Positions 1-64,000 of a stretch of 64,000 bases of DNA are shown here, piece by piece. Numbering within the stretch: the first letter of the stretch is position 1; the number at the start of each line of letters is the position of its first letter. A program made the position numbers and the translations under genes. Source of the stretch: Affinibrenneria salicis (GTDB lineage: Bacteria > Pseudomonadota > Gammaproteobacteria > Enterobacterales > Enterobacteriaceae); assembly GCF_008710095.1 (NCBI RefSeq), contig NZ_VYKJ01000015.1, forward strand, positions 1 through 64,000, read 5' to 3'. Under the pieces are notes generated by a model. It had not been told where the DNA came from and ran no database searches. It saw nothing but the letters and a program-made list of their open reading frames with translations.

Positions 1-4
1 AATT

Positions 5-124
5 TGCCTGGCGGCGACAGCGCGGTGGTCCCACCTGACCCCATGCCGAACTCAGAAGTGAAACGCCGCAGCGCCGATGGTAGTGTGGGGCCTCCCCATG
101 CGAGAGTAGGGCACTGCCAGGCAT
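5..124 (+). rRNA. rrf: 5S ribosomal RNA, first copy
   Basis: The roughly 120-nt sequence begins TGCCTGGCGG and ends CTGCCAGGCAT, so its ends pair as the closing helix of 5S rRNA, and the internal CCACCTGACCCCATGCCGA segment is the conserved loop region. It is followed by tRNA-Thr and a second 5S gene, the distal arrangement known from the E. coli rrnD operon (rrfD-thrV-rrfF). The 16S and 23S genes should lie just left of the window. It differs from the second copy at only a few positions. Confidence 0.97.
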
Positions 125-138
125 CAATTTCCAGGTGC

Positions 139-214
139 GCTGATATGGCTCAGTTGGTAGAGCGCACCCTTGGTAAGGGTGAGGTCCCCAGTTCGACTCT
201 GGGTATCAGCACCA
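139..214 (+). tRNA. thrV: tRNA-Thr (anticodon GGT)
   Basis: A 76-nt cloverleaf starts GCTGATATGGCTCAG and ends with an encoded ACCA. The anticodon stem-loop ACCCTTGGTAAGGGT presents GGT, the T arm carries GTTCGACTC, and the acceptor strands GCTGATA and TATCAGC pair fully. It sits between two 5S genes in the same orientation and is presumably processed from the rRNA operon transcript. Confidence 0.97.
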
Positions 215-258
215 CTTTAAACAGTTATTGTGGGTTAGTAGTTCGGCAAAAAAGAATT

Positions 259-378
259 TACCTGGCGGCGATAGCGCGGTGGTCCCACCTGACCCCATGC
301 CGAACTCAGAAGTGAAACGCCGTAGCGCCGATGGTAGTGTGGGGTCTCCCCATGTGAGAGTAGGGAACTGCCAGGTTT
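259..378 (+). rRNA. rrf: 5S ribosomal RNA, second copy
   Basis: This is a second 5S gene, nearly identical to the one at 5-124 but with compensating end changes (TACCTGG at the start, CCAGGTTT at the end). Other differences are C to T around the internal helices (GTAGCGCC, TCTCCCCATGTGAG), mostly preserving pairing. It is the last gene of the rRNA operon and is followed 12 nt later by a strong terminator. Confidence 0.97.
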
Positions 379-390
379 TTATTAAAAGAA

Positions 391-421
391 AAAGCCTCAT
401 ACATAAGTATGAGGCTTTTTT
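391..421 (+). terminator. rRNA operon terminator
   Basis: A perfect hairpin, AAAGCCTCATAC and GTATGAGGCTTT around a short ATAA loop, is followed by a run of T. It lies directly after the second 5S gene and ends the rRNA operon. Confidence 0.9.
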
Positions 422-510
422 CTGCTTTCCATTCCGGCGCTGTTCAGCGTCTATCTACAGATTCATCCCGGGCATCAAAAAAACAGCTAAACCGCCGTGC
501 AGCAAGAGAC

Positions 511-547
511 GTAAAAAAACAACCCCCATCGCGCTGATGGAGGTTGT
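511..547 (-). terminator. Terminator downstream of argA
   Basis: Read on the minus strand, ACAACCTCCATC and GATGGGGGTTGT form a 12-bp stem with one mismatch around a GCGC-type loop, followed by a run of T (plus strand GTAAAAAAAC). It is 55 nt past the argA stop codon in the argA direction. Confidence 0.8.
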
Positions 548-601
548 CGGTCGCAGAGAACTTTTTTAACTGTAGGCGGAAAATTAGCCTCGTTGCATTG
601 T

Positions 602-1927
602 TCAGATATCAATAAACAAAATCTTTGAACGACGGTGGTAGTTGTACAGCTCTTTCTTCTTCTTCGGCAGCATTTCCACATCGGCCAGCTGGAAACCGCG
701 TTCCTGGAACCAGTGAATACTGTGAGTGGTAAGGACAAATAGCTTTTTAAGCCCCTGTATCCGCGCCTGCGAGGCGATACGGTGCAGCAGCATGTCCCCG
801 CGAGAGGAGTTGCGGTAGTCCGGATGAACCGCTACGCAGGCCATCTCGCCCAGTTGCTCTTCCGGGAATGGATACAGCGCCGCGCAGGCTATGGTCAGGT
901 TATCACGCACCACAACGGTAAATTTATCAATTTCCATTTCCAGCTGCTCGCGCGAACGGCGCACCAGAATACCCTGTTGCTCCAGCGGCCGGATCAGCTC
1001 CAGAATCCCGCCAATATCGTTAATCGTGGCCCGACGCACCTGTTCGGCGCTTTCCATGACGATCTGTGTACCGATACCATCGCGCGAGAACAGCTCCTGA
1101 ACCAGCGCGCCGTCTTCCTGGTAGCTGATCAGATGGCAGCGTCTGACCCCGCTGCGGCAGGCTTTCACCGCGCCGCGCAGAAAGCGGACGGTGCCGGAGT
1201 TGTAGTCGCCGGACTGCTCAAGGGCATTGATCCGCTCCTGCGCTTCATCCGGAAACAGCTCGGAAATAATCTGGCCGTCTTCGTTGGTGACGCCCTGCGA
1301 AGAGCTAAAGCCAATCATTTTTTCCGCTTTGAGTTTTATCGCCAGTTGGGTCGCCACCTCTTCAGAGGTCAGGTTGAAACTTTCCCCGGTCACGGATACG
1401 GCGACTGGCCCCATCAGTACAATAGCGTCGCTGGCCAGCTGACGATGCAGCGCTTCTTCGTCGATCCTGCGGATGCGTCCGCTGTGACAGTAATCGATAC
1501 CGTCATCCACGCCCAGCGGCTGAGCGATGATGAAATTACCGCTGACGACGTTAATATGCGCCCCCTGCAGCGGCGTGTTGTTCAGGCTCATAGACAGACG
1601 TGCGGTGATATCCAACTGCAGCGTACCCGCCGCCTGTTTCACCATTTCCAGCGTTGTCGCGTCGGTGACCCGAATATGCTTGTGGTAGGCAGGTTCATGG
1701 TTATGGGCGGCCAGATTTGCGTCTATCTGAGGACGCGCGCCATACACTACAACCAGGCGAATACCCAGACTATGCAGCAGGCCTATATCATTAACAATAT
1801 TAGAGAAGTTATCATGTTCGATGGCCTCACCTTCCAGCATAATGACGAATGTTTTGCCGCGGTGAGCATTGATATAAGGAACTGAGTGGCGAAAGCCCTG
1901 AACCAGTTCTGTGCTACGTTCCTTCAC
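602..1927 (-). CDS. argA: N-acetylglutamate synthase ArgA
   Basis: It acetylates glutamate with acetyl-CoA, the first and feedback-controlled step of arginine synthesis in the cytoplasm. The 441-residue protein (443 in E. coli) has an amino-acid-kinase-like regulatory domain over about residues 20-290 ([31 protein letters not shown]) and a GNAT acetyltransferase domain from about 295 to the end. The acetyl-CoA loop [17 protein letters not shown] lies at about 365-381. The start is GTG at 1927, the same start type as in E. coli, preceded by GAGGG. Two ARG-box-like sites directly upstream imply ArgR repression. It is divergent from amiC, as in E. coli. Confidence 0.97.
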
Positions 1928-1940
1928 TGCAAACCCTCTT

Positions 1941-1979
1941 TGTGAATTTTTATTCGATATTTCTGTATTTTTATTCTTT
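1941..1979 (-). promoter_or_regulatory. Tandem ARG boxes upstream of argA
   Basis: Two 18-bp sites separated by 3 bp, TGTGAATTTTTATTCGAT (1941-1958) and TCTGTATTTTTATTCTTT (1962-1979), fit the ArgR operator pattern of TGAAT and ATTCA half sites around an A/T core. The 3-bp spacing is the usual one for a paired ARG-box operator bound by one ArgR hexamer. They begin 13 bp upstream of the argA GTG. Seen: motif and spacing. Inferred: arginine-dependent repression. Confidence 0.8.
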
Positions 1980-2170
1980 TACGGGTCAAAACGCAAGGGC
2001 CTTTGGCCGGTAAATGGTCTGGAAACGCTAATTACCGCATTATTATTCATAAACCATAAACATGATTTTTGCATGACATAATCCGGCAGATTCGCTAAAG
2101 TTTCGCCTGTTTTTCTGGACGAAATGGTTCAGCGTATTGGCTTACTATGCGGCAATAAAATCGGAGCGCC

Positions 2171-3421
2171 ATGTCTGACTCGAATCACAATCTGACCCGA
2201 CGTCGCTTATTGCAAGGGGCGGCGGCCGCATGGCTGTTAAGCGTGAGCGGAACCGGGCTGGCGGCGGTGGCGCAAGTGATCGCGGTGCGCGTCTGGCCTT
2301 CGAGCGCTTATACCCGCGTGACGCTGGAATCGACCCTGCCGCTCAAATACCGCCAGTTTACGCTGAATGACCCGGAGCGGGTGGTCGTCGATATTGAAGA
2401 TATGCGCCTGAACGGCGTGCTGAAAGATATTGCGGAGCGCTTTCAGGCGGACGATCCGCTGGTGAAGGTCGCCCGTATCGGTCAGTTTGATAAGAATACA
2501 GTGCGTCTGGTGCTGGAGCTAAAGCAGAGCAGTAATCCAAAGGTCTTTACCCTGCAGCCGGTGGCCGGTTTTAAAAATCGTCTGGTGCTGGACCTTTATC
2601 CGATGACCGACCGCTATGCCGGCGAGGACGATCCGCTGTTGGCCCTGCTGGAAGATTATAATAAAGGAGAATTGGATCGATCGCTGCCGGCCGAGGCGCC
2701 GCAGGCCGGCAAGGCGGGGAAAGATCGTCCGCTGGTGATCATGCTCGATCCCGGCCACGGCGGCGAGGATCCCGGCGCTATCGGTAAAAATAAAACGCGC
2801 GAAAAGGATATTGTGCTGCAGATTGCCCGTCGCCTGCGCACGCTGATCGAACGCGAGCCGGATATGAAGGTCTATATGACTCGCAATGAAGATGTTTTTA
2901 TTCCGCTGCGGGTCAGGGTGGCGAAAGCGCGCAAACAGCGGGCCGATCTGTTTATTTCGATTCATGCCGATGCGTTTACCAATCGATCGGCGCGCGGATC
3001 GTCAGTGTTTGCGCTGTCGAAAAAGGGCGCCACCAGCAATGCGGCGCGCTTTCTGGCCCAGACTCAGAATGAGTCCGACCTTATCGGCGGAGTGAGCATG
3101 AGCGGCGATCGCTATCTCGATCACACGATGTTCGATCTGGTGCAAACGGCGACCATCAGCGACAGCCTGAAGTTTGGCCATGAGGTGTTGACCCGGGTGG
3201 GCAGGATTAACCACCTACACAAAAACAGCGTCGACCAGGCCGGTTTCGCCGTGCTGAAAGCGCCGGATATCCCGTCGATTTTGGTGGAGACCGCGTTTAT
3301 CAGCAATCTGGAAGAAGAGCGCAAACTGCGCACCAGTCGTTTTCAGCAGCAGATGGCGGAATCGATGCTGGCGGGGATCAAAGTCTGGGTTGCGCGTCAG
3401 AACGGGTTAAAAAATAGCTAG
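2171..3421 (+). CDS. amiC: N-acetylmuramoyl-L-alanine amidase AmiC
   Basis: It is a periplasmic zinc amidase that splits septal peptidoglycan during daughter cell separation. The 416 residues (417 in E. coli) begin with a twin-arginine signal, arginines at 10-12 within TRRRLLQG followed by an Ala-rich hydrophobic stretch, so it is exported folded by Tat. An AMIN septal-targeting domain covers about 36-140. The Amidase_3 domain runs from about 188; its zinc ligands are His196 (LDPGHGG), Glu211 (TREKDIV) and His265 (SIHADAF), and a further conserved Glu lies in [10 protein letters not shown]. In this family NlpD-type activators relieve autoinhibition. Divergent from argA. Confidence 0.97.
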
Positions 3422-3510
3422 CCGGCAGGCCATCGGGGCAGTCACCCGCCGCCCGCACATCGATTATCACGGTTTTCCAGCGGCATCGTACAGGGGCAGG
3501 ATCATATCGC

Positions 3511-4800
3511 ATGAAAAAGCCAGACTCCTATCTTCCCGGTATCATTATCTCCCTGCTGCTCGCCGGCTGGCTGGCGTTTCTGGCGCTTACCGCCGTCAGC
3601 AACGACGAGATGGGATGGGGAACCATCGGCCTGGTGCTGGGCGCGCTTTATATCGGCGGCCCGTTGGCGATCCTGCTGTTGTGCATGTGGATTTGGTATA
3701 TGGTGCGCGCGCGAGGTCAGTTGCCGGGCCGGATTCACGCCTGGTTGCTGCTGCCGACGCTGTTCGCTGTCCTGATCGTGCCATTGGACGAGTTGATTCG
3801 CGAGAAAAAAAGAGAGCGCTTTGACGAAGCGCATCCACCGGTGCGCGAAACTCACATCAACCTGAGCGGCCAGGATCTCGGGCTGGATGCGGGCCGCGGA
3901 ACGGACGGCAAACCGATTAAGGCCGGCGCGCAGCGATTCGTCAGCATGACTCGCTATCCGGATGCCGCATCGATCGCCGCGGGCGCGTTTCCCTATGTCG
4001 GCACGCGCCTGCGCGACGATATCACCAGCTATAGATATCAGCCGGTGTCCGGGCTGAACCCGCCCGTGCCGGCTGACGCCACCCGACCGCTGCGGCGCCA
4101 GCCCGATCCGGATGTTCCTGCTTTACTGGCGGTGGGCGGCGCAGACGCCGCTGAGCTGGTTTATTTATACTTCCACTACCCCGGTCATGTGGCGTTCGCG
4201 CCCGCAATCGCCCTGCGGTCGATGACGCAGATTATACGGCTTAAAAATAACCGGCAGGATACGCGCGCATTGGTGTTGTTCCGCGCCTACAATTATTTGT
4301 CGTCGCCTGTCGCCCGGCTGGAAGTCAATGGCCAAACGCTGGACCTCGGGGAATTCGCACTTAGCCATACTCCGCCGTGGCCGGCGCCGTGCCGCGATTT
4401 TTCGCGCCCGACCGGGGCCGCTTTAATCGACCTTCAGCCGCCGCTGACTCTGCGCTGGCAAACGCTTGACGAGCCGCTCAGGTGGCGGACCGCACTGGTC
4501 GACGTTCCCGACTTTCCTCAGCCGCTTGCGTCGACGGAGAGCGCCGTTCCGCTGCGCGTGCTGTTGTATCTGTTGCCGGACGATAGCGTTGTCGCGGAGC
4601 GTTATCTGGAAGTCAGACTGCCGGATGAAAAGCTGGCGGTGCGCGCCACCGGGCTGCCGGAACAGGCCAGACCGTACGCCTCCTGCGGCGGCGCCTGGTC
4701 GAGCTACGATCCCGAACGGGTGCAATTATTGTCTGCGGAGACAGAGGAAAAGAGCGTTCTCCCGCCGCTGCCTCCGCCTGCGATGCCTCCCCGGCCATAG
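3511..4800 (+). CDS. Unrecognised inner-membrane protein with large C-terminal domain
   Basis: I do not recognise this 429-residue protein. Three hydrophobic segments are visible at about 9-29, 38-65 and 72-91, followed by a charged stretch (REKKRERFDEAH) and a soluble part of about 330 residues. That part is rich in Pro and Arg and has only a few Cys (CRDF, SCGG). The C-terminus is a proline-rich tail (LPPLPPPAMPPRP). By the positive-inside rule the basic REKKRER after the third segment would be cytoplasmic, so the side of the large domain is uncertain. It lies alone between amiC and the tRNA-Met genes, with no operon partner. Codon use looks coding throughout, and the frame is intact. Confidence 0.8.
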   Translation: MKKPDSYLPGIIISLLLAGWLAFLALTAVSNDEMGWGTIGLVLGALYIGGPLAILLLCMWIWYMVRARGQLPGRIHAWLLLPTLFAVLIVPLDELIREKKRERFDEAHPPVRETHINLSGQDLGLDAGRGTDGKPIKAGAQRFVSMTRYPDAASIAAGAFPYVGTRLRDDITSYRYQPVSGLNPPVPADATRPLRRQPDPDVPALLAVGGADAAELVYLYFHYPGHVAFAPAIALRSMTQIIRLKNNRQDTRALVLFRAYNYLSSPVARLEVNGQTLDLGEFALSHTPPWPAPCRDFSRPTGAALIDLQPPLTLRWQTLDEPLRWRTALVDVPDFPQPLASTESAVPLRVLLYLLPDDSVVAERYLEVRLPDEKLAVRATGLPEQARPYASCGGAWSSYDPERVQLLSAETEEKSVLPPLPPPAMPPRP

Positions 4801-5041
4801 CCGGACGATTATGGGCGATCACGGCGCCGCGTACTGCGCGAGGATGGCATATTGCGTTCTGGGGCGATGGTCGGCAGCGGCGGCCGAATAGCCGATTTTA
4901 CCAGATGATAATTGATTGATTTCGTTTGTTGAGGTTAATCGACAGGCGATAAAAAAATAAGGGGCTATAACAGATAAACGACGGGGAAATATTTTACTGC
5001 GGAGCGAGGAGAAAAATAGCTTGACATTCAATGTTATCGAT

Positions 5042-5118
<77 letters not shown>

Positions 5119-5178
5119 TCCGTCTCGATACTTTCACATTGTATTAATGCCGGTGGAAACCACCCTTTATGCATTAAT

Positions 5179-5255
<77 letters not shown>

Positions 5256-5268
5256 TCCGTGGATGCGC

Positions 5269-5296
5269 ACTATACTCGCCACGCGTTTTGATGCAA
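5269..5296 (-). promoter_or_regulatory. Promoter of the tRNA-fMet pair
   Basis: On the minus strand TTGCAT (-35) and TATAGT (-10) are separated by 16 bp, and a G/C-rich discriminator follows (GCGCATCC). This matches stringently controlled sigma-70 promoters of stable RNA genes. The -10 ends 14 bp before the first tRNA. Confidence 0.7.
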
Positions 5297-5467
5297 CCCC
5301 TTTTTGCAAAAAAAGGCAAATAAGCGTTATTTTTGTTGAATTTATCGACGAATGGCTGCTTTTTGAGCATATTCGCGCCGCTTTCTGTGCGGGTACGTTT
5401 CTTTCTCCGTATGCGTTTGTTATCGTGCGCAACGCATGCGTTGCTACTATATAAAGAGAGTGCTGAG

Positions 5468-6643
5468 ATGAATGGATGTTGGAAGAAGTACTTGCTGACC
5501 GGGGTAGTGGTCGCGCTATTAGCGGGCTGTCAGTCAAAACCGACCGATCGCGGCCAGCAGTATAAGGATGGACATCTCAATCAGCCTCTGGAACTGGTTA
5601 ATGAACCGAGCGCCAGCGGGAAACCAGTGAATGCCAGAGACTACGTTAGTCAGGTTATGGAGATCCGATCCGCTTCGCCGGGCCTGTTCTCCGGCAATAG
5701 CGATACCTTTCAGGCAGCGCAGAACTGGATGCTGGCCGGCGGCGATACCCGTCAGCTCGGTCAGTTTGGCCTGAGCGCCTGGCAGATGGAAGGCGTGGAT
5801 AATTTTGGCAACGTGCAGTTTACCGGTTACTACACCCCGGTTCTGCAGGCGCGCTATAGCCGCCAGGGCGAGTTCCGCTACCCGTTGTATGCTATGCCGG
5901 CGCGTGGCAAGAAGAATCGCCGCTTGCCCAGTCGGGCGGAGATCTATGCTGGCGGATTAAGCGATAATCTGGTTCTTGCCTGGACTAATTCGCTGGTCGA
6001 TAACTTTATGATGGAAGTACAGGGCAGCGGCTATCTCGATTTTGGCGATGGCCGCCCGCTGACCTTTTTTGGCTATGCCGGCAAGAATGGTCACGCCTAT
6101 CGCAGCGTCGGCAAGGTGCTGATCGACCGTGGCGAGGTTCCGCGCGAGGAAATGTCGATGCAGGCTATCCGTAAATGGACCGAAACGCACAGTGAATATG
6201 AAGTGCGCGAGCTGCTGGAGCAGAATCCCTCTTTTGTCTTCTTTAAACCGATGATGTCCGCGCCGGTCAAAGGCGCCAGCGCGGTGCCGCTGGTGGCGAA
6301 AGCCTCGGTCGCCTCGGACCGTTCTCTGATCCCGCCCGGCACTACGCTGCTGGCGGAAGTTCCGCTGCTGGATAATCAGGGCAAGTTCACCGGTAAGTAT
6401 GAGCTGCGCATGATGATTGCCCTTGACGTCGGCGGAGCGATTAAAGGTCATCATTTCGATATTTATCAGGGGATCGGCCATGAGGCCGGCCACGCGGCCG
6501 GCTTCTATAATCATTATGGTCGGGTCTGGGTGCTGAAGCGGCGGCCGAATGAGGGCTTGTTGTTCGGTTCGGGCAATAGCGAGGGGGTGCTGAATCAGAG
6601 CACGAACAATGGTTCCGCCCTGCTGAGCAAGCCGGGCGGTTAA
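5468..6643 (+). CDS. mltA: Membrane-bound lytic transglycosylase A
   Basis: It cleaves the glycan strands of peptidoglycan, leaving 1,6-anhydro-muropeptides, while anchored in the outer membrane as a lipoprotein. I chose ATG 5468 because it gives a clean lipoprotein signal ending VALLAGCQ with lipid-modified Cys21; the frame is open upstream but lacks a signal there. The 391-residue product carries the MltA barrel domain (from about residue 110, GYYTPVLQARY) and the C-terminal 3D domain. The catalytic Asp is in MIALDVGGAIKGHHFDIY. Neighbours argA, amiC and tRNA-Met match the E. coli order. Confidence 0.96.
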   Translation: MNGCWKKYLLTGVVVALLAGCQSKPTDRGQQYKDGHLNQPLELVNEPSASGKPVNARDYVSQVMEIRSASPGLFSGNSDTFQAAQNWMLAGGDTRQLGQFGLSAWQMEGVDNFGNVQFTGYYTPVLQARYSRQGEFRYPLYAMPARGKKNRRLPSRAEIYAGGLSDNLVLAWTNSLVDNFMMEVQGSGYLDFGDGRPLTFFGYAGKNGHAYRSVGKVLIDRGEVPREEMSMQAIRKWTETHSEYEVRELLEQNPSFVFFKPMMSAPVKGASAVPLVAKASVASDRSLIPPGTTLLAEVPLLDNQGKFTGKYELRMMIALDVGGAIKGHHFDIYQGIGHEAGHAAGFYNHYGRVWVLKRRPNEGLLFGSGNSEGVLNQSTNNGSALLSKPGG

Positions 6644-6694
6644 ACGCGCGGGTTCTCCCCTCTCCAACGCCCCGATCGGAATGGCCGCGTCAGT

Positions 6695-7159
6695 TCAAAG
6701 CTGCAGCGGCCATTGCGTCGCCGGCGCGCTCAGGATTGTCGCCAGCCCTGTCGGGTAAACGGTCTCGCTGGCGTGTTGGAGTTCCGCCACCGACCACCAG
6801 CGGTACCGGCTAATGACGCTTTTTTCATGCTCGCTCCAGTGAGCGTCCGTGATTTCGCCGCCGGCCGCCGTGACGATAAAGAAATGCTCGTCCGCCATGA
6901 CCTGCTCGCCGCTGGGCAGCAGCATGCTAAAACGCTGTTGAGCTACACAGGGACCGACCTCCTGACGGACAATTCCGGTTTCTTCGAACAGCTCCCGGAT
7001 AGCCGCCCGTTCAAACGATTCGCCTTGTTCCAGCCCGCCGCCGGGCGTGGCCCAGTATGAACGGCCGTTCAGGGCATCGCCGTGATGGGCAAAACGAAAC
7101 AGCAGAACTCTGCTGTCAGGGTCAATAATCAGCACTCTGGCCGAGGGACGCACTCTCAT
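6695..7159 (-). CDS. Nudix hydrolase
   Basis: The protein belongs to the Nudix superfamily, which hydrolyses nucleoside diphosphates linked to another group using Mg2+. The Nudix box is complete: GGGLEQGE followed by REL, EETGI at the canonical spacing. The frame is open to 7201, but ATG 7159 has a strong ribosome site (AAGGAAGGTGCGTA before it) and removes an atypical N-terminus, giving 154 residues. The first strand MRVRPSARVLIIDP is typical of the fold. The substrate is unknown. It converges on mltA with a short gap. Confidence 0.85.
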   Translation of the reverse strand: MRVRPSARVLIIDPDSRVLLFRFAHHGDALNGRSYWATPGGGLEQGESFERAAIRELFEETGIVRQEVGPCVAQQRFSMLLPSGEQVMADEHFFIVTAAGGEITDAHWSEHEKSVISRYRWWSVAELQHASETVYPTGLATILSAPATQWPLQL

Positions 7160-7201
7160 TACGCACCTTCCTTTATGGGCATATTGGGCGGAGGCGGCCA
7201 A

Positions 7202-7738
7202 TGTTACGCCTCCGGGGGGACAGGATGAAACATTTTTCGCCGCCGGCTGATTAATATATGCCGCGGCGGCGGGGACAATAATTGATGTTTCTATTGCTTT
7301 ATGTTGTTAAATATATAGCGAGGCGGTTGGCATTAAATTAATCCTGTTGGTTATAAGGTTATTCTTTTATTTCCCCTATCCCCGACCGATTACAGGTTAC
7401 GGATGCGTTGGCTGCGCTCAATTATCCGATCCGTCTTTTGATTCGTTGCCTGCGGGCCGACGCCAGCGGCGTGCAAGTTCGCGTCCGGCGGCGTTATCAC
7501 CCGCTAACCGCGCTACAGGCGCATAAATGCTCCTGACCGTAAAGAGCCAATGCGTTGCGTTGTTCAAAACGATAACGTTTTGTTCTGCACCCGAGTTATA
7601 TCGGGTATATAAGCTTTGCCGTATTTTTTATTAGCGGCGCGCCGTGCATTATTTTTGCCAATGCGATAGATTTATTTTTCCTGCGTCTGCTGACTGGCGC
7701 GACTGGTTATTTATTCGTTTTATTTTGCTGAGGCCGTC
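7202..7738. other. 537-bp gap upstream of the molybdoenzyme, with two palindromes
   Basis: No gene is evident. A frame from about 7360 to 7536 (reading VTDALAALNYPIRLL and on to a TGA) lacks a convincing start and may be a gene remnant. Two palindromes precede the molybdoenzyme: CAAAACG-ATAA-CGTTTTG at 7565-7582 and ACCCGA-GTTATA-TCGGGT at 7589-7606. They could be operators for that gene; the cognate regulator is not in the window. Confidence 0.5.
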
Positions 7739-9997
7739 ATGACCATTAAACGTTATCCGCATCTTGCTCACTGGGGGGCGTTTACTGCCGTAGTGGAAGA
7801 TGGCAGGCTGATTCGCTGCGAACCTTTTGCCGACGATCCGGCGCCGTCGCCGATGCTGGATTCGATCGTGCCGCTGGTTTATTCGGATCAGCGCATCCGT
7901 AAACCGGCGGTGCGCCGTTCCTGGCTGCAGCGGCGTGAGAACAGCGACGGGGCGCTGCGCGGCAAGGAAGATTTCGTTGAGGTGGAGTGGGACGTGGCGC
8001 TGGCGCTGGTGGCGGAGGAAAATCGCCGGGTGCGCGATCGCCATGGCGCAGACGGGCTGTTCGCCGGCTCCTATGGCTGGTCGTCGGCCGGGCGTTTTCA
8101 CCATGCCCGCACCCAGGTGCGTCGCTTCTATTTCGCCGGCGGCGGCGCCGTCGATCAGCAGGGCAACTATAGCTGGGGCGCGGCGCAGTTTTTTCTGCCT
8201 TATGTCATCGGCACTTATCATCCGCTGACAGGTAAAGTCACCGAGTGGCGCAGCGTGGTGCAGCACTGCGACATTTTTCTCGCCTTTGGCGGGCTGGCGC
8301 TGAAAAATGCTCAGGTCGCTTCCGGCGGCGCCGGGCATCACACGCTGAAACCCGCGCTGGAGCAACTGGTGGCCAAAGGGATCCCGATAATCAATATCAG
8401 CCCGATGCGCGACGACTGCCCGGCGTTCGTCAATGCCGAATGGATCCCGATCCGGCCGAATACCGATGTGGCGCTGATGCTGGCGCTGGGGTATGAAATC
8501 CAGCGGCTTGGCGCGGAAGACAGCGATTTCCTGCAGCGTTACTGCGTCGGTTACCAACAGCTGCGCGATTATCTCACCGGACGCAAAGACGGCGTGGCGA
8601 AAACGCCGGAGTGGGCCGGCGCCATCACCGGTATTCCCGCCGCGCGCATTAGCCGGCTGGCGCAGCAATTGATCGGCGTGCGCAGCTTTATAACCTGCGC
8701 CTACTCCGTACAGCGCGCGCACCGCGGCGAACAGCCTTACTGGATGATGATCGCTCTGTCGTCTATGCTCGGCCAGGTCGGCTTGCCCGGCGGCGGTTTC
8801 TCTTTTGGCCACGGCTCGATGAACAGCGTGGGGAACGAGCGGGTTTCCACCCCGGCGCCGGCTCTGTCGGCCGGCGACAACGTCGGCCAGTCGATCCCGG
8901 TGGCGCGCATTGGCGATATGTTGCTCAATCCCGGCCAGCCCTATACCTTTCAGGGGGAAACGCACGCTTATCCGGCGGTTCGCCTGATCCATTGGGCCGG
9001 CGGCAACCCATTTCATCACCATCAGCAGCTTAACCGGCTGGTTGAGGGCTGGCGCCGGATGGATACGGTTATCGTGCAGGATATTGTCTGGACGCCGGCG
9101 GCGCGCATGGCGGATATCGTGTTGCCGGTGACCACCACGCTGGAGCGTAACGACATCGGCGGATCTTCGCGCGACCGCTTTGTCTTTGCAATGCATCAGG
9201 CTATTGCGCCGCAGCATCAGGCGCGGCACGATTTCGACATTTTCAGCGAACTGGCCGAACGGCTCGGCTATCGCCAACGCTTTACTGAAGATCGCGACGA
9301 AGCCGGCTGGATCGAGAAACTGTATTACGACTGCCGGGAACGACAGCGCGGGCTGGGCGAGCCGTGGCCGGATTTCGCCGGGTTCTGGCGCAACGGGCAG
9401 GTCGCGGTGCCGATGGATGACAAGCCGTTTGTCTTTTTTGAAGAATTCCGCGCCGATCCGCAAGGCCACGCCCTGCAGACGCCGAGCGGCAAGATCGAGC
9501 TGTTCAGCGAGACCATCGCCGGCTACCAGTATCCCGATTTTGCCCCGCACCCGGAGTGGCAGCCGCCGGTCGAATGGCTGGGGGCGCCGGACGCCGAGCG
9601 CTGGCCGCTGCATTTTATCTCGATTCAGCCGTCCGATCGTCTGCACAGCCAACTGGCGATGACGCCGCAGGTGACGGCCAATAAAACCGTCGGCAGGGAG
9701 ACGCTGTATATGCATCCGCGCGACGCCGCCGCGCGTAATATTATCGACCTGTCTCAGGTTGAGGTGCGCAATGCGCGCGGGCGGATTTATGCCGGGGTGC
9801 GGATTACCGATGGCGTGACGCCGGGCGTAGTGATTATGTCCACCGGCGCCTGGTTCGAACCCGGATTCGGCCGCGCCGAGTGGCACCCGGTCGAACAGTC
9901 CGGCAACGCCAACGTGTTGACGCTGGATATCGGCACCTCGCCGCTGACTCAGGGCGCCAACGCCATGAGCTGTCTGGTTGAAGTCGTGGGGTTATAA
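7739..9997 (+). CDS. Cytoplasmic molybdopterin S/N-oxide reductase (BisC/TorA/DMSO-reductase type)
   Basis: The 752-residue protein is a bis-MGD molybdoenzyme of the DMSO reductase family, closest in layout to biotin sulfoxide reductase BisC (777 residues in E. coli). The presumed Mo ligand is Ser145 in GNYSWGAAQ, as in Ser-ligand S-oxide and N-oxide reductases. Other family landmarks are FAGSYGW (108-114), IPVARIGDML, WAGGNPFHHHQQ and DIVLPVTTTLERND, and a C-terminal dinucleotide-binding domain ends near LTQGANAMSCL. There is no Tat signal and no N-terminal [4Fe-4S] cysteines, so it should act in the cytoplasm. It likely reduces a sulfoxide or N-oxide such as methionine sulfoxide or biotin sulfoxide; substrate is inference. 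No partner subunit or chaperone is adjacent. Confidence 0.85.
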   Translation: MTIKRYPHLAHWGAFTAVVEDGRLIRCEPFADDPAPSPMLDSIVPLVYSDQRIRKPAVRRSWLQRRENSDGALRGKEDFVEVEWDVALALVAEENRRVRDRHGADGLFAGSYGWSSAGRFHHARTQVRRFYFAGGGAVDQQGNYSWGAAQFFLPYVIGTYHPLTGKVTEWRSVVQHCDIFLAFGGLALKNAQVASGGAGHHTLKPALEQLVAKGIPIINISPMRDDCPAFVNAEWIPIRPNTDVALMLALGYEIQRLGAEDSDFLQRYCVGYQQLRDYLTGRKDGVAKTPEWAGAITGIPAARISRLAQQLIGVRSFITCAYSVQRAHRGEQPYWMMIALSSMLGQVGLPGGGFSFGHGSMNSVGNERVSTPAPALSAGDNVGQSIPVARIGDMLLNPGQPYTFQGETHAYPAVRLIHWAGGNPFHHHQQLNRLVEGWRRMDTVIVQDIVWTPAARMADIVLPVTTTLERNDIGGSSRDRFVFAMHQAIAPQHQARHDFDIFSELAERLGYRQRFTEDRDEAGWIEKLYYDCRERQRGLGEPWPDFAGFWRNGQVAVPMDDKPFVFFEEFRADPQGHALQTPSGKIELFSETIAGYQYPDFAPHPEWQPPVEWLGAPDAERWPLHFISIQPSDRLHSQLAMTPQVTANKTVGRETLYMHPRDAAARNIIDLSQVEVRNARGRIYAGVRITDGVTPGVVIMSTGAWFEPGFGRAEWHPVEQSGNANVLTLDIGTSPLTQGANAMSCLVEVVGL

Positions 9998-10146
9998 TCG
10001 CGGCGCGGGCGGCAGGAAACGATTGGCATCCCGCCCGCGGCGTTTTATGATCGCGCTGTCCGTACGAACAGTATGAACGTTATACAATATAGCGGCGCCG
10101 TGTTTATCGGTGCCGTTTTCTTTTTTCTGGTAGAGGTCGGGTAGTT

Positions 10147-10968
10147 ATGAGTACGCAACACTCCGCCGCGTATTTACAGCGTTTCGGCGGTACTGCGCGT
10201 TTATACGGCGTACAGGCTTTGACTTTGTTTTCGCAGGCGCATATTTGCGTTATCGGCATCGGCGGCGTGGGGTCCTGGGCGGCGGAAGCGCTGGCGCGCA
10301 CCGGTATTGGCGCGATCACGCTGATCGATATGGACGATGTGTGCGTCAGCAACACCAACCGGCAGATCCACAGCCTGCGTGAACACATTGGTCAGCCAAA
10401 GACCGCGATCATGGCCGAGCGTATTCTGGCGATCAATCCGGAATGCCGGGTAACCTGTATCGATGATTTTATCAGCGCGGACAACGTTGCTGAGTTGCTG
10501 GCCGGCCCGTTTGATTATGTTATTGATGCGATCGACAGCGTGCGTCCCAAGGCGGCGCTGATCGCCTGGTGTCGGCGCCATAAGATCCCGCTGGTGACTA
10601 CCGGCGGCGCGGGCGGGCAAATCGATCCAACCCGCATTAGCGTCGCCGATTTGGCGAAAACCATTCAGGATCCGCTGGCGGCTAAGCTACGCGAACGGTT
10701 GAAACATGATTTTGGCATCGTGAAAAGCAGTAAGGGCAAGTTGGGGATCGACTGCGTTTTTTCCAGTGAACCGCTGGTGTATCCGCAGCCCGACGGCTCG
10801 GTATGCGCATCGAAACATACGGCGGACGGCGTCAAGCGAATGGATTGCGCATCCGGTTTTGGCGCGGCGGCCATGGTGACCGCCACGTTTGGTTTCGTCG
10901 CCGTTTCTCACGCGCTGAAAAAAATGTTGGCGAAGGCGCAGCGCGCTGCATCCGGGACGGTCAGCTAA
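10147..10968 (+). CDS. tcdA: tRNA threonylcarbamoyladenosine dehydratase TcdA
   Basis: This E1-like ATPase dehydrates t6A37 of ANN-decoding tRNAs to the cyclic form ct6A. The 273 residues (268 in E. coli CsdL/TcdA) contain the ATP-binding loop [13 protein letters not shown] at about 37-50 and the adenylation motif [16 protein letters not shown]. There is also a conserved [15 protein letters not shown] helix and a C-terminal hydrophobic segment around [12 protein letters not shown]. It converges with csdE-csdA (8-bp overlap of the 3' ends), the known partnership: CsdA/CsdE supply sulfur or assist TcdA in E. coli. ATG 10147 follows AGAGGTCGG. Confidence 0.95.
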
Positions 10969-11419
10969 GCGCCTGCTGCTGCGCGATGTGGCGGATGCGC
11001 TGCGCCAGCGCATCCAGCCCGCCGGCGCGCGAGGCGCTTAGCTGCGCGCGCAGGCCAAGTTGGTCAAACAGCGCCAGCGGATCCTGCTGGCTCAGTTCCT
11101 GCGCCGTTTTCCCTTCCGCCGCGGTCAGCAGCACCGCCAGCAGTCCGCGCACAATGCGTCCGTCGCTGTCGCCGTAGAAATGCAATGCGCCGTTTTCCCG
11201 CGGTTGATACCCCAGCCAGACGTTGTTTTCACAGCCGTTCAGCGCGATATCCTGCCGGCGCAGCGCCTCGGGCAGCGGCGGCAATTGGCGCGCCAGCATG
11301 ATCAACTGACGATAGCGCTCCTCCCATGATCGACAATCGGCAAAGCGCGCTCGCAGGTCGGCGGCGCTGATGCTGCGCCCAAACGGGTGGGGGGCGATAA
11401 GCGGTTCGGTTACATTCAT
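10961..11419 (-). CDS. csdE: Cysteine desulfurase sulfur acceptor CsdE
   Basis: CsdE is a SufE-fold protein that takes the persulfide sulfur from CsdA and boosts its activity. It has 152 residues, and the acceptor Cys63 lies in [11 protein letters not shown], matching the family motif. It directly follows csdA with a 3-nt gap, so the two are cotranscribed in the order csdA-csdE. The start ATG 11419 gives the expected N-terminus. The 3' end overlaps tcdA on the other strand. Confidence 0.95.
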
Positions 11420-11422
11420 CGG

Positions 11423-12628
11423 TTATTCATCCGTCAGGAGCGCCAGCGCCTGGCCGACGCCTTCGACCAGTCTGTCGACATCCTGTTGATTATTATAGGG
11501 AGCAAAAGAGGCGCGCAGCGCGCCGCCGAGGCCCAGCGCGCGCATCAGCGGCTGAGCGCAATGGTGGCCGCTGCGCAGCGCGATGTCGTTTTCCGCCAGC
11601 AGGGTGACCAGATCGCTATGGTGCACGCCGGCGAACCCGAACGACAGCAGACAGCTGCCGGGGCTGCGCAACGAGTGGAAACCGGCGAAACGCGCCAGCC
11701 GTTCTTCGGCCTGACAGGCTAACTGACCGCTGTAGCGCTCCGCGGCCGTCAGGTCCTGGTCAGCGAGCCAGTCGATGGCCGCCGCCAGCCCGATAACGCC
11801 GGCGATATGCGGCGTTCCCGCCTCAAAACGCTGCGGCACGGCTTGCGGCGTAAAGCCATCAAAGGATACCTGCGTCATCATTTTCCCGCCGCCCTGCCAG
11901 GGCGGCATCTGTTCCAGCAGGGCGGTTTTGCCGTACAGCACGCCGATACCGGTCGGACCATAGAGTTTATGGCCGGAGAATACGTAGAAATCGATATCCA
12001 GCGCCTGTACGTCTACCGGCGCGTGCACCGCGCCCTGGGCGCCATCCACCACCACCACGGCTCCGTAGCGGTGCGCCAGGTCGATAGCGCGCGGCAGATC
12101 GGGCATTCCGCCGGTGACGTTCGACATTTGCCCCAGCGCCAGCAGACGCGTACACGGCGTAAATAGCCCGGCTAAGCGATCGATATCCGGCAGCCGATCG
12201 GCGCCCAGCGGCAGTTTCACCACGCGGGCGCCGGTCTGCTCCGCCACCATAAGCCACGGGATCAGGTTGGCGTGATGCTCCGCCTCGCTGACGATGATTT
12301 CATCGCCCGGCGCCAGGCGAGGGCGGGCGTAGCTCTGCGCCACCAGATTAATGGCTTCGGTGGCGCCGCGCGTCCAGACGATGTCTTCGCGGCGCGGCGC
12401 GCGGAGCCAGCGCGCCACCCGAGCGCGCGCCTGCTCAAAGCGGGCGGTCAACGCCTGGGCGCCGTGGTGCTGACTGCGGTGTACGGTGCCGCCAGCGTGG
12501 TAGAACGCCTGTACTGCGTCAATCACGGGCTGTGGTTTGAGCGCGGTGGCGGCGCTGTCCAGATAAACGCCGTATTGGGCCAGCGCCGGGAACTGGCGGC
12601 GAAAAGAAGCAGGATTAAAGGGTGTCAT
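11423..12628 (-). CDS. csdA: Cysteine desulfurase CsdA
   Basis: It is a PLP-dependent class V aminotransferase-fold enzyme that removes sulfur from cysteine and forms an enzyme persulfide. From ATG 12628, preceded by GAGGAC at good spacing, it has 401 residues, the E. coli length; the frame runs 17 codons further upstream without a better start. Lys221 in FSGHKLYGPTG binds PLP and Cys357 in LRSGHHCAQPLM is the catalytic persulfide Cys. His118 in SEAEHHANL stacks on the cofactor. First gene of csdA-csdE. Confidence 0.96.
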   Translation of the reverse strand: MTPFNPASFRRQFPALAQYGVYLDSAATALKPQPVIDAVQAFYHAGGTVHRSQHHGAQALTARFEQARARVARWLRAPRREDIVWTRGATEAINLVAQSYARPRLAPGDEIIVSEAEHHANLIPWLMVAEQTGARVVKLPLGADRLPDIDRLAGLFTPCTRLLALGQMSNVTGGMPDLPRAIDLAHRYGAVVVVDGAQGAVHAPVDVQALDIDFYVFSGHKLYGPTGIGVLYGKTALLEQMPPWQGGGKMMTQVSFDGFTPQAVPQRFEAGTPHIAGVIGLAAAIDWLADQDLTAAERYSGQLACQAEERLARFAGFHSLRSPGSCLLSFGFAGVHHSDLVTLLAENDIALRSGHHCAQPLMRALGLGGALRASFAPYNNQQDVDRLVEGVGQALALLTDE

Positions 12629-12811
12629 AGCGTCCTCATACAGGAGGCCGATCCTGTCGTATTTTCTGCCGTGAAACAAGGCTTAGTCTGATTTATGCGC
12701 GCTGTTTTTGGCAAAGCAGAGAAAGTTTGCTAACCTTTTTAAGGCTACCTGATGGAATTTCCTGATGCATAAAATCGAATAAGCGAGATTTTTATTTAAC
12801 GGGAGTTGTCT

Positions 12812-13033
12812 ATGAAGAATAAGATATCGATTCTGGCCGCAGTTGTCATGGCTTTCTCTCTGGCCGCCTGTTCGTCTAATTATGTGCTGCATACCGATGA
12901 CGGGCGAACGATTATCGCGGATGGAAAACCCAAAGTTGATGATGATACCGGGCTGATCAGCTATACCGACGCATACGGACATGAGCAGCAGATCAACCGG
13001 GCCAATGTCAAAGAAATGGTGAAGATGGAGTGA
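12812..13033 (+). CDS. Small YgdI/YgdR-family lipoprotein
   Basis: This 73-residue lipoprotein has a signal peptide ending in FSLAACSSN, with the lipid-modified Cys at about residue 20. The mature part of about 54 residues is the YgdI/YgdR-type small SH3-like domain (NYVLHTDDGRTIIADGKP, GLISYTDAYGHEQQINRANV). ATG 12812 is preceded by GGGAG at 7-nt spacing, while the in-frame TTG six bases earlier is poorly placed. The function of the family is unknown. In E. coli the ygdI homologue likewise lies beside gcvB/gcvA and csdA. It is transcribed towards gcvB, whose terminator it faces. Confidence 0.9.
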   Translation: MKNKISILAAVVMAFSLAACSSNYVLHTDDGRTIIADGKPKVDDDTGLISYTDAYGHEQQINRANVKEMVKME

Positions 13034-13128
13034 TGGATTGTGCATTGCCGGCCGCCTGAGTCGGGCGGTCCGTCCATCAGACGCAGCGAAGTCCTGTTTC
13101 CTCATTGATTTCAGCAAACGACAGGCAT

Positions 13129-13315
13129 AAAAAAAGCACCGCAAACGCGGTGCTATATAAAATCACTATAGACAGACAGGGGAATGCGTCGGAAGTACAA
13201 AGCAGCAAGGCTGCCTCATCTGTTGTTCCGGACAATTAGCAAACACAACATCACAACCACAAGCCAAAAGCACCTCGGGAAAACCCTCCGCACTTTTCGT
13301 TCCGGCTCAGGAAGC
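13129..13315 (-). ncRNA. gcvB: GcvB small regulatory RNA
   Basis: The minus strand from 13315 starts CTTCCTGAGCCGGAACGAAAAGT, essentially the E. coli GcvB 5' end. It continues to the G/U-rich R1 seed region (GGCTTGTGGTTGTGATG onward, plus-strand about 13228-13266), then CCCTGTCTGTCTATAGTGATT, and closes with the terminator hairpin AGCACCGC/GCGGTGCT and a run of T at 13129-13135. It is divergent from gcvA exactly as in enterobacteria, where GcvA activates it when glycine is plentiful. With Hfq it represses many amino-acid and peptide transporter mRNAs. The exact 5' nucleotide is inferred from homology. Confidence 0.95.
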
Positions 13316-13442
13316 TCGGTTAATATAGGTATTTGCTGGTGCATCCTCAACGGACAAATTATAATGTCTCGGATTATAAAAACTAATGGCTGAAGCAACG
13401 CGGTCCGCCGGGTATTTAGCCGTAAATTAAAGCATTTTACCT

Positions 13443-14369
13443 ATGTCAAAACGTCTGCCGCCGTTAAATTCGTTACGTGTATTTGATGCCGCCGCACGCC
13501 ATCTCAGCTTCACCAAAGCGGCCGAGGAACTGTTCGTTACTCAGGCGGCCGTCAGCCATCAAATCAAATCGCTGGAAGACTTTCTCGGCCTGAAACTGTT
13601 CCGGCGGCGCAATCGCTCGCTGCTGCTGACCGAAGAGGGACAAAGCTACTATCTCGACATCAAAGAGATTTTCTCCTCCCTGCATGAAGCCACGCGCAAA
13701 CTGCAGTCGCGCAGCGCGAAAGGGGCGCTGACCGTTAGTCTGCTGCCCAGCTTCGCCATCCAGTGGCTGGTTCCGCGCCTGAGCAGTTTCAATACCGAAT
13801 ACCCCGGCATCGATGTGCGTATTCAGGCGGTCGATCGCGACGATGACCGGCTGGCCGACGACGTGGACGTCGCCATCGTCTATGGCCGCGGCAACTGGCC
13901 GGGGCTGCGGGTGGAGAAATTGTACGCCGAATATCTGCTGCCGGTGTGCTCGCCGGCGTTGCTCAGCGGCGATCGCCCGCTAAAAACGCCGGCGGATCTG
14001 GCGCGCCATACTCTGCTGCATGACGCCTCGCGCCGCGACTGGCTGGCCTATACCCGCCAGCTCGGCCTGCAGCATATTAATGTCCAGCAGGGGCCGATTT
14101 TCAGCCACAGCGCCATGGTTTTGCAGGCTGCGATTCACGGTCAGGGGGTTGCGCTGTCCAATAATGTGATGGCGCAGTCTGAAATCGAAGCCGGTCGTCT
14201 GGTGTGCCCGTTTAATGACGTGCTGGTCAGTAAAAATGCTTTTTATCTGGTATGTCATGACAGTCAGGCAGAACTGGGTAAAATAGCCGCCTTTCGACAA
14301 TGGATCCTGGCCCGTGCGGCCAGCGAACAGGAAAAATTCCATTTTCGCTATGATAACGACATGCGATAA
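13443..14369 (+). CDS. gcvA: Glycine cleavage system regulator GcvA
   Basis: GcvA is a LysR-type regulator that activates the glycine cleavage operon and the divergent sRNA gcvB in response to glycine. The 308-residue protein starts with the winged HTH (LNSLRVFDAAARHLSFTKAA and the recognition segment VTQAAVSHQIKSLE, about 8-45), a linker helix, and a two-lobed effector domain from about 92 (LTVSLLPSFAIQWLVPRL). The start ATG 13443 leaves 127 bp to the gcvB 5' end, which should contain the GcvA sites and both promoters. Confidence 0.96.
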   Translation: MSKRLPPLNSLRVFDAAARHLSFTKAAEELFVTQAAVSHQIKSLEDFLGLKLFRRRNRSLLLTEEGQSYYLDIKEIFSSLHEATRKLQSRSAKGALTVSLLPSFAIQWLVPRLSSFNTEYPGIDVRIQAVDRDDDRLADDVDVAIVYGRGNWPGLRVEKLYAEYLLPVCSPALLSGDRPLKTPADLARHTLLHDASRRDWLAYTRQLGLQHINVQQGPIFSHSAMVLQAAIHGQGVALSNNVMAQSEIEAGRLVCPFNDVLVSKNAFYLVCHDSQAELGKIAAFRQWILARAASEQEKFHFRYDNDMR

Positions 14370-14419
14370 GGCTTTCTGGCCGGCGGTCGTAGGGACTAAT
14401 TTTAATTGGATTAATAACG

Positions 14420-14815
14420 ATGAATAGTCGTTTTATGCTGGTGTTTGCCGCGATTAGCGGTTTTATCTTTGTGGCTCTGGGGGCGTTCGGCGCCCACGTG
14501 CTGAGCAAATCATTGGGCGAAGCGGAGATGGCCTGGCTGCACACCGGTTTGCAATACCAGGCGTTTCACACCCTGGCGATTCTGGCGCTATCGGTGGCCA
14601 TGCAGCTGCGCGCCAGTCTGTGGTTCTACTGGAGCGGCATACTGCTGGCGCTCGGCACGGTGCTGTTCAGCGGCAGCCTGTATTGCCTGGCGCTGTCGCA
14701 TCTGAAAATCTGGGTCTATGTCACGCCGGTGGGCGGCGCCTGCTTCCTGATCGGCTGGGGACTCATGTTGACCGGCGCGCTGCGTCTGAAGAGGAAGGCG
14801 GAACGCCATGAATAA
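14420..14815 (+). CDS. ygdD: DUF423 inner-membrane protein YgdD
   Basis: This 131-residue integral membrane protein has four hydrophobic segments (about 5-25, 43-63, 71-91 and 98-118) and the DUF423 hallmark GAFGAHVL near residue 23. Its function is not established; related proteins are annotated only by family. The start ATG 14420 lies downstream of gcvA. Its last 8 bp overlap the rlmM start, so the two are translationally coupled, an arrangement conserved in enterobacteria. Confidence 0.93.
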
Positions 14816-15908
14816 AGTGATTTTGTACTGTCGCCCGGGCTTTGAAAAAGAGTGCGCGGCGGAGATAACCGACAAAGCGGCACAGTACGAAGTATATGGC
14901 TTCGTGCGCGTCAAGGACCACAGCGGTTATGTGATCTTCGAATGCTATCAGCATGAAGACGCCGACCGGCTGATGAAAGAACTGCCGTTCCACTCGTTGA
15001 TTTTCGCCCGGCAGATGTTTGTCTGCGGCGAGCTGCTGCGCGATTTGCCGCCGGAAGATCGCATTACGCCGATTGTCGGTATGTTGACCGGCGTCATCGA
15101 TCGCGCCGGCGAGCTGCGGGCGGAGGTGCCGGACACCAACGAAAGCAAGGAACTGATGAGGTTCTGCCGCAAGTTTACCGTTCCGCTGCGCGCCGCGCTG
15201 CGCGAGCAGAATATTTTGCTCGCGCAGGAAAATCCCGGCCGGCCGGTGGTGCACGTGCTGTTTATCGCGCCGGGCTGCTGCTATGTCGGTTACTCGTATA
15301 GCAATAATAATTCCCGTTTCTATATGGGCATTCCACGCCTGAAATTTCCCGCCGATGCGCCCAGCCGCTCGACGCTGAAACTGGAAGAGGCGTTCCACGT
15401 GTTCATTCCGGCCGATGAGTGGGACGAACGACTGGCCAGCGGTATGTATGCGGTGGATCTCGGCGCCTGTCCGGGCGGCTGGACCTGGCAATTGGTTCAG
15501 CGCAGCATGATGGTCTACGCGGTAGATAACGGGCCGATGGCGCCTTCTCTGATGGATACCGGACAAGTAATGCATCACAAGGCCGATGGTTTCCGCTTTG
15601 AGCCGCCGCGTAATAACGTCTACTGGCTGGTGTGCGATATGGTGGAAAAACCGGCCAAAGTCGCCAGCCGAATGGCCGACTGGCTGGTAAACGGCTGGTG
15701 CCGCGAGGCGATCTTCAACCTGAAGCTGCCGATGAAAAAGCGCTATGAAGAGGTGATGCAAAACCTGGCGTTGCTGCGTGACCGGCTGGAAGAACAGGGT
15801 ATCAATGCGGAATACCACGCCAAACACCTGTATCACGATCGTGAAGAAGTGACGGTGCATGTACGGCGTATGTGGAGCTCGGTTCCCGGTCGGCGCGACG
15901 AGCGTTAA
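14808..15908 (+). CDS. rlmM: 23S rRNA 2'-O-ribose methyltransferase RlmM
   Basis: It methylates the ribose of C2498 in 23S rRNA with S-adenosylmethionine before 50S assembly is complete. The 366 residues (E. coli length) comprise an N-terminal THUMP domain and a Rossmann-fold methyltransferase domain. The SAM motif [16 protein letters not shown] lies at about 215-230, and [11 protein letters not shown] belongs to the catalytic region. Translation starts at ATG 14808 inside the end of ygdD. Confidence 0.96.
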
Positions 15909-15941
15909 GCCTGAGCCGGCGCCTGCCGCTACCGTCTGGAG

Positions 15942-16712
15942 TTAAAGCGACGGGCGCGTCGACGGCAGGCGCAGTTGCTGCAGATTACCATGCAGCGTCA
16001 GATCGGTGCGCAGCGTGGCGACCTGGCGGCAGATGAACGCTATCTCGCGCTGCTGCGCCAGCTTGTCGCGCCAGCGAGGCGGCACTTCGTCGAGCCGCTG
16101 GTACAGCGTTTCCAGATCCGGCGCCTGCTGCAACAGCTGCGCCGCGCTTTTCGGCCCTATTCCGGTCACGCCGGGAATTTTACTGCTGCTTATTCCGGCC
16201 AGCCCCCAGTAGTCCGGCAACTGATGCGGCTCCACGCCGAACGCCTGACGAATAAAGGGCAAATCCAGCCAGCGCTTCTGAAAATAATCGCGTATCTGAA
16301 TCGCCGGCGCCAGCAGCTGACAATACCCCTTGTCGGTTGAGACGATCGTCGCCTGCTGTCCGGATGCCGCCACTTTACTGGCCAGCGTCGCCGCCAGATC
16401 GTCGGCTTCATTGCCCGCGCTGGACCAGCACGCGACGCCGGCGTCGTTAAACGCCGCCTTGATGGCGTCCAGTTCCTGCTGCAGATTTTCCGGCATGGGC
16501 GGCCGGCCGGCCTTATAGTCAGGCAGCGTCTGGTGGCGCCAGCTGGTATCGCGATCGTCATGATCGAACACGGCGACGGCGTGCGTCGGCTGGCTATGTT
16601 GCAGAAGCTGGTGCAGCGCATGCAGGCAGGCCGTCACGCAGGGGGAGCCCTGGACCGCATGAATGCGCCGGATCAGATTCAGTGCGTCAACTATCAGTAA
16701 ATGTACATTCAT
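15942..16712 (-). CDS. xni: Flap endonuclease Xni (ExoIX)
   Basis: The protein is related to the 5'-nuclease domain of DNA polymerase I and acts on branched or flap DNA. It has 256 residues (251 in E. coli). The N-terminal [39 protein letters not shown] and the helix-hairpin-helix region ([20 protein letters not shown], about 180-200) follow the FEN family. Like other Xni proteins it lacks some of the metal-ligand acidic residues of Pol I. It stands alone, convergent with rlmM. Confidence 0.94.
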
Positions 16713-16781
16713 GCATGCATCCTGCCGCAGGGTAAATAAAACGGGCGGCGCGCCGCTGTCCGTCGTCGTCGCCGGACAGAA

Positions 16782-18146
16782 TCAGGCGCAAATCTCATAG
16801 CAGGGAATATAGGCCGTTCCCGGCAGCTTCATGCGCTGCTGAGCGACAAACCCCTGCAGCAGAATATCCATGCTCTTCATCATTTGCGCATCGCCGTGCA
16901 GTTTGTAAGGCCCGTATTGCTCAATGGCGCGGATCCCCACCTCTTTTACGTTGCCGGCCACAATGCCGGAAAACGCCCGACGCAGCGCGGCGGCCAGCTG
17001 TTCCGGCGGCTGATCGGGATGCAGATTGAGGCCGGCCATGTTTTCGTGACTGGGGTCAAAGGGCAACTGAAGGTCCGGGGCGATCTTCAGCGACCAGTTG
17101 AAGCTGTAGGCGTCGCCACTGTGGTGGCGGCTTTCTTTCACCCTCGGCATCGCTTTTTTCATCTGGTGCGCCACTTCTCTGGCGTCGTTGATGACGATGC
17201 TATAGTAGCGGCGCGCCTGACGCCCCAGCGTACTGACGATAAAATCATCCAGCACGCGAAAATAATCCGCGCTTTCTTCCGGACCGGTCAGAACAATCGG
17301 CAGCACCTGCTCGCTGTTTTCCGGATTCATCATAATACCCAGCAGATAGAGGAACTCTTCCGCCGTACCTACGCCGCCCGGAAAAATAACGATGCCGTGA
17401 GCGATCCGCACGAAGGCTTCCAGCCGTTTTTCAATATCCGGCATGATGATCAGTTCATTGACCAGCGGGTTCGGCGGTTCGGCCGCAATGATCGACGGCT
17501 CGGTCATACCGATAAAGCGCCCTTCTTTGTAGCGCTGCTGCGCGTGGCCGACCGCCGCGCCTTTCATCGGCGCCTCCATCGCGCCGGGCCCGCATCCGGT
17601 GCAGATGTTCAATTCGCGCAGGCCGAGCTCGCTGCCCACTTTGCGCGCGTACAAATATTCTTTCTCGTTAATCGAATGGCCGCCCCAGCACACCACCATA
17701 TTGGGTTCTTCGCCGACGTGCAGCGCTCTGGCGTTGCGCAGAATAGAGAACACCAGATTGGTGATATGAACGGAGTTTTCCAGATTCAGGTGCTGGTAAT
17801 AGCCGGCGCTGGCGATCTGGCCGTTGACGAACAGAATATCCCGCAGCACGGCAAACAGGTTGGCCTGCAGAGAACGAATGATATTGCCGTCGACAAACGC
17901 GTCTTCCGGCGGGTTGACCAACTCCAGTTTGACGCCGCGTTCGCGCCGCAGCACGTTGATATCGAAATCTTCATAACGCGACAGCAACTCCTGGCTGTTG
18001 TCGGTCTGGCTGCCGGAGTTCAGCACGGCAAGGGAACAGTTGCGGAATAAACGGTACAAATCGCTGCTGGCGGTGCTTTTCAGCATATCCACTTCCAGCT
18101 GCGATAAAAGATCCATCGAGCCCAGCGGGCTAATATGTATAATCAA
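16782..18146 (-). CDS. ppnN: Nucleotide 5'-monophosphate nucleosidase PpnN
   Basis: PpnN hydrolyses the N-glycosidic bond of purine and pyrimidine nucleoside monophosphates and is stimulated by (p)ppGpp in E. coli. The LOG-family signature is present: [16 protein letters not shown] and [12 protein letters not shown] place the start at TTG 18146: GGGAG precedes it by 5 nt, and it yields 454 residues with an N-terminus [11 protein letters not shown] equivalent to the 454-residue E. coli protein. An in-frame GTG at 18161 would add five residues. The N-terminal third is the alarmone-binding extension absent from short LOG proteins. Confidence 0.95.
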
Positions 18147-18281
18147 TGTGACTCCCTGCACCGTACCAGACGATGCGATTAATCCGATTAATATCCTGAG
18201 TTTATTCGCCTTTACCTTAGCGCTCCGTCATCTCTTTTGCCAATGCCTGCGGCGAATGTGCGCGGCGTCGCGCACATATTG

Positions 18282-19130
18282 TTACTGGCGCGCCAGACGG
18301 CCGCGCGGCGGCTCGAAAGGATAGTTGCTGCGCCATGGGTTGATATCCAGCCCGCCGCGTCGGGTATAGCGCGCGTACACGCTGAGCCGCTCGGGCTGAT
18401 AAAAGCGCATAATATCGTTGAAAATACGCTCCACGCACTGTTCGTGGAATTCGTTATGATGTCGGAACGACACCAGATAGCGCAGCAGAGCTTCGCGATC
18501 AATGCGTGCGCCGCGGTAGTGAATTTGCACGGACCCCCAGTCGGGCTGGTGCGTGATCAGACAGTTGGATTTCAGCAGATGGCTGACCAGCGTTTCTTCG
18601 ACCACGCCCTGGCGGCGCGGCGCGTCGGACAGATAGCCGGCGTTGAACTGATAGTCGTCGATCTGGATATCCTGCTCGTCGATACAGTCGCCCGCCAGCG
18701 TGGCGATCGCCTGCCCCTCGATCTCGGACAGTTTAAAAATTCTGATGTGTACTTTGCCCTGCGCGCACTGACTAAGATCGCGTTCCATTGTAGTCCGCAC
18801 ATCCTGCCAGCTGGCAAAACGCGTCTGGTTAAAGCTGTTCAGGTACAGTTTGAAGCTTTTTGATTCAATCAGGTTCAGGCTGCCGGCATCAAGACTCATT
18901 TCCCCGAGCGCCACCTGCGGCAGGCCGTTGCCGTTTAGCCAGGATAGTTCGTACAGCGTCCAGATATCGGCGCCATGGAACGGCAGATTATCGGGGCGCA
19001 GGCCCAGCGGTTCGCGGTTGAGGCTGCGCGGCACGGCCTGCAGCAGGCTGGCGTCGTAACGATCGCGCCAGACGGTGGTTTTGCCCAGCGTGAGTTCGTT
19101 CAACGCCGGATGATTATCATAAAGGGACAT
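18282..19130 (-). CDS. queF: NADPH-dependent preQ0 reductase QueF
   Basis: It reduces the nitrile of 7-cyano-7-deazaguanine to preQ1 for queuosine synthesis, a cytoplasmic tunnelling-fold enzyme. The 282 residues form the long, bimodular QueF type. The QueF motif ESKSFKLYL is at 89-97 in the N-terminal half, and catalytic Cys190 is in [13 protein letters not shown] in the C-terminal half. The start ATG 19130 is divergent from syd with a 75-bp gap. No preQ1 riboswitch was recognised in that gap. Confidence 0.96.
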
Positions 19131-19205
19131 GTTGTTACCTTACGGACACAGGTCGAGTACAATGCTGCCTAGTGTAACCTGGGCAGGGAAATGATGAGAG
19201 ATTTT

Positions 19206-19754
19206 ATGGACAAGCAAGTCAAACAGGCACTCTATGATTTTACCCAGCGCTATATCGCGCACTGGCGGCAGGAAACCGGCCATCCGCCGGCCAGCGCGGA
19301 TTTGTACGGCGTGCCTTCGCCCTGTATCGTCGAGACGCTGGAGCACAAGGTGCGCTGGCTGCCGCAGCCGGCGTCGCTCGGCGATGCGCTTAGCGGGGTG
19401 GAGCGGGCGTTGGATATCGCCCTGCATCCCGCGATTCACTCGTTTTACAGCGTGCAGTACGCCGGCGATATGCAGGCGCGTTTTGGCGATATCGACTGCT
19501 CGCTGCTGCAGGTCTGGAGCGACGACGATCTCGTTCGTATGCAGGAGAACCTGATCGGCCACCTGCTGACGCAAAAACGGCTGAAGCTGCCGCCCACGCT
19601 GTTTCTGGCGACCACCGGTTCGGAAATGACATTGATTTCATTATCAAATGTGACCGGCAAGGTGGTGCTGGAAGAGTTCGGCACCCGGCGCCAGCAGCCG
19701 CTGGCCGATTCGTTAGCGGATTTTTTATCCGCGTTGACGCCTCTCGCGGACTGA
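19206..19754 (+). CDS. syd: SecY-interacting protein Syd
   Basis: Syd is a peripheral cytoplasmic protein that binds SecY and can destabilise faulty SecYEG. From ATG 19206, preceded by GAGAG at suitable spacing, it has 182 residues (181 in E. coli); an upstream ATG pair at 19191 is less well spaced. Conserved family stretches are [31 protein letters not shown] and [21 protein letters not shown]. It is divergent from queF and upstream of csrB, the E. coli order. Confidence 0.94.
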
Positions 19755-19789
19755 ATCCATCACGCCGGTGTCGGTTCGGCGTGTTTGCG

Positions 19790-19830
19790 TGTGAGAGATC
19801 TCTTACATTTTCTGTGCGAGATCTCTCTGA
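19790..19830 (+). promoter_or_regulatory. Two UvrY/GacA-type upstream activating sites for csrB
   Basis: TGTGAGAGATCTCTTACA at 19790-19807 is an almost perfect 18-bp palindrome matching the GacA/UvrY consensus TGTAAG-N6-CTTACA. A weaker copy, TGTGCGAGATCTCTCTGA, follows at 19813-19830. They lie about 160-200 bp upstream of the predicted csrB start, the usual distance for this activator. Seen: the palindromes. Inferred: control by the BarA/UvrY two-component system. Confidence 0.8.
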
Positions 19831-19990
19831 TTTCATTCCGTCGAATATTTATTATTTTCATTTTTTATTTATTAATCAGTAAATTATATTTAATTTTCTT
19901 TTCTGATAAAAAGCGTAACGCCACCAGCGACGCGATTTTGTTGCCAGATGCGATTAATTAATACATCTTATGGGTTATGCTATAAAGCAT

Positions 19991-20320
19991 TGCAGATGAC
20001 AGCGGCATCTGGCGGCTATCACAGCAAAACGTATCAGGATGATTTTCAGCATGATGCTGAAACTTTTTCAGGAAGAAACAGGGACACCTCCAGGAGGGAG
20101 ACAGGGAGCCGTTCGGGATGAACGGCGGGTCAGGATGACTTTGAAGGACGGACTCAGGATGAGACAGGACGAAATGTCAGGATGAAAGAGGGACGCGGGC
20201 AGGATGCCAGAGTAAGGATCGCTGCAGGGAAAAGTTTTCAGGGATGAGCAGGGAGCATCGCAGGTAGCCGGATCGCTGCAAAACGCATCGGGGGTACTGA
20301 ATTTCAGTACCCCCTTTTTC
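19991..20320 (+). ncRNA. csrB: CsrB/RsmB regulatory RNA
   Basis: This noncoding RNA sequesters the RNA-binding protein CsrA (RsmA). About 20 GGA motifs lie between 20036 and 20275, many as CAGGA, CAGGGA or CAGGAUG in short hairpin loops such as GTTCGGGATGAAC. The RNA ends with a strong terminator (GGGGGTACTGAA/TTTCAGTACCCCC and five T, 20290-20319). A -10-like TATGCT/TATAAA at 19976-19986 places the start near 19991; that end is approximate. The position between syd and yqcC is the same as csrB in E. coli, and the UvrY boxes upstream support it. Confidence 0.95.
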
Positions 20321-20399
20321 TGTCCGCGATTCGGCTGGAACGTTGGGCGGGGCAGGGTTCAATGTTATCCTTTACCCTTTGACCCGGCAGGAAACGATG

Positions 20400-20732
20400 A
20401 TGAGTACAGAACAGCAGATAAGAGCGTCGCTATTGGCGATCGAACAGGCGATGCGGGATATCGCTTTATGGCAGACGCAGCCGCCGGCCGGCGAAGCCTT
20501 TGCCAGCAGCGAGCCGTTCTGTATTGATACGCTGCGCCCTGAACAGTGGCTGCAGTGGGTGCTGCTGCCGCGTATGCACGCTTTGCTAGACAGCGGCGCG
20601 GCGCTGCCGGCGCGCTTCGTCATCACGCCCTATTTTGAAGAGGCGCTGGAAGGCGATGCCGCCGGGCTGGCGCGGCTGTTGGCCCATCTGCGCCAGCTGG
20701 ATACTTTTTTTGCCGGAGATAGCGATGCCTGA
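20400..20732 (+). CDS. yqcC: YqcC family protein
   Basis: This 110-residue cytoplasmic protein of the YqcC family has no known activity. The family stretches PFCIDTLRPEQWLQWVLLPRMH and ALPARFVITPYFEEAL are clear. Two adjacent ATG codons at 20397 and 20400 are possible starts; AGGA lies 7 nt before the second, which I use. Its last 8 bp overlap the truC start, so the two genes are coupled, as in E. coli. Confidence 0.92.
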   Translation: MSTEQQIRASLLAIEQAMRDIALWQTQPPAGEAFASSEPFCIDTLRPEQWLQWVLLPRMHALLDSGAALPARFVITPYFEEALEGDAAGLARLLAHLRQLDTFFAGDSDA

Positions 20733-21507
20733 AATCATTTATCAGGATGAACATCTGGTGGCGGTCAATAAGCCTTCCGGCTGGCTGGTGCACCGAAGCT
20801 GGCTCGATCGTAAAGAGAAAGTGGTGCTGATGCAGACCGTGCGCGACATGATCGGACAGCATGTATATACGGTCCATCGCCTGGATCGCCCTACGTCCGG
20901 CATATTGCTGATGGCGCTATCGCCCGAGGTGGCCCGCCTGCTGTCGCAGCAGTTCGAGCGGCACGGCGTACGCAAGGTTTATCACGCCGTGGTGCGCGGC
21001 TACGTCCATGAGCAGGACACCATCGATTACGCGCTGACCGAAGAGCTGGATAAAATCGCCGACAAGTTCAGCTCGCCGGATAAAGCGCCGCAGCCGGCCG
21101 TCAGCCATTACCGCGCGCTAGCCCGCGTCGAACGGCCGGTAGCGGTCGGCCGCTACGACAGCGTGCGCTACAGCCTGCTGGAGCTGACGCCGGAAACCGG
21201 CCGCAAGCATCAGCTGCGCCGCCATCTTTCCCATATCCGTCACCCGATTATCGGCGATTCGGCCCACGGCGATCTACGGCAGAATCGCGCCATGGCCGCG
21301 CATTTCGGCTGCCCCCGCTTGATGCTGCACGCCAGCCGGCTGACGCTGACGCATCCGATCAGCGGCGAACCGCTGGCGCTGGACGCCCGCTGGGACGCCC
21401 CGTGGCAGGGCGCGATGCGGCAATTTGGCTGGCAAGGGCTTCTCCCTGATTTTGAAAGGGTTGAGTTTGCCGCGCAGTCCGGTCAGGATAGCAGCTCTTT
21501 TTTATAA
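20725..21507 (+). CDS. truC: tRNA pseudouridine(65) synthase TruC
   Basis: It isomerises U65 to pseudouridine in tRNA-Ile1 and tRNA-Asp. The 260 residues equal the E. coli length and belong to the RluA/RsuA-type superfamily without an S4 domain. The catalytic Asp54 is in VHRLDRPTSGI, and other landmarks are VNKPSGWLVH and ELTPETGRKHQLRRHLSHIRHPIIGD. ATG 20725 lies inside the 3' end of yqcC after CGGAGAT. Confidence 0.96.
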   Translation: MPEIIYQDEHLVAVNKPSGWLVHRSWLDRKEKVVLMQTVRDMIGQHVYTVHRLDRPTSGILLMALSPEVARLLSQQFERHGVRKVYHAVVRGYVHEQDTIDYALTEELDKIADKFSSPDKAPQPAVSHYRALARVERPVAVGRYDSVRYSLLELTPETGRKHQLRRHLSHIRHPIIGDSAHGDLRQNRAMAAHFGCPRLMLHASRLTLTHPISGEPLALDARWDAPWQGAMRQFGWQGLLPDFERVEFAAQSGQDSSSFL

Positions 21508-21611
21508 GACAGTCGAACCAATATTCGTCCGGTTCCGGATGCGGCCGATCGGCGCCGCGCTGAACAACGACGGGTATCTAAGCTAAGCCGCTAACTACAG
21601 GAGTCAGAGAG

Positions 21612-22058
21612 ATGGCGCAGATTGGTATTTTTGTGGGAACGGTCTACGGAAATGCGTTGCTGGTGGCCGAAGAAGCAGAAAATATCCTCAGAGAGCGCGG
21701 ACACGACGTTACGCTGTTTGAGGAAGGCTCGCTTGAATCCTGGCAGCGTTATCAGCATGTGCTGGTGGTGACCTCCACCACCGGGCAAGGCGATCTGCCG
21801 GATACTATTGCGCCGCTCTATCAGGCGCTGCGCGACGGCGGCGTCTATCAGCCGACGCTGCATTACGGGCTGATCGCGTTGGGCGACAGCAGTTACGATC
21901 ACTTTTGCGGCGCGGGCCGTAAGTTCGATGCGTTGTTACAGGAAACTGGCGCGCAGCGCAGCGGGGACGTGCTGGAGATTGACGCCACCGAGAATCCGGA
22001 ACCGGAAGTGGTCGCCTGTCCGTGGGTTGAGGCCTGGGCTCAGCAGATTGAGGTCTGA
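21612..22058 (+). CDS. yqcA: Flavodoxin YqcA
   Basis: The protein is a short-chain flavodoxin-like FMN protein of 148 residues. The FMN phosphate loop GTVYGNA is at 8-14, with [11 protein letters not shown] and [17 protein letters not shown] providing the isoalloxazine loops. Its electron partner is unknown. It follows truC by about 100 bp, the same order as E. coli, and closes that conserved block: the next gene yaeH belongs to a different E. coli locus. Confidence 0.93.
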
Positions 22059-22111
22059 GTCACGGGATCGCACCGCGGCGGCAGGTTGGCTACCCCGGTG
22101 CGCGTAAAGCA

Positions 22112-22501
22112 TTAGCGATTTTTGCTTAGTTTTTCCAGATCGGCTTCGATTTCACGGATTTTGTTGTTAACCACATTTTCCAGATGACGCAGGTCGTCGA
22201 GAATCTTGCGTTTCAGATCGACTTCCACCTGTTCATGCTGGCAAATCTGGTCCAGCTCATCGATCACATAGCGCAGGTTTGGACTGATCTCGTTGATCTC
22301 TTTATACCCCTGGCCGGAGTTGTCGGCCATGATCGTTTTACGCTGGCGCGGGTATTTAAATTTCACGCTGCGGGAAAAAAACTCGCCTTTGTCCTTGCGG
22401 AAATAGATCTTCAGGATATCGTTGCTGGCCTCCTGGCGCAGGCTATAACGTTCGATCTCACCCGGATCGGCAATGCCCAGGCTTTTCAGATTGTCGTACA
22501 T
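22112..22501 (-). CDS. yaeH: DUF3461 family protein YaeH
   Basis: This 129-residue soluble protein of unknown function is very close to E. coli YaeH over its whole length ([57 protein letters not shown]). The C-terminal third is strongly helical, charged and coiled-coil-like. It is transcribed alone, and dapD and glnD follow it in the same orientation as in E. coli. Confidence 0.94.
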
Positions 22502-22676
22502 GGATCCACCTTTGTCGTCTTCAGCGTTATCGTTTCATTACGGCCTTGAATCGCCTACCCGGCCATGCCTGCTTGTTGATCTATCTTGATAACGTTCAGG
22601 CTGCCCGCAGCACGGAGACGGCTCTCCGCCCGCAGCCTGACGCTATCGTACGGCGCCCAACGGCGCCGAATGCGCT

Positions 22677-23501
22677 TTAGTCGATGGTACGCAGCAGTTC
22701 GTTGATGCCGACTTTACCGCGGGTCTTGGCATCCACTTTTTTCACGATTACCGCGCAGTACAGGCTGTAGCGGCCATCTTTGGACGGCAGGTTGCCGGAA
22801 ACCACCACCGAGCCCGCCGGTACGCGGCCATAATGCACTTCGCCGGTTTCACGGTCGTAGATTTTGGTGCTCTGACCGATAAAGACGCCCATGGAGATCA
22901 CCGAGCCCTCTTCTACGATCACGCCTTCCACTACTTCGGAACGGGCGCCGATAAAGCAGTTGTCTTCGATGATGGTCGGGTTGGCCTGCAGCGGCTCCAG
23001 CACGCCGCCGATGCCGACGCCGCCGGACAGGTGAACGTTTTTACCAATCTGCGCGCAGGAACCGACGGTGGCCCAGGTGTCGACCATGGTGCCTTCGTCA
23101 ACGTGAGCGCCGATATTGACGTAGGACGGCATCAACACGGTATTGCGGGCGATAAACGCGCCCTGGCGCACGCTGGCCGGCGGAACGACGCGGAAGCCTT
23201 CCCGCTGAAAACGCGCTTCGTCGTAGTCGGCGAATTTCATCGGCACTTTATCGTAGTAGCGGGTTTCCGCTCCTTCGGAGATGCGGTTATCGTTAATGCG
23301 GAAAGAGAGCAGAACTGCTTTCTTCAGCCACTGATGGGTCACCCACTGGCCGTCAATCTTTTCTGCCACGCGCAGGGCGCCGCTATCCAGCAGGCCAATG
23401 ACCTGATTAACCGCTTCACGCGTGACGGTATCCACGCTGGCCGGCGTAATTTCAGCGCGGCGTTCGAAGGCTTGTTCAATAACGTTTTGTAATTGCTGCA
23501 T
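22677..23501 (-). CDS. dapD: Tetrahydrodipicolinate N-succinyltransferase DapD
   Basis: It transfers succinyl from succinyl-CoA to tetrahydrodipicolinate in lysine and diaminopimelate synthesis. The 274 residues equal the E. coli length with start ATG 23501 ([15 protein letters not shown]). The N-terminal helical domain precedes a left-handed beta-helix of hexapeptide repeats (about 105-230, for example [24 protein letters not shown]). Upstream in-frame codons to 23528 add nothing conserved. It sits between yaeH and glnD. Confidence 0.96.
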
Positions 23502-23660
23502 CCTGTTATTCTCTTTCCTGATGATCATGGGTAAAAATTAATAGTCAGCCGGCTGACGGCCTGTCGCTCCGTCCCGTCGCGCAACGTTCGCATGGCGCGA
23601 CGCTGGGCGGGGAGGCGATGGCGACGAGGCCGTCAGGGCGTTGCGTTCACATCACCCATC

Positions 23661-26327
23661 TTACGATATTTTATCGTTCGGGTTGAGTGTATCTATCAAC
23701 CGCTGGCGTAATTCGCCGCGCAATTCGGGACTCAGTGCACGCCGCGCGCCGTCGGCCAGAATAAATAAGTCTTCCACCCGTTCGCCGATCGTGGTGATGC
23801 GCGCGCCGTGCAGCGATAGATTCAGATCGGCGAAAACCTCGCCGATGCGCGCCAGCAGACCTGGCTGGTCGAGCGCGATCAGCTCCATGTAGCTGCGGCG
23901 ATCGGTGTGGGTCGGCAGGAAGTTGACTTCAGTCGGCACGCTGAAATGGCGCAGGCGGGCCGCGGCGCGGCGCGCGCGCGGATTCTGATAGTGGCGCTGG
24001 GTCAACGCCTGTTCCAGCGCGTAGCGGATCATTTCATGCCGATCCTGCGCCAGCGGACTGCCGTCCGGCTCCAGTACGATAAACGTATCCATCGCCATTC
24101 CGTCGCGGCTGGTAAAGATCTGCGCGTCATGTACGCTCAGGTTGCGCCGATCCAGTTCGCCGGCCACCGCCGCGAACAGATAGGGTCGGTCCGGGCTCCA
24201 GATAAAGATCTCGGTGCCGCCGCGGCTGGCCTGATGGCTGATCAACACCAGCGGTTTACTGGTATCGTGCTCCAGCAGATGACGGGCATGCCACGCCAGC
24301 TGGTTGGGCGAGTGACGCAGGAAGTAGTCGGCGCGGCAGCGGCTCCAGATATTGTGCAGCGCCTCTTCGTCGATATTGTCCATGCGCAGCAGCGCCAGCG
24401 CCTGCAGGCGGTGGTGGCGCACTCGCTCGCGCAGGTCGGGCGTATTCTGCATGCCGCGCCGCAGCTGTTTTTCCGTGGCGAAGTAGAGTTCGCGCAACAG
24501 GCTCTGTTTCCAGCTGTTCCACAACGTTTCGTTGGTGGCGCAAATATCGGCTACGGTCAGGCTGACCAGGTAGCGCAGGCGGGTTTCGCTCTGCACTTCG
24601 GCGGCAAACTGCTGAATGACGGTCGGATCCTGAATATCCCGGCGCTGGGCGGTCACCGACATCATCAGGTGGCGACGCACCAGCCAGGAAACCAGTTGCG
24701 CTTCGCGCGAATTCAGGCCGTGCAGCGCCGCGAATTCCAGCGCGTCCTGCGCGCCCAGCTCCGAGTGGTCGCCGCCGCGTCCTTTCGCGATATCGTGGAA
24801 CAGCGCCGCCAGCAGCAGCAGTTCGGGCTGCGGCAGCCGGGGATAGATCTCGACGCACAGCGGATGCTGCTGGCGCATTCTCTCGTCGGAGAAGCTTTCC
24901 AGTTTCAGCAGGACGCGAATGGTGTGCTCGTCGACGGTATAGGCATGGAACAGATCGAACTGCATCTGGCCGACGATCTTGTGCCACTGCGGCATATAGG
25001 CCCACAGCACGCTGTGGCGATGCATCGGCAGCAGCGCCCGTTTAACGGCGCGAGGGTGGCGCAGAATCGACATAAACAGCCGGCGCGCTTCGGGAATGGT
25101 GCACAGCGGGCTGCTCAGATTGCGGCGCGCGTGGCGCAACTGGCGCAGGGTAGTGGAGTAGATGCCCTTGATCTCACGGTTGCGCACCATCAGATAGAAC
25201 ATCCGCATGATGGACTCGGGCTGACGCATGAACAGCGTCTCGTCGCGCAGGTCGATTAAGCGGCCGCGCAGCTGAAAGTCCCGATCGAGCGGGCGCGGTT
25301 TTTCGCAGGTTTCCAGCGCCAGAATCGCTTCGTCGAACAGCTGCAGCAGCATATGGTTCAGTTCGCTGACGCGGCGGGTGACGCGGAAGAAGTCCTTCAT
25401 CATATGCTCTACCGGGGCGTTGCCTTCCCCTTCGTAGTGCAGCATATGCGCCACGCTAAGCTGCCGGTCGAACAGCAGGCGGTTATCGTAACGGGTCAAC
25501 ACCAGGTGCAGCGCAAAGCGGATGCGCCACAGAAAGCTCTGGCATTCGTTCAGCTCCTTGCGTTCGGCTTCGGTCAGAAAACCAAAACCGACCATTTCAT
25601 CCAGCGAAGTGGCGCCGAAGTGGCGGCGCGCGACCCACAGCAACGTATGAATATCGCGCAGCCCGCCGGGGCTGCTTTTAATATCCGGCTCCAGGTTATA
25701 GCTGGTGCTGTGATAGTGCTGATGGCGCTCCTGTTGCTCGGTCAGTTTGGCCGAAAAGAACTGCTGCGACGGCCAGAAACTGTCGCTGAACACCTGTTTT
25801 TGCAGTTGCAGAAACAGCGTCACGTCGCCGCACACCAGACGGGATTCGATTAGATTGGTGGCGACGGAAATATCGGCCAGTCCTTCCTGCAGGCACTGCG
25901 CCAGGGTGCGCACGCTGTGGCCGACTTCCAGCTTCAGATCCCACAGCAGAGTGATCAACTGGCCGGCCAGCTGCGCCTGGTCGTCGTCGAGCTTATCCTG
26001 GCTCAGGATCAGTACGTCGATGTCGGACAGCGGATGCAGTTCTCCGCGCCCATAGCCGCCGACGGCGACCAGCGCGCAGGCCGGGATCTGTTCAAAACCG
26101 TAAAAACGCCACAGACGCTGCAGCAGATGATCGATGAACAGCGTGCGCGCGTCGATCAGCGTTTCCGCGTCAACGCCCTGGCGAAAGCGTTCGGCCATCC
26201 AGTTCTGATGTTGCTCCAGCGCCTGCTTGAGCGCGGCGCACCCCAGCATGTCATCGCTGTAGCTCAGTGGGGATGCGGGTTGCCCGGCATCGATAGCGCG
26301 ATCGGATTGCGCGAGTCTGTCGTTCAT
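23661..26327 (-). CDS. glnD: Bifunctional uridylyltransferase/uridylyl-removing enzyme GlnD
   Basis: GlnD is the nitrogen sensor that uridylylates PII proteins when glutamine is low and removes UMP when it is high. Domains in order are the nucleotidyltransferase ([15 protein letters not shown] near residue 90), a PII-binding helical linker, the HD uridylyl-removing domain ([19 protein letters not shown] near 500) and two C-terminal ACT domains ([15 protein letters not shown] and [15 protein letters not shown]) that sense glutamine. It is about 888 residues (890 in E. coli). I prefer ATG 26327 after GGGATGAG; ATGs at 26336 and 26345 are alternatives. Divergent from nothing, it follows map in the same direction. 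Confidence 0.95.
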
Positions 26328-26564
26328 AATGCTCATCCCATCCATTTAGCAACTGGATTCGCCGGACAATGCCGTCCCCCTCGTTTCCGCGCCGCGCCGG
26401 CTCCGCTCATGGAGTCAGGCGACGATTCTCATGAGGTTTCTCCGCCCGTGCGGGCGGGGAGCGGCGGTCTGACGGAGAGGGAAGCGATGCCGCGGAATAT
26501 TACGCGTCGGCGGTTTAACCGCCCGTGTCGGCGGGCGGCTACGCTGAGCGATAGCGGCGTTGGT

Positions 26565-27359
26565 TTACCCCTGATGGGTAATGACGGCGGGGATGGTGTC
26601 ATCCTTGCGCAGCGTCATTATTTCGCAGCCGTTTTCGGTTACCACAATAGTATGCTCATACTGCGCCGACAAGCTGCGATCTTTGGTTTTTACCGTCCAG
26701 CCGTCTTTCATGGTGCGGATGCGGTAGTCGCCGGCGTTGACCATCGGTTCGATGGTGAAGGCCATGCCCGGCTGCAGCACCACGCCGCCGTCGTCGGCGT
26801 CATAGTGCAGCACCTGCGGCTCTTCGTGGAAGCCGGTGCCGATGCCGTGGCCGCAGTATTCTCGCACCACGGAGAAGTCATGTCCTTCGACGAATTTTTG
26901 AATCTCTTTGCCGAGGGTGCGCAGACGAATGCCCGGTTTGACCATGCGCAGCGCCAGGTAAAGGCTTTCCTGCGTGATATGGCACAGGCGTTCGCCGAGA
27001 ATGGTCGGCTTGCCGGCGATAAACATTTTCGACGTATCGCCATGGAAACCGTCTTTAATGACCGTGACGTCGATGTTGACGATGTCGCCGTCTTTCAGCT
27101 TTTTGTCGTCGCTGGGAATACCGTGGCAGACCACTTCATTGATCGAAATGCAGACGGATTTGGGGAAACCGTGATAGCCGAGGCAGGCGGAAACGGCTTT
27201 TTGTTTATTAACAATGTGATCGTGACAGATTCTGTCCAGTTCGCCGGTGCTGACGCCCGGCACTACGTGGGGTTCGATAATTTCCAGCACTTCGGCGGCC
27301 AGACGTCCGGCCACGCGCATTTTTTCGATATCTTCAGCTGTCTTTATTGATATTGCCAT
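26565..27359 (-). CDS. map: Methionine aminopeptidase, type I
   Basis: It removes the initiator methionine from nascent proteins when the second residue is small. It has 264 residues, as in E. coli. Metal-ligand segments are visible: NIDVTVIKDGFHGDTS (two Asp), GHGIGTGFHEEP (His), FTIEPMV (Glu) and QYEHTIVV (Glu). The start ATG 27359 is divergent from rpsB. A hairpin of CCGCCCG/CGGGCGG near 26518-26537, just beyond the stop, may be its terminator. Confidence 0.97.
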   Translation of the reverse strand: MAISIKTAEDIEKMRVAGRLAAEVLEIIEPHVVPGVSTGELDRICHDHIVNKQKAVSACLGYHGFPKSVCISINEVVCHGIPSDDKKLKDGDIVNIDVTVIKDGFHGDTSKMFIAGKPTILGERLCHITQESLYLALRMVKPGIRLRTLGKEIQKFVEGHDFSVVREYCGHGIGTGFHEEPQVLHYDADDGGVVLQPGMAFTIEPMVNAGDYRIRTMKDGWTVKTKDRSLSAQYEHTIVVTENGCEIMTLRKDDTIPAVITHQG

Positions 27360-27489
27360 GAAAAGTTGTCCGCAGGTGTCGTATAAGCGACGGAATGAAT
27401 TAAGGAACGAAACTAATAACCTATGTTATCAGCCCTGTCAGACGGTGCCAAATTATCATTCTGTCGGCGCGCGCGAAGCGCAACAAATG

Positions 27490-27519
27490 TTGGTGTCCCG
27501 GGCGGGATTATGGTATAAA
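27490..27519 (+). promoter_or_regulatory. rpsB-tsf promoter
   Basis: TTGGTG (27490-27495) and TATAAA (27514-27519) are separated by 18 bp and followed by a G/C-rich discriminator GCGCGCC, as expected of a stringently controlled ribosomal protein promoter. The start would be near 27527, leaving a leader of about 175 nt before rpsB. Confidence 0.6.
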
Positions 27520-27597
27520 GCGCGCCGGTGATCCGGCTGGATATCTTTCGCGTTATCGGCCGATACACCGGAAACTCACTTTGTGTATATAACACAC

Positions 27598-28427
<830 letters not shown>

Positions 28428-28479
28428 TAAGGCCTGCTCGCAAGAGCCCTTATTAACCAGGTATTGACATATGTTGGTT

Positions 28480-28503
28480 AGGGGCCTTTACGGCCCCTTT
28501 TTT
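28480..28503 (+). terminator. Attenuator/terminator between rpsB and tsf
   Basis: The hairpin AGGGGCC/GGCCCCT with a TTTAC loop is followed by six T. In E. coli a comparable element in this intergenic region gives partial termination, so that tsf is read at a different level from rpsB. Partial read-through is an inference, because no strong separate tsf promoter is evident. Confidence 0.75.
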
Positions 28504-28541
28504 ACTTATCTCCCCACCATGAGATAACCGAGGAAAAGATA

Positions 28542-29399
28542 ATGGCTGAAATTACCGCTGCCCTGGTAAAAGAACTGCGTGAGCGTACTGGCGCAGGCAT
28601 GATGGAATGTAAAAAAGCGCTGGTTGAAGCAAACGGCGATATCGAACTGGCTATCGACAACATGCGTAAGTCCGGCCAGGCTAAAGCCGCTAAGAAAGCA
28701 GGCCGTGTGGCTGCTGAAGGTATTATCCTGACTAAAATTTCCGCTGACGGCAAATTTGGCGTCATCGTTGAGCTGAACTGTGAAACCGACTTTGTCGCCA
28801 AAGATGCCGGCTTCAAAGCGTTTGGCGAAGAAGTGGTCAGCGCCGCGCTCAACGAACGCATCAGCGACGTTGAAGTACTGAAAGCGAAATTCGAAGACAC
28901 CCGTACCGCACTGGTGGCGAAAATTGGTGAAAACATCAATATCCGTCGCGTGACCGTTCTGGAAGGCGAACTGCTGGGTTCTTACCTGCACGGCGCCCGC
29001 ATCGGCGTGCTGATTGCCGCTACCGGCGCGGACGAAGAGCTGATCAAACACATCGCGATGCACATCGCCGCCAGCAAACCGGAATACGTTAAGCCTGAAG
29101 ACGTACCGGCCGACGTCGTTGCGCGCGAACACCAGATCCAGCTGGATATCGCCGTACAGTCCGGCAAACCGCGTGAAATCGCGGAAAAAATGGTTGAAGG
29201 CCGCATGCGCAAGTTCACCGGCGAGATCTCTCTGACCGGCCAGCACTTCGTGATGGACCCGAACAAAACCGTTGCTCAACTGCTGAAAGAGCACAATGCT
29301 GACGTTACCGGCTTCGTTCGTTTCGAAGTTGGCGAAGGTATTGAGAAGGCTGAAGTTGATTTCGCGGCGGAAGTCGCTGCGATGAGCAAGCAGTCTTAA
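28542..29399 (+). CDS. tsf: Elongation factor Ts
   Basis: EF-Ts is the guanine nucleotide exchange factor for EF-Tu. It has 285 residues (283 in E. coli). The N-terminal UBA-like domain [21 protein letters not shown] is followed by the conserved TDFVAK motif near residue 80, which contacts the Mg2+ site of EF-Tu, and then a core and coiled-coil region. ATG 28542 follows GAGGAAAAGATA. It is cotranscribed with rpsB through a leaky terminator. Confidence 0.98.
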
Positions 29400-29407
29400 G
29401 TAACATG

Positions 29408-29435
29408 AGGAGCCGCCGACTGGCGGTTCCTTTTT
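29408..29435 (+). terminator. Terminator after tsf
   Basis: The hairpin AGGAGCCGCC/GGCGGTTCCT around a GACT loop is followed by five T, 9 bp past the tsf stop. It ends the rpsB-tsf unit before pyrH. Confidence 0.85.
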
Positions 29436-29541
29436 ATCCTGCCACACTAAATTCAGCCGCTCTCTGCCGCTCTGCTGGCGTATAACGAGAGGTTGCGGCA
29501 CAATTTCCAGTACAACAACGGCTTGTTAGGACAAGAACACC

Positions 29542-30273
29542 ATGGCAACCAATGCAAAACCTGTATATCAACGAATCCTGCTTAAACTGAGTGGCGAAGC
29601 GCTGCAAGGTCCAGATGGTTTTGGTATCGATGCGAGCATTCTGGACCGCATGGCTCAGGAAGTGAAAGAACTGGTTGAACTGGGCATTCAGGTCGGTGTG
29701 GTAATCGGCGGCGGCAATCTGTTCCGCGGCGCGGGCCTGGCGAAAGCGGGGATGAATCGTGTTGTGGGCGACCACATGGGGATGCTGGCTACCGTCATGA
29801 ATGGCCTCGCCATGCGCGACGCATTGCATCGTGCCTATGTGAACGCCCGTCTGATGTCCGCTATTCCGCTTAATGGCGTCTGCGATAACTATAGCTGGGC
29901 CGAGGCGATCAGCCTGCTGCGCAATAATCGCGTGGTGATTTTATCGGCGGGCACCGGCAATCCTTTCTTCACCACCGATTCGGCCGCCTGTCTGCGCGGT
30001 ATTGAAATCGAGGCCGATGCGGTGCTGAAAGCCACTAAGGTCGACGGCGTCTATTCGGCCGATCCGGTGCAGGATCCGACGGCAGTGCTGTACGAAACCC
30101 TGAGCTATCAGGAAGTGCTGGAACGTGAACTCAAAGTGATGGACCTGGCCGCCTTTACCCTCGCACGCGATCACAATCTGCCGATTCGCGTATTCAATAT
30201 GAATAAACCCGGCGCGCTGCGTCGCGTGGTGATGGGCGAAAAAGAAGGGACGCTGATTAGCAGCAACGGCTGA
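29542..30273 (+). CDS. pyrH: UMP kinase PyrH
   Basis: It phosphorylates UMP to UDP and is a hexameric amino-acid-kinase-fold enzyme regulated by GTP and UTP. The 243 residues include [13 protein letters not shown] (phosphate loop), [11 protein letters not shown], the allosteric-region segment [16 protein letters not shown] and the Asp-containing [14 protein letters not shown]. It is separated from tsf by a terminator, so it has its own promoter. frr follows after about 200 bp, the E. coli order. Confidence 0.97.
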
Positions 30274-30477
30274 CGGCAATACTCTGCCGGCGGCTTTCAG
30301 GCTCGGCGGCGGGAGAACGCCTCCGCGGTTTTAAAGCGGTCGGCTATAAGGTAATATCATGCGCTGGTGATGCGTGAGATTGCCCGCTTCGGCCAGTCGT
30401 GACGGCTGGCGTTAATATTCATCGGATCGCGCTCTGGCGCGGTCCGCCAGGCAACCAGTTTTGCAAGGGTTCACAAC

Positions 30478-31035
30478 GTGATTAGTCAAATCAGAAAAGA
30501 TGCTGAAACACGCATGGATAAGTGCGTTGAGGTTTTCAAATCTCAGATCAGCAAAGTTCGTACCGGCCGGGCATCGCCCAGTCTTCTCGACGGCATTCAG
30601 GTCGAGTATTATGGCAGCGCGACACCGCTGCGCCAGCTGGCAAACGTGGTGGCGGAAGACTCCCGCACTCTGGCCATTACGGTATTTGACCGTAGCCTCG
30701 GCCCGGCGGTGGAAAAAGCGATCATGGCCTCTGATTTAGGCCTTAACCCTTCCTCCGCCGGTGCGGTGATTCGCGTTCCGCTGCCGCCGCTGACGGAAGA
30801 GCGTCGTAAAGATCTGATTAAAATTGTGCGTGGTGAAGCCGAACAGAGCCGCGTATCGGTGCGTAACGTGCGCCGCGATGCGAACGATAAACTGAAAGCG
30901 CAGCTGAAAGACAAAGCGATCAGCGAAGATGAAGAGCGTCGCGCACAGGATGATATCCAGAAGCTGACCGACGGTTTTATCAAAAAAATAGATGCCGCGC
31001 TGGCGGAAAAAGAAACCGAGTTAATGGATTTCTAA
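30478..31035 (+). CDS. frr: Ribosome recycling factor
   Basis: RRF with EF-G splits post-termination ribosomes. It has 185 residues, the family length. The start is GTG 30478 (GTGATTAGTC), the same start codon as in E. coli. The sequence forms the three-helix bundle plus small beta domain typical of [18 protein letters not shown] and the C-terminal [19 protein letters not shown] are diagnostic. Confidence 0.97.
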
Positions 31036-31269
31036 TCCATTAACTGCAGGGAGCGTCGCAGAGTGAGAGTCTTCGCTGTTCGCAGTGAACTCGCCTGCGG
31101 CGCTTTATTTTTTATCATTGGTTAATGACTCCATTGATGCAGGCTAAGCCTCTCAGGACGTTCAGGTTTGTTGTCGTCATTTTGCTATGTGCTTCATAGA
31201 CAGATGATGGCCGTGCTATCAGACTCACGTACCTTCCTGCTATCAAATCCAGTTATTCAGAGCATGTTG

Positions 31270-32466
31270 ATGAAGCAACTGACTATTCTTGGCTCCACTG
31301 GTTCCATTGGCACCAGCACGCTGGCCGTGATCAAAGCAAACCCGGATAAATTTTCCGTCAGGGCCCTGGTGGCCGGGCGCAATGTGGCGTTAATGGCGCG
31401 GCAGTGCCTGGCCTTTCGTCCGGCGTGGGCCGCGATGGCCGATGAAGCCGCGGCGCAGGCGCTGCGCGAGATCCTGCGCCAGCAGGGCTGCCGGACGGAG
31501 GTGTTATCCGGGCCGCAGGCCGCCTGCGAGCTGGCGGCGCTGGATGACGTGGACCAGGTAATGGCGGCGATCGTCGGGGCGGCCGGGCTGCTGCCGACGC
31601 TGGCGGCCATTCGGGCCGGAAAACAGGTGCTGCTGGCTAATAAAGAAGCGCTGGTGACCTGCGGCCGTCTGTTTATGGACGCGGTGGCGCACAGCGGCGC
31701 GCAGCTTTTACCGATAGACAGCGAACATAATGCTATTTTTCAGAGTTTACCTGAGCAAATTCAGCGCCAGTTAGGCTACGCTTCTCTGGAGCGCAATGGA
31801 ATTGAGCGCATTGTTCTGACCGGCTCGGGCGGTCCTTTCCGTGAAACGCCGCTGGCCGCGCTGCGGGAGGTGACGCCGGACCAGGCGTGCGCGCACCCCA
31901 ATTGGTCGATGGGGCGTAAGATCTCGGTCGATTCCGCGACCATGATGAATAAAGGTCTGGAGTACATCGAGGCGCGCTGGCTGTTTAACGCTTCGGCGAA
32001 GCAGATGGAAGTGATCATTCATCCGCAGTCGGTGATTCATTCGATGGTGCGCTACCGGGACGGCAGCGTGTTGGCGCAACTGGGCTCGCCGGATATGCGT
32101 ACGCCGATTGCGCACGCGATGGCTTATCCGCAGCGGGTCGATGCCGGGGTAACGCCGCTGGACTTTTGCCGGCTGGGCGCACTGACCTTTAGCGCGCCCG
32201 ACTACCAACGCTATCCCTGTCTGCAACTGGCTATCGATGCGTTTGAACAGGGCCAGGCCGCCACCACGGCGCTCAATGCGGCCAATGAAGTGGCGGTGGA
32301 AGCCTTTTTGCAGTCCCGCATCCGTTTTACCGATATTGCCGCGATTAATCAGCAGGTGATCGACCGGCTGACGTTGGCGGAACCGGTAAGCGTTGATGAG
32401 GTCTTATCAATCGATCGTTGGGCTCGTCAGAGCGCCAATCAGCGTCTGGTAAGTTACCGGAAGTAA
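31270..32466 (+). CDS. dxr: 1-deoxy-D-xylulose 5-phosphate reductoisomerase
   Basis: It converts DXP to MEP with NADPH, the committed step of the MEP isoprenoid pathway. The NADPH loop [12 protein letters not shown] begins at residue 5 and the metal-site motif [15 protein letters not shown] is near 147. The flexible active-site loop [23 protein letters not shown] follows. ATG 31270 gives 398 residues, the E. coli length; the open frame extends upstream to 31168, but those codons are not conserved. Another ATG at 31264 is possible. Confidence 0.96.
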
Positions 32467-32569
32467 AGCGCGTGTCGCTCTCGCTCAGTTTGTTCATGCA
32501 CGATGGAGGTGGTATAGTCTGCGCCTCTCATCATCGGTAACAGAATGTTATGATACCGGCGATGCGAAC

Positions 32570-32595
32570 AGCCGTGCTTGCTCACGGCTTTTTTG
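32570..32595 (+). terminator. Terminator between dxr and uppS
   Basis: The hairpin AGCCGTG/CACGGCT with a CTTGCT-type loop is followed by six T. It separates dxr from the uppS-cdsA-rseP group. A -10-like TATAGT about 55 bp upstream (near 32512) may start the downstream transcript. Confidence 0.8.
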
Positions 32596-32660
32596 CGCTC
32601 ACGGGTCTGATGTTACGGAAGGACTGTTGTATTTCTTACTTGAGGAAATAAGTACGCGTT

Positions 32661-33437
32661 ATGCCGTCCGAAAATCAACAAAGTGCAAATAATTTGCCAT
32701 TCTCCGGGCCGCGGCACGTCGCTATCATTATGGATGGCAACGGCCGCTGGGCGAAAAGCCGGGGGAAACTGCGGATCTTCGGTCACCAGGCCGGTGTGAA
32801 ATCTGTGCGGCGCGCGGTCAGTTTCGCTGTCAGTCGTCACCTGGATGCGTTGACGCTGTACGCGTTTAGCAGTGAAAACTGGAACCGCCCCGCGCAGGAA
32901 GTGACGGCGCTGATGGAGCTGTTTGTCCGCGCGCTGGATAGTGAAGTGAAAAGTTTACATAAACATCATGTCCGTCTGCGCATCATCGGCGATATCAGCC
33001 GTTTTAGCCCGCGCCTGCAGGAACGCATTCGCCGTTCCGAAGAATTAACTAAAAATAATCCGGGACTCACGCTGAATATTGCGGCGAATTATGGCGGCCG
33101 TTGGGATATTATTCAGGGGGTGCAACGTCTGGCGGAACAGGTACAGGAAGGGCAACTGCGCCCGGATGAGATCACTGAAGAATCCTTATGCCAGCATGTT
33201 TGCCTGAACGAACAGGCGCCGGTGGACTTAGTGATCAGGACCGGCGGTGAACATCGCATCAGTAATTTTTTGCTGTGGCAGATCGCCTACGCCGAACTGT
33301 TCTTTACCGATGTTCTCTGGCCCGATTTTGATGAACAAGTCTTTGAAGGTGCGCTGACTGCATTTGCGCAGCGTGAGCGCCGCTTCGGGGGAACAACACC
33401 TGCCGATGCTGAGCATCCTGGGGGGAACTTTTGCTGA
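32661..33437 (+). CDS. uppS: Undecaprenyl diphosphate synthase
   Basis: This cis-prenyltransferase makes the C55 lipid carrier for peptidoglycan and O-antigen. The 258 residues carry the catalytic AIIMDGNGRWAKSR motif, with Asp25 the key base, then GHQAGVKSVR and the C-terminal signature DLVIRTGGEHRISNFLLWQIAYAE split by the usual spacing. Its 3' end overlaps the cdsA TTG start by 7 bp, so the two genes are coupled. Confidence 0.97.
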   Translation: MPSENQQSANNLPFSGPRHVAIIMDGNGRWAKSRGKLRIFGHQAGVKSVRRAVSFAVSRHLDALTLYAFSSENWNRPAQEVTALMELFVRALDSEVKSLHKHHVRLRIIGDISRFSPRLQERIRRSEELTKNNPGLTLNIAANYGGRWDIIQGVQRLAEQVQEGQLRPDEITEESLCQHVCLNEQAPVDLVIRTGGEHRISNFLLWQIAYAELFFTDVLWPDFDEQVFEGALTAFAQRERRFGGTTPADAEHPGGNFC

Positions 33438-34288
33438 AGTATCGCCTGATAACCGCTTTTATTTTAATTCCAGTTGTCATCGCCGCTCTGTTTTTATTAC
33501 CGCCGCTCGGTTTCGCGTTGGTCACGCTGGCGGTGTGTATGCTGGCCGCCTGGGAATGGGGCCAGATGGCCGGTTTCGCTTCCCACTGCCAGCGCGTCTG
33601 GCTGGCTGTCTTCTGTGGTTTTTTGCTGGCGCTGATGATGCTCTCGCTGCCGGCGTACCATTATTCTGTTAATGTTTTGCAAATCAGTACCGCATTGTGG
33701 GTCGCGCTGGTATGGTGGCTCGTTGCGCTGGCGCTGGTTTTGTTTTATCCGGCGTCCGCGGCGCTGTGGCACCATTCCCGCGTCCTGCGCCTGGTGTTCG
33801 GCGTGTTGACGATTATCCCGTTTTTCTGGGGTATGATGGCGCTGCGCCAGTACAATTATGATGTGGATCCGTTTTCCGGCGCCTGGTGGCTGCTGTACGT
33901 CATGCTGCTGGTCTGGGGGGCGGACAGCGGCGCTTATGTATTCGGCAAGCTGTTCGGCCGGCATAAGCTGGCGCCGAAAGTGTCGCCGGGCAAAACCTGG
34001 GAAGGGCTGGTCGGCGGCCTGGCCACCTCGGCCGTGTTGTCCTGGCTGTTCGGCCGCTATGCGCCGCTGGCGATTGCGCCGCTCACGTTGCTGATTTGTT
34101 CGGTGGTCGCCGCGCTGGCTTCGGTACTGGGCGATCTGACCGAAAGCATGTTTAAACGCGAAGCGGGCATTAAGGACAGCAGCCATCTGATCCCGGGGCA
34201 CGGCGGCGTGCTGGATCGTATTGATAGCCTGACGGCGGCGGTACCGGTTTTTGCCTGCCTGTTGCTGCTGGTGTTTAAAACCGTTTAA
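33431..34288 (+). CDS. cdsA: Phosphatidate cytidylyltransferase
   Basis: This inner-membrane enzyme makes CDP-diacylglycerol from phosphatidate and CTP, the precursor of all phospholipids. It has 285 residues, the same as E. coli, and begins at TTG 33431 (TTGCTGAAGTATCGC), as the E. coli gene does. There are about eight hydrophobic segments. The CdsA signature SMFKREAGIKDSSHLIPGHG, ending in GGVLDRIDS, is near residue 240. Confidence 0.97.
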   Translation: MLKYRLITAFILIPVVIAALFLLPPLGFALVTLAVCMLAAWEWGQMAGFASHCQRVWLAVFCGFLLALMMLSLPAYHYSVNVLQISTALWVALVWWLVALALVLFYPASAALWHHSRVLRLVFGVLTIIPFFWGMMALRQYNYDVDPFSGAWWLLYVMLLVWGADSGAYVFGKLFGRHKLAPKVSPGKTWEGLVGGLATSAVLSWLFGRYAPLAIAPLTLLICSVVAALASVLGDLTESMFKREAGIKDSSHLIPGHGGVLDRIDSLTAAVPVFACLLLLVFKTV

Positions 34289-34309
34289 GGCGAACGTTAG
34301 GGATTATTT

Positions 34310-35665
34310 ATGATGAATATCCTCTGGAGTCTGGCTGCGTTTATCGTTGCACTGGGTATCCTGATCACCGTGCATGAATTCGGCCACTTCTGGGTTGCTC
34401 GTCGCTGCGGAGTGCAGGTCGAGCGTTTCTCGATAGGCTTTGGCCGCGCGCTGTGGCGCCGCCGCGATCGCCAGGGGACGGAGTTCGTCATCGCGCTTAT
34501 TCCGCTTGGCGGCTATGTTAAAATGCTGGATGAGCGTGTCGATACGGTGGCGCCGGAGCTGCGCCATCTGGCCTTCAATCATAAAACCGTCTGGCAGCGC
34601 GCGGCGATTGTCAGCGCCGGACCGATTGCCAATTTCCTCTTTGCCGTTATCGCCTGGTGGCTGGTCTTTGTGATCGGCGTGCCCGGCGTTCGGCCGGTGG
34701 TTGGCGAAATATTGCCCGATTCTATCGCTTTGCAGGCGGAAATCACGCCCGGAATGGAACTAAAGTCCGTTGACGGCATCGAAACGCCTGACTGGGATAC
34801 GGCGCGCCTGGCGCTGATCGGTAAAATCGGCGACGGCGAAGTGACGATCGAAACCGCGCCTTTCGGCTCCGATCGACTCACGCGCAAAACGCTGGATCTG
34901 CGCGACTGGCATTTCGATCCCGAGAGGCAGGATCCGGTGACCTCGCTGGGCATTATTCCGCGCGGCCCGCAAATCGAGTCGGTTTTGACTCAGGTTCAGG
35001 CCGGTTCGGCGGCGCAAAATGCGGGTTTACAAGTCGGGGACAGGATCGTTAAAGTCGATGGGCTGCCGCTGACGCGCTGGCAGACGCTGGCCACCACTAT
35101 CCGGGATAATCCCGGCAGCGACATTCTGCTGGAGGTGGAACGGGGCGGCGCCAGTCTGACGCTAACGCTGATTCCGGCGAGCAAATCGGCCTCCCGCGGG
35201 CGGATCGAAGGCTTTGCCGGCATTGTGCCGAAGGTCACGCCGCTGCCGGAAGAATACAGAATGCTGCGTCAGTATGGCCCGTTTAACGCCATTTATCATG
35301 CCGGAGAGAAAACCTGGCAACTGATGAAGCTGACGGTCAGTATGTTAGGTAAGCTGATTACCGGCGATGTAAAGCTGAACAACCTGAGCGGCCCGGTTTC
35401 GATTGCGCAGGGGGCAGGGGTGTCAGCGGACTACGGGTTGATTTATTACCTGATGTTTTTGGCGCTGATTAGCGTCAACTTAGGCATTATCAATCTGTTC
35501 CCTCTGCCGGTGTTAGATGGTGGACACCTGCTCTTTTTGGCGATTGAAAAGCTGAAAGGCAGGCCGGTTTCTGAGCGAGTACAGGACTTCAGTTATCGCG
35601 TCGGTACGATTCTGCTGATGCTGTTAATGGGGCTTGCACTTTTCAATGATTTCTCCCGCCTGTAG
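34310..35665 (+). CDS. rseP: Site-2 zinc protease RseP
   Basis: RseP makes the intramembrane cut in anti-sigma factor RseA that frees sigma-E, and it clears signal peptides. The 451 residues have the zinc motif HEFGH at 22-26 in the first membrane helix and the third ligand in [11 protein letters not shown] near 400. Two PDZ domains lie in the periplasmic part (about 125-310), and there are four membrane segments. Two adjacent ATGs are available; the first (34310) has AGGG seven bases upstream. It is directly upstream of bamA, whose product sigma-E regulates. Confidence 0.97.
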
Positions 35666-35700
35666 GGCGTGGGGCAGACCAGGAAAAACGCATAACAACG

Positions 35701-38124
35701 ATGGCGATGAAAAAGTTGCTCATAGCGTCGCTGCTGTTCAGCAGCGCCACCGTATACGGTGCAGACGGGTTCGTAGTGAAAGATATTCATTTCGAGGGCC
35801 TGCAGCGGGTTGCTGTCGGTGCGGCATTGCTTAGCATGCCGGTCCGCGTTGGCGATAGCATCAGCGATGACGATATCGGTAATACGATTCGAGCGCTGTT
35901 CGCCACCGGTAATTTTGAAGACGTTCGGGTTCTGCGCGACGGCGGTACGCTGATTGTGCAGGTGAAAGAACGTCCGACCATCGCCAGTATCACCTTCTCC
36001 GGCAATAAGTCGGTGAAAGACGACATGCTGAAACAGAACCTGGAAGCCTCCGGGGTGCGGGTCGGCGAGGCGCTCGATCGCACCGCGTTGTCCAGCATCG
36101 AGAAAGGTCTGGAGGATTTCTACTACAGCGTAGGGAAATACAGCGCGTCGGTGAAAGCCGTGGTCACGCCGCTGCCGCGTAATCGCGTAGACCTGAAGCT
36201 GGTGTTTACCGAAGGCATGTCGGCGCAGATCCAGCAGATCAATATCGTTGGTAATCATGCGTTCAGCACCGAAGAGCTGATTTCGCGTTTCCAGCTGCGC
36301 GACGAGGTGCCCTGGTGGAACGTGGTCGGCGACCGCAAATACCAGAAGCAGAAACTGTCCGGCGATCTTGAAACGCTGCGCAGTTTCTATCTTGATCGCG
36401 GTTACGCGCGTTTTAATATTGATTCCACCCAGGTCAGCCTGACGCCGGACAAGAAAGGCATTTATATCACCATCAACCTGACGGAAGGCGATCAGTACAA
36501 ACTGTCCGGCGTGGTGGTGAACGGCAACCTGGCCGGCCACTCCGCCGAAGTCGAAGGACTGACGAAGATCGAACCGGGCGAGCTGTACAACGGCACCCGG
36601 GTAACGCGCATGGAAGAAGATATTAAAAAGCTGCTGGGCCGCTATGGCTACGCTTACCCACGCGTGATTACGCAGCCGGATATCAACGATGCGGATAAGA
36701 CGGTTAAACTGAATATTAATGTGGATGCGGGCAACCGTTTCTACGTGCGCCGCGTGCGCTTTGAGGGCAACGATACCTCCAAAGATTCTGTGCTGCGCCG
36801 TGAAATGCGCCAGATGGAAGGCGGCTGGCTGGGCAACGATCTGGTCGAACAGGGCAAAGAGCGCCTGAACCGTCTGGGCTATTTTGAAAGCGTGGACGTG
36901 GAAACGCAGCGCGTGCCGGGCACCGCCGATCAGGTCGACGTGACCTATAAGGTGAAAGAGCGTAATACCGGCAGCTTTAACTTCGGCATCGGCTTCGGTA
37001 CGGAAAGCGGCGTCAGCTTCCAGGCGGGCGTGCAGCAGGACAACTGGCTGGGTACCGGTAATTCGGTCGGTATCAGCGGTACCAAAAACGACTATCAGAC
37101 CTACGTCGAACTGTCGTTGACCGACCCGTACTTCACCGTCGACGGCGTTAGCCTGGGCGGGCGCATTTTCTATAACGATTTTAAAGCCTATGACGCGGAC
37201 CTGTCCGATTACACCAATCGCAGTTACGGCATCGGCAGCACCCTCGGCTTCCCGATTAACGAGAACAACTCGCTGCGTCTCGGCCTCGACTACGTGCATA
37301 ACGACGTGGCCGATATGTCGCCGCAGGTGTCGATGTGGCGCTATCTGAATAAAGTCGGCGTAGAGCCGGATATCGTCACCACCAATTCCCATTCCAACGC
37401 CGACTTTAAAGCGAATGATTTCTTCGTCAACGCCGGCTGGGTATACAACAATCTGGATCGCGGCTTCTTCCCGACCGACGGCACACGCGCCTCGCTAAAC
37501 GCCAAGGTGACCGTGCCCGGTTCGGACAACGAATATTATAAAGTGACCTTTGATTCGGCCAGCTACTTCCCGATAAGCGATAATCACAATTGGGTACTGA
37601 TGGGCCGCGCGCGCGCGGGCTATGCCGACGGTCTGGGCGGTAAGGAAGTGCCGTTCTACGATAACTTCTATGCTGGCGGCTCCAGTTCGGTGCGCGGTTT
37701 CCAGTCGAATACCATTGGCCCGAAAGCGGCCTACTACAGGTGCTCGTCCGCCAATGCCTCGTACGCCAACTGTCCGGTGGAAAAATCGGATGACGCCATC
37801 GGCGGCAACGCTATGGCGGTGCTGAGCGCCGAGCTGATTGTGCCGACGCCGTTTATCAGCGAAAAATACGCCAACTCGGTGCGCACCTCGCTGTTTGTCG
37901 ATGGCGGTACGGTGTGGGATACCAACTGGGAAAATACGTACTATACGACGGAAGCCGGCGTGCCTGATTACAGCAAACCCGATAACTTCCGCGTATCGAC
38001 GGGTATTGCCTTACAATGGATGTCTCCGCTTGGGCCATTGGTGTTCTCCTATGCCCAGCCGGTTAAAAAGTACGATGGAGACAAGTCGGAACAGTTCCAG
38101 TTTAATATCGGTAAAACCTGGTAA
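35701..38124 (+). CDS. bamA: Outer-membrane protein assembly factor BamA
   Basis: BamA is the central Omp85 insertase that folds beta-barrel proteins into the outer membrane. It has 807 residues (810 in E. coli). The signal peptide ends near residue 20 (SATVYGADG), followed by five POTRA domains (about 21-420) and the 16-strand barrel. The lid-loop motif [11 protein letters not shown] is present, and the chain ends in a C-terminal strand finishing FQFNIGKTW with the terminal aromatic. The extracellular loop around [14 protein letters not shown] has a Cys pair, as in E. coli loop 6. Confidence 0.97.
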
Positions 38125-38402
38125 TGTGACGTCGGCAGAACGTATCTCCCTGCCGGATTTCAGGCGGCGGCCGGTAGCCGAAAGCCTTCCCTGGCGCTTA
38201 GTCGAGAAGACGGGCGCGGGAAGACGGGAAGCCCGCCGCGCGCGGTCTGAAAGACCAAAAGGGGATAGCTATAAAGGTAAGTTACAGGTGTGACATGGCC
38301 GGGCGTTACACCGCCAGGGCGGTCGGGCTTTCAGGCCTTGCTCCCCGGTTTAACACGGTAAAAGTGTCATCGACACAAACAGGTTATGTTGAGGAGTTTA
38401 TA

Positions 38403-38900
38403 GTGAAAAAGTGGTTATGTGCCGCAGGTTTAGGTTTAGCTCTGGCAGCTTCTGCCGGCGTTCAGGCAGCAGACAAAATTGCGGTGGTCAATGTCGCCAG
38501 CATTTTCCAGCAGTTGCCGCAGCGTGATACGGTGGCGAAACAGCTGGAAAACGAATTCAAGGGCCGCGCCTCTGAACTTCAGTCCCAGGAACGCGATCTG
38601 CAAACCAAAATGCAGCGTCTGCAGCGCGATGGTTCGACCATGAAGGCCAGCGAACGCAGCAAGCTGGAAAAAGACGTGATGGCGCAGCGCGAACAGTTCT
38701 CCAACAAAGCGCAGGCTTTCGAGCAGGATAACCGCCGCCGTCAGATGGAAGAACGCAATAAGATCCTGAGCCGTATTCAGGACGCCGTGAAATCCGTCGC
38801 CAGCAAAGAAGGTTATGACGTGGTGATCGACGCCAATGCCGTGGCTTACGCTGCTAATGCGAAAGATATCACCGCTGATGTTTTGAAACAGGTTAAATAA
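38403..38900 (+). CDS. skp: Periplasmic chaperone Skp
   Basis: Skp is a trimeric jellyfish-shaped chaperone that holds unfolded outer-membrane proteins between Sec and BAM. The start is GTG 38403 after GAGGAG, as in E. coli, giving 165 residues with a Sec signal cleaved near SAGVQA-ADK. The mature part shows the oligomerisation strands ([10 protein letters not shown]) and a long charged helical hairpin (about 50-130). Upstream in-frame codons to 38295 have no signal-peptide character and are not used. The bamA-skp gap of 278 bp holds no recognised gene. Confidence 0.96.
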
Positions 38901-38903
38901 TAC

Positions 38904-39926
38904 ATGCACTCAGTTCGACTGGCCGATCTGGCACAACAGTTGGATGCGCAACTACACGGTGATGGCGACATCGTCATCACCGGTGTAGCGTCTATGCATT
39001 CGGCGCAGGCTGGGCAGATTACGTTTTTGTCAGACAGCCGTTACCGTGAGCAACTGGCGGCGACGCAGGCCGACGCCGTGGTGTTGACGGAAGCGGATTT
39101 GCCATACTGCCAGCGTGCGGCGCTGGTGGTGAAAAATCCCTATCTGACCTATGCGCGTATGGCGCAACTGATGGATACCACGCCCTCTCCGGCGCAGGAT
39201 ATCGCGCCGGGCGCGGTCATTTCTCCGCAGGCTACCCTCGGGCAGCGCGTCGCCGTTGGGGCGAATGCGGTGATTGAATCCGGCGCGGTGCTAGGCGATG
39301 ACGTGGTCATCGGCGCCGGCTGCTTTATCGGCAAAGAGGCGCGCATTGGCAACGGCACCCGTCTGTGGGCCAACGTCACGATTTATCATCGGGTGGAAAT
39401 CGGCGAAAAATGCCTGATTCAGTCCGGTGCGGTGATCGGCTCGGATGGCTTCGGCTATGCGAACGATCGCGGCAATTGGGTTAAAATCCCTCAGCTCGGC
39501 ACGGTGCGTATCGGCGATCGGGTAGAGATCGGCGCCAGTACCACTATTGACCGCGGCGCGCTGGACGACACGGTGATTGGTCACGGCGTCATCATTGATA
39601 ACCAATGTCAGATTGCGCATAACGTGGTGATTGGCGACAATACCGCGGTGGCGGGCGGCGTGATCATGGCCGGTAGTCTGAAGATCGGTCGTTACTGTAT
39701 GATTGGCGGCGCCAGCGTGATCAACGGCCACATGGAAATCTGCGACAAAGTGACGGTAACGGGAATGGGCATGGTTATGCGACCAATTTCCGAACCTGGG
39801 GTATACTCTTCGGGGATTCCGTTGCAGCCCAACAAGGTCTGGCGCAAGACGGCGGCGCTGGTGATGAATATTGATGAGATAAATAAACGGTTAAAAGCCG
39901 TTGAACGAAAAATCGATAAAGACTAG
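38904..39926 (+). CDS. lpxD: UDP-3-O-acylglucosamine N-acyltransferase LpxD
   Basis: It adds the second 3-hydroxyacyl chain (on N2) in lipid A synthesis using acyl-ACP. The 340 residues have an N-terminal uridine-binding domain ([12 protein letters not shown]) and a left-handed beta-helix from about 105 to 310. The catalytic His is in [14 protein letters not shown] near 240, and a C-terminal helix ends the chain. It begins 3 bp after skp. Confidence 0.97.
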
Positions 39927-40003
39927 TCATCGGTGTCTTGCCTTACCGGGTAGTGAGTTACAGTAACGGTGCGAGCGTTTTTAAGCGTTCCATTCTAAAT
40001 TTG

Positions 40004-40044
40004 CGGCCTGCCGGTTGACCCTTGTTTGGGGTCGGTGCAGGCCG
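40004..40044 (+). promoter_or_regulatory. Long hairpin in the lpxD-fabZ gap
   Basis: CGGCCTGCCGGTTGACCC (40004-40021) can pair with GGGGTCGGTGCAGGCCG (40028-40044) around a TTGTTT-type loop, a stem of about 17 bp with a small internal mismatch. There is no T run, so it is unlikely to be an intrinsic terminator. It may be an RNA processing or stability element, or a control point of the fabZ mRNA 42 nt before its TTG start. Confidence 0.5.
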
Positions 40045-40085
40045 TGTTGTTGATGTCATCCGAATTTATTGACAGGAAGAGTATT

Positions 40086-40541
40086 TTGACTACTGACACT
40101 CATACTCTGCATATTGAAGAGATTTTAGAGCTGCTACCACATCGTTTTCCTTTTTTGCTGGTAGATCGCGTCCTCGATTTTGAGGAAGGGAAGTTTTTAC
40201 GTGCAGTTAAGAATGTTACATTTAACGAACCGTTCTTCCAGGGGCATTTTCCTGGCAAACCTATTTTTCCGGGCGTGCTGATTCTGGAAGCCATGGCTCA
40301 GGCCACCGGCATTCTGGCGTTTAAAAGCGTCGGTAAACTGGAGCCAGGCGAACTGTATTATTTCGCGGCCATTGATGAGGCGCGTTTTAAACGTCCTGTA
40401 GAGCCAGGGGATCAGATGATCCTGGAGGTCGAGTTTATTAAAGAGCGGCGCGGCGTTGCGCGTTTCAAAGGGGTGGCCAAGGTTGATGGCGAAATTGCCT
40501 GTGAAGCGTCAATGATGTGTGCTCGTCGTCGGGAGGCCTGA
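40086..40541 (+). CDS. fabZ: 3-hydroxyacyl-ACP dehydratase FabZ
   Basis: It dehydrates 3-hydroxyacyl-ACP in fatty acid elongation and competes with LpxA/LpxD for 3-hydroxymyristoyl-ACP. The start is TTG 40086 after AGGAAGAG, giving 151 residues as in E. coli; the frame is open back to 40026, but that stretch has no conserved content. The hot-dog-fold catalytic pair is His54 ([10 protein letters not shown]) and Glu68 (VLILEAMAQ). lpxA starts 4 bp after its stop. Confidence 0.97.
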
Positions 40542-40545
40542 TATC

Positions 40546-41334
40546 GTGATTGATCAAACCGCCTTTATTCACCCCAGCTCCATTGTGGAAGACGGCGCCG
40601 TCATCGGCGCCGGCGCGCACATTGGCCCGTTTTGCTTTATTGGCAGCCAGGTGGAAATCGGCGCCGGCACGGTACTGAAATCACACGTTGTGGTTAATGG
40701 CATCACTAAGATTGGCCGTGATAATGAAATTTATCAGTTTGCCTCTATTGGTGAAGTTAATCAGGACCTGAAATACGCCGGTGAGCCAACTCGCGTTGAG
40801 GTGGGCGATCGCAATCGTATCCGCGAAAGCGTCACCATTCATCGCGGCACCGAACAGGGCGGGGGAGTGACTAAAGTCGGCAGCGATAACCTGCTGATGA
40901 TCAATACACATATTGCGCACGACTGCGTGGTTGGCGATCGCTGTATTCTGGCCAACAATGCGACGCTGGGCGGCCACGTTTCGGTGGACGATTACGCCAT
41001 CATCGGCGGCATGACCGCGGTGCATCAGTTCTGCGTCATCGGCGCCCACGTTATGGTGGGCGGCTGTTCCGGCGTGGCGCAGGACGTGCCGCCGTTCGTG
41101 ATCGCGCAGGGTAACCACGCCACGCCGTTCGGCATCAATATCGAAGGTCTGAAACGGCGCGGGTTCGATAAAGCGGCCCAGCATGCGATTCGCAATGCCT
41201 ACAAGCTTATTTATCGCAGTGGCAAAACCCTGGATGAAGTAAAGCCAGAGATCGAAGCGCTGGCGGCGGAGTGCAAAGAAGTGCAGTCATTTGTCGACTT
41301 CTTTGCCCGCTCGACGCGCGGCATCATTCGTTAA
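40546..41334 (+). CDS. lpxA: UDP-N-acetylglucosamine acyltransferase LpxA
   Basis: It performs the first step of lipid A synthesis, O-acylation of UDP-GlcNAc. GTG 40546 gives 262 residues, exactly the E. coli length. The left-handed beta-helix occupies about 1-185, the catalytic base His125 is in [12 protein letters not shown], and a helical C-terminus follows ([18 protein letters not shown]). It sits in the compact lpxD-fabZ-lpxA-lpxB-rnhB run. Confidence 0.97.
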
Positions 41335-41337
41335 TCC

Positions 41338-42483
41338 ATGCCGCGCCCGTTAGTGATTGGATTAGTCGCCGGAGAAACCTCCGGCGATATTCTTGGCGCC
41401 GGACTGATCCGCGCGCTAAAAGCGAAGGTGCCGGACGCCCGTTTTGTCGGCGTGGCCGGGCCGCGTATGCAGGCCGAGGGCTGCGAAGCCTGGTACGAGA
41501 TGGAAGAACTGGCCGTGATGGGCGTGGTGGAAGTGCTGGAGCGTTTGCCCCGGCTGCTGAAAATCCGTCGCGATCTGACCCGGCGTTTCAGCCAACTCAA
41601 ACCGGATGTGTTCGTCGGCATCGACGCGCCGGATTTCAATATCACGCTGGAAGGACGGTTGAAACAGCGCGGTATCTGCACTATTCATTATGTCAGCCCG
41701 TCCGTCTGGGCCTGGCGTCAAAAACGCGTTTTCAAAATTGGCAAGGCGACCGATCTGGTGCTGGCGTTTTTACCTTTTGAAAAAGCCTTTTACGATCGAT
41801 TCAACGTTCCCTGCCGCTTTATTGGCCATACCATGGCCGATGCGATGCCGCTGCAGCCGGATAAACTGGCGGCCAGAGCAACGCTCGGGCTGGCGCCGGA
41901 TGCGCGCTGTCTGGCTCTGCTGCCGGGCAGTCGGGGCGCGGAAGTGGAAATGCTGAGCGCCGATTTTCTGCGAACGGCCAGTCTGTTGCGGGCGCGTTTC
42001 CCGGCGCTGGAGATTGTGGTTCCGCTGGTCAACCAGAAGCGGCGGCAACAGTTTGAGGCGATTAAACTGGCGGTGGCGCCTGATTTGGCGCTGCACCTGC
42101 TGGACGGGCAGGCGCGCGAGGCGATGATCGCCAGCGATGCCGCGCTGCTGGCTTCCGGCACCGCGGCGCTGGAGTGTATGCTGGCTAAATGTCCGATGGT
42201 GGTTGGTTACCGGATGAAGCCGCTGACCTTCTGGCTGGCGCGCAAGCTGGTGAAAACCCAGTGGGTGTCGTTGCCGAATCTGCTGGCCGGACGCGAGCTG
42301 GTGACGGAGCTGTTGCAGCAGGATTGCGTGCCCGACAAACTGGCGGCGGCGCTGCTGCCGTGGCTGGAAGGCGGCGAACGCGCCGAGTCGCTGCGGCGCG
42401 ACTTTCTGCAACTGCACCGGCAGATTCGCTGCAATGCGGACGAACAGGCGGCACAGGCGGTGCTGGAACGAGTTAAAGCATGA
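41338..42483 (+). CDS. lpxB: Lipid-A-disaccharide synthase LpxB
   Basis: This GT19 glycosyltransferase joins lipid X to UDP-2,3-diacylglucosamine at the inner membrane. The 381 residues have the N-terminal [17 protein letters not shown] motif, [10 protein letters not shown] (about 119-128), the UDP-binding [11 protein letters not shown] and a C-terminal region with [11 protein letters not shown] 41338 is 3 bp after lpxA. Its stop overlaps the rnhB start by 4 bp (ATGA). Confidence 0.97.
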
Positions 42484-43076
42484 GTGATGTATTCATTTAC
42501 CCGTCGGCGGCGCTGATTGCCGGCGTGGATGAGGTGGGGCGCGGTCCGCTGGTCGGCGCCGTGGTGACGGCGGCGGTGATTCTCGATCCGACCCGGCCGA
42601 TTGTCGGCCTGGCGGACTCGAAAAAATTGAGCGAAAAACGTCGTCAGGCGCTGAGTCTGGAAATTAAACAGAAGGCGCTGGCCTGGAGTCTGGGGCGCGC
42701 CGAGCCGGAGGAGATCGACCGGCTCAATATCCTGCACGCCACCATGCTGGCGATGCAGCGCGCCGTCGCGGGTCTGGCCGTCACGCCCGAATGGGTGCTG
42801 GTGGACGGCAATCGCTGCCCCGCGCTGCCGATGCCGTCGCTGGCGGTGGTGAAAGGCGATAGCCGCGTGGCGGAAATTAGCGCGGCGTCGATTCTGGCCA
42901 AAGTGGCGCGCGATAGCGAAATGGTTGAGCTCGATCGGCGTTTCCCCGAATATGGCTTTGCGCAGCATAAAGGCTACCCGACCGCCTTTCATCTGGAAAA
43001 ATTGGCCCTGCTGGGCGCGACGATCTATCACCGACGCAGCTTCGCGCCGGTTAAACGCGCGCTCGGTCTGGCTTAG
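42480..43076 (+). CDS. rnhB: Ribonuclease HII
   Basis: It cleaves the RNA strand at ribonucleotides in duplex DNA. The 198 residues carry [15 protein letters not shown] (metal ligands Asp17 and Glu18), a further Asp in [15 protein letters not shown] context, LVDGNRCP and SILAKVARD, the RNase HII signature. It is translationally coupled to lpxB and separated by 143 bp from dnaE. Confidence 0.96.
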
Positions 43077-43219
43077 CGCATTATTCCATTGCATTCCGGC
43101 GCCGTGTGCGGGCGCGTGATGTTGCCGCGCTGCGCCGGAGACGATGAATATACGCACCGCCTATCGGAGGGTTGCCCCGGGTAACCTGCTGACTAATCGA
43201 TTAACTCTGGTATCTGGAT

Positions 43220-46200
43220 ATGGCCGAACCACGTTTTGTTCACCTGCGTGTTCACAGTGACTATTCCATGATTGATGGCCTGGCTAAAACCGGGCCGCTG
43301 GTCAAAAAGGCCGCCTCGATGGGGATGCCGGCGCTGGCGATCACTGATTTCACCAACCTGTGCGGTCTGGTGAAGTTTTACGGCGGCGCCAACGGGGCCG
43401 GCGTTAAGCCGATCGTCGGCGCGGATATTTATCTGCAGAGCGAACTGCTGGGCGATGAGCTGGCGCATCTGACCATCCTGGCGATGGACAACGAAGGTTA
43501 CCAGAACCTGACGTTGCTGATTTCGCAGGCCTACCAGAACGGGTATGGCGCGGCCGGACCGGTCATTCAGCGCGATTGGCTGATCGGGCGCAGCCACGGC
43601 TTGCTGCTGCTGTCGGGCGGCCGCATGGGCGATACCGGCAAATTCATTCTGCGCGGCAACCAGGCGCTGGTCGATCAGTGTCTGGATTTCTGGCAGGAGC
43701 ATTTTCCCGATCGCTACTACCTGGAACTGATCCGCACCGGTCGACCGGACGAAGAGAGTTACCTGCATGCGGCGGTGGCGTTGGCCACCGAACGCGGGCT
43801 GCCGGTAGTGGCGACCAACGATGTGTGCTTCATCAGTCCTGAAGACTTTGATGCGCATGAGATTCGGGTAGCCATTCACGACGGTTATACGCTGGACGAT
43901 CCCAAACGGCCGCGCAACTACAGCCAGCAGCAGTATCTGCGCAGCGAAGAAGAGATGTGCGAGCTGTTCGCCGACATTCCCGAAGCCCTGATCAACAGCG
44001 TGGAAATCGCCAAACGCTGCAACGTGACCATCCGTCTGGGCGAATACTTCCTGCCTCAGTTCCCGACCGGCGACATGTCGACGGAAGATTATCTGGTAAA
44101 ACGCGCCAAAGAGGGGCTGGAGGAACGGCTGGCGTTCCTGTTCCCGGATCCGCAGGTGCGGGCGCAGAAGCGGCCGGAGTATGACGAGCGTCTGGAGATT
44201 GAGCTCCAGGTGGTCAACCAAATGGGCTTTCCCGGCTACTTCCTGATTGTGATGGAATTTATCCAGTGGTCGAAGGATAACGATGTGCCGGTAGGACCGG
44301 GACGAGGGTCGGGCGCCGGCTCGCTGGTGGCCTACTCGTTGAAAATCACCGATCTCGATCCGCTGGAGTTTGATCTGCTGTTCGAACGCTTCCTTAACCC
44401 GGAACGCGTCTCTATGCCCGACTTCGACGTCGACTTTTGTATGGAGAAGCGCGACCGGGTTATCGATCACGTGGCGGAGATGTACGGCCGCGACGCGGTA
44501 TCGCAGATTATCACCTTCGGCACCATGGCGGCGAAAGCGGTCATCCGCGACGTTGGCCGGGTGCTCGGCCATCCCTATGGTTTTGTCGATCGGATCTCTA
44601 AGCTGGTGCCGCCCGACCCGGGCATGACGCTGGAAAAGGCGTTCGCCGCCGAGCCGCAGCTGCAGGAAATCTATGATGCGGACGAGGAAGTCAAGGCGCT
44701 GATCGATATGGCGCGCAAGCTGGAAGGGGTCACGCGTAACGCCGGTAAACATGCGGGCGGCGTGGTGATCTCGCCGACTAAAATTACCGACTTCGCGCCG
44801 CTATACTGCGACGCCGAAGGCAACCATCCGGTGACTCAGTTCGACAAAAACGATGTTGAGTATGCCGGTCTGGTGAAGTTCGACTTCCTCGGCCTGCGTA
44901 CGCTGACCATCATCGACTGGGCGCTGGAGATGATCAATGCGCGCCGGGCCAAACAGGGTCTGGAGCCGATCGATATTGCGGCCATTCCGCTCGACGATAA
45001 AAAAAGTTTCGATATGCTGCAGCGTTCGGAAACCACTGCGGTGTTCCAGCTTGAATCGCGCGGCATGAAGGATTTGATCAAACGCCTGAAGCCGGACTGC
45101 TTTGAAGATATGATCGCGCTGGTGGCGCTGTTCCGCCCCGGCCCGCTGCAGTCGGGCATGGTGGATAACTTTATCGACCGTAAGCACGGGCGAGAAGAGC
45201 TTTCCTACCCGGATAGCCAGTGGCAGCACGAGTCGCTCAAGCCGGTGCTGGAGCCGACCTATGGTATTATCCTGTATCAGGAACAGGTGATGCAGATTGC
45301 CCAGGTGCTGGCTGGCTATACGCTGGGCGGCGCGGATATGCTGCGCCGCGCGATGGGTAAGAAAAAGCCGGAGGAGATGGCGAAACAGCGCTCGGTGTTT
45401 AAAGAGGGCGCGGAGAGGATGGGCATCGACGGCGAGCTGTCGATGAAAATCTTCGACCTGGTGGAGAAATTCGCCGGTTACGGCTTTAACAAATCTCACT
45501 CGGCGGCCTATGCGCTGGTTTCCTATCAGACGCTGTGGCTGAAGGCGCATTATCCGGCGGAGTTCATGGCGGCCGTAATGACGGCGGATATGGACAACAC
45601 CGATAAGGTGGTTGGTCTGGTGGATGAATGCTGGCGTATGGGGCTGAAAATTCTGCCGCCGGATATCAACAGCGGGTTATACCACTTCCACGTCAATGAC
45701 AACGGCGAGATCGTGTACGGTATCGGCGCGATCAAGGGCGTGGGCGAAGGGCCGATCGAAGCGATTATCGAAGCGCGCAACCAGGGCGGCTATTTTAAAG
45801 AGCTGTTCGACCTGTGCGCGCGCACCGATATCAAAAAGCTTAACCGGCGCGTGCTGGAAAAGCTGATTATGTCCGGCGCCTTCGATCGGCTGGGGCCGCA
45901 CAGGGCCGCGCTGATGAACTCGCTGGGCGATGCGCTGAAGGCGGCCGATCAGCATGCCAAAGCGGAGGCCATCGGCCAGACCGATATGTTCGGCGTGCTG
46001 GCCGAAGCGCCGGAGCAGATCGAACAGTCGTACAGTACGGTGGCGGCGTGGCCTGAACAGGTGGTGCTCGACGGCGAGCGGGAAACGCTGGGTCTGTATC
46101 TGACCGGCCACCCGATAACGCAGTATCTGAAAGAAATAGAACGTTATACCGGCGGGCTGCGCCTGAAGGATATGCATCCTACGGAGCGCGGCAAAATGAC

Positions 46201-46702
46201 CACCGCCGTTGGGCTGGTGCTGGGTGCGCGCGTGATGGTGACCAAACGCGGCAACCGCATCGGCGTGTGTACGCTGGATGATCGTTCCGGTCGTCTGGAA
46301 GTGATGCTATTCACCGATGCGCTGGAAAAATATCAGCATTTGCTGGAAAAAGACCGTATCCTGATAGCAGTTGGACAGGTCAGCTTTGATGACTTTAGCG
46401 GGGGACTTAAAATGACTGCCCGCGAGTTAATGGATATCAGCGAAGCGCGGGAAAAATATGCGCGCGGTCTTGCTATCTCGCTGACCGACAGGCAAATTGA
46501 TGACCAGCTTTTAAACCGTCTCCGCCAGTCGCTGGAACCCCATCGATCGGGGACGATTCCGGTGCATCTCTACTACCAGCGCGAGGATGCGCGAGCCCGG
46601 TTACGCTTTGGCGCGGCATGGCGGGTTACGCCAGCCGAAGCTTTGCTCATTGAGCTGCGTAAGCTGGTGGGTCTGGAACAGGTGGAACTGGAATTTGACT
46701 AA
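43220..46702 (+). CDS. dnaE: DNA polymerase III alpha subunit
   Basis: This is the replicative polymerase subunit. It has 1160 residues, as in E. coli. The PHP domain is N-terminal ([18 protein letters not shown]). The C-family palm catalytic motif PDFDVDFC is near 400, with [14 protein letters not shown] just before it. The fingers contain [11 protein letters not shown]. The beta-clamp-binding segment (IGQTDMF, near 920) and an OB domain ([15 protein letters not shown]) follow, then the tau-binding end. accA starts 12 bp downstream. Confidence 0.98.
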
Positions 46703-46714
46703 TATAGGAATACT

Positions 46715-47674
46715 ATGAGTCTTAATTTTCTTGATTTTGAGCAGCCGATTGCAGAGCTGGAAGCGAAAATTGACTCGCTGACTGCAGTCAGCCGTCAGGA
46801 TGAAAAATTAGATATTAATCTGGACGAAGAAGTTCGCCGGCTGCGTGAAAAAAGCGTTGAGCTGACGCGTAAAATCTTCGCCGACCTCGGCGCATGGCAG
46901 ATCGCTCAACTGGCGCGTCATCCGCAGCGTCCTTATACGCTGGATTATGTGCGTCAGATTTTCACGGACTTTGATGAACTGGCCGGCGACCGCGCCTATG
47001 CCGATGATAAGGCGATCGTCGGCGGTATCGCGCGTCTCGAAGGGCGTCCGCTGATGGTGATTGGTCATCAGAAGGGCCGTGAAACCAAAGAAAAAATCCG
47101 GCGTAACTTCGGGATGCCGGCGCCGGAAGGCTACCGCAAGGCGCTGCGCCTGATGGAAATGGCCGAACGCTTTAAGATGCCGATCGTGACCTTTATCGAC
47201 ACGCCGGGGGCTTATCCTGGCGTAGGCGCGGAAGAGCGCGGTCAGTCTGAAGCCATTGCCCGCAACCTGCGCGAAATGTCCGGCCTGCGCGTGCCGATCG
47301 TCTGTACGGTGATTGGCGAGGGCGGTTCCGGCGGCGCGCTGGCGATCGGCGTCGGCGATAAGGTTAATATGCTGCAGTACAGCACCTACTCGGTGATCTC
47401 TCCCGAGGGCTGCGCCTCCATTCTGTGGAAGAGCGCCGACAAGGCGCCGCTGGCGGCGGAGGCGATGGGTATTACCGCTCCGCGCCTGAAAGAGCTGAAG
47501 ATGATCGACAGCGTGATTCCCGAACCGCTGGGCGCGGCGCATCGCGATGTGGCGGCGATGGCGGAGTCGCTGAAGGCGCAACTGCTGGCCGATCTCGGCG
47601 AGCTGGAGTTGCTGAGCGAAGAAGAACTGCTTAACCGGCGCTATCAGCGTTTGATGAGTTACGGCTACTGCTAA
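46715..47674 (+). CDS. accA: Acetyl-CoA carboxylase carboxyltransferase subunit alpha
   Basis: Together with AccD it transfers the carboxyl group from biotin to acetyl-CoA, giving malonyl-CoA for fatty acid synthesis. It has 319 residues, as in E. coli. The crotonase-fold core shows [37 protein letters not shown] and [13 protein letters not shown]. It closely follows dnaE, as in E. coli, and ends at the terminator at 47693. Confidence 0.98.
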
Positions 47675-47692
47675 AGCAGAGGCCCGCTGCGC

Positions 47693-47728
47693 AAAGTCCG
47701 CTGTCAGTCATGAGAGCGGACTTTTTTG
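47693..47728 (+). terminator. Terminator after accA
   Basis: AAAGTCCGCT pairs with AGCGGACTTT around a TGTCAGTCATGAG loop and is followed by a T run. It is 19 bp past the accA stop. Confidence 0.88.
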
Positions 47729-47791
47729 TTATTATGGGGCCGCATCTGTTTCGCCCCGCATCCGCAGGCGACGACCGTTTTGGAGACCGCA

Positions 47792-48181
47792 ATGATAAAA
47801 CTGCTTGATGTCGACCATATCGCAATCATTGCCGCGGATTATCAACGCAGTAAACGTTTTTACTGCGACGTGTTGGGGTTTCGCCTGCTCGGCGAGGTTT
47901 ATCGCGCCGCGCGCGACTCCTGGAAGGGGGATCTGGCGCTGGGCGAGCGCTATGTGATTGAACTGTTCTCGTTCCCCTCGCCCCCGCCGCGCGTCAGCCG
48001 GCCGGAAGCCTGTGGTTTGCGCCATCTGGCGTTTGCGGTGGCGGATATTGAACAATCCGTCGCCTGGCTGAACGGACACGGCGTAGCGTGCGAACCGATA
48101 CGCATTGATGAACACACGCAGCGCCGTTTTACCTTTTTTTCCGATCCTGACGATTTGCCGCTTGAACTGTATGAACGCTGA
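47792..48181 (+). CDS. yaeR: VOC family protein YaeR (glyoxalase-like)
   Basis: The 129-residue protein of the vicinal oxygen chelate superfamily is close to E. coli YaeR. Putative metal ligands are the His in VDHIAIIAADY, Glu in YVIELFSFP, His in CGLRHLAFAV and Glu in LPLELYER. The reaction is unknown; a glyoxalase or dioxygenase role is inferred only from the fold. ATG 47792 follows TGGAGACC. Its end overlaps the tilS start by 11 bp, suggesting coupling. Confidence 0.93.
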   Translation: MIKLLDVDHIAIIAADYQRSKRFYCDVLGFRLLGEVYRAARDSWKGDLALGERYVIELFSFPSPPPRVSRPEACGLRHLAFAVADIEQSVAWLNGHGVACEPIRIDEHTQRRFTFFSDPDDLPLELYER

Positions 48182-49508
48182 ATTCGACATTGATAACAAC
48201 GATGACGAGGAATTGCTGGCGCTGGTCAGCCGTCACGCCGGATCCGTGCGGCGAGTGCTGGTGGCCTACAGCGGCGGGCTCGATTCCAGCGTGCTGCTGC
48301 ACCTGATGACGCGCTGGCGCGAGGCCGGACCATCGCGCGAGGTGCGCGCCGTCTATATTCACCACGGTTTGAGTCTGCATGCCGATGAGTGGGCGCGCCA
48401 CTGCCGGCAGCGCTGCGACGCGTGGCGGGTGCCTTTTGCCGTGCTGCCGGTGCAGGTCGATGCCAGAGAGCACGGCCTTGAAGGCGCGGCGCGCGGCGCC
48501 CGTTATCAGGCGCTCAATCAGCATCTGCAGGATGATGAAACGCTGTTGACCGCGCAGCATCTGGACGATCAAAGTGAAACCTTTTTACTGGCGTTGAAGC
48601 GCGGCAGCGGCCCGGCGGGGCTGTCGGCGATGGCGGCGCGCGGCGCGCTGGGGCGGCATACGCTGCTGCGTCCGCTGCTTGAGGTTTCCCGCCGCCGACT
48701 GGAAAGCTACGCCCGCCGGCAGCGGTTGAGCTGGATTGAGGATGAAAGCAATCAGGACGATCGCTTCGATCGCAATTTTCTGCGTCTGCGCATTCTGCCC
48801 GCACTGAAACGGCGCTGGCCGCATTTCCCTGCCGCCGTGGCGCGCAGCGCGCAGTTATGCGCGGAGCAGGAACAACTGCTGGATGAACTGCTGAGCGAGT
48901 CATTGCAGGCGCTGTGCGAGGCCGACGGCGCGTTGCGCATCGACGGTCTGCTGCCGTTCAGCGCGGTCCGGCGCGCAGCCCTGTTGCGGCGCTGGCTGGC
49001 GGCGGGCGGCGCAAGAATGCCGTCGCGCGACCAACTGCAGCGTCTGTGGGATGAGGTCGCTGAGTCTCGTCGGGATGCGGAGCCGCTGCTGCAGCTGGGC
49101 GATCGACAGATCCGCCGTTTTCGCCGGTGCCTTTATCTGCTGCCGTCGATGCGTTCGCTCAGAGGGCTGGTGTTGGACTGGCCGCGGCTGGACAGATCGC
49201 TGGTCTTACCGGACGGGCTGGGCAGCCTGTCCTGGGCCGACGAGGGTATTGCGCTGCGCGCGCCGGCTAATGATGAGCGGGTTACCGTTCGCTTCACGGC
49301 TCAGGGTATGATCAATGTGGTCGGACGCCGGCACGGGCGTCCGCTCAAGAAACTGTGGCAGGAATTGGGCGTGCCGCCCTGGCTACGCGATCGCACGCCG
49401 CTGCTGTTTTACAACGAACAGCCGATCGCCGCCCTGGGACGGTTCATCACGCGCGAAGGGCAGGCGCAGGATGCGCGGCCCGTTTGGTTTGTTCGCTGGC
49501 GCCCGTAA
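48171..49508 (+). CDS. tilS: tRNA(Ile)-lysidine synthase TilS
   Basis: It converts C34 of tRNA-Ile2 to lysidine with ATP and lysine, an essential decoding step. The PP-loop ATP pyrophosphatase motif VAYSGGLDSSVLLHL is at 31-45. An N-terminal-type synthase domain extends to about 220, a middle helical domain follows, and the C-terminal tRNA-binding domain ends with WLRDRTPLLFYNEQPIAALGRF. ATG 48171 lies inside yaeR and gives 445 residues; E. coli TilS is somewhat shorter. Confidence 0.95.
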   Translation: MNAEFDIDNNDDEELLALVSRHAGSVRRVLVAYSGGLDSSVLLHLMTRWREAGPSREVRAVYIHHGLSLHADEWARHCRQRCDAWRVPFAVLPVQVDAREHGLEGAARGARYQALNQHLQDDETLLTAQHLDDQSETFLLALKRGSGPAGLSAMAARGALGRHTLLRPLLEVSRRRLESYARRQRLSWIEDESNQDDRFDRNFLRLRILPALKRRWPHFPAAVARSAQLCAEQEQLLDELLSESLQALCEADGALRIDGLLPFSAVRRAALLRRWLAAGGARMPSRDQLQRLWDEVAESRRDAEPLLQLGDRQIRRFRRCLYLLPSMRSLRGLVLDWPRLDRSLVLPDGLGSLSWADEGIALRAPANDERVTVRFTAQGMINVVGRRHGRPLKKLWQELGVPPWLRDRTPLLFYNEQPIAALGRFITREGQAQDARPVWFVRWRP

Positions 49509-49527
49509 CGGGGCCGGAAGGGGGAGT

Positions 49528-49556
49528 AAAACGGGCAGCGATACGGCTACCCGTTT
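49528..49556. terminator. Bidirectional terminator between tilS and rof
   Basis: AAAACGGGCAGC pairs with GGCTACCCGTTTT around a GATAC loop, with A/T flanks on both sides (AGTAAAA and GTTTTGTT). It can serve both tilS on the plus strand and rof on the minus strand, which converge here. Confidence 0.8.
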
Positions 49557-49576
49557 TGTTAAAGAAGGGAAAGGCT

Positions 49577-49837
49577 TCAGGATTCGCTAACCACCACCGT
49601 ACCGATTTTGGGATGGCTGAAGCTGGCAATATGATCGAGGCGCAGTTCGCGCAGCGAACCGGACTCCTCTATCACCAGATACTCTACCTGCTTGCGCGAA
49701 ATCATATCGCGGGCTTTACCGGTTATGATTTCTCCACTACGCAGTTCTACCGTCAGCTCTAAATGCTGCTGACAGGTGAGCTCCAGATTGTCATAGTCGT
49801 CGCAATTGATGGGTTGATATTCATTACTCATTGACAT
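49577..49837 (-). CDS. rof: Rho-binding antiterminator Rof
   Basis: Rof (YaeO) binds Rho and inhibits Rho-dependent termination. ATG 49837, preceded by GGAG, gives 86 residues (MSMSNEYQPINCDDYDNLEL). The conserved N-terminal acidic segment and the Sm-like fold region EYLVIEESGSLRELRLDHIASFSHPKIGTVVVSE match the family. The frame continues upstream to 49858 without conservation. Confidence 0.95.
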   Translation of the reverse strand: MSMSNEYQPINCDDYDNLELTCQQHLELTVELRSGEIITGKARDMISRKQVEYLVIEESGSLRELRLDHIASFSHPKIGTVVVSES

Positions 49838-50293
49838 AATGTCTCCACAAATAATCAACTATAAAATCAATAACTTAATCATTATGCCATTATTCCCTGT
49901 TAAACTTTAGTATAGCCGATATCACTGTAACGCAAATAGATCGCTATTGTTAGCAGGATTATAAGAACAGCGATACTCAATGCCATACAGCGTGTTGCCG
50001 CGCGCCGGCGTAGCCTGGCGGGCGGGCGCGAATGTGCCCGATCGCGCTTTGCGTCGGTGCGAACATAGCGCGCGACCTGGCGCTGTCGCGCGTTGAACGC
50101 GCGGCGGGAAAATCGGGTGAAGACAGGGAATGGAAAGCTCCGCCTGAAAATAAGCGGCAGCAGGCGTGGTTTGTGACTAGAGTAAGCGCACGCTTCGTGG
50201 GCGGTCCGGTTTGAGTGCGAGCTGGCCCGGCGCTGCCGCCGTGCGGGGCGTTACGCCAGCCGGTTAGCGCACGGTTGCCATCTGGCGTTGGCG
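49838..50293. other. 456-bp gap between rof and yaeP
   Basis: No gene is supported. The left 100 bp is A/T-rich and should hold the rof promoter; the rest is G/C-rich with short repeats of GCGCG (AGCGCGCGACCTGGCGCTGTCGCGCG, 50068-50093 region). A 60-codon frame at 50032-50214 lacks a ribosome site and any recognisable content. Confidence 0.6.
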
Positions 50294-50497
50294 TTACTTA
50301 TCCGCACACAGATCGCTGACCAGCAAATTCGCGGCGGCATAAGCGCACTGTTCGCGAACGGCATAGGGCAGATCTTCATTGGCCGCCACCTCGTTCAGCG
50401 CTTTGAGCGCGCAACCCAGCGCATCGGAAATATAGCCGATATCGCCGCCGGCGATCTCCGCGCGTAAGCGGCGTATTAATTCGCAGTATTGCTGCAT
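50294..50497 (-). CDS. yaeP: YaeP family protein
   Basis: This 67-residue soluble helical protein of unknown function aligns end to end with E. coli YaeP (66 residues): [23 protein letters not shown] and [14 protein letters not shown] 50497 is preceded by AAGGAGAAC on its strand, an excellent ribosome site. In E. coli it also lies between rof and yaeQ. Confidence 0.93.
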
Positions 50498-50663
50498 AGT
50501 CAGTTCTCCTTAAGTGATTCGGCTGGCCGCGGCGCGGCCGCGTGACTATAACACAGCCCGCCGCTGTCCGCTTTTTGGGGCTTATCATGCCATATGCGGC
50601 AGCTTTGCTGTGAGCCGGGACGAATCTCAAGTACACTTTCTGCTACTATTAATGAGGTGAAGA

Positions 50664-51215
50664 ATGGCGTTAAAAGCAACCATTTATAAAGCAGCGGTCA
50701 ATATTGCCGATCTGGATCGGCATTTCTTTTATGACGCCAGCCTCACGCTGGCGCAGCATCCATCAGAAACCGATCAGCGCATGATGCTGCGTCTGCTGGC
50801 CTGGATTTGTCATGCGCATGAGCAACTGCGCTTTACCAAAGGGTTGTGCGCCGACGATGAGCCGGAGATTTGGCTGCATGACGACAGTCAGCAAATTCTG
50901 CTGTGGATTGAACTGGGGCTGCCCGATGAACGCCGGCTGAAAAAGGCCTGCAGCCTGGCGCGTGAGGTGGTGCTATACGCCTACGGCGAACGGGCCGCCA
51001 GCGTCTGGCGGCAAAACATCGCGCAGAAAACCGGCGGGCATAAAAATCTGACCATCCGCTTTCTGGATGACAATCAACTGGCGCAATTGGCTGCGCTGGC
51101 GCAACGCAATATGACACTGCAGGCGACGCTGCAGGAAGGCACTATCTGGTTATCTGACGCTGAGAATAATCTGGAAATCGCCTTCAGCGACTGGCAAAGT
51201 CCGCCTCAATCGTGA
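50664..51215 (+). CDS. yaeQ: YaeQ family protein
   Basis: The 183-residue protein has a PD-(D/E)XK-nuclease-like fold (known for the YaeQ family) but unproven activity; the E. coli protein was studied for its resemblance to RfaH suppressors. Family stretches are [55 protein letters not shown] and [12 protein letters not shown] 50664 follows GAGGTGAAGA. It is divergent from yaeP. Confidence 0.92.
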
Positions 51216-51400
51216 TGATGGTGGGGATTTTGCAGGAATAAAGACTATACCCAATAAATTTCAGGATGCGGGATGGCGGTAAATGCCGGCATCGACAGGC
51301 TCAGGGCGGACGGTTTGCCGTAGCCCGGAAACGGGCCGTATTTTGCGCCGCAAGCGCGCCCGCAGGCTGAAAAATGGAGGGGATACACTGGAGATAGGGT

Positions 51401-52084
51401 GTGAAAACATTAACCACAGGCATTCTGCTGGCGCTGGGACTATCCATTTTAATTGGTTGTCACAGCCGGGCTGTTGTACAGGAGGCCTCTCTGCGGCCAA
51501 TGCCCCAAAGTTATCGCGGCGTTTTGCCTTGCGCAGATTGCTCCGGCATCGAAACCACGCTGTTCCTCGATACTGATGGAACCTTTGTTCTAACCGAACA
51601 CTATCAAAGTTCACGTCCAGGAACGGATACCTTTTCGGAATACGGCCTGTGGGCGCGTACGGCAGATAAGCTAGTGCTTACTCGCAATGACGGCGATAAA
51701 CGCTATTTCCGCCCGCGCGACAACGGGCTGGAGGTGCTGAGCACCGATGGCGCGCCGATTAAGTCGTCACTGAATTATCGACTCGATGCGACGGAAACGC
51801 CGTTGCCGGTAACGCCGATGAGTATGCAGGGGCTTTATCGCTATATGGCGGAAGCGTCGCTGTTCACCGATTGTTTTACCGGCAAAACGCTGCCGGTAGT
51901 CAGCAACCTGACGCTGGAAAAACAGTACCTGAGCCTGGGAACGCGCGACGGCGCGCCAGCTCTGATGTCGCTTGAGGCGCATTTTGCGCTGGTGCCGTCG
52001 GTGAAAGAGGGGCAAACGGTGAAAAGCGTGGTGCCGGATAGTCAGAAGATTAAGCTCGACGCCAGCCAGCACTGCCCGCTGTAA
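51401..52084 (+). CDS. nlpE: Envelope stress lipoprotein NlpE (CutF)
   Basis: NlpE is an outer-membrane lipoprotein that signals surface contact and lipoprotein-sorting stress to the Cpx system. The start is GTG 51401. The signal ends SILIGCHSR, with lipid-modified Cys20. The N-terminal domain has the CxxC pair Cys44/Cys47 (LPCADCSGIET) and the TTLFLDTDGTFVLTEHY strand pair. The C-terminal OB-like domain ends at Cys225 and may disulfide-bond as in E. coli NlpE. At 227 residues it is slightly shorter than the 236-residue E. coli protein. arfB, its usual upstream neighbour, is absent. Confidence 0.92.
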   Translation: MKTLTTGILLALGLSILIGCHSRAVVQEASLRPMPQSYRGVLPCADCSGIETTLFLDTDGTFVLTEHYQSSRPGTDTFSEYGLWARTADKLVLTRNDGDKRYFRPRDNGLEVLSTDGAPIKSSLNYRLDATETPLPVTPMSMQGLYRYMAEASLFTDCFTGKTLPVVSNLTLEKQYLSLGTRDGAPALMSLEAHFALVPSVKEGQTVKSVVPDSQKIKLDASQHCPL

Positions 52085-52624
52085 CCGGCCGAACGTTAGG
52101 CGGCCGGCCGCGGTCCGTTAATTCGGCTTCAACCGTTATGATGCCGGCAACCAAACATACTTTGCCGCGATGCGGGCAAAGTGCGTTGGCGTTCAACGCC
52201 CGCACCGCCCCGCGTGAATCCGCCGATGTTAGTGAACGCTTCGTGTTTCTCCTGAAACGGAGCTTCTCTTCTGTGCAGTGCGGACGAGTAACGCCTTGCG
52301 CTTGCAGTAAGTCTTTACTTACCCAGTCGGAGCCGAATTCCGGCTCTCGGCCACGGCGTCAGGTTCTGTTTCTGCTGCATATCTAATATCGTCGACTGAC
52401 AGGCGGATTATGATGCCGGCATCGCGGGTGACGAACGATCAGACCTGTGATGCGAACATAAATAAAAAATCCCACCATCAGCCCGCGGGCGCTGACCCTT
52501 TTTTTTCAGCTATTTATAATTAATTGATTTTATGACTATTATCTTGTCTGGCAGACAAAAGGGTTTTTACGCCGTTAATCCTTTTTCTCTTTAACTATCA
52601 GGAATAAACCACTATTTTATAACG
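52085..52624 (+). promoter_or_regulatory. CRISPR leader and upstream hairpin-rich gap
   Basis: The right part (about 52445-52624) is A/T-rich, with TGACCC and an eight-T run at 52494-52508 and no frame, typical of an I-F leader directly before the first repeat. The left part holds several short hairpins: ACTTTGCC/GGCAAAGT (52159-52182), GGCG/CGCC (52188-52200), GTAAGT/ACTTAC (52307-52322) and GAGCCG/CGGCTC (52330-52346). No gene is supported here; one of the first hairpins may terminate nlpE. Confidence 0.65.
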
Positions 52625-54391
52625 GTGCACTGCCGTACAGGCAGCTTAGAAAGGATAGCGGACCGGCGGCAGGGTGTCCCACAGGTGCACTGCCGTACAG
52701 GCAGCTTAGAAAAGAGGGCTACGACTACCAGCGTGACGATGAAGGTGCACTGCCGTACAGGCAGCTTAGAAAAGCGCAAAACGTCATCAAGGGGAACTTC
52801 ACACAAGCACTGCCGTACAGGCAGCTTAGAAATTACCGCCAGTTACAATCAGCGGAGAAACCCTGTGCACTGCCGTACAGGCAGCTTAGAAAGGCCGGCA
52901 AGATACTGAACGATAAATTCCGGCGTGCACTGCCGTACAGGCAGCTTAGAAACGATTTCGATCGTACGCCAGCGTCATTTCCAGGTGCACTGCCGTACAG
53001 GCAGCTTAGAAAGCACGAGAACGTAACAAGTTACCCGGAGGATTGTGCACTGCCGTACAGGCAGCTTAGAAATTACCGCCAGTTACAATCAGCGGAGAAA
53101 CCCTGTGCACTGCCGTACAGGCAGCTTAGAAAGGCCGGCAAGATACTGAACGATAAATTCCGGCGTGCACTGCCGTACAGGCAGCTTAGAAACGATTTCG
53201 ATCGTACGCCAGCGTCATTTCCAGGTGCACTGCCGTACAGGCAGCTTAGAAAGCACGAGAACGTAACAAGTTACCCGGAGGATTGTGCACTGCCGTACAG
53301 GCAGCTTAGAAATATTCGGCATGGTGTATTTTGTGTATAGATGCGTGCACTGCCGTACAGGCAGCTTAGAAATTCCTCCATGGCGGTTTTCAATGCGGCC
53401 GCATGTGCACTGCCGTACAGGCAGCTTAGAAAGTGCTGGGGGTCGGTAGCCGAATCGAATGCATGTGCACTGCCGTACAGGCAGCTTAGAAAAGAGATCC
53501 GGATATCAGTTTTAAAAACGAAATGTGCACTGCCGTACAGGCAGCTTAGAAAAACTCATCACTGCTTGCCAGTTTTGCCGCAGAGTGCACTGCCGTACAG
53601 GCAGCTTAGAAATGACGGAACTAAAAACCAAAACACAGGACTGGGTGCACTGCCGTACAGGCAGCTTAGAAAGTCAAAACCATCAAGCCATGCAGACTCA
53701 ATGAGTGCACTGCCGTACAGGCAGCTTAGAAAAGCCACGTATCATCGCCGATCACAAACAGATCGTGCACTGCCGTACAGGCAGCTTAGAAACGAGTGGA
53801 TGGGCGGCACGCCGGGGCAGAACGGGTGCACTGCCGTACAGGCAGCTTAGAAAGCTCAGGTGTCGTTCAATGACATGCCGACGACGTGCACTGCCGTACA
53901 GGCAGCTTAGAAAGCTGGCAGCAGTCATCCGGCATCGCCGACCCGGTGCACTGCCGTACAGGCAGCTTAGAAATATCGAATTCTCCACCAGTCAGAATCT
54001 GACGGGTGCACTGCCGTACAGGCAGCTTAGAAATCAATGAAATCATTTGATAGCGATTCATAGTGCACTGCCGTACAGGCAGCTTAGAAATGCCGGAATG
54101 ATGCCGATTGCCGGACATGAACGTGCACTGCCGTACAGGCAGCTTAGAAAGGAAAAATTCCGCGTTGTGGGCGAAGACGGGAGTGCACTGCCGTACAGGC
54201 AGCTTAGAAAAGCGCCCAGAAACTGGCAATAAATAGCACTGTTTGCACTGCCGTACAGGCAGCTTAGAAACACAATCATATGGTCCAGCACATTGATATC
54301 AACGTGCACTGCCGTACAGGCAGCTTAGAAAAGTGATACCCCATGGCTTGTGTATCATCATCAGTGCACTGCCGTACAGGCAGCATGGAAA
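52625..54391 (+). CRISPR. CRISPR array, I-F repeat type, 30 repeats and 29 spacers
   Basis: The 28-nt repeat GTGCACTGCCGTACAGGCAG, continuing CTTAGAAA, is the I-F (Ypest) consensus, with G instead of T at position 3. Units are 60 bp (32-nt spacers). Exceptions are spacers of 33 nt at 53793-53825 and 54271-54303 and one of 29 nt at 54034-54062. The last repeat (54364) ends CAGCATGGAAA, marking the distal end, so the leader is on the left and transcription is plus. Repeat 4 (52805) starts AA instead of GT and repeat 28 (54243) starts TT. There are 25 distinct spacers because four are duplicated. No cas gene is present in the window. Confidence 0.98.
52833..53312 (+). repeat. Tandem duplication of a four-spacer block in the array
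   Basis: Spacers 4-7 (starting TTACCGCCAG, GGCCGGCAAG, CGATTTCGAT and GCACGAGAAC) recur unchanged and in the same order as spacers 8-11. The 240-bp block 52833-53072 is therefore repeated exactly at 53073-53312. This is best explained by unequal recombination between repeats and appears recent, since no difference is visible between the copies. Confidence 0.97.
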
Positions 54392-54459
54392 CATATGGAC
54401 AGCCAGGATAGCACGGCTCTGGCGAAAATATTCGGTTCGCGCCAGAGCCTGCGGAGCGC

Positions 54460-57027
54460 TTACACCATGTTTTTTAGCCGATAGAGCCAGTCCAGCGCCT
54501 GACGCGGCGTTAATGCGTCGGGATCGAGCGCTTCCAGCGCCTCTATGGCCGGAGAGGGTTCCTCGCTGGCGGGCAGCAGCGCGAGCTGCGAGCCGTCGAC
54601 ATGGCTGGCCGAGGTATTTGCGGACAGCGTTTCCAGCTCCCTCAGCTTTTGCCGGGCGCGCTTAATTACGTCGCGCGGTACGCCCGCCAGCGCGGCGACC
54701 GCCAACCCGTAGCTCTTGCTGGCCGCGCCGTCCTGCACGCTATGCATAAAGGCAATGGTATCGCCGTGCTCACGTGCGTCGAGATGGACGTTCACCACGC
54801 CTTCCATTTTTTCCGGCAGGTTGGTCAGTTCGAAATAGTGGGTGGCGAACAGCGTCATGGCTTTGATGCGGCTGGCCAGGTTTTCCGCGCAGGCCCAGGC
54901 CAGCGAGAGACCGTCGTAGGTGGAGGTGCCGCGGCCGATCTCATCCATCAGCACCAGGCTGTGTTCCGTGGCATTATGCAGAATATTGGCGGTTTCCGTC
55001 ATTTCAACCATAAAGGTCGAACGGCCGGACGCCAGATCGTCAGCCGCGCCAACGCGCGTGAAGATACGATCGACCGGACCAATCACCGCCTGGCTGGCCG
55101 GTACAAAGCTGCCGATATAGGCCATCAGCACAATCAGCGCCACCTGACGCATGTAGGTGCTTTTACCGCCCATGTTCGGACCGGTGATAATCAGCATCCT
55201 GCGCTGTGGCGACAGGGCCAGCGGATTGGAGATAAAAGGTTCGCTCAGTACCTGTTCAACCACCGGATGGCGCCCCTCGCTGATTTTGATGCCGGGTTTC
55301 TCCGTGATGGTCGGGCAAACATAGTTGAGCGTTTCGGCGCGTTCCGCCAGATTGGCCAGTACGTCCAGTTCGGCCAGCGCGCTGGCGCTTTGCTGCAGCT
55401 CCGCCAGATGCGGCAGCAGTAAATCGAACAGCTGGTCGTACAGCGCTCTTTCCAGCGACAGGGCTTTCCCTTTGGATGTCAGAACTTTATCTTCGTACTC
55501 TTTCAACTCGGGAATGATATAACGCTCGGCGTTTTTTAGCGTCTGACGGCGTACGTAGTGAATCGGCACCAAATGGCTCTGACCGCGGCTGACCTGAATG
55601 TAGTAGCCGTGCACGCCGTTAAAGCCGACTTTCAGCGTATCCAGTCCCAGTTTTTCCCGCTCGCGAACCTCCAGACGTTCCAGATAGTCGCTGGCGCCGT
55701 CCGCCAGCGCGCGCCACTCATCCAGTTCGTCGTTATATTCGCTGGCGATCACGCCGCCGTCGCGCACCAGTACCGGCGGCGTCTCCACGATGGCTTTTTC
55801 CAGCAGCTCGCGCAGTTCGTCAAACTGACCGATGCGGCAGGACAGCTGTTTCACGTGCTCGCCGGCTATGCCGGCCAGCAGCGCATGAATATCCGGTAAC
55901 TGCTGGAACGCATGACGCATTCGCGCCAGATCGCGCGGGCGAGCCGTGCGCAGGGCCAGACGCGCCAGAATACGTTCCAGATCGCCAACCTGGCGCAAAT
56001 AGGGCTGCAGCTCGGCGGCCAGATCCTGCAGAACGCTAATCGTCTGCTGGCGGTGGTTGAGCACGGCGATGTCGCGCCCCGGCATATGTATCCAGCGTTT
56101 CAGCATCCGGCTGCCCATGGGGGTGACGGTGCGATCGAGAATCGCCGCCAGCGTATTTTCGCTGCCGCCGGCCAGGTTCTGCGTCAGCTCCAGATTGCGC
56201 CGGGTCGCCGCATCCATGATGATGCCGTCTTCCTGACGCTCCATGGTGATGCCGCGGATATGCGGCAGCGCGGTGCGCTGGGTATCTTTGGCATACTGCA
56301 GCAGACAGCCGGCGGCGCGCAGCGCCAGATGCGCCTGCTCGACGCCAAAACCAATTAAATCGCGAGTGCCAAACTGCAGGTTCAACTGCTGCCGGGCGGT
56401 ATCCAGCTCAAATTCCCATAGCGGGCGACGGCGCAACCCGTGGCGCGATTCGATCAGATCCATCGCGGCAAAGTCTTCCGGATACAGCAACTCGGCCGGG
56501 TTGGTACGCTGCAGTTCGGCCGCCATCGTTTCCCGATCGGCGGGTTCGGTCACGCGAAAACGCCCGGAACTGATATCCAGCGTCGCGTAGCCAAAACCGC
56601 GTGAATCCAGCCAGATCGCCGCCAGCAGGCTATCTTGCTTCTCCTGCAGCAGCGCTTCATCGCTGATGGTGCCTGGCGTGACGATGCGCACGACCTTACG
56701 CTCCACTGGCCCCTTGCTGGCGGCCGGATCGCCTATCTGCTCGCAGATCGCAACGGATTCGCCTAGCTGCACCAGCTTCGCCAGATAATTCTCCACCGCA
56801 TGATAGGGAACGCCCGCCATCGGGATCGGTTCGCCCGCCGAAGCGCCGCGTTTGGTCAGGGAAATATCCAGCAGCTGTGAGGCGCGTTTCGCATCGTCGT
56901 AAAACAGCTCGTAGAAATCCCCCATGCGATAGAACAGCAAAATTTCCGGATGCTCAGCCTTTAGTTTGAGGTACTGCTGCATCATGGGCGTATGGGCGGT
57001 GAAGTCCTTGTCAGTAGACTCTTTCAT
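54460..57027 (-). CDS. mutS: DNA mismatch repair protein MutS
   Basis: MutS recognises mismatches and small loops and recruits MutL. It has 855 residues (853 in E. coli). The N-terminal mismatch-reading Phe38-x-Glu40 is in MGDFYELFY. Connector, lever and clamp domains follow. The ATPase has Walker [15 protein letters not shown], Walker [17 protein letters not shown] and a signature near [10 protein letters not shown], and the C-terminal region ends in the tetramerisation segment [18 protein letters not shown]. It starts 68 bp after the CRISPR array and faces it. In E. coli mutS lies elsewhere, so this is a lineage-specific neighbourhood. Confidence 0.97.
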
Positions 57028-57827
57028 ATTAATTTTACTCGATTTTTAGCCTTTCAGAGGGATCATGTGACCGCTTGTAAAATCGTCAAAAATCCACATT
57101 AACCTATAAATTTGTATCGCCGGAGTATACCAGATAAGAAGCGGTAAACGTTCCCTGACGCTGGCGTGCATGAAACAACAGCGTCGAAAATAACATTCAA
57201 TCTACCGACTATAATCAATAAGTTATCTTTCCTGTTCGCGTGTTTTTCTGTTCCCGGAGGGCGCATTCTCTACACCGGCTTTCCTGAGGAGGCCTCGCCT
57301 TGTCAGCAAAAAAACTGCGGGATTTTGCCTAAAATCAGCGTCAGGCAAAGATATACAATTATCCAATAACGGGTTGATTTTCGCAGACGGCGTGCCAACG
57401 CCGGCAAAGCACAACGGAAAGTTATCAGAGCAACGATGGGAAATGTATCTGATTTTGCAATCAGTGATCAGCTTCGCGAAGCATTTCGAAGTTTTGCCCA
57501 AATCAGGGCGTATGTCGGCGGTTTGCCCGTGTCGGGAATGTCATCCCGGATTTAATTCAGCGAATTTTATCTCCGGACACATGTGCTGCACGGGGGAAGG
57601 CGGTATTCGCTTTATTCTGATAGCGTGATGCTATTATGGAGTAATAATTTATAAATTAATGAGTTATGGTCTTTCGAGCTAACGTATAGGCTTTTCTGAA
57701 CGTTAAGTCACCGTTAGATATCAATATAAGCGCAGACCAGAGGGCGTCCGTGAAGCGGGCTGTCAACGAGGCCCGTCGACAGACTTTTATTCCGCTTAAC
57801 CGCCAGTGCGCAATCCGTGCCGGGGTT
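57028..57827. other. 800-bp gap between mutS and the hydrolase gene
   Basis: The right side of mutS (57028-57165) is A/T-rich and should contain the mutS promoter. Beyond it two plus-strand frames of 67 and 84 codons (57166-57369 and 57374-57628) have no ribosome site or recognisable motif. They follow codon statistics poorly, so I do not call them genes. The stretch looks like eroded accessory DNA. Confidence 0.55.
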
Positions 57828-59186
57828 TTACGATAAGGTCGGCTGTTTTTTCGGCACGGCACGGACCCATTCAATAATGTCCTTTATCACCACATCGCTG
57901 AACTGAGGGTGTTCTGCTCTTTGTTTTATATTCATAAAATTATGATCCAGCGCCGGGTAGAATTTAAAGCGAGCACGCTCGCCCAGCGGCGACAGTGCCT
58001 GCTGCCAGCGATGATAATCCTCTTCCAGTACCTTATAGTCCTGGCCGCCCTGCATAACCAGCGTAGGCAGGCCGAGGCGGCGCACTTCGTCGGTGGGATT
58101 GATTGTCTCCAGGCTGGCGAGATAGCTGGCGGGTAAGTGAAAGGGGTAAGGCGGGGTATCGATCCCCTGGGTTTTATGCGCCTGCCAGTTGTTAATCTGG
58201 CCATTGAGCGCCTCGATCTGCGCTTCATATTTAGCGTGGTTGGCTGGAAATGCGCGCTGCAGGGTGTGCAGCTGTCGAACGGCGCGCAATGCAATGTCTG
58301 CGTCGGCAGGCGTGGCCAGCAGGATAAGGCCCGAGACGTCGTTTTTTAACCGGCTGGCGATTCGCGCGATAAATACTCCGCCCTGGCTATGGCCGATTAG
58401 CAATAGCGGCGCGCCGTCGACCCCTTGTTCCGATGCGATATACCGGGCGGCGGTGACGGCATCGTCAATGACTTCATCTTCAGGGGCGTATGCTTTGCCG
58501 ATAAAACTGCCCGGGGAACTGAGGGTTCTTTTGTCGAAGCGAACAGAAGCGATGCCTGCAGACGCCAGACCGTTGGCGAGGTCTAAAAAGGGTGCAACCT
58601 CACCTTGCGTTTCGTTGCGATCTGTCGCCCCGCTGCCGGGAATCAACACGCTGACCGCGCGGATTTTTTGACTGGGTAATAGCACGGTTGCATTTAACGG
58701 CGGGGCGCCTTTCTCTCCCGGAATAATAACGTCTTTAATCCTGAAGTCAGGAGACATTGTCTTTTTATCTGACTCTTGCGCCGGGATGATTCTGAATCCT
58801 GACAGATCACCGCGGCTATCGCAAAGCGAGAATAACAATACATCGCTTTTTTGGTAATGAATCCGGGTAGAGAAACGATGAGCGCCGCCCATTGATTGTA
58901 TTTTATCGCTGCGGGTTAATTTCCCATAATTCGACAGCATTGCTTTTACGCTATCCAGTTTTTCATTGCTAAGCGCCTGATTCAGACTGGCGGACCAACC
59001 GCTTCTGTCAATACTCCCCGAGTCTGATTTTAACCAGCTGATTATATTGCCGGTTTCAGTTAAACATTGTTGTTCTTCATGCTGTTTTTCACTCAATGAT
59101 AAAGGTGTTTCTGCCGCGGAGATGCTGTGAGCCGATAAAAAAATCAATAGCGACAGGATACCTGCGATATTACGTTTGCCAAACAT
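57828..59186 (-). CDS. Exported alpha/beta hydrolase
   Basis: The 452-residue protein begins with a Sec signal peptide (GILSLLIFLSAHSISAAE, cleavage after about 25). It has an N-terminal domain of about 130 residues resembling the helical/cystatin-like region before secreted serine hydrolases, then an alpha/beta hydrolase domain (about 150-450). The nucleophile elbow is IGHSQGG with Ser267, the oxyanion region is LIPGSGATDRN, and the acid and base are probably the Asp of MQGGQDYK and the His of ALDHNF. The substrate is not predictable; esterase or peptidase activity is inferred. It stands alone between two gene-poor stretches, consistent with acquired DNA. Confidence 0.85.
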   Translation of the reverse strand: MFGKRNIAGILSLLIFLSAHSISAAETPLSLSEKQHEEQQCLTETGNIISWLKSDSGSIDRSGWSASLNQALSNEKLDSVKAMLSNYGKLTRSDKIQSMGGAHRFSTRIHYQKSDVLLFSLCDSRGDLSGFRIIPAQESDKKTMSPDFRIKDVIIPGEKGAPPLNATVLLPSQKIRAVSVLIPGSGATDRNETQGEVAPFLDLANGLASAGIASVRFDKRTLSSPGSFIGKAYAPEDEVIDDAVTAARYIASEQGVDGAPLLLIGHSQGGVFIARIASRLKNDVSGLILLATPADADIALRAVRQLHTLQRAFPANHAKYEAQIEALNGQINNWQAHKTQGIDTPPYPFHLPASYLASLETINPTDEVRRLGLPTLVMQGGQDYKVLEEDYHRWQQALSPLGERARFKFYPALDHNFMNIKQRAEHPQFSDVVIKDIIEWVRAVPKKQPTLS

Positions 59187-59492
59187 GTTATCAATCCCCG
59201 ATCCGTAAAATAAATATGTTCTCGCCTGCAGTATTTAATTATTGTGACTATAACTACGTATAGTAACTGATACAGTAATCATGGCCTTGCCTGGCTACTT
59301 TATCGTTGCCTGATGCCGTTGCTGTATACTTATGAAAGCATACTGTTGTTTCATTTTTGAGTCATAAATCAAAGTATTGTAGTGGATATTCCCTGTGCTT
59401 AAACGCCGTGCCGGCCAAAACGCTATCGGAATGAACAGGCCAGCGGACAACGATAAGGCTGCTGTTGGCGAGCCGGTTTGCGCCAGCCTGGG

Positions 59493-59660
59493 GTGTGTCC
59501 CGTAACTGTTTTTTGTACAGAACAGCATTGTTATAACTGTGCAAAAACGCCTTTAAGCGATAAAAACAGCCCTAAAAATGCTCAATATTCAACCCACAAA
59601 CACATTCCGGAAATGATTACTGCATCACTTTTTGGTATGCAGGGAGGTTAAGGGACACAC
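59493..59660. repeat. Segment bounded by 14-bp inverted repeats
   Basis: GTGTGTCCCGTAAC (59493-59506) and GTTAAGGGACACAC (59647-59660) are inverted copies with one mismatch, enclosing about 140 bp without a gene. The size suggests a miniature inverted-repeat element or the fused ends of a deleted insertion sequence. No flanking target duplication was recognised, so the assignment as mobile is tentative. Confidence 0.4.
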
Positions 59661-60051
59661 ACTAAAACCAGTCTGTCCTGTGAACGTGGAACGCTATGTT
59701 CAGCCCCCTTCTCAGGTCGTCACGTTTCTCAAAATGCTGTGTCTAACCCCGGATAAGCGTCTGCTTCCCGCATGGATTACCCGTTTGTCTGTTCCGCAAA
59801 AATACCTTACCGGATAAACATGGCATTATGCAGCAGACCGGCAAATGCCGGATATCCCCCGCCGTACGCCTGATGATCTGCGTCGTACCGCTCTTCGGGG
59901 CTATTACGTGAGGCTATTTCGGGCCATACGCGCGGTGGAATGGGGCGTTTATAATCTGTATCAATATGATGTTGGGTGCGGCAGAGTGGTTACAGATTTG
60001 GGCGGGTTACCTTGATAGTCTGGTTAGATAAAATGCACTGGTTTATCAGGT

Positions 60052-60180
60052 ATGCGTTCATTGGATTATCGTTGGGTTTTTTCTGTTAGCGCCGCTGTTG
60101 TCGTTATCATTGGCATTACCATACTGACCCTGATCGCCATTGAGAAAAATATCGGCTTAACGGACCTAATCGAAAATTAG
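60052..60180 (+). CDS. Possible 42-residue single-span membrane peptide
   Basis: The frame MRSLDYRWVFSVSAAVVVII continues to EKNIGLTDLIEN and a TAG. It has a basic N-terminus, one hydrophobic segment of about 22 residues and an acidic tail, the usual layout of a small inner-membrane protein. CAGG lies one base before the ATG, too close for a good ribosome site. It may instead be the surviving signal-anchor of a larger decayed gene, since the surrounding 1.8 kb is degraded. Confidence 0.3.
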   Translation: MRSLDYRWVFSVSAAVVVIIGITILTLIAIEKNIGLTDLIEN

Positions 60181-61000
60181 AGCGTTTCCCCCCGCCCGCT
60201 AACTAAGTATATTTCCCCACTAAATTTCTGCGCCGAATAAATAGCTTCGCATAATAGCGCTACACGTGCCCTACAGGTTGCAGTGACAATGCTATTATAA
60301 TTAAATCATAATTATCTGTTTTTAATGATTACTTTAATGCTCTTATCATCAGTTACGCGCTGTGGCATGGTCAAAAGTGAAGCAGCAATGCGCGAAGCTA
60401 TTTATCTGCTGCGCCTGTTATTTATTGGCACGTTAGCGCATCACACTACAAGCCCTATGTGGCGCCGTTTAGCGGCGAAAATGCCTGGCTAATCCTTTGT
60501 GTTACAAGGGCCGGCTAAAAGTAGGGGCACTATTCGATGCCGTTATTTGCCACCGACGACGTATTCGCCGCAGGCGGGGATTTCTATACCGCCCTGTGGC
60601 GTGTCAGCGTTACCTCGCTCCTTAACTGCCGGCAAAGCATTATCTCCGCTGGCGGTCGCCATCAGATAACCCATGGTTAAACAATCGGATAGGTAATAAT
60701 GGGGGCGTTCTTACCCACGAGTTTCAGCAATGCTTTATATAAAAAACGCAAATGCTTAACCATTTATTTTATTGGTATATACCAGATGCCCGGTGATAGC
60801 GTATTTATCAGAACCGAATAATTTCTCACCCGTTTTATACCTAATGGATTGAGAGACGCAGGAAGTCGACAAGCGCGTTCAAATTCGTCTGGAATGGATT
60901 TGAACGCCGCTTGCGGCGGCCCAGTCGGTCGGGTAATACAGCCAAAGGCTCTGTCACCTGGCAGATGACGGATATATGAAAATTATTTATGCGAGTCACC

Positions 61001-61927
61001 ATGATAAAAATTAAATTGATGCTGGAGTATTTTCATCCCTGGCCTAATTCGGCCGGTTATTACGTTGCCAGGGAAAACCATTTTTATTCCGAACAGAATT
61101 TGGATGTTGAAATCGTCGTCGGCGATCCGCATTTTGGCGACGCGTTAAGTTATTTACAGCGTAAAGAGGTCACTTTCGGCGTATTCCCGTCAAACCGATT
61201 ACTGGTCCGCCGCGCGGAGGGACAACCCCTGAAAGGCGTGGCCGCCATCAATCATACCGGTCTGGAATCGATTCAAACGCTCGCGGGGCGCGGAATATCC
61301 CGTCCGCGGGACCTGGAGGGCAAACGTCTGGCATTGAATCCCACTCCGCGCGGCGTGGCGATGGTTCGCCATTTGGTGCGGCAGGACGGCGGCGATCCGG
61401 ATAAGTTGATCTTTATTGATAGCGGCGTACGCGAACTCACGCCCGAAGAGCTGAAGGCCGGTATAGCGGATGCCAGTTTTGGCGGCTACTGGGCATGGGA
61501 AGCGCTCATGAGCAGTTCAGTGCCGGATGAGGAACGTGTGGTTATGCCGGTAAGCGACCACGGTGCTCCGCCTTATCACAGTTATCTGTTGGGCGCCCAT
61601 GAAGATACCCTCGCCAATAGCCCGGATGTGGTGCGCCGTTTTATCGCCGCCACTTCCAGAGGGTATTACCATACGGCCGCGCACCCGGAAGAGGCGTTGC
61701 GCATTTTCGAAAAAACCACTCCGTATTTCCCGTCAGATTTGTTGTCCGCATCATTAAACGCGATTACGCCTACCTGGTTCCATCAACGCCAATGGGGCAT
61801 ACAGCGGGAGTCATTACTGCAACCCTATGCACAGTGGCTGCATCAAAACGGCATTATCAATCATGCCGGGATCTGGCGTGACGCGACCACCAATCGCTTT
61901 CTGCCGGAGGTGACGCATGTCGGATAA
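61001..61927 (+). CDS. NMT1/ThiY-type substrate-binding-like protein without signal peptide
   Basis: The 308-residue protein (312 from the alternative ATG 60989) resembles NMT1/ThiY/SsuA-type periplasmic binding proteins: LEYFHPWPNSAGYYVARENHF matches their N-terminal ligand loop. GDALSYLQRKEVTFGVFPSN, ISRPRDLEGKRLALN and the later FGGYWAWEALM continue the type II binding fold. It has no signal peptide or lipobox from either start, and no in-frame upstream extension exists. That is unusual for an ABC transporter component and closer to cytoplasmic Thi5-like or sensor proteins. Its stop overlaps the kinase start by 11 bp. The ligand is unknown; a pyrimidine, sulfonate or related small molecule is inferred from the family. 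Confidence 0.8.
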   Translation: MIKIKLMLEYFHPWPNSAGYYVARENHFYSEQNLDVEIVVGDPHFGDALSYLQRKEVTFGVFPSNRLLVRRAEGQPLKGVAAINHTGLESIQTLAGRGISRPRDLEGKRLALNPTPRGVAMVRHLVRQDGGDPDKLIFIDSGVRELTPEELKAGIADASFGGYWAWEALMSSSVPDEERVVMPVSDHGAPPYHSYLLGAHEDTLANSPDVVRRFIAATSRGYYHTAAHPEEALRIFEKTTPYFPSDLLSASLNAITPTWFHQRQWGIQRESLLQPYAQWLHQNGIINHAGIWRDATTNRFLPEVTHVG

Positions 61928-63098
61928 TATGGGCGCTGATGCTCACGGCATGGGGACCGATGCGGTGGCTGCGGATTGGCCCGCCATGACTCAAGACGAT
62001 CTGACCCGGTTACTGGCGCATTACCCGGCGCTGGGAAAACTGCAGGCCAGGCACTGGCGCAGCCCGCGGCCGTTCTCCTGCGCGGAAATTATTGCCACCG
62101 AGCACGGATCGCTATTCGTCAAACGCTATCATCATCGGGTTCGCCAACCGGAGGGGTTGATCGAAGAGCACCGTTTCATGACGCACCTGGCCGAACAGGG
62201 CATCCCGGTGCCCCATATTTACCGCAGCCTGACGGGGGACAGCGCGCTGCGACTCGGTGACTGGACTTATGAAATACACGGTCTTTCGTCTGGCGAGGAC
62301 TGGTATCGGGATACCCGCTCCTGGGAACCCTTTCATTCCGCCGATGACGCCCGGGCGGCTGGGGCTATGCTCGCCAGATGCCATATCGCCGCCGCGGACT
62401 ATCAGGCGCCTTGCCGTCGGCAACAGCCGTTGATCGCCAATCTACGTCTCTTCAGCCAGAAAAATCCTCTTGAGGCGCTGCAGCGCCATATCGCCGGCCG
62501 GCCGGCGCTAATGGCCTACTTCGCCGATAAACCCTGGCGACAGACCATCGACCAACACATACTGCCCTGGCATCGGAAAGTGTTTCCTTATCTGGCGCAA
62601 CAAAAACCACTCTGGACGCACAACGATTGGCACGCGTCGAACCTCTTATGGCGGCGCACCCCGACGCGCCCGGAAGTCGCCTGCGTCATTGATTTTGGCT
62701 TAAGCGATCGGACATTTGCTCTTTTCGATCTGGCTACGGCAATAGAGCGCAACGCCATTGCCTGGTTATCGCTGACGCCGGCGCACAGCCCCGAGGCGGA
62801 TTTGTCGGCGGTGACGGCGCTGCTGGCAGGCTACCGCGAGCATCTGGCGTTGACCGATACCGATCTGCTGGTCCTTTCCCTGTTACTGCCGATTGTTCAC
62901 GCCGACTTCGCGCTTTCCGAGCTCGATTATTTTGCGGATATCCTCAAAAACAGAACCTATGCGGATCTGGCCTGGTTCGACTATTTATTCGGCCACGCGG
63001 CCTGGTTCAGCCAGCCGGCCGGCCAGCGCCTGCTGCGGCATATCCGCACGCCATCACGGCGCCGGCGACAGACAGAAGGAACTCCACATCATGCATAA
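61917..63098 (+). CDS. APH/choline-kinase-fold phosphotransferase
   Basis: The 393-residue cytoplasmic kinase belongs to the aminoglycoside phosphotransferase superfamily, which also includes thiamine, choline, homoserine and methylthioribose kinases. The ATP-site Lys is probably Lys69 in SLFVKRYHH, with an acidic partner in EEHRF. The catalytic loop is THNDWHASN with Asp237 and Asn242, and the metal-binding DFG is VIDFGLSD with Asp259. ATG 61917 lies inside the end of the preceding gene, and its stop overlaps the rhodanese start (ATGCATAA). Resistance is not implied; the coupled neighbours suggest phosphorylation of an imported or salvaged metabolite. Confidence 0.85.
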   Translation: MSDNMGADAHGMGTDAVAADWPAMTQDDLTRLLAHYPALGKLQARHWRSPRPFSCAEIIATEHGSLFVKRYHHRVRQPEGLIEEHRFMTHLAEQGIPVPHIYRSLTGDSALRLGDWTYEIHGLSSGEDWYRDTRSWEPFHSADDARAAGAMLARCHIAAADYQAPCRRQQPLIANLRLFSQKNPLEALQRHIAGRPALMAYFADKPWRQTIDQHILPWHRKVFPYLAQQKPLWTHNDWHASNLLWRRTPTRPEVACVIDFGLSDRTFALFDLATAIERNAIAWLSLTPAHSPEADLSAVTALLAGYREHLALTDTDLLVLSLLLPIVHADFALSELDYFADILKNRTYADLAWFDYLFGHAAWFSQPAGQRLLRHIRTPSRRRRQTEGTPHHA

Positions 63099-63981
63099 TC
63101 AACGCCGGCATATCCTCATTGAATGCCAGGACTTAAACACGCGCCTACAGACTCCCGGCCTCGTCGTGCTGGATGCCACCGTCGGCTTGCCCGCGCCCCG
63201 TTTTGACGGCGACTATCGGACAACGCATGGCGCTGATGGCTGGCGACAGGAGCATATTCCGGGTTCCCGCCATGCGGACCTGCTGCATGACTTATCGGAT
63301 CTAAACGCCAGCTACAGTTTTGCCAATCCGCCATTGCCGCAATTCCGGCAGGGGCTGCGCGCGCTGGGGGTGACGGACCACAGCGAGATTGTGATTTACG
63401 ATCGGGCCGATGGTTTTTGGGCCGCGCGTTTATGGTGGATGTTGCGCAGTACAGGCATCGCAGCACGGGTGCTCAACGGCGGCTGGCAAGCCTGGCGACA
63501 GGCAGGCTACGCGACGGAGCAGGGCGAGCCCGCTTTTGCGCCGCCACGACCGGGGAACTTGACGCTGCGTCAACAGCCCGGGTTTTGGTGCGATCGGCAG
63601 GACGTGGCCGCGGTTCTGACGGGCGAAAAAACCGGCGCCGTCATCTGCGCGCTCTCTGAAGCGGTGTATCGCGGGAAAACGCCCACCCGTTACGCGCGGC
63701 GCGGTCATATTCCGGACAGCGGCAATATACCGGCCAGGCGCTTTCTCGATGAGACGGGGCGTTATCTCGACTCATCCGATCTGACAATACGTGCCGCCTC
63801 GTACGGTTACTCCCAACATACTCCGCTGCTCCTGTACTGCGGCGGCGGTATTTCCGCCGCATCGCTGGCGCTTAGCCTGACGCTGGCCGGTTATCGGCAA
63901 CTGACAATTTACGATGGCTCGTTGCAAGAGTGGGCTGCGGATCCTTCACTGACGCTAATCGCTGATACTCACCATGACTAA
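63091..63981 (+). CDS. Two-domain rhodanese-like sulfurtransferase
   Basis: The 296-residue protein has the tandem rhodanese layout of SseA/TST enzymes. The inactive N-terminal domain has VVLDATVGLPAP, HIPGSRHADLLHDLSD and YDRADGFWAARLWWML in place of a Cys loop. The C-terminal domain has the catalytic Cys250 in LLYCGGGISAASLAL. Its loop CGGGISA differs from the CGSGVTA type of mercaptopyruvate enzymes. There is no signal peptide, so it is cytoplasmic. It overlaps the kinase by 8 bp and the next gene by 8 bp, so it should deliver or remove sulfur in the same pathway; donor and acceptor are unknown. Confidence 0.87.
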   Translation: MHNQRRHILIECQDLNTRLQTPGLVVLDATVGLPAPRFDGDYRTTHGADGWRQEHIPGSRHADLLHDLSDLNASYSFANPPLPQFRQGLRALGVTDHSEIVIYDRADGFWAARLWWMLRSTGIAARVLNGGWQAWRQAGYATEQGEPAFAPPRPGNLTLRQQPGFWCDRQDVAAVLTGEKTGAVICALSEAVYRGKTPTRYARRGHIPDSGNIPARRFLDETGRYLDSSDLTIRAASYGYSQHTPLLLYCGGGISAASLALSLTLAGYRQLTIYDGSLQEWAADPSLTLIADTHHD

Positions 63982-64000
63982 TACCGCAATGGTCTCCGTG
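63974..64000 (+). CDS. Start of a further coupled gene, cut by the window end
   Basis: ATG 63974 (ATGACTAATACC) overlaps the rhodanese stop by 8 bp in the same ATG-TAA style as the preceding junctions. Nine codons are visible (MTNTAMVSV). Nothing can be said about the product; an ABC permease or another enzyme of the cluster is a guess from context only. Confidence 0.45.

Follow-up and report, generated by a model that had tools for sequence, protein, structure and literature searches.

At the end of a 64,000-nucleotide stretch of the Affinibrenneria salicis genome (contig NZ_VYKJ01000015.1, positions 1 to 64,000; hereafter the window), we identified an NMT1-type gene, an APH-fold kinase gene, a two-domain rhodanese gene and the start of a fourth gene (Table 1). 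The trio recurs across phyla, patchily and in bacteria that are only distantly related, next to genes for probable vitamin B1 uptake, and seems to represent an undescribed route by which vitamin B1, or a compound close to it, is used. We give roughly even odds (about 0.5) to this front part of the locus belonging to a system that takes up and uses thiamine or a close relative, probably in inducible breakdown or sulfur recovery. Gene arrangement, conservation, relationships and the missing riboswitch are observations. The comparisons below fairly support thiamine or a vitamer as the probable substrate class, and the reactions that we assign to the cluster enzymes are speculative.

Table 1. Genes at the end of the window.
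Feature	Position	Strand	Description
NMT1-type gene	61001..61927	+	308 aa; Pfam NMT1 E 8e-55; cytosolic NMT1/ThiY/Thi5-fold protein
APH-fold kinase gene	61917..63098	+	393 aa; Pfam APH E 2e-22
Two-domain rhodanese gene	63091..63981	+	296 aa; Pfam Rhodanese E 2e-23, two stretches
Fourth ORF start (MTNTAMVSV...)	63974..64000	+	ATG read from sequence; cut by window end

Gene organization and conservation

The gene overlaps given in the preliminary description were confirmed from the sequence, where they can be read directly: 11 bp between the NMT1-type and APH genes, 8 bp between the APH and rhodanese genes, and 8 bp between the rhodanese stop codon and the ATG of the fourth gene, which lies in a different frame and has 27 bases until the window end. 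The NMT1-type gene has an alternative in-frame ATG at 60989. The three fold assignments made earlier (NMT1, APH and two-domain sulfurtransferase) are borne out by the Pfam matches in Table 1. Searches of plasmids and of E. coli with window DNA or protein gave no match, nor did PADLOC for defence systems.

Genes in related loci were assigned by profile searches, longest-ORF calls being unreliable in GC-rich loci. Conservation of the trio as neighbours had been set beforehand as a refutation test, and the NMT1 protein, APH kinase and rhodanese were found together in 54 of 75 loci, across phyla; 69/75 have the NMT1 protein and the rhodanese, with or without the kinase (window included in both counts). 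In Actinobacteria an unrelated P-loop kinase replaces the APH kinase, its motif being present in 14 of 16 loci. In 51/54 trio loci a start codon for the rhodanese falls between −8 and +12 bp relative to the end of the APH gene, and of the 55 loci with an APH kinase, 47 have a kinase start codon at −1 or −4 bp relative to the end of the NMT1 gene. Both counts took whichever in-frame start codon was closest to the preceding stop and are therefore biased to small values (for the NMT1/APH pair of the window, +1 was given, with the real ATG at −11). Since this spacing is kept in so many loci, the tight gene coupling is not attributable to chance.

Two groups of loci count against our best explanation: three Ralstonia-type loci, in which the NMT1 protein is present without kinase or rhodanese, and the Xanthomonadales, in which kinase, TonB and PnuC occur without NMT1 protein or rhodanese (13/13 widened loci). 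The system is also rare and patchy, as judged from the low counts in class-wide genome sampling (Gammaproteobacteria 1/369, Bacilli 2/299, Alphaproteobacteria 1/289, the seed genome counted each time); in the genus of one of the loci (L001), 8 of 119 genomes carry it (seed included).

The NMT1-fold protein

An AlphaFold2 model of the window protein has a pLDDT of 95.3, and the nearest folds, among the best 50 matches, are 3ix1 (ThiY), 4nmy (a thiamin-binding protein) and Thi5. The protein shares fold and sequence family with the formylaminopyrimidine and thiamin ABC binding proteins (ThiXYZ/ThiY; 3ix1, 4nmy), but differs from them in being cytosolic, not secreted or lipid-anchored, in having conserved motifs of its own (LEYFHPWPNSAG and GAPxYHSY) and in being encoded with a kinase and a rhodanese, Gram-positive loci using a separate ThiY-type protein for transport. 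The absence of a signal, noticed earlier for the window protein, extends to the family: in the window there is no signal peptide, the conserved motif already beginning at residue 8 (counted from the 61001 ATG), and a lipobox was found in 0/74 scored members (window included; L066 unscored), while 18 of the 22 transporter-type NMT1 proteins from the fetched loci do have one.

These lipobox counts led us to reject the view that the protein is a transporter binding protein minus its signal peptide and the gene set a remnant of ABC import. Among the 120 matches listed, most of those with a name in their source are labelled as the substrate-binding protein of an ABC transporter or transport system, but the family is highly conserved and, in each of the 18/75 loci with an ABC permease in the cluster, there is a separate transporter-type NMT1 protein (lipobox in 14/18, otherwise a hydrophobic start), so that we regard such a remnant as very improbable. 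For the same reasons, cytosolic location and a separate transporter-type protein beside the ABC permease, the role of uptake capture protein first suggested for it had to be abandoned.

The enzymes Thi5, DszB and thiaminase I rely on cysteines or on a lysine/histidine pair. These residues are missing here, which leaves the chemistry of the NMT1 protein unexplained. The window protein has zero cysteines, 27 of 48 aligned family members are cysteine-free, and no cysteine is found among the invariant columns of the family alignment. Where the fungal HMP-P synthase Thi5/NMT1 has its catalytic residues, which we take to be K62, H66 and the CCCFC iron site (the title of 4esw names H66), the family profile has F, R and APxYH, and the Thi5 mechanism was consequently rejected. 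So was the DszB desulfinase mechanism, which presumably depends on Cys27 (C27S in the title of 2de3).

In part of the cluster loci an NtaA/DmoA-type monooxygenase is encoded close to the cytosolic SBP-fold protein, an arrangement that resembles Dsz desulfurization, and the cluster might accordingly scavenge sulfur from a non-thiamine thioether or sulfonate with a DszA/DszB-like flavin monooxygenase, an SBP-fold enzyme and a sulfurtransferase. We consider this unlikely, because 49/75 loci have no monooxygenase match within 7 kb (a loose count, the profile coming from a merged cluster of at least two subfamilies), because cysteine is lacking as described above, and because ThiY, 4nmy and Thi5 score far above DszB in the fold comparison. 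In the cluster, unlike Dsz (DszA flavin monooxygenase, DszB), the monooxygenase is optional and a kinase and a rhodanese are added.

Thiaminase I also has an SBP-like fold and splits thiamine with an active-site cysteine, of which the window protein has none; it is not among the best 50 fold matches, an absence that proves nothing. According to the accessible part of PMC4475313, which does not contain the word rhodanese, it is the enzyme with which Burkholderia and certain Gram-positives degrade thiamine. The label NMT1/THI5-like is by itself no evidence for thiamine, since NMT1/THI5-like genes behind a xanthine riboswitch serve purines, according to the accessible part of PMC7373994.

Uptake genes of related clusters

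A TonB receptor is found in 47/75 loci and a PnuC-type permease in 50/75, and proteobacterial uptake is better assigned to these two than to the NMT1 protein; the window stops before the place where either of them, or an ABC permease, could follow. Besides the nearest folds of the cytosolic protein, two observations on uptake genes link the cluster to thiamine: two tested secreted NMT1 proteins of Gram-positive clusters share 63% and 49% identity with the thiamin-bound protein 4nmy, and in Xanthomonadales 23 of the 26 loci with a homologue of the cluster TonB receptor have a TPP riboswitch ahead of that gene, homologues of PnuC and of the kinase being found nearby. The TonB and PnuC proteins of related clusters are homologous to this riboswitch-linked pair of the Xanthomonadales, and a pairing of TonB receptor and PnuT has been shown genetically for thiamine in Bacteroides (PMC5613172, accessible part); from such OMthi-PnuT thiamine uptake the cluster differs by having no TPP riboswitch, by its own regulator and by the additional NMT1-fold protein and rhodanese. 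Against the thiamine reading, the cluster TonB receptor scores as a siderophore receptor.

The cluster PnuC satisfies the NCBIfam model for transporters of nicotinamide riboside and groups, in the PnuC tree, with two PnuC beside NadR-like genes (their resemblance to nicotinamide riboside kinase is our own sequence reading), both of which favour the use of a nucleoside-like non-thiamine compound, e.g., nicotinamide riboside, with PnuC as its transporter. We regard this as quite unlikely: a TPP-riboswitch-linked PnuC (L127) falls in the same clade, albeit on a long branch and in a tree, itself with long branches, where transporters of thiamine and of nicotinamide riboside are not cleanly resolved; the evidence from the TonB and ABC genes favours thiamine, and the rhodanese would have no obvious role.

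With thiamine or a close relative as substrate, in related proteobacteria the TonB receptor would carry the compound across the outer membrane, an e(P4)-like phosphatase, in some loci, may strip its phosphates in the periplasm and the PnuC/PnuT-type permease would import it into the cytosol; Gram-positive relatives would take it up by an ABC system whose binding protein is of thiamin type.

Kinase and rhodanese

The window kinase has intact HNDWHASN and IDFGL motifs, corresponding to the HxDxxxxN and DFG motifs of ThiK-type thiamine kinase, which is also of the APH fold, and shares 44–49% identity with 12 kinases encoded next to TonB-PnuC loci that have a TPP riboswitch. Its best NCBIfam models are homoserine kinase and serine/threonine kinase, both far under their cut-offs; thiamine kinase is absent among the eight models matched at E up to 1, in a library that may not contain the ThiK model.

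The rhodanese has its catalytic loop, YCGGGISA, in the C-terminal domain, and this loop is identical in 61 of 66 scored loci. The closest solved relative is 3-mercaptopyruvate sulfurtransferase (SseA, 1urh), with which it shares tandem rhodanese domains, a C-terminal catalytic Cys and a neutral CGxG loop (MST and TST loop sequences are given for comparison in the accessible part of PMC10135228). The window loop is, however, CGGGIS, not CGSGVT, and the closest curated model, 3-mercaptopyruvate sulfurtransferase NF008557, is not passed, the score of 116.7 bits being well under the cut-off of 250.

Regulation: breakdown or salvage

At Rfam gathering score, no TPP riboswitch was detected in positions 50000–64000 of the window, and nothing at all in seven cluster loci. 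Among 20 genomes carrying the NMT1-type gene, none has a TPP riboswitch near it and all show a match at another place in the genome, which in 17 exceeds the cut-off. In Xanthomonadales the kinase lies upstream of the TPP riboswitch, not behind it, so that its control by TPP is no more than a possibility, and a scan of eight TPP-type regions gave no further riboswitch ahead of the kinase gene. For the cluster, we infer control by a substrate-type regulator (GntR, LysR or MerR) and not by TPP. Such control suggests that the compound is broken down as a source of nutrients or sulfur, and speaks less for salvage of the cofactor.

The preliminary description had tentatively suggested thiamine or thiazole salvage; its tie to thiamine stands on several lines, but the regulation is more in keeping with catabolism or sulfur recovery. 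In a salvage route for modified or damaged thiamine (e.g., disulfide, S-alkylated or oxidized), the NMT1-fold protein would bind or repair the compound, the rhodanese remove or return sulfur and the kinase make the monophosphate for TPP synthesis. The substrate evidence for such a route is identical to that for breakdown, and three of the 20 genomes have no ThiC match, among them one (G004) with ThiM and ThiE behind its TPP riboswitch, by our own sequence reading. The other 17, however, do have a ThiC match, and the complete absence of TPP riboswitches near the gene stands against their frequency at the homologous Xanthomonadales uptake genes, which makes salvage a rather unlikely explanation.

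A possible route of thiamine breakdown

Within the breakdown reading, we tentatively propose a genetically undescribed bacterial route, in which a cysteine-free ThiY/Thi5-fold protein would perform the cleavage, the kinase (APH or P-loop) trap the product and the rhodanese collect sulfur from an alpha-mercaptoketone, receptor and enzyme having been recruited from one fold family within one operon. The NMT1-fold protein would then be an enzyme acting on the compound, not a transport receptor, and might, in a scheme that accommodates every part, hydrolyse ring-opened (thiol-form) thiamine to a formylaminopyrimidine and 5-hydroxy-3-mercapto-2-pentanone (free or phosphorylated). The cytosolic kinase would phosphorylate the compound or its product, and the mercaptopyruvate-type rhodanese may accept the sulfur of the compound by desulfurating 5-hydroxy-3-mercapto-2-pentanone, which is chemically like 3-mercaptopyruvate.

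In the open-access literature on thiamine catabolism, most subscription journals lying outside this scope, the gene set was not found in titles or abstract starts among the matches listed, and no open-access paper combining NMT1, rhodanese and thiamine was found. Thiamine supply and loss shape microbial communities, and little is known of the genes with which bacteria use this vitamin as a nutrient. The gene set offers a candidate function for proteins named ABC transporter substrate-binding protein in databases and, with a cytosolic protein beside a related transport protein in one operon, a good place to follow how a transport fold may turn into an enzyme. Riboflavin catabolic clusters (riboflavin lyase RcaE) also have a vitamin-associated flavin monooxygenase, of the same superfamily (5w48) as that of the cluster, and their other genes, as given in the accessible part of PMC12746152, differ from the NMT1, kinase and rhodanese genes.

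Organization and conservation of the gene cluster

Three genes at the 3′ end of the window, encoding a signal-less NMT1/THI5-type protein, an APH-fold kinase and a two-domain rhodanese, form a tightly packed operon. The window covers only these first three genes, and transporters and regulators were attributed to the cluster from its relatives.

Features of the operon at the 3′ end of the window
Feature	Position	Strand	Basis
Gene 1, NMT1/THI5-type protein	61001-61927	+	Sequence, Pfam
Gene 2, APH-fold kinase	61917-63098	+	Sequence, Pfam
Gene 3, two-domain rhodanese	63091-63981	+	Sequence, Pfam
Fourth ATG, with an 8-bp overlap with gene 3; its reading frame is truncated by the end of the window	63974	+	Sequence

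The DNA of the trio gave no match in a plasmid collection or an E. coli collection, and the window mutS (54460-57027) is 78% identical to E. coli mutS over its full length, which suggests a host within the Enterobacterales. A CRISPR array (52625-54391; 30 matches to Rfam CRISPR-DR4; 28-bp repeats, spacing ~60 bp) adjoins mutS at its end. The ~1.8 kb upstream of the operon (59190-60988) contain no ORF of at least 80 aa, only ORFs of up to 77 aa, and perhaps correspond to decayed genes or a mobile-element remnant.

A species-genome collection was scanned with the window NMT1 protein, whose closest relative among the matches listed is from Pseudomonas (68% identity), and 78 loci were obtained from the best 80 of 82 matches. 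Loci L075-L078, which encode transporter-type proteins, were excluded from the counts, leaving 74 loci plus the window. Neighbouring genes were searched in all frames with profiles made from the loci, and kinase and rhodanese genes were counted when downstream of the NMT1 gene, on the same strand and within 6 kb. The kinase is present in 55, the rhodanese in 69 and both in 54 of the 75 loci (window included), the other 21 being 16 actinobacterial loci without APH kinase, three Ralstonia-type loci, one in which the contig ends (L046) and one with no match to the rhodanese profile (L042). The spacing is operon-like: by the nearest in-frame start codon, a choice biased to small values, the APH start lies at -1 or -4 bp relative to the NMT1 stop in 47/55 loci, and the rhodanese start at -8 to +12 bp relative to the APH stop in 51/54. 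The coupled grouping claimed in the preliminary description is real, its genes are conserved as neighbours in other genomes, and it is also undescribed, as far as the open-access papers searched show. In the Ralstonia-type loci (L067, L068 and L074; 10001-10912), a cytosolic NMT1 branch (~49% identity) occurs without kinase or rhodanese, and the following gene reads as a relative of 4-hydroxyphenylpyruvate dioxygenase.

Within 7 kb and above 150 bits, the 75 loci contain the permease PnuC (50), a TonB outer-membrane receptor (47), a GntR regulator (35, with further ones slightly past 7 kb), an NtaA/DmoA-type flavin monooxygenase (26) and an ABC permease (18). The monooxygenase member compared resembles dimethylsulfide monooxygenase. 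LysR profiles match in other loci, and a protein of the Metabacillus locus reads as a MerR regulator. An e(P4)-like phosphatase profile exceeds 300 bits in 15/78 loci; one member scored 164 bits, below the e(P4) cut-off of 216.

Evidence for thiamine

Thiamine, or a near relative, is the probable substrate of the cluster (probability of about 0.7). Two of the 18 transporter-type partners were compared with 4nmy, whose PDB title describes a binding protein with thiamin bound, and those of Metabacillus (L048) and of an actinobacterium (L053) are 63% and 49% identical to it, respectively. PnuC loci were surveyed across 229 gammaproteobacterial genomes, and nine of the 20 regions fetched contain a TPP riboswitch. 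In one of these (L127, genome G185), the TonB receptor scored 919 bits with the cluster TonB profile, which gave 32-82 bits on five other TonB stretches. A search of 151 Xanthomonadales genomes with the TonB receptor as query yielded 26 loci, G185 included: 23 have a TPP riboswitch directly upstream of the receptor, three without riboswitch (L133-L135) have a GntR match instead, and all 26 contain homologues of the cluster PnuC and kinase. With 12 of these kinases the window kinase shares 44-49% identity, within the 41-53% that it shares with other cluster kinases. Since neither NMT1 nor rhodanese was found in 13 widened Xanthomonadales regions, kinase, TonB and PnuC form a thiamine-linked module that can be separated from the rest, and the cluster adds the pair of NMT1 and rhodanese to it. 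In Bacteroides, a TonB receptor and PnuT constitute a genetically tested thiamine uptake route (PMC5613172). The Xanthomonadales locus L171 (3498-9003), with kinase, TonB, PnuC and GntR and no match to NMT1, rhodanese or TPP riboswitch, bridges the riboswitch-linked module and the complete cluster. A fluoride riboswitch match (L169, 5169-5234) lies close to a thiamine-linked uptake locus.

Several points weaken the case for thiamine. The NMT1/THI5-like label alone says little, because such genes behind a xanthine riboswitch serve purines (PMC7373994). The cluster TonB receptor falls in a siderophore receptor model and PnuC in a nicotinamide riboside model, and in the PnuC tree copies with a NadR-like kinase are intermixed with TPP-riboswitch-linked copies. 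PnuC adjoins a gene resembling the NadR kinase domain in L113 (2894-4089), from the host of locus L001, and in L116 (3422-4560), from another gammaproteobacterium; these are likely nicotinamide riboside pairs, separate from the cluster. Moreover, the Xanthomonadales kinase gene lies upstream of the TPP riboswitch, not behind it, and no second riboswitch was found upstream of the kinase in eight TPP-type regions scanned.

Regulation

TPP riboswitch matches occur in 20/20 examined genomes with the NMT1 gene (17 over the family cut-off), and ThiC in 17/20. None of the 20 has a match close to the NMT1 gene, a count that includes two genomes with the Ralstonia-type gene lacking kinase and rhodanese (G012, G019) and some in which the contig ends near the cluster (~150 bases upstream of the gene in L036); where both share a contig, the distance between them is 187 kb in G011 and 1.7 Mb in G018. 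A link of the homologous uptake genes to TPP control is therefore seen elsewhere and not at this cluster. This apparent loss of end-product control, together with the gain of GntR-, LysR- or MerR-type regulators, suggests substrate-driven use. Of the thiamine or thiazole salvage initially proposed, the link to thiamine is favoured by the likeness of the transporter-type partners to 4nmy and by the TPP-riboswitch homologues, and plain salvage is disfavoured by the 0/20 count.

Proposed chemistry and kinase replacement

Tentatively, and with the odds against this particular route, ring-opened thiamine would be cut beside the formyl-amide nitrogen. One product would be a formylaminopyrimidine, which is what ThiY binds, and the other 5-hydroxy-3-mercapto-2-pentanone, which resembles 3-mercaptopyruvate in being an alpha-mercaptoketone. 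The target of the kinase would be the hydroxyethyl group, either in thiamine itself or in the fragment, and in loci with the flavin monooxygenase this enzyme might use an intermediate with sulfur or a carbonyl as its substrate. Among solved structures and curated models, the rhodanese is nearest to mercaptopyruvate sulfurtransferase, and the loop of the rhodanese is neutral, YCGGGISA in 61/66 scored loci. This loop is comparable to the CGSGVT of mercaptopyruvate sulfurtransferase and unlike the CRKGVT of thiosulfate sulfurtransferase (PMC10135228). The mercaptopentanone is known to arise as an intermediate when thiamine is degraded by heat (PMC6270652).

A P-loop kinase motif is found downstream in 14 of the 16 actinobacterial loci without APH kinase; in the other two (L056, L065) the contigs end soon downstream. 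That a non-homologous kinase occupies this position suggests that the system requires phosphorylation. The P-loop kinase of one such locus (L054) scored 167 bits against PRK06547, slightly below the cut-off of 173. A PPOX-type oxidoreductase motif is present in 13/16 loci, and the PPOX protein of L054 is above the cut-off for an F420-dependent family. An Actinoplanes locus with no rhodanese match (L069, 7506-13201) contains SBP, ABC, cytosolic NMT1, PPOX, P-loop kinase and monooxygenase genes.
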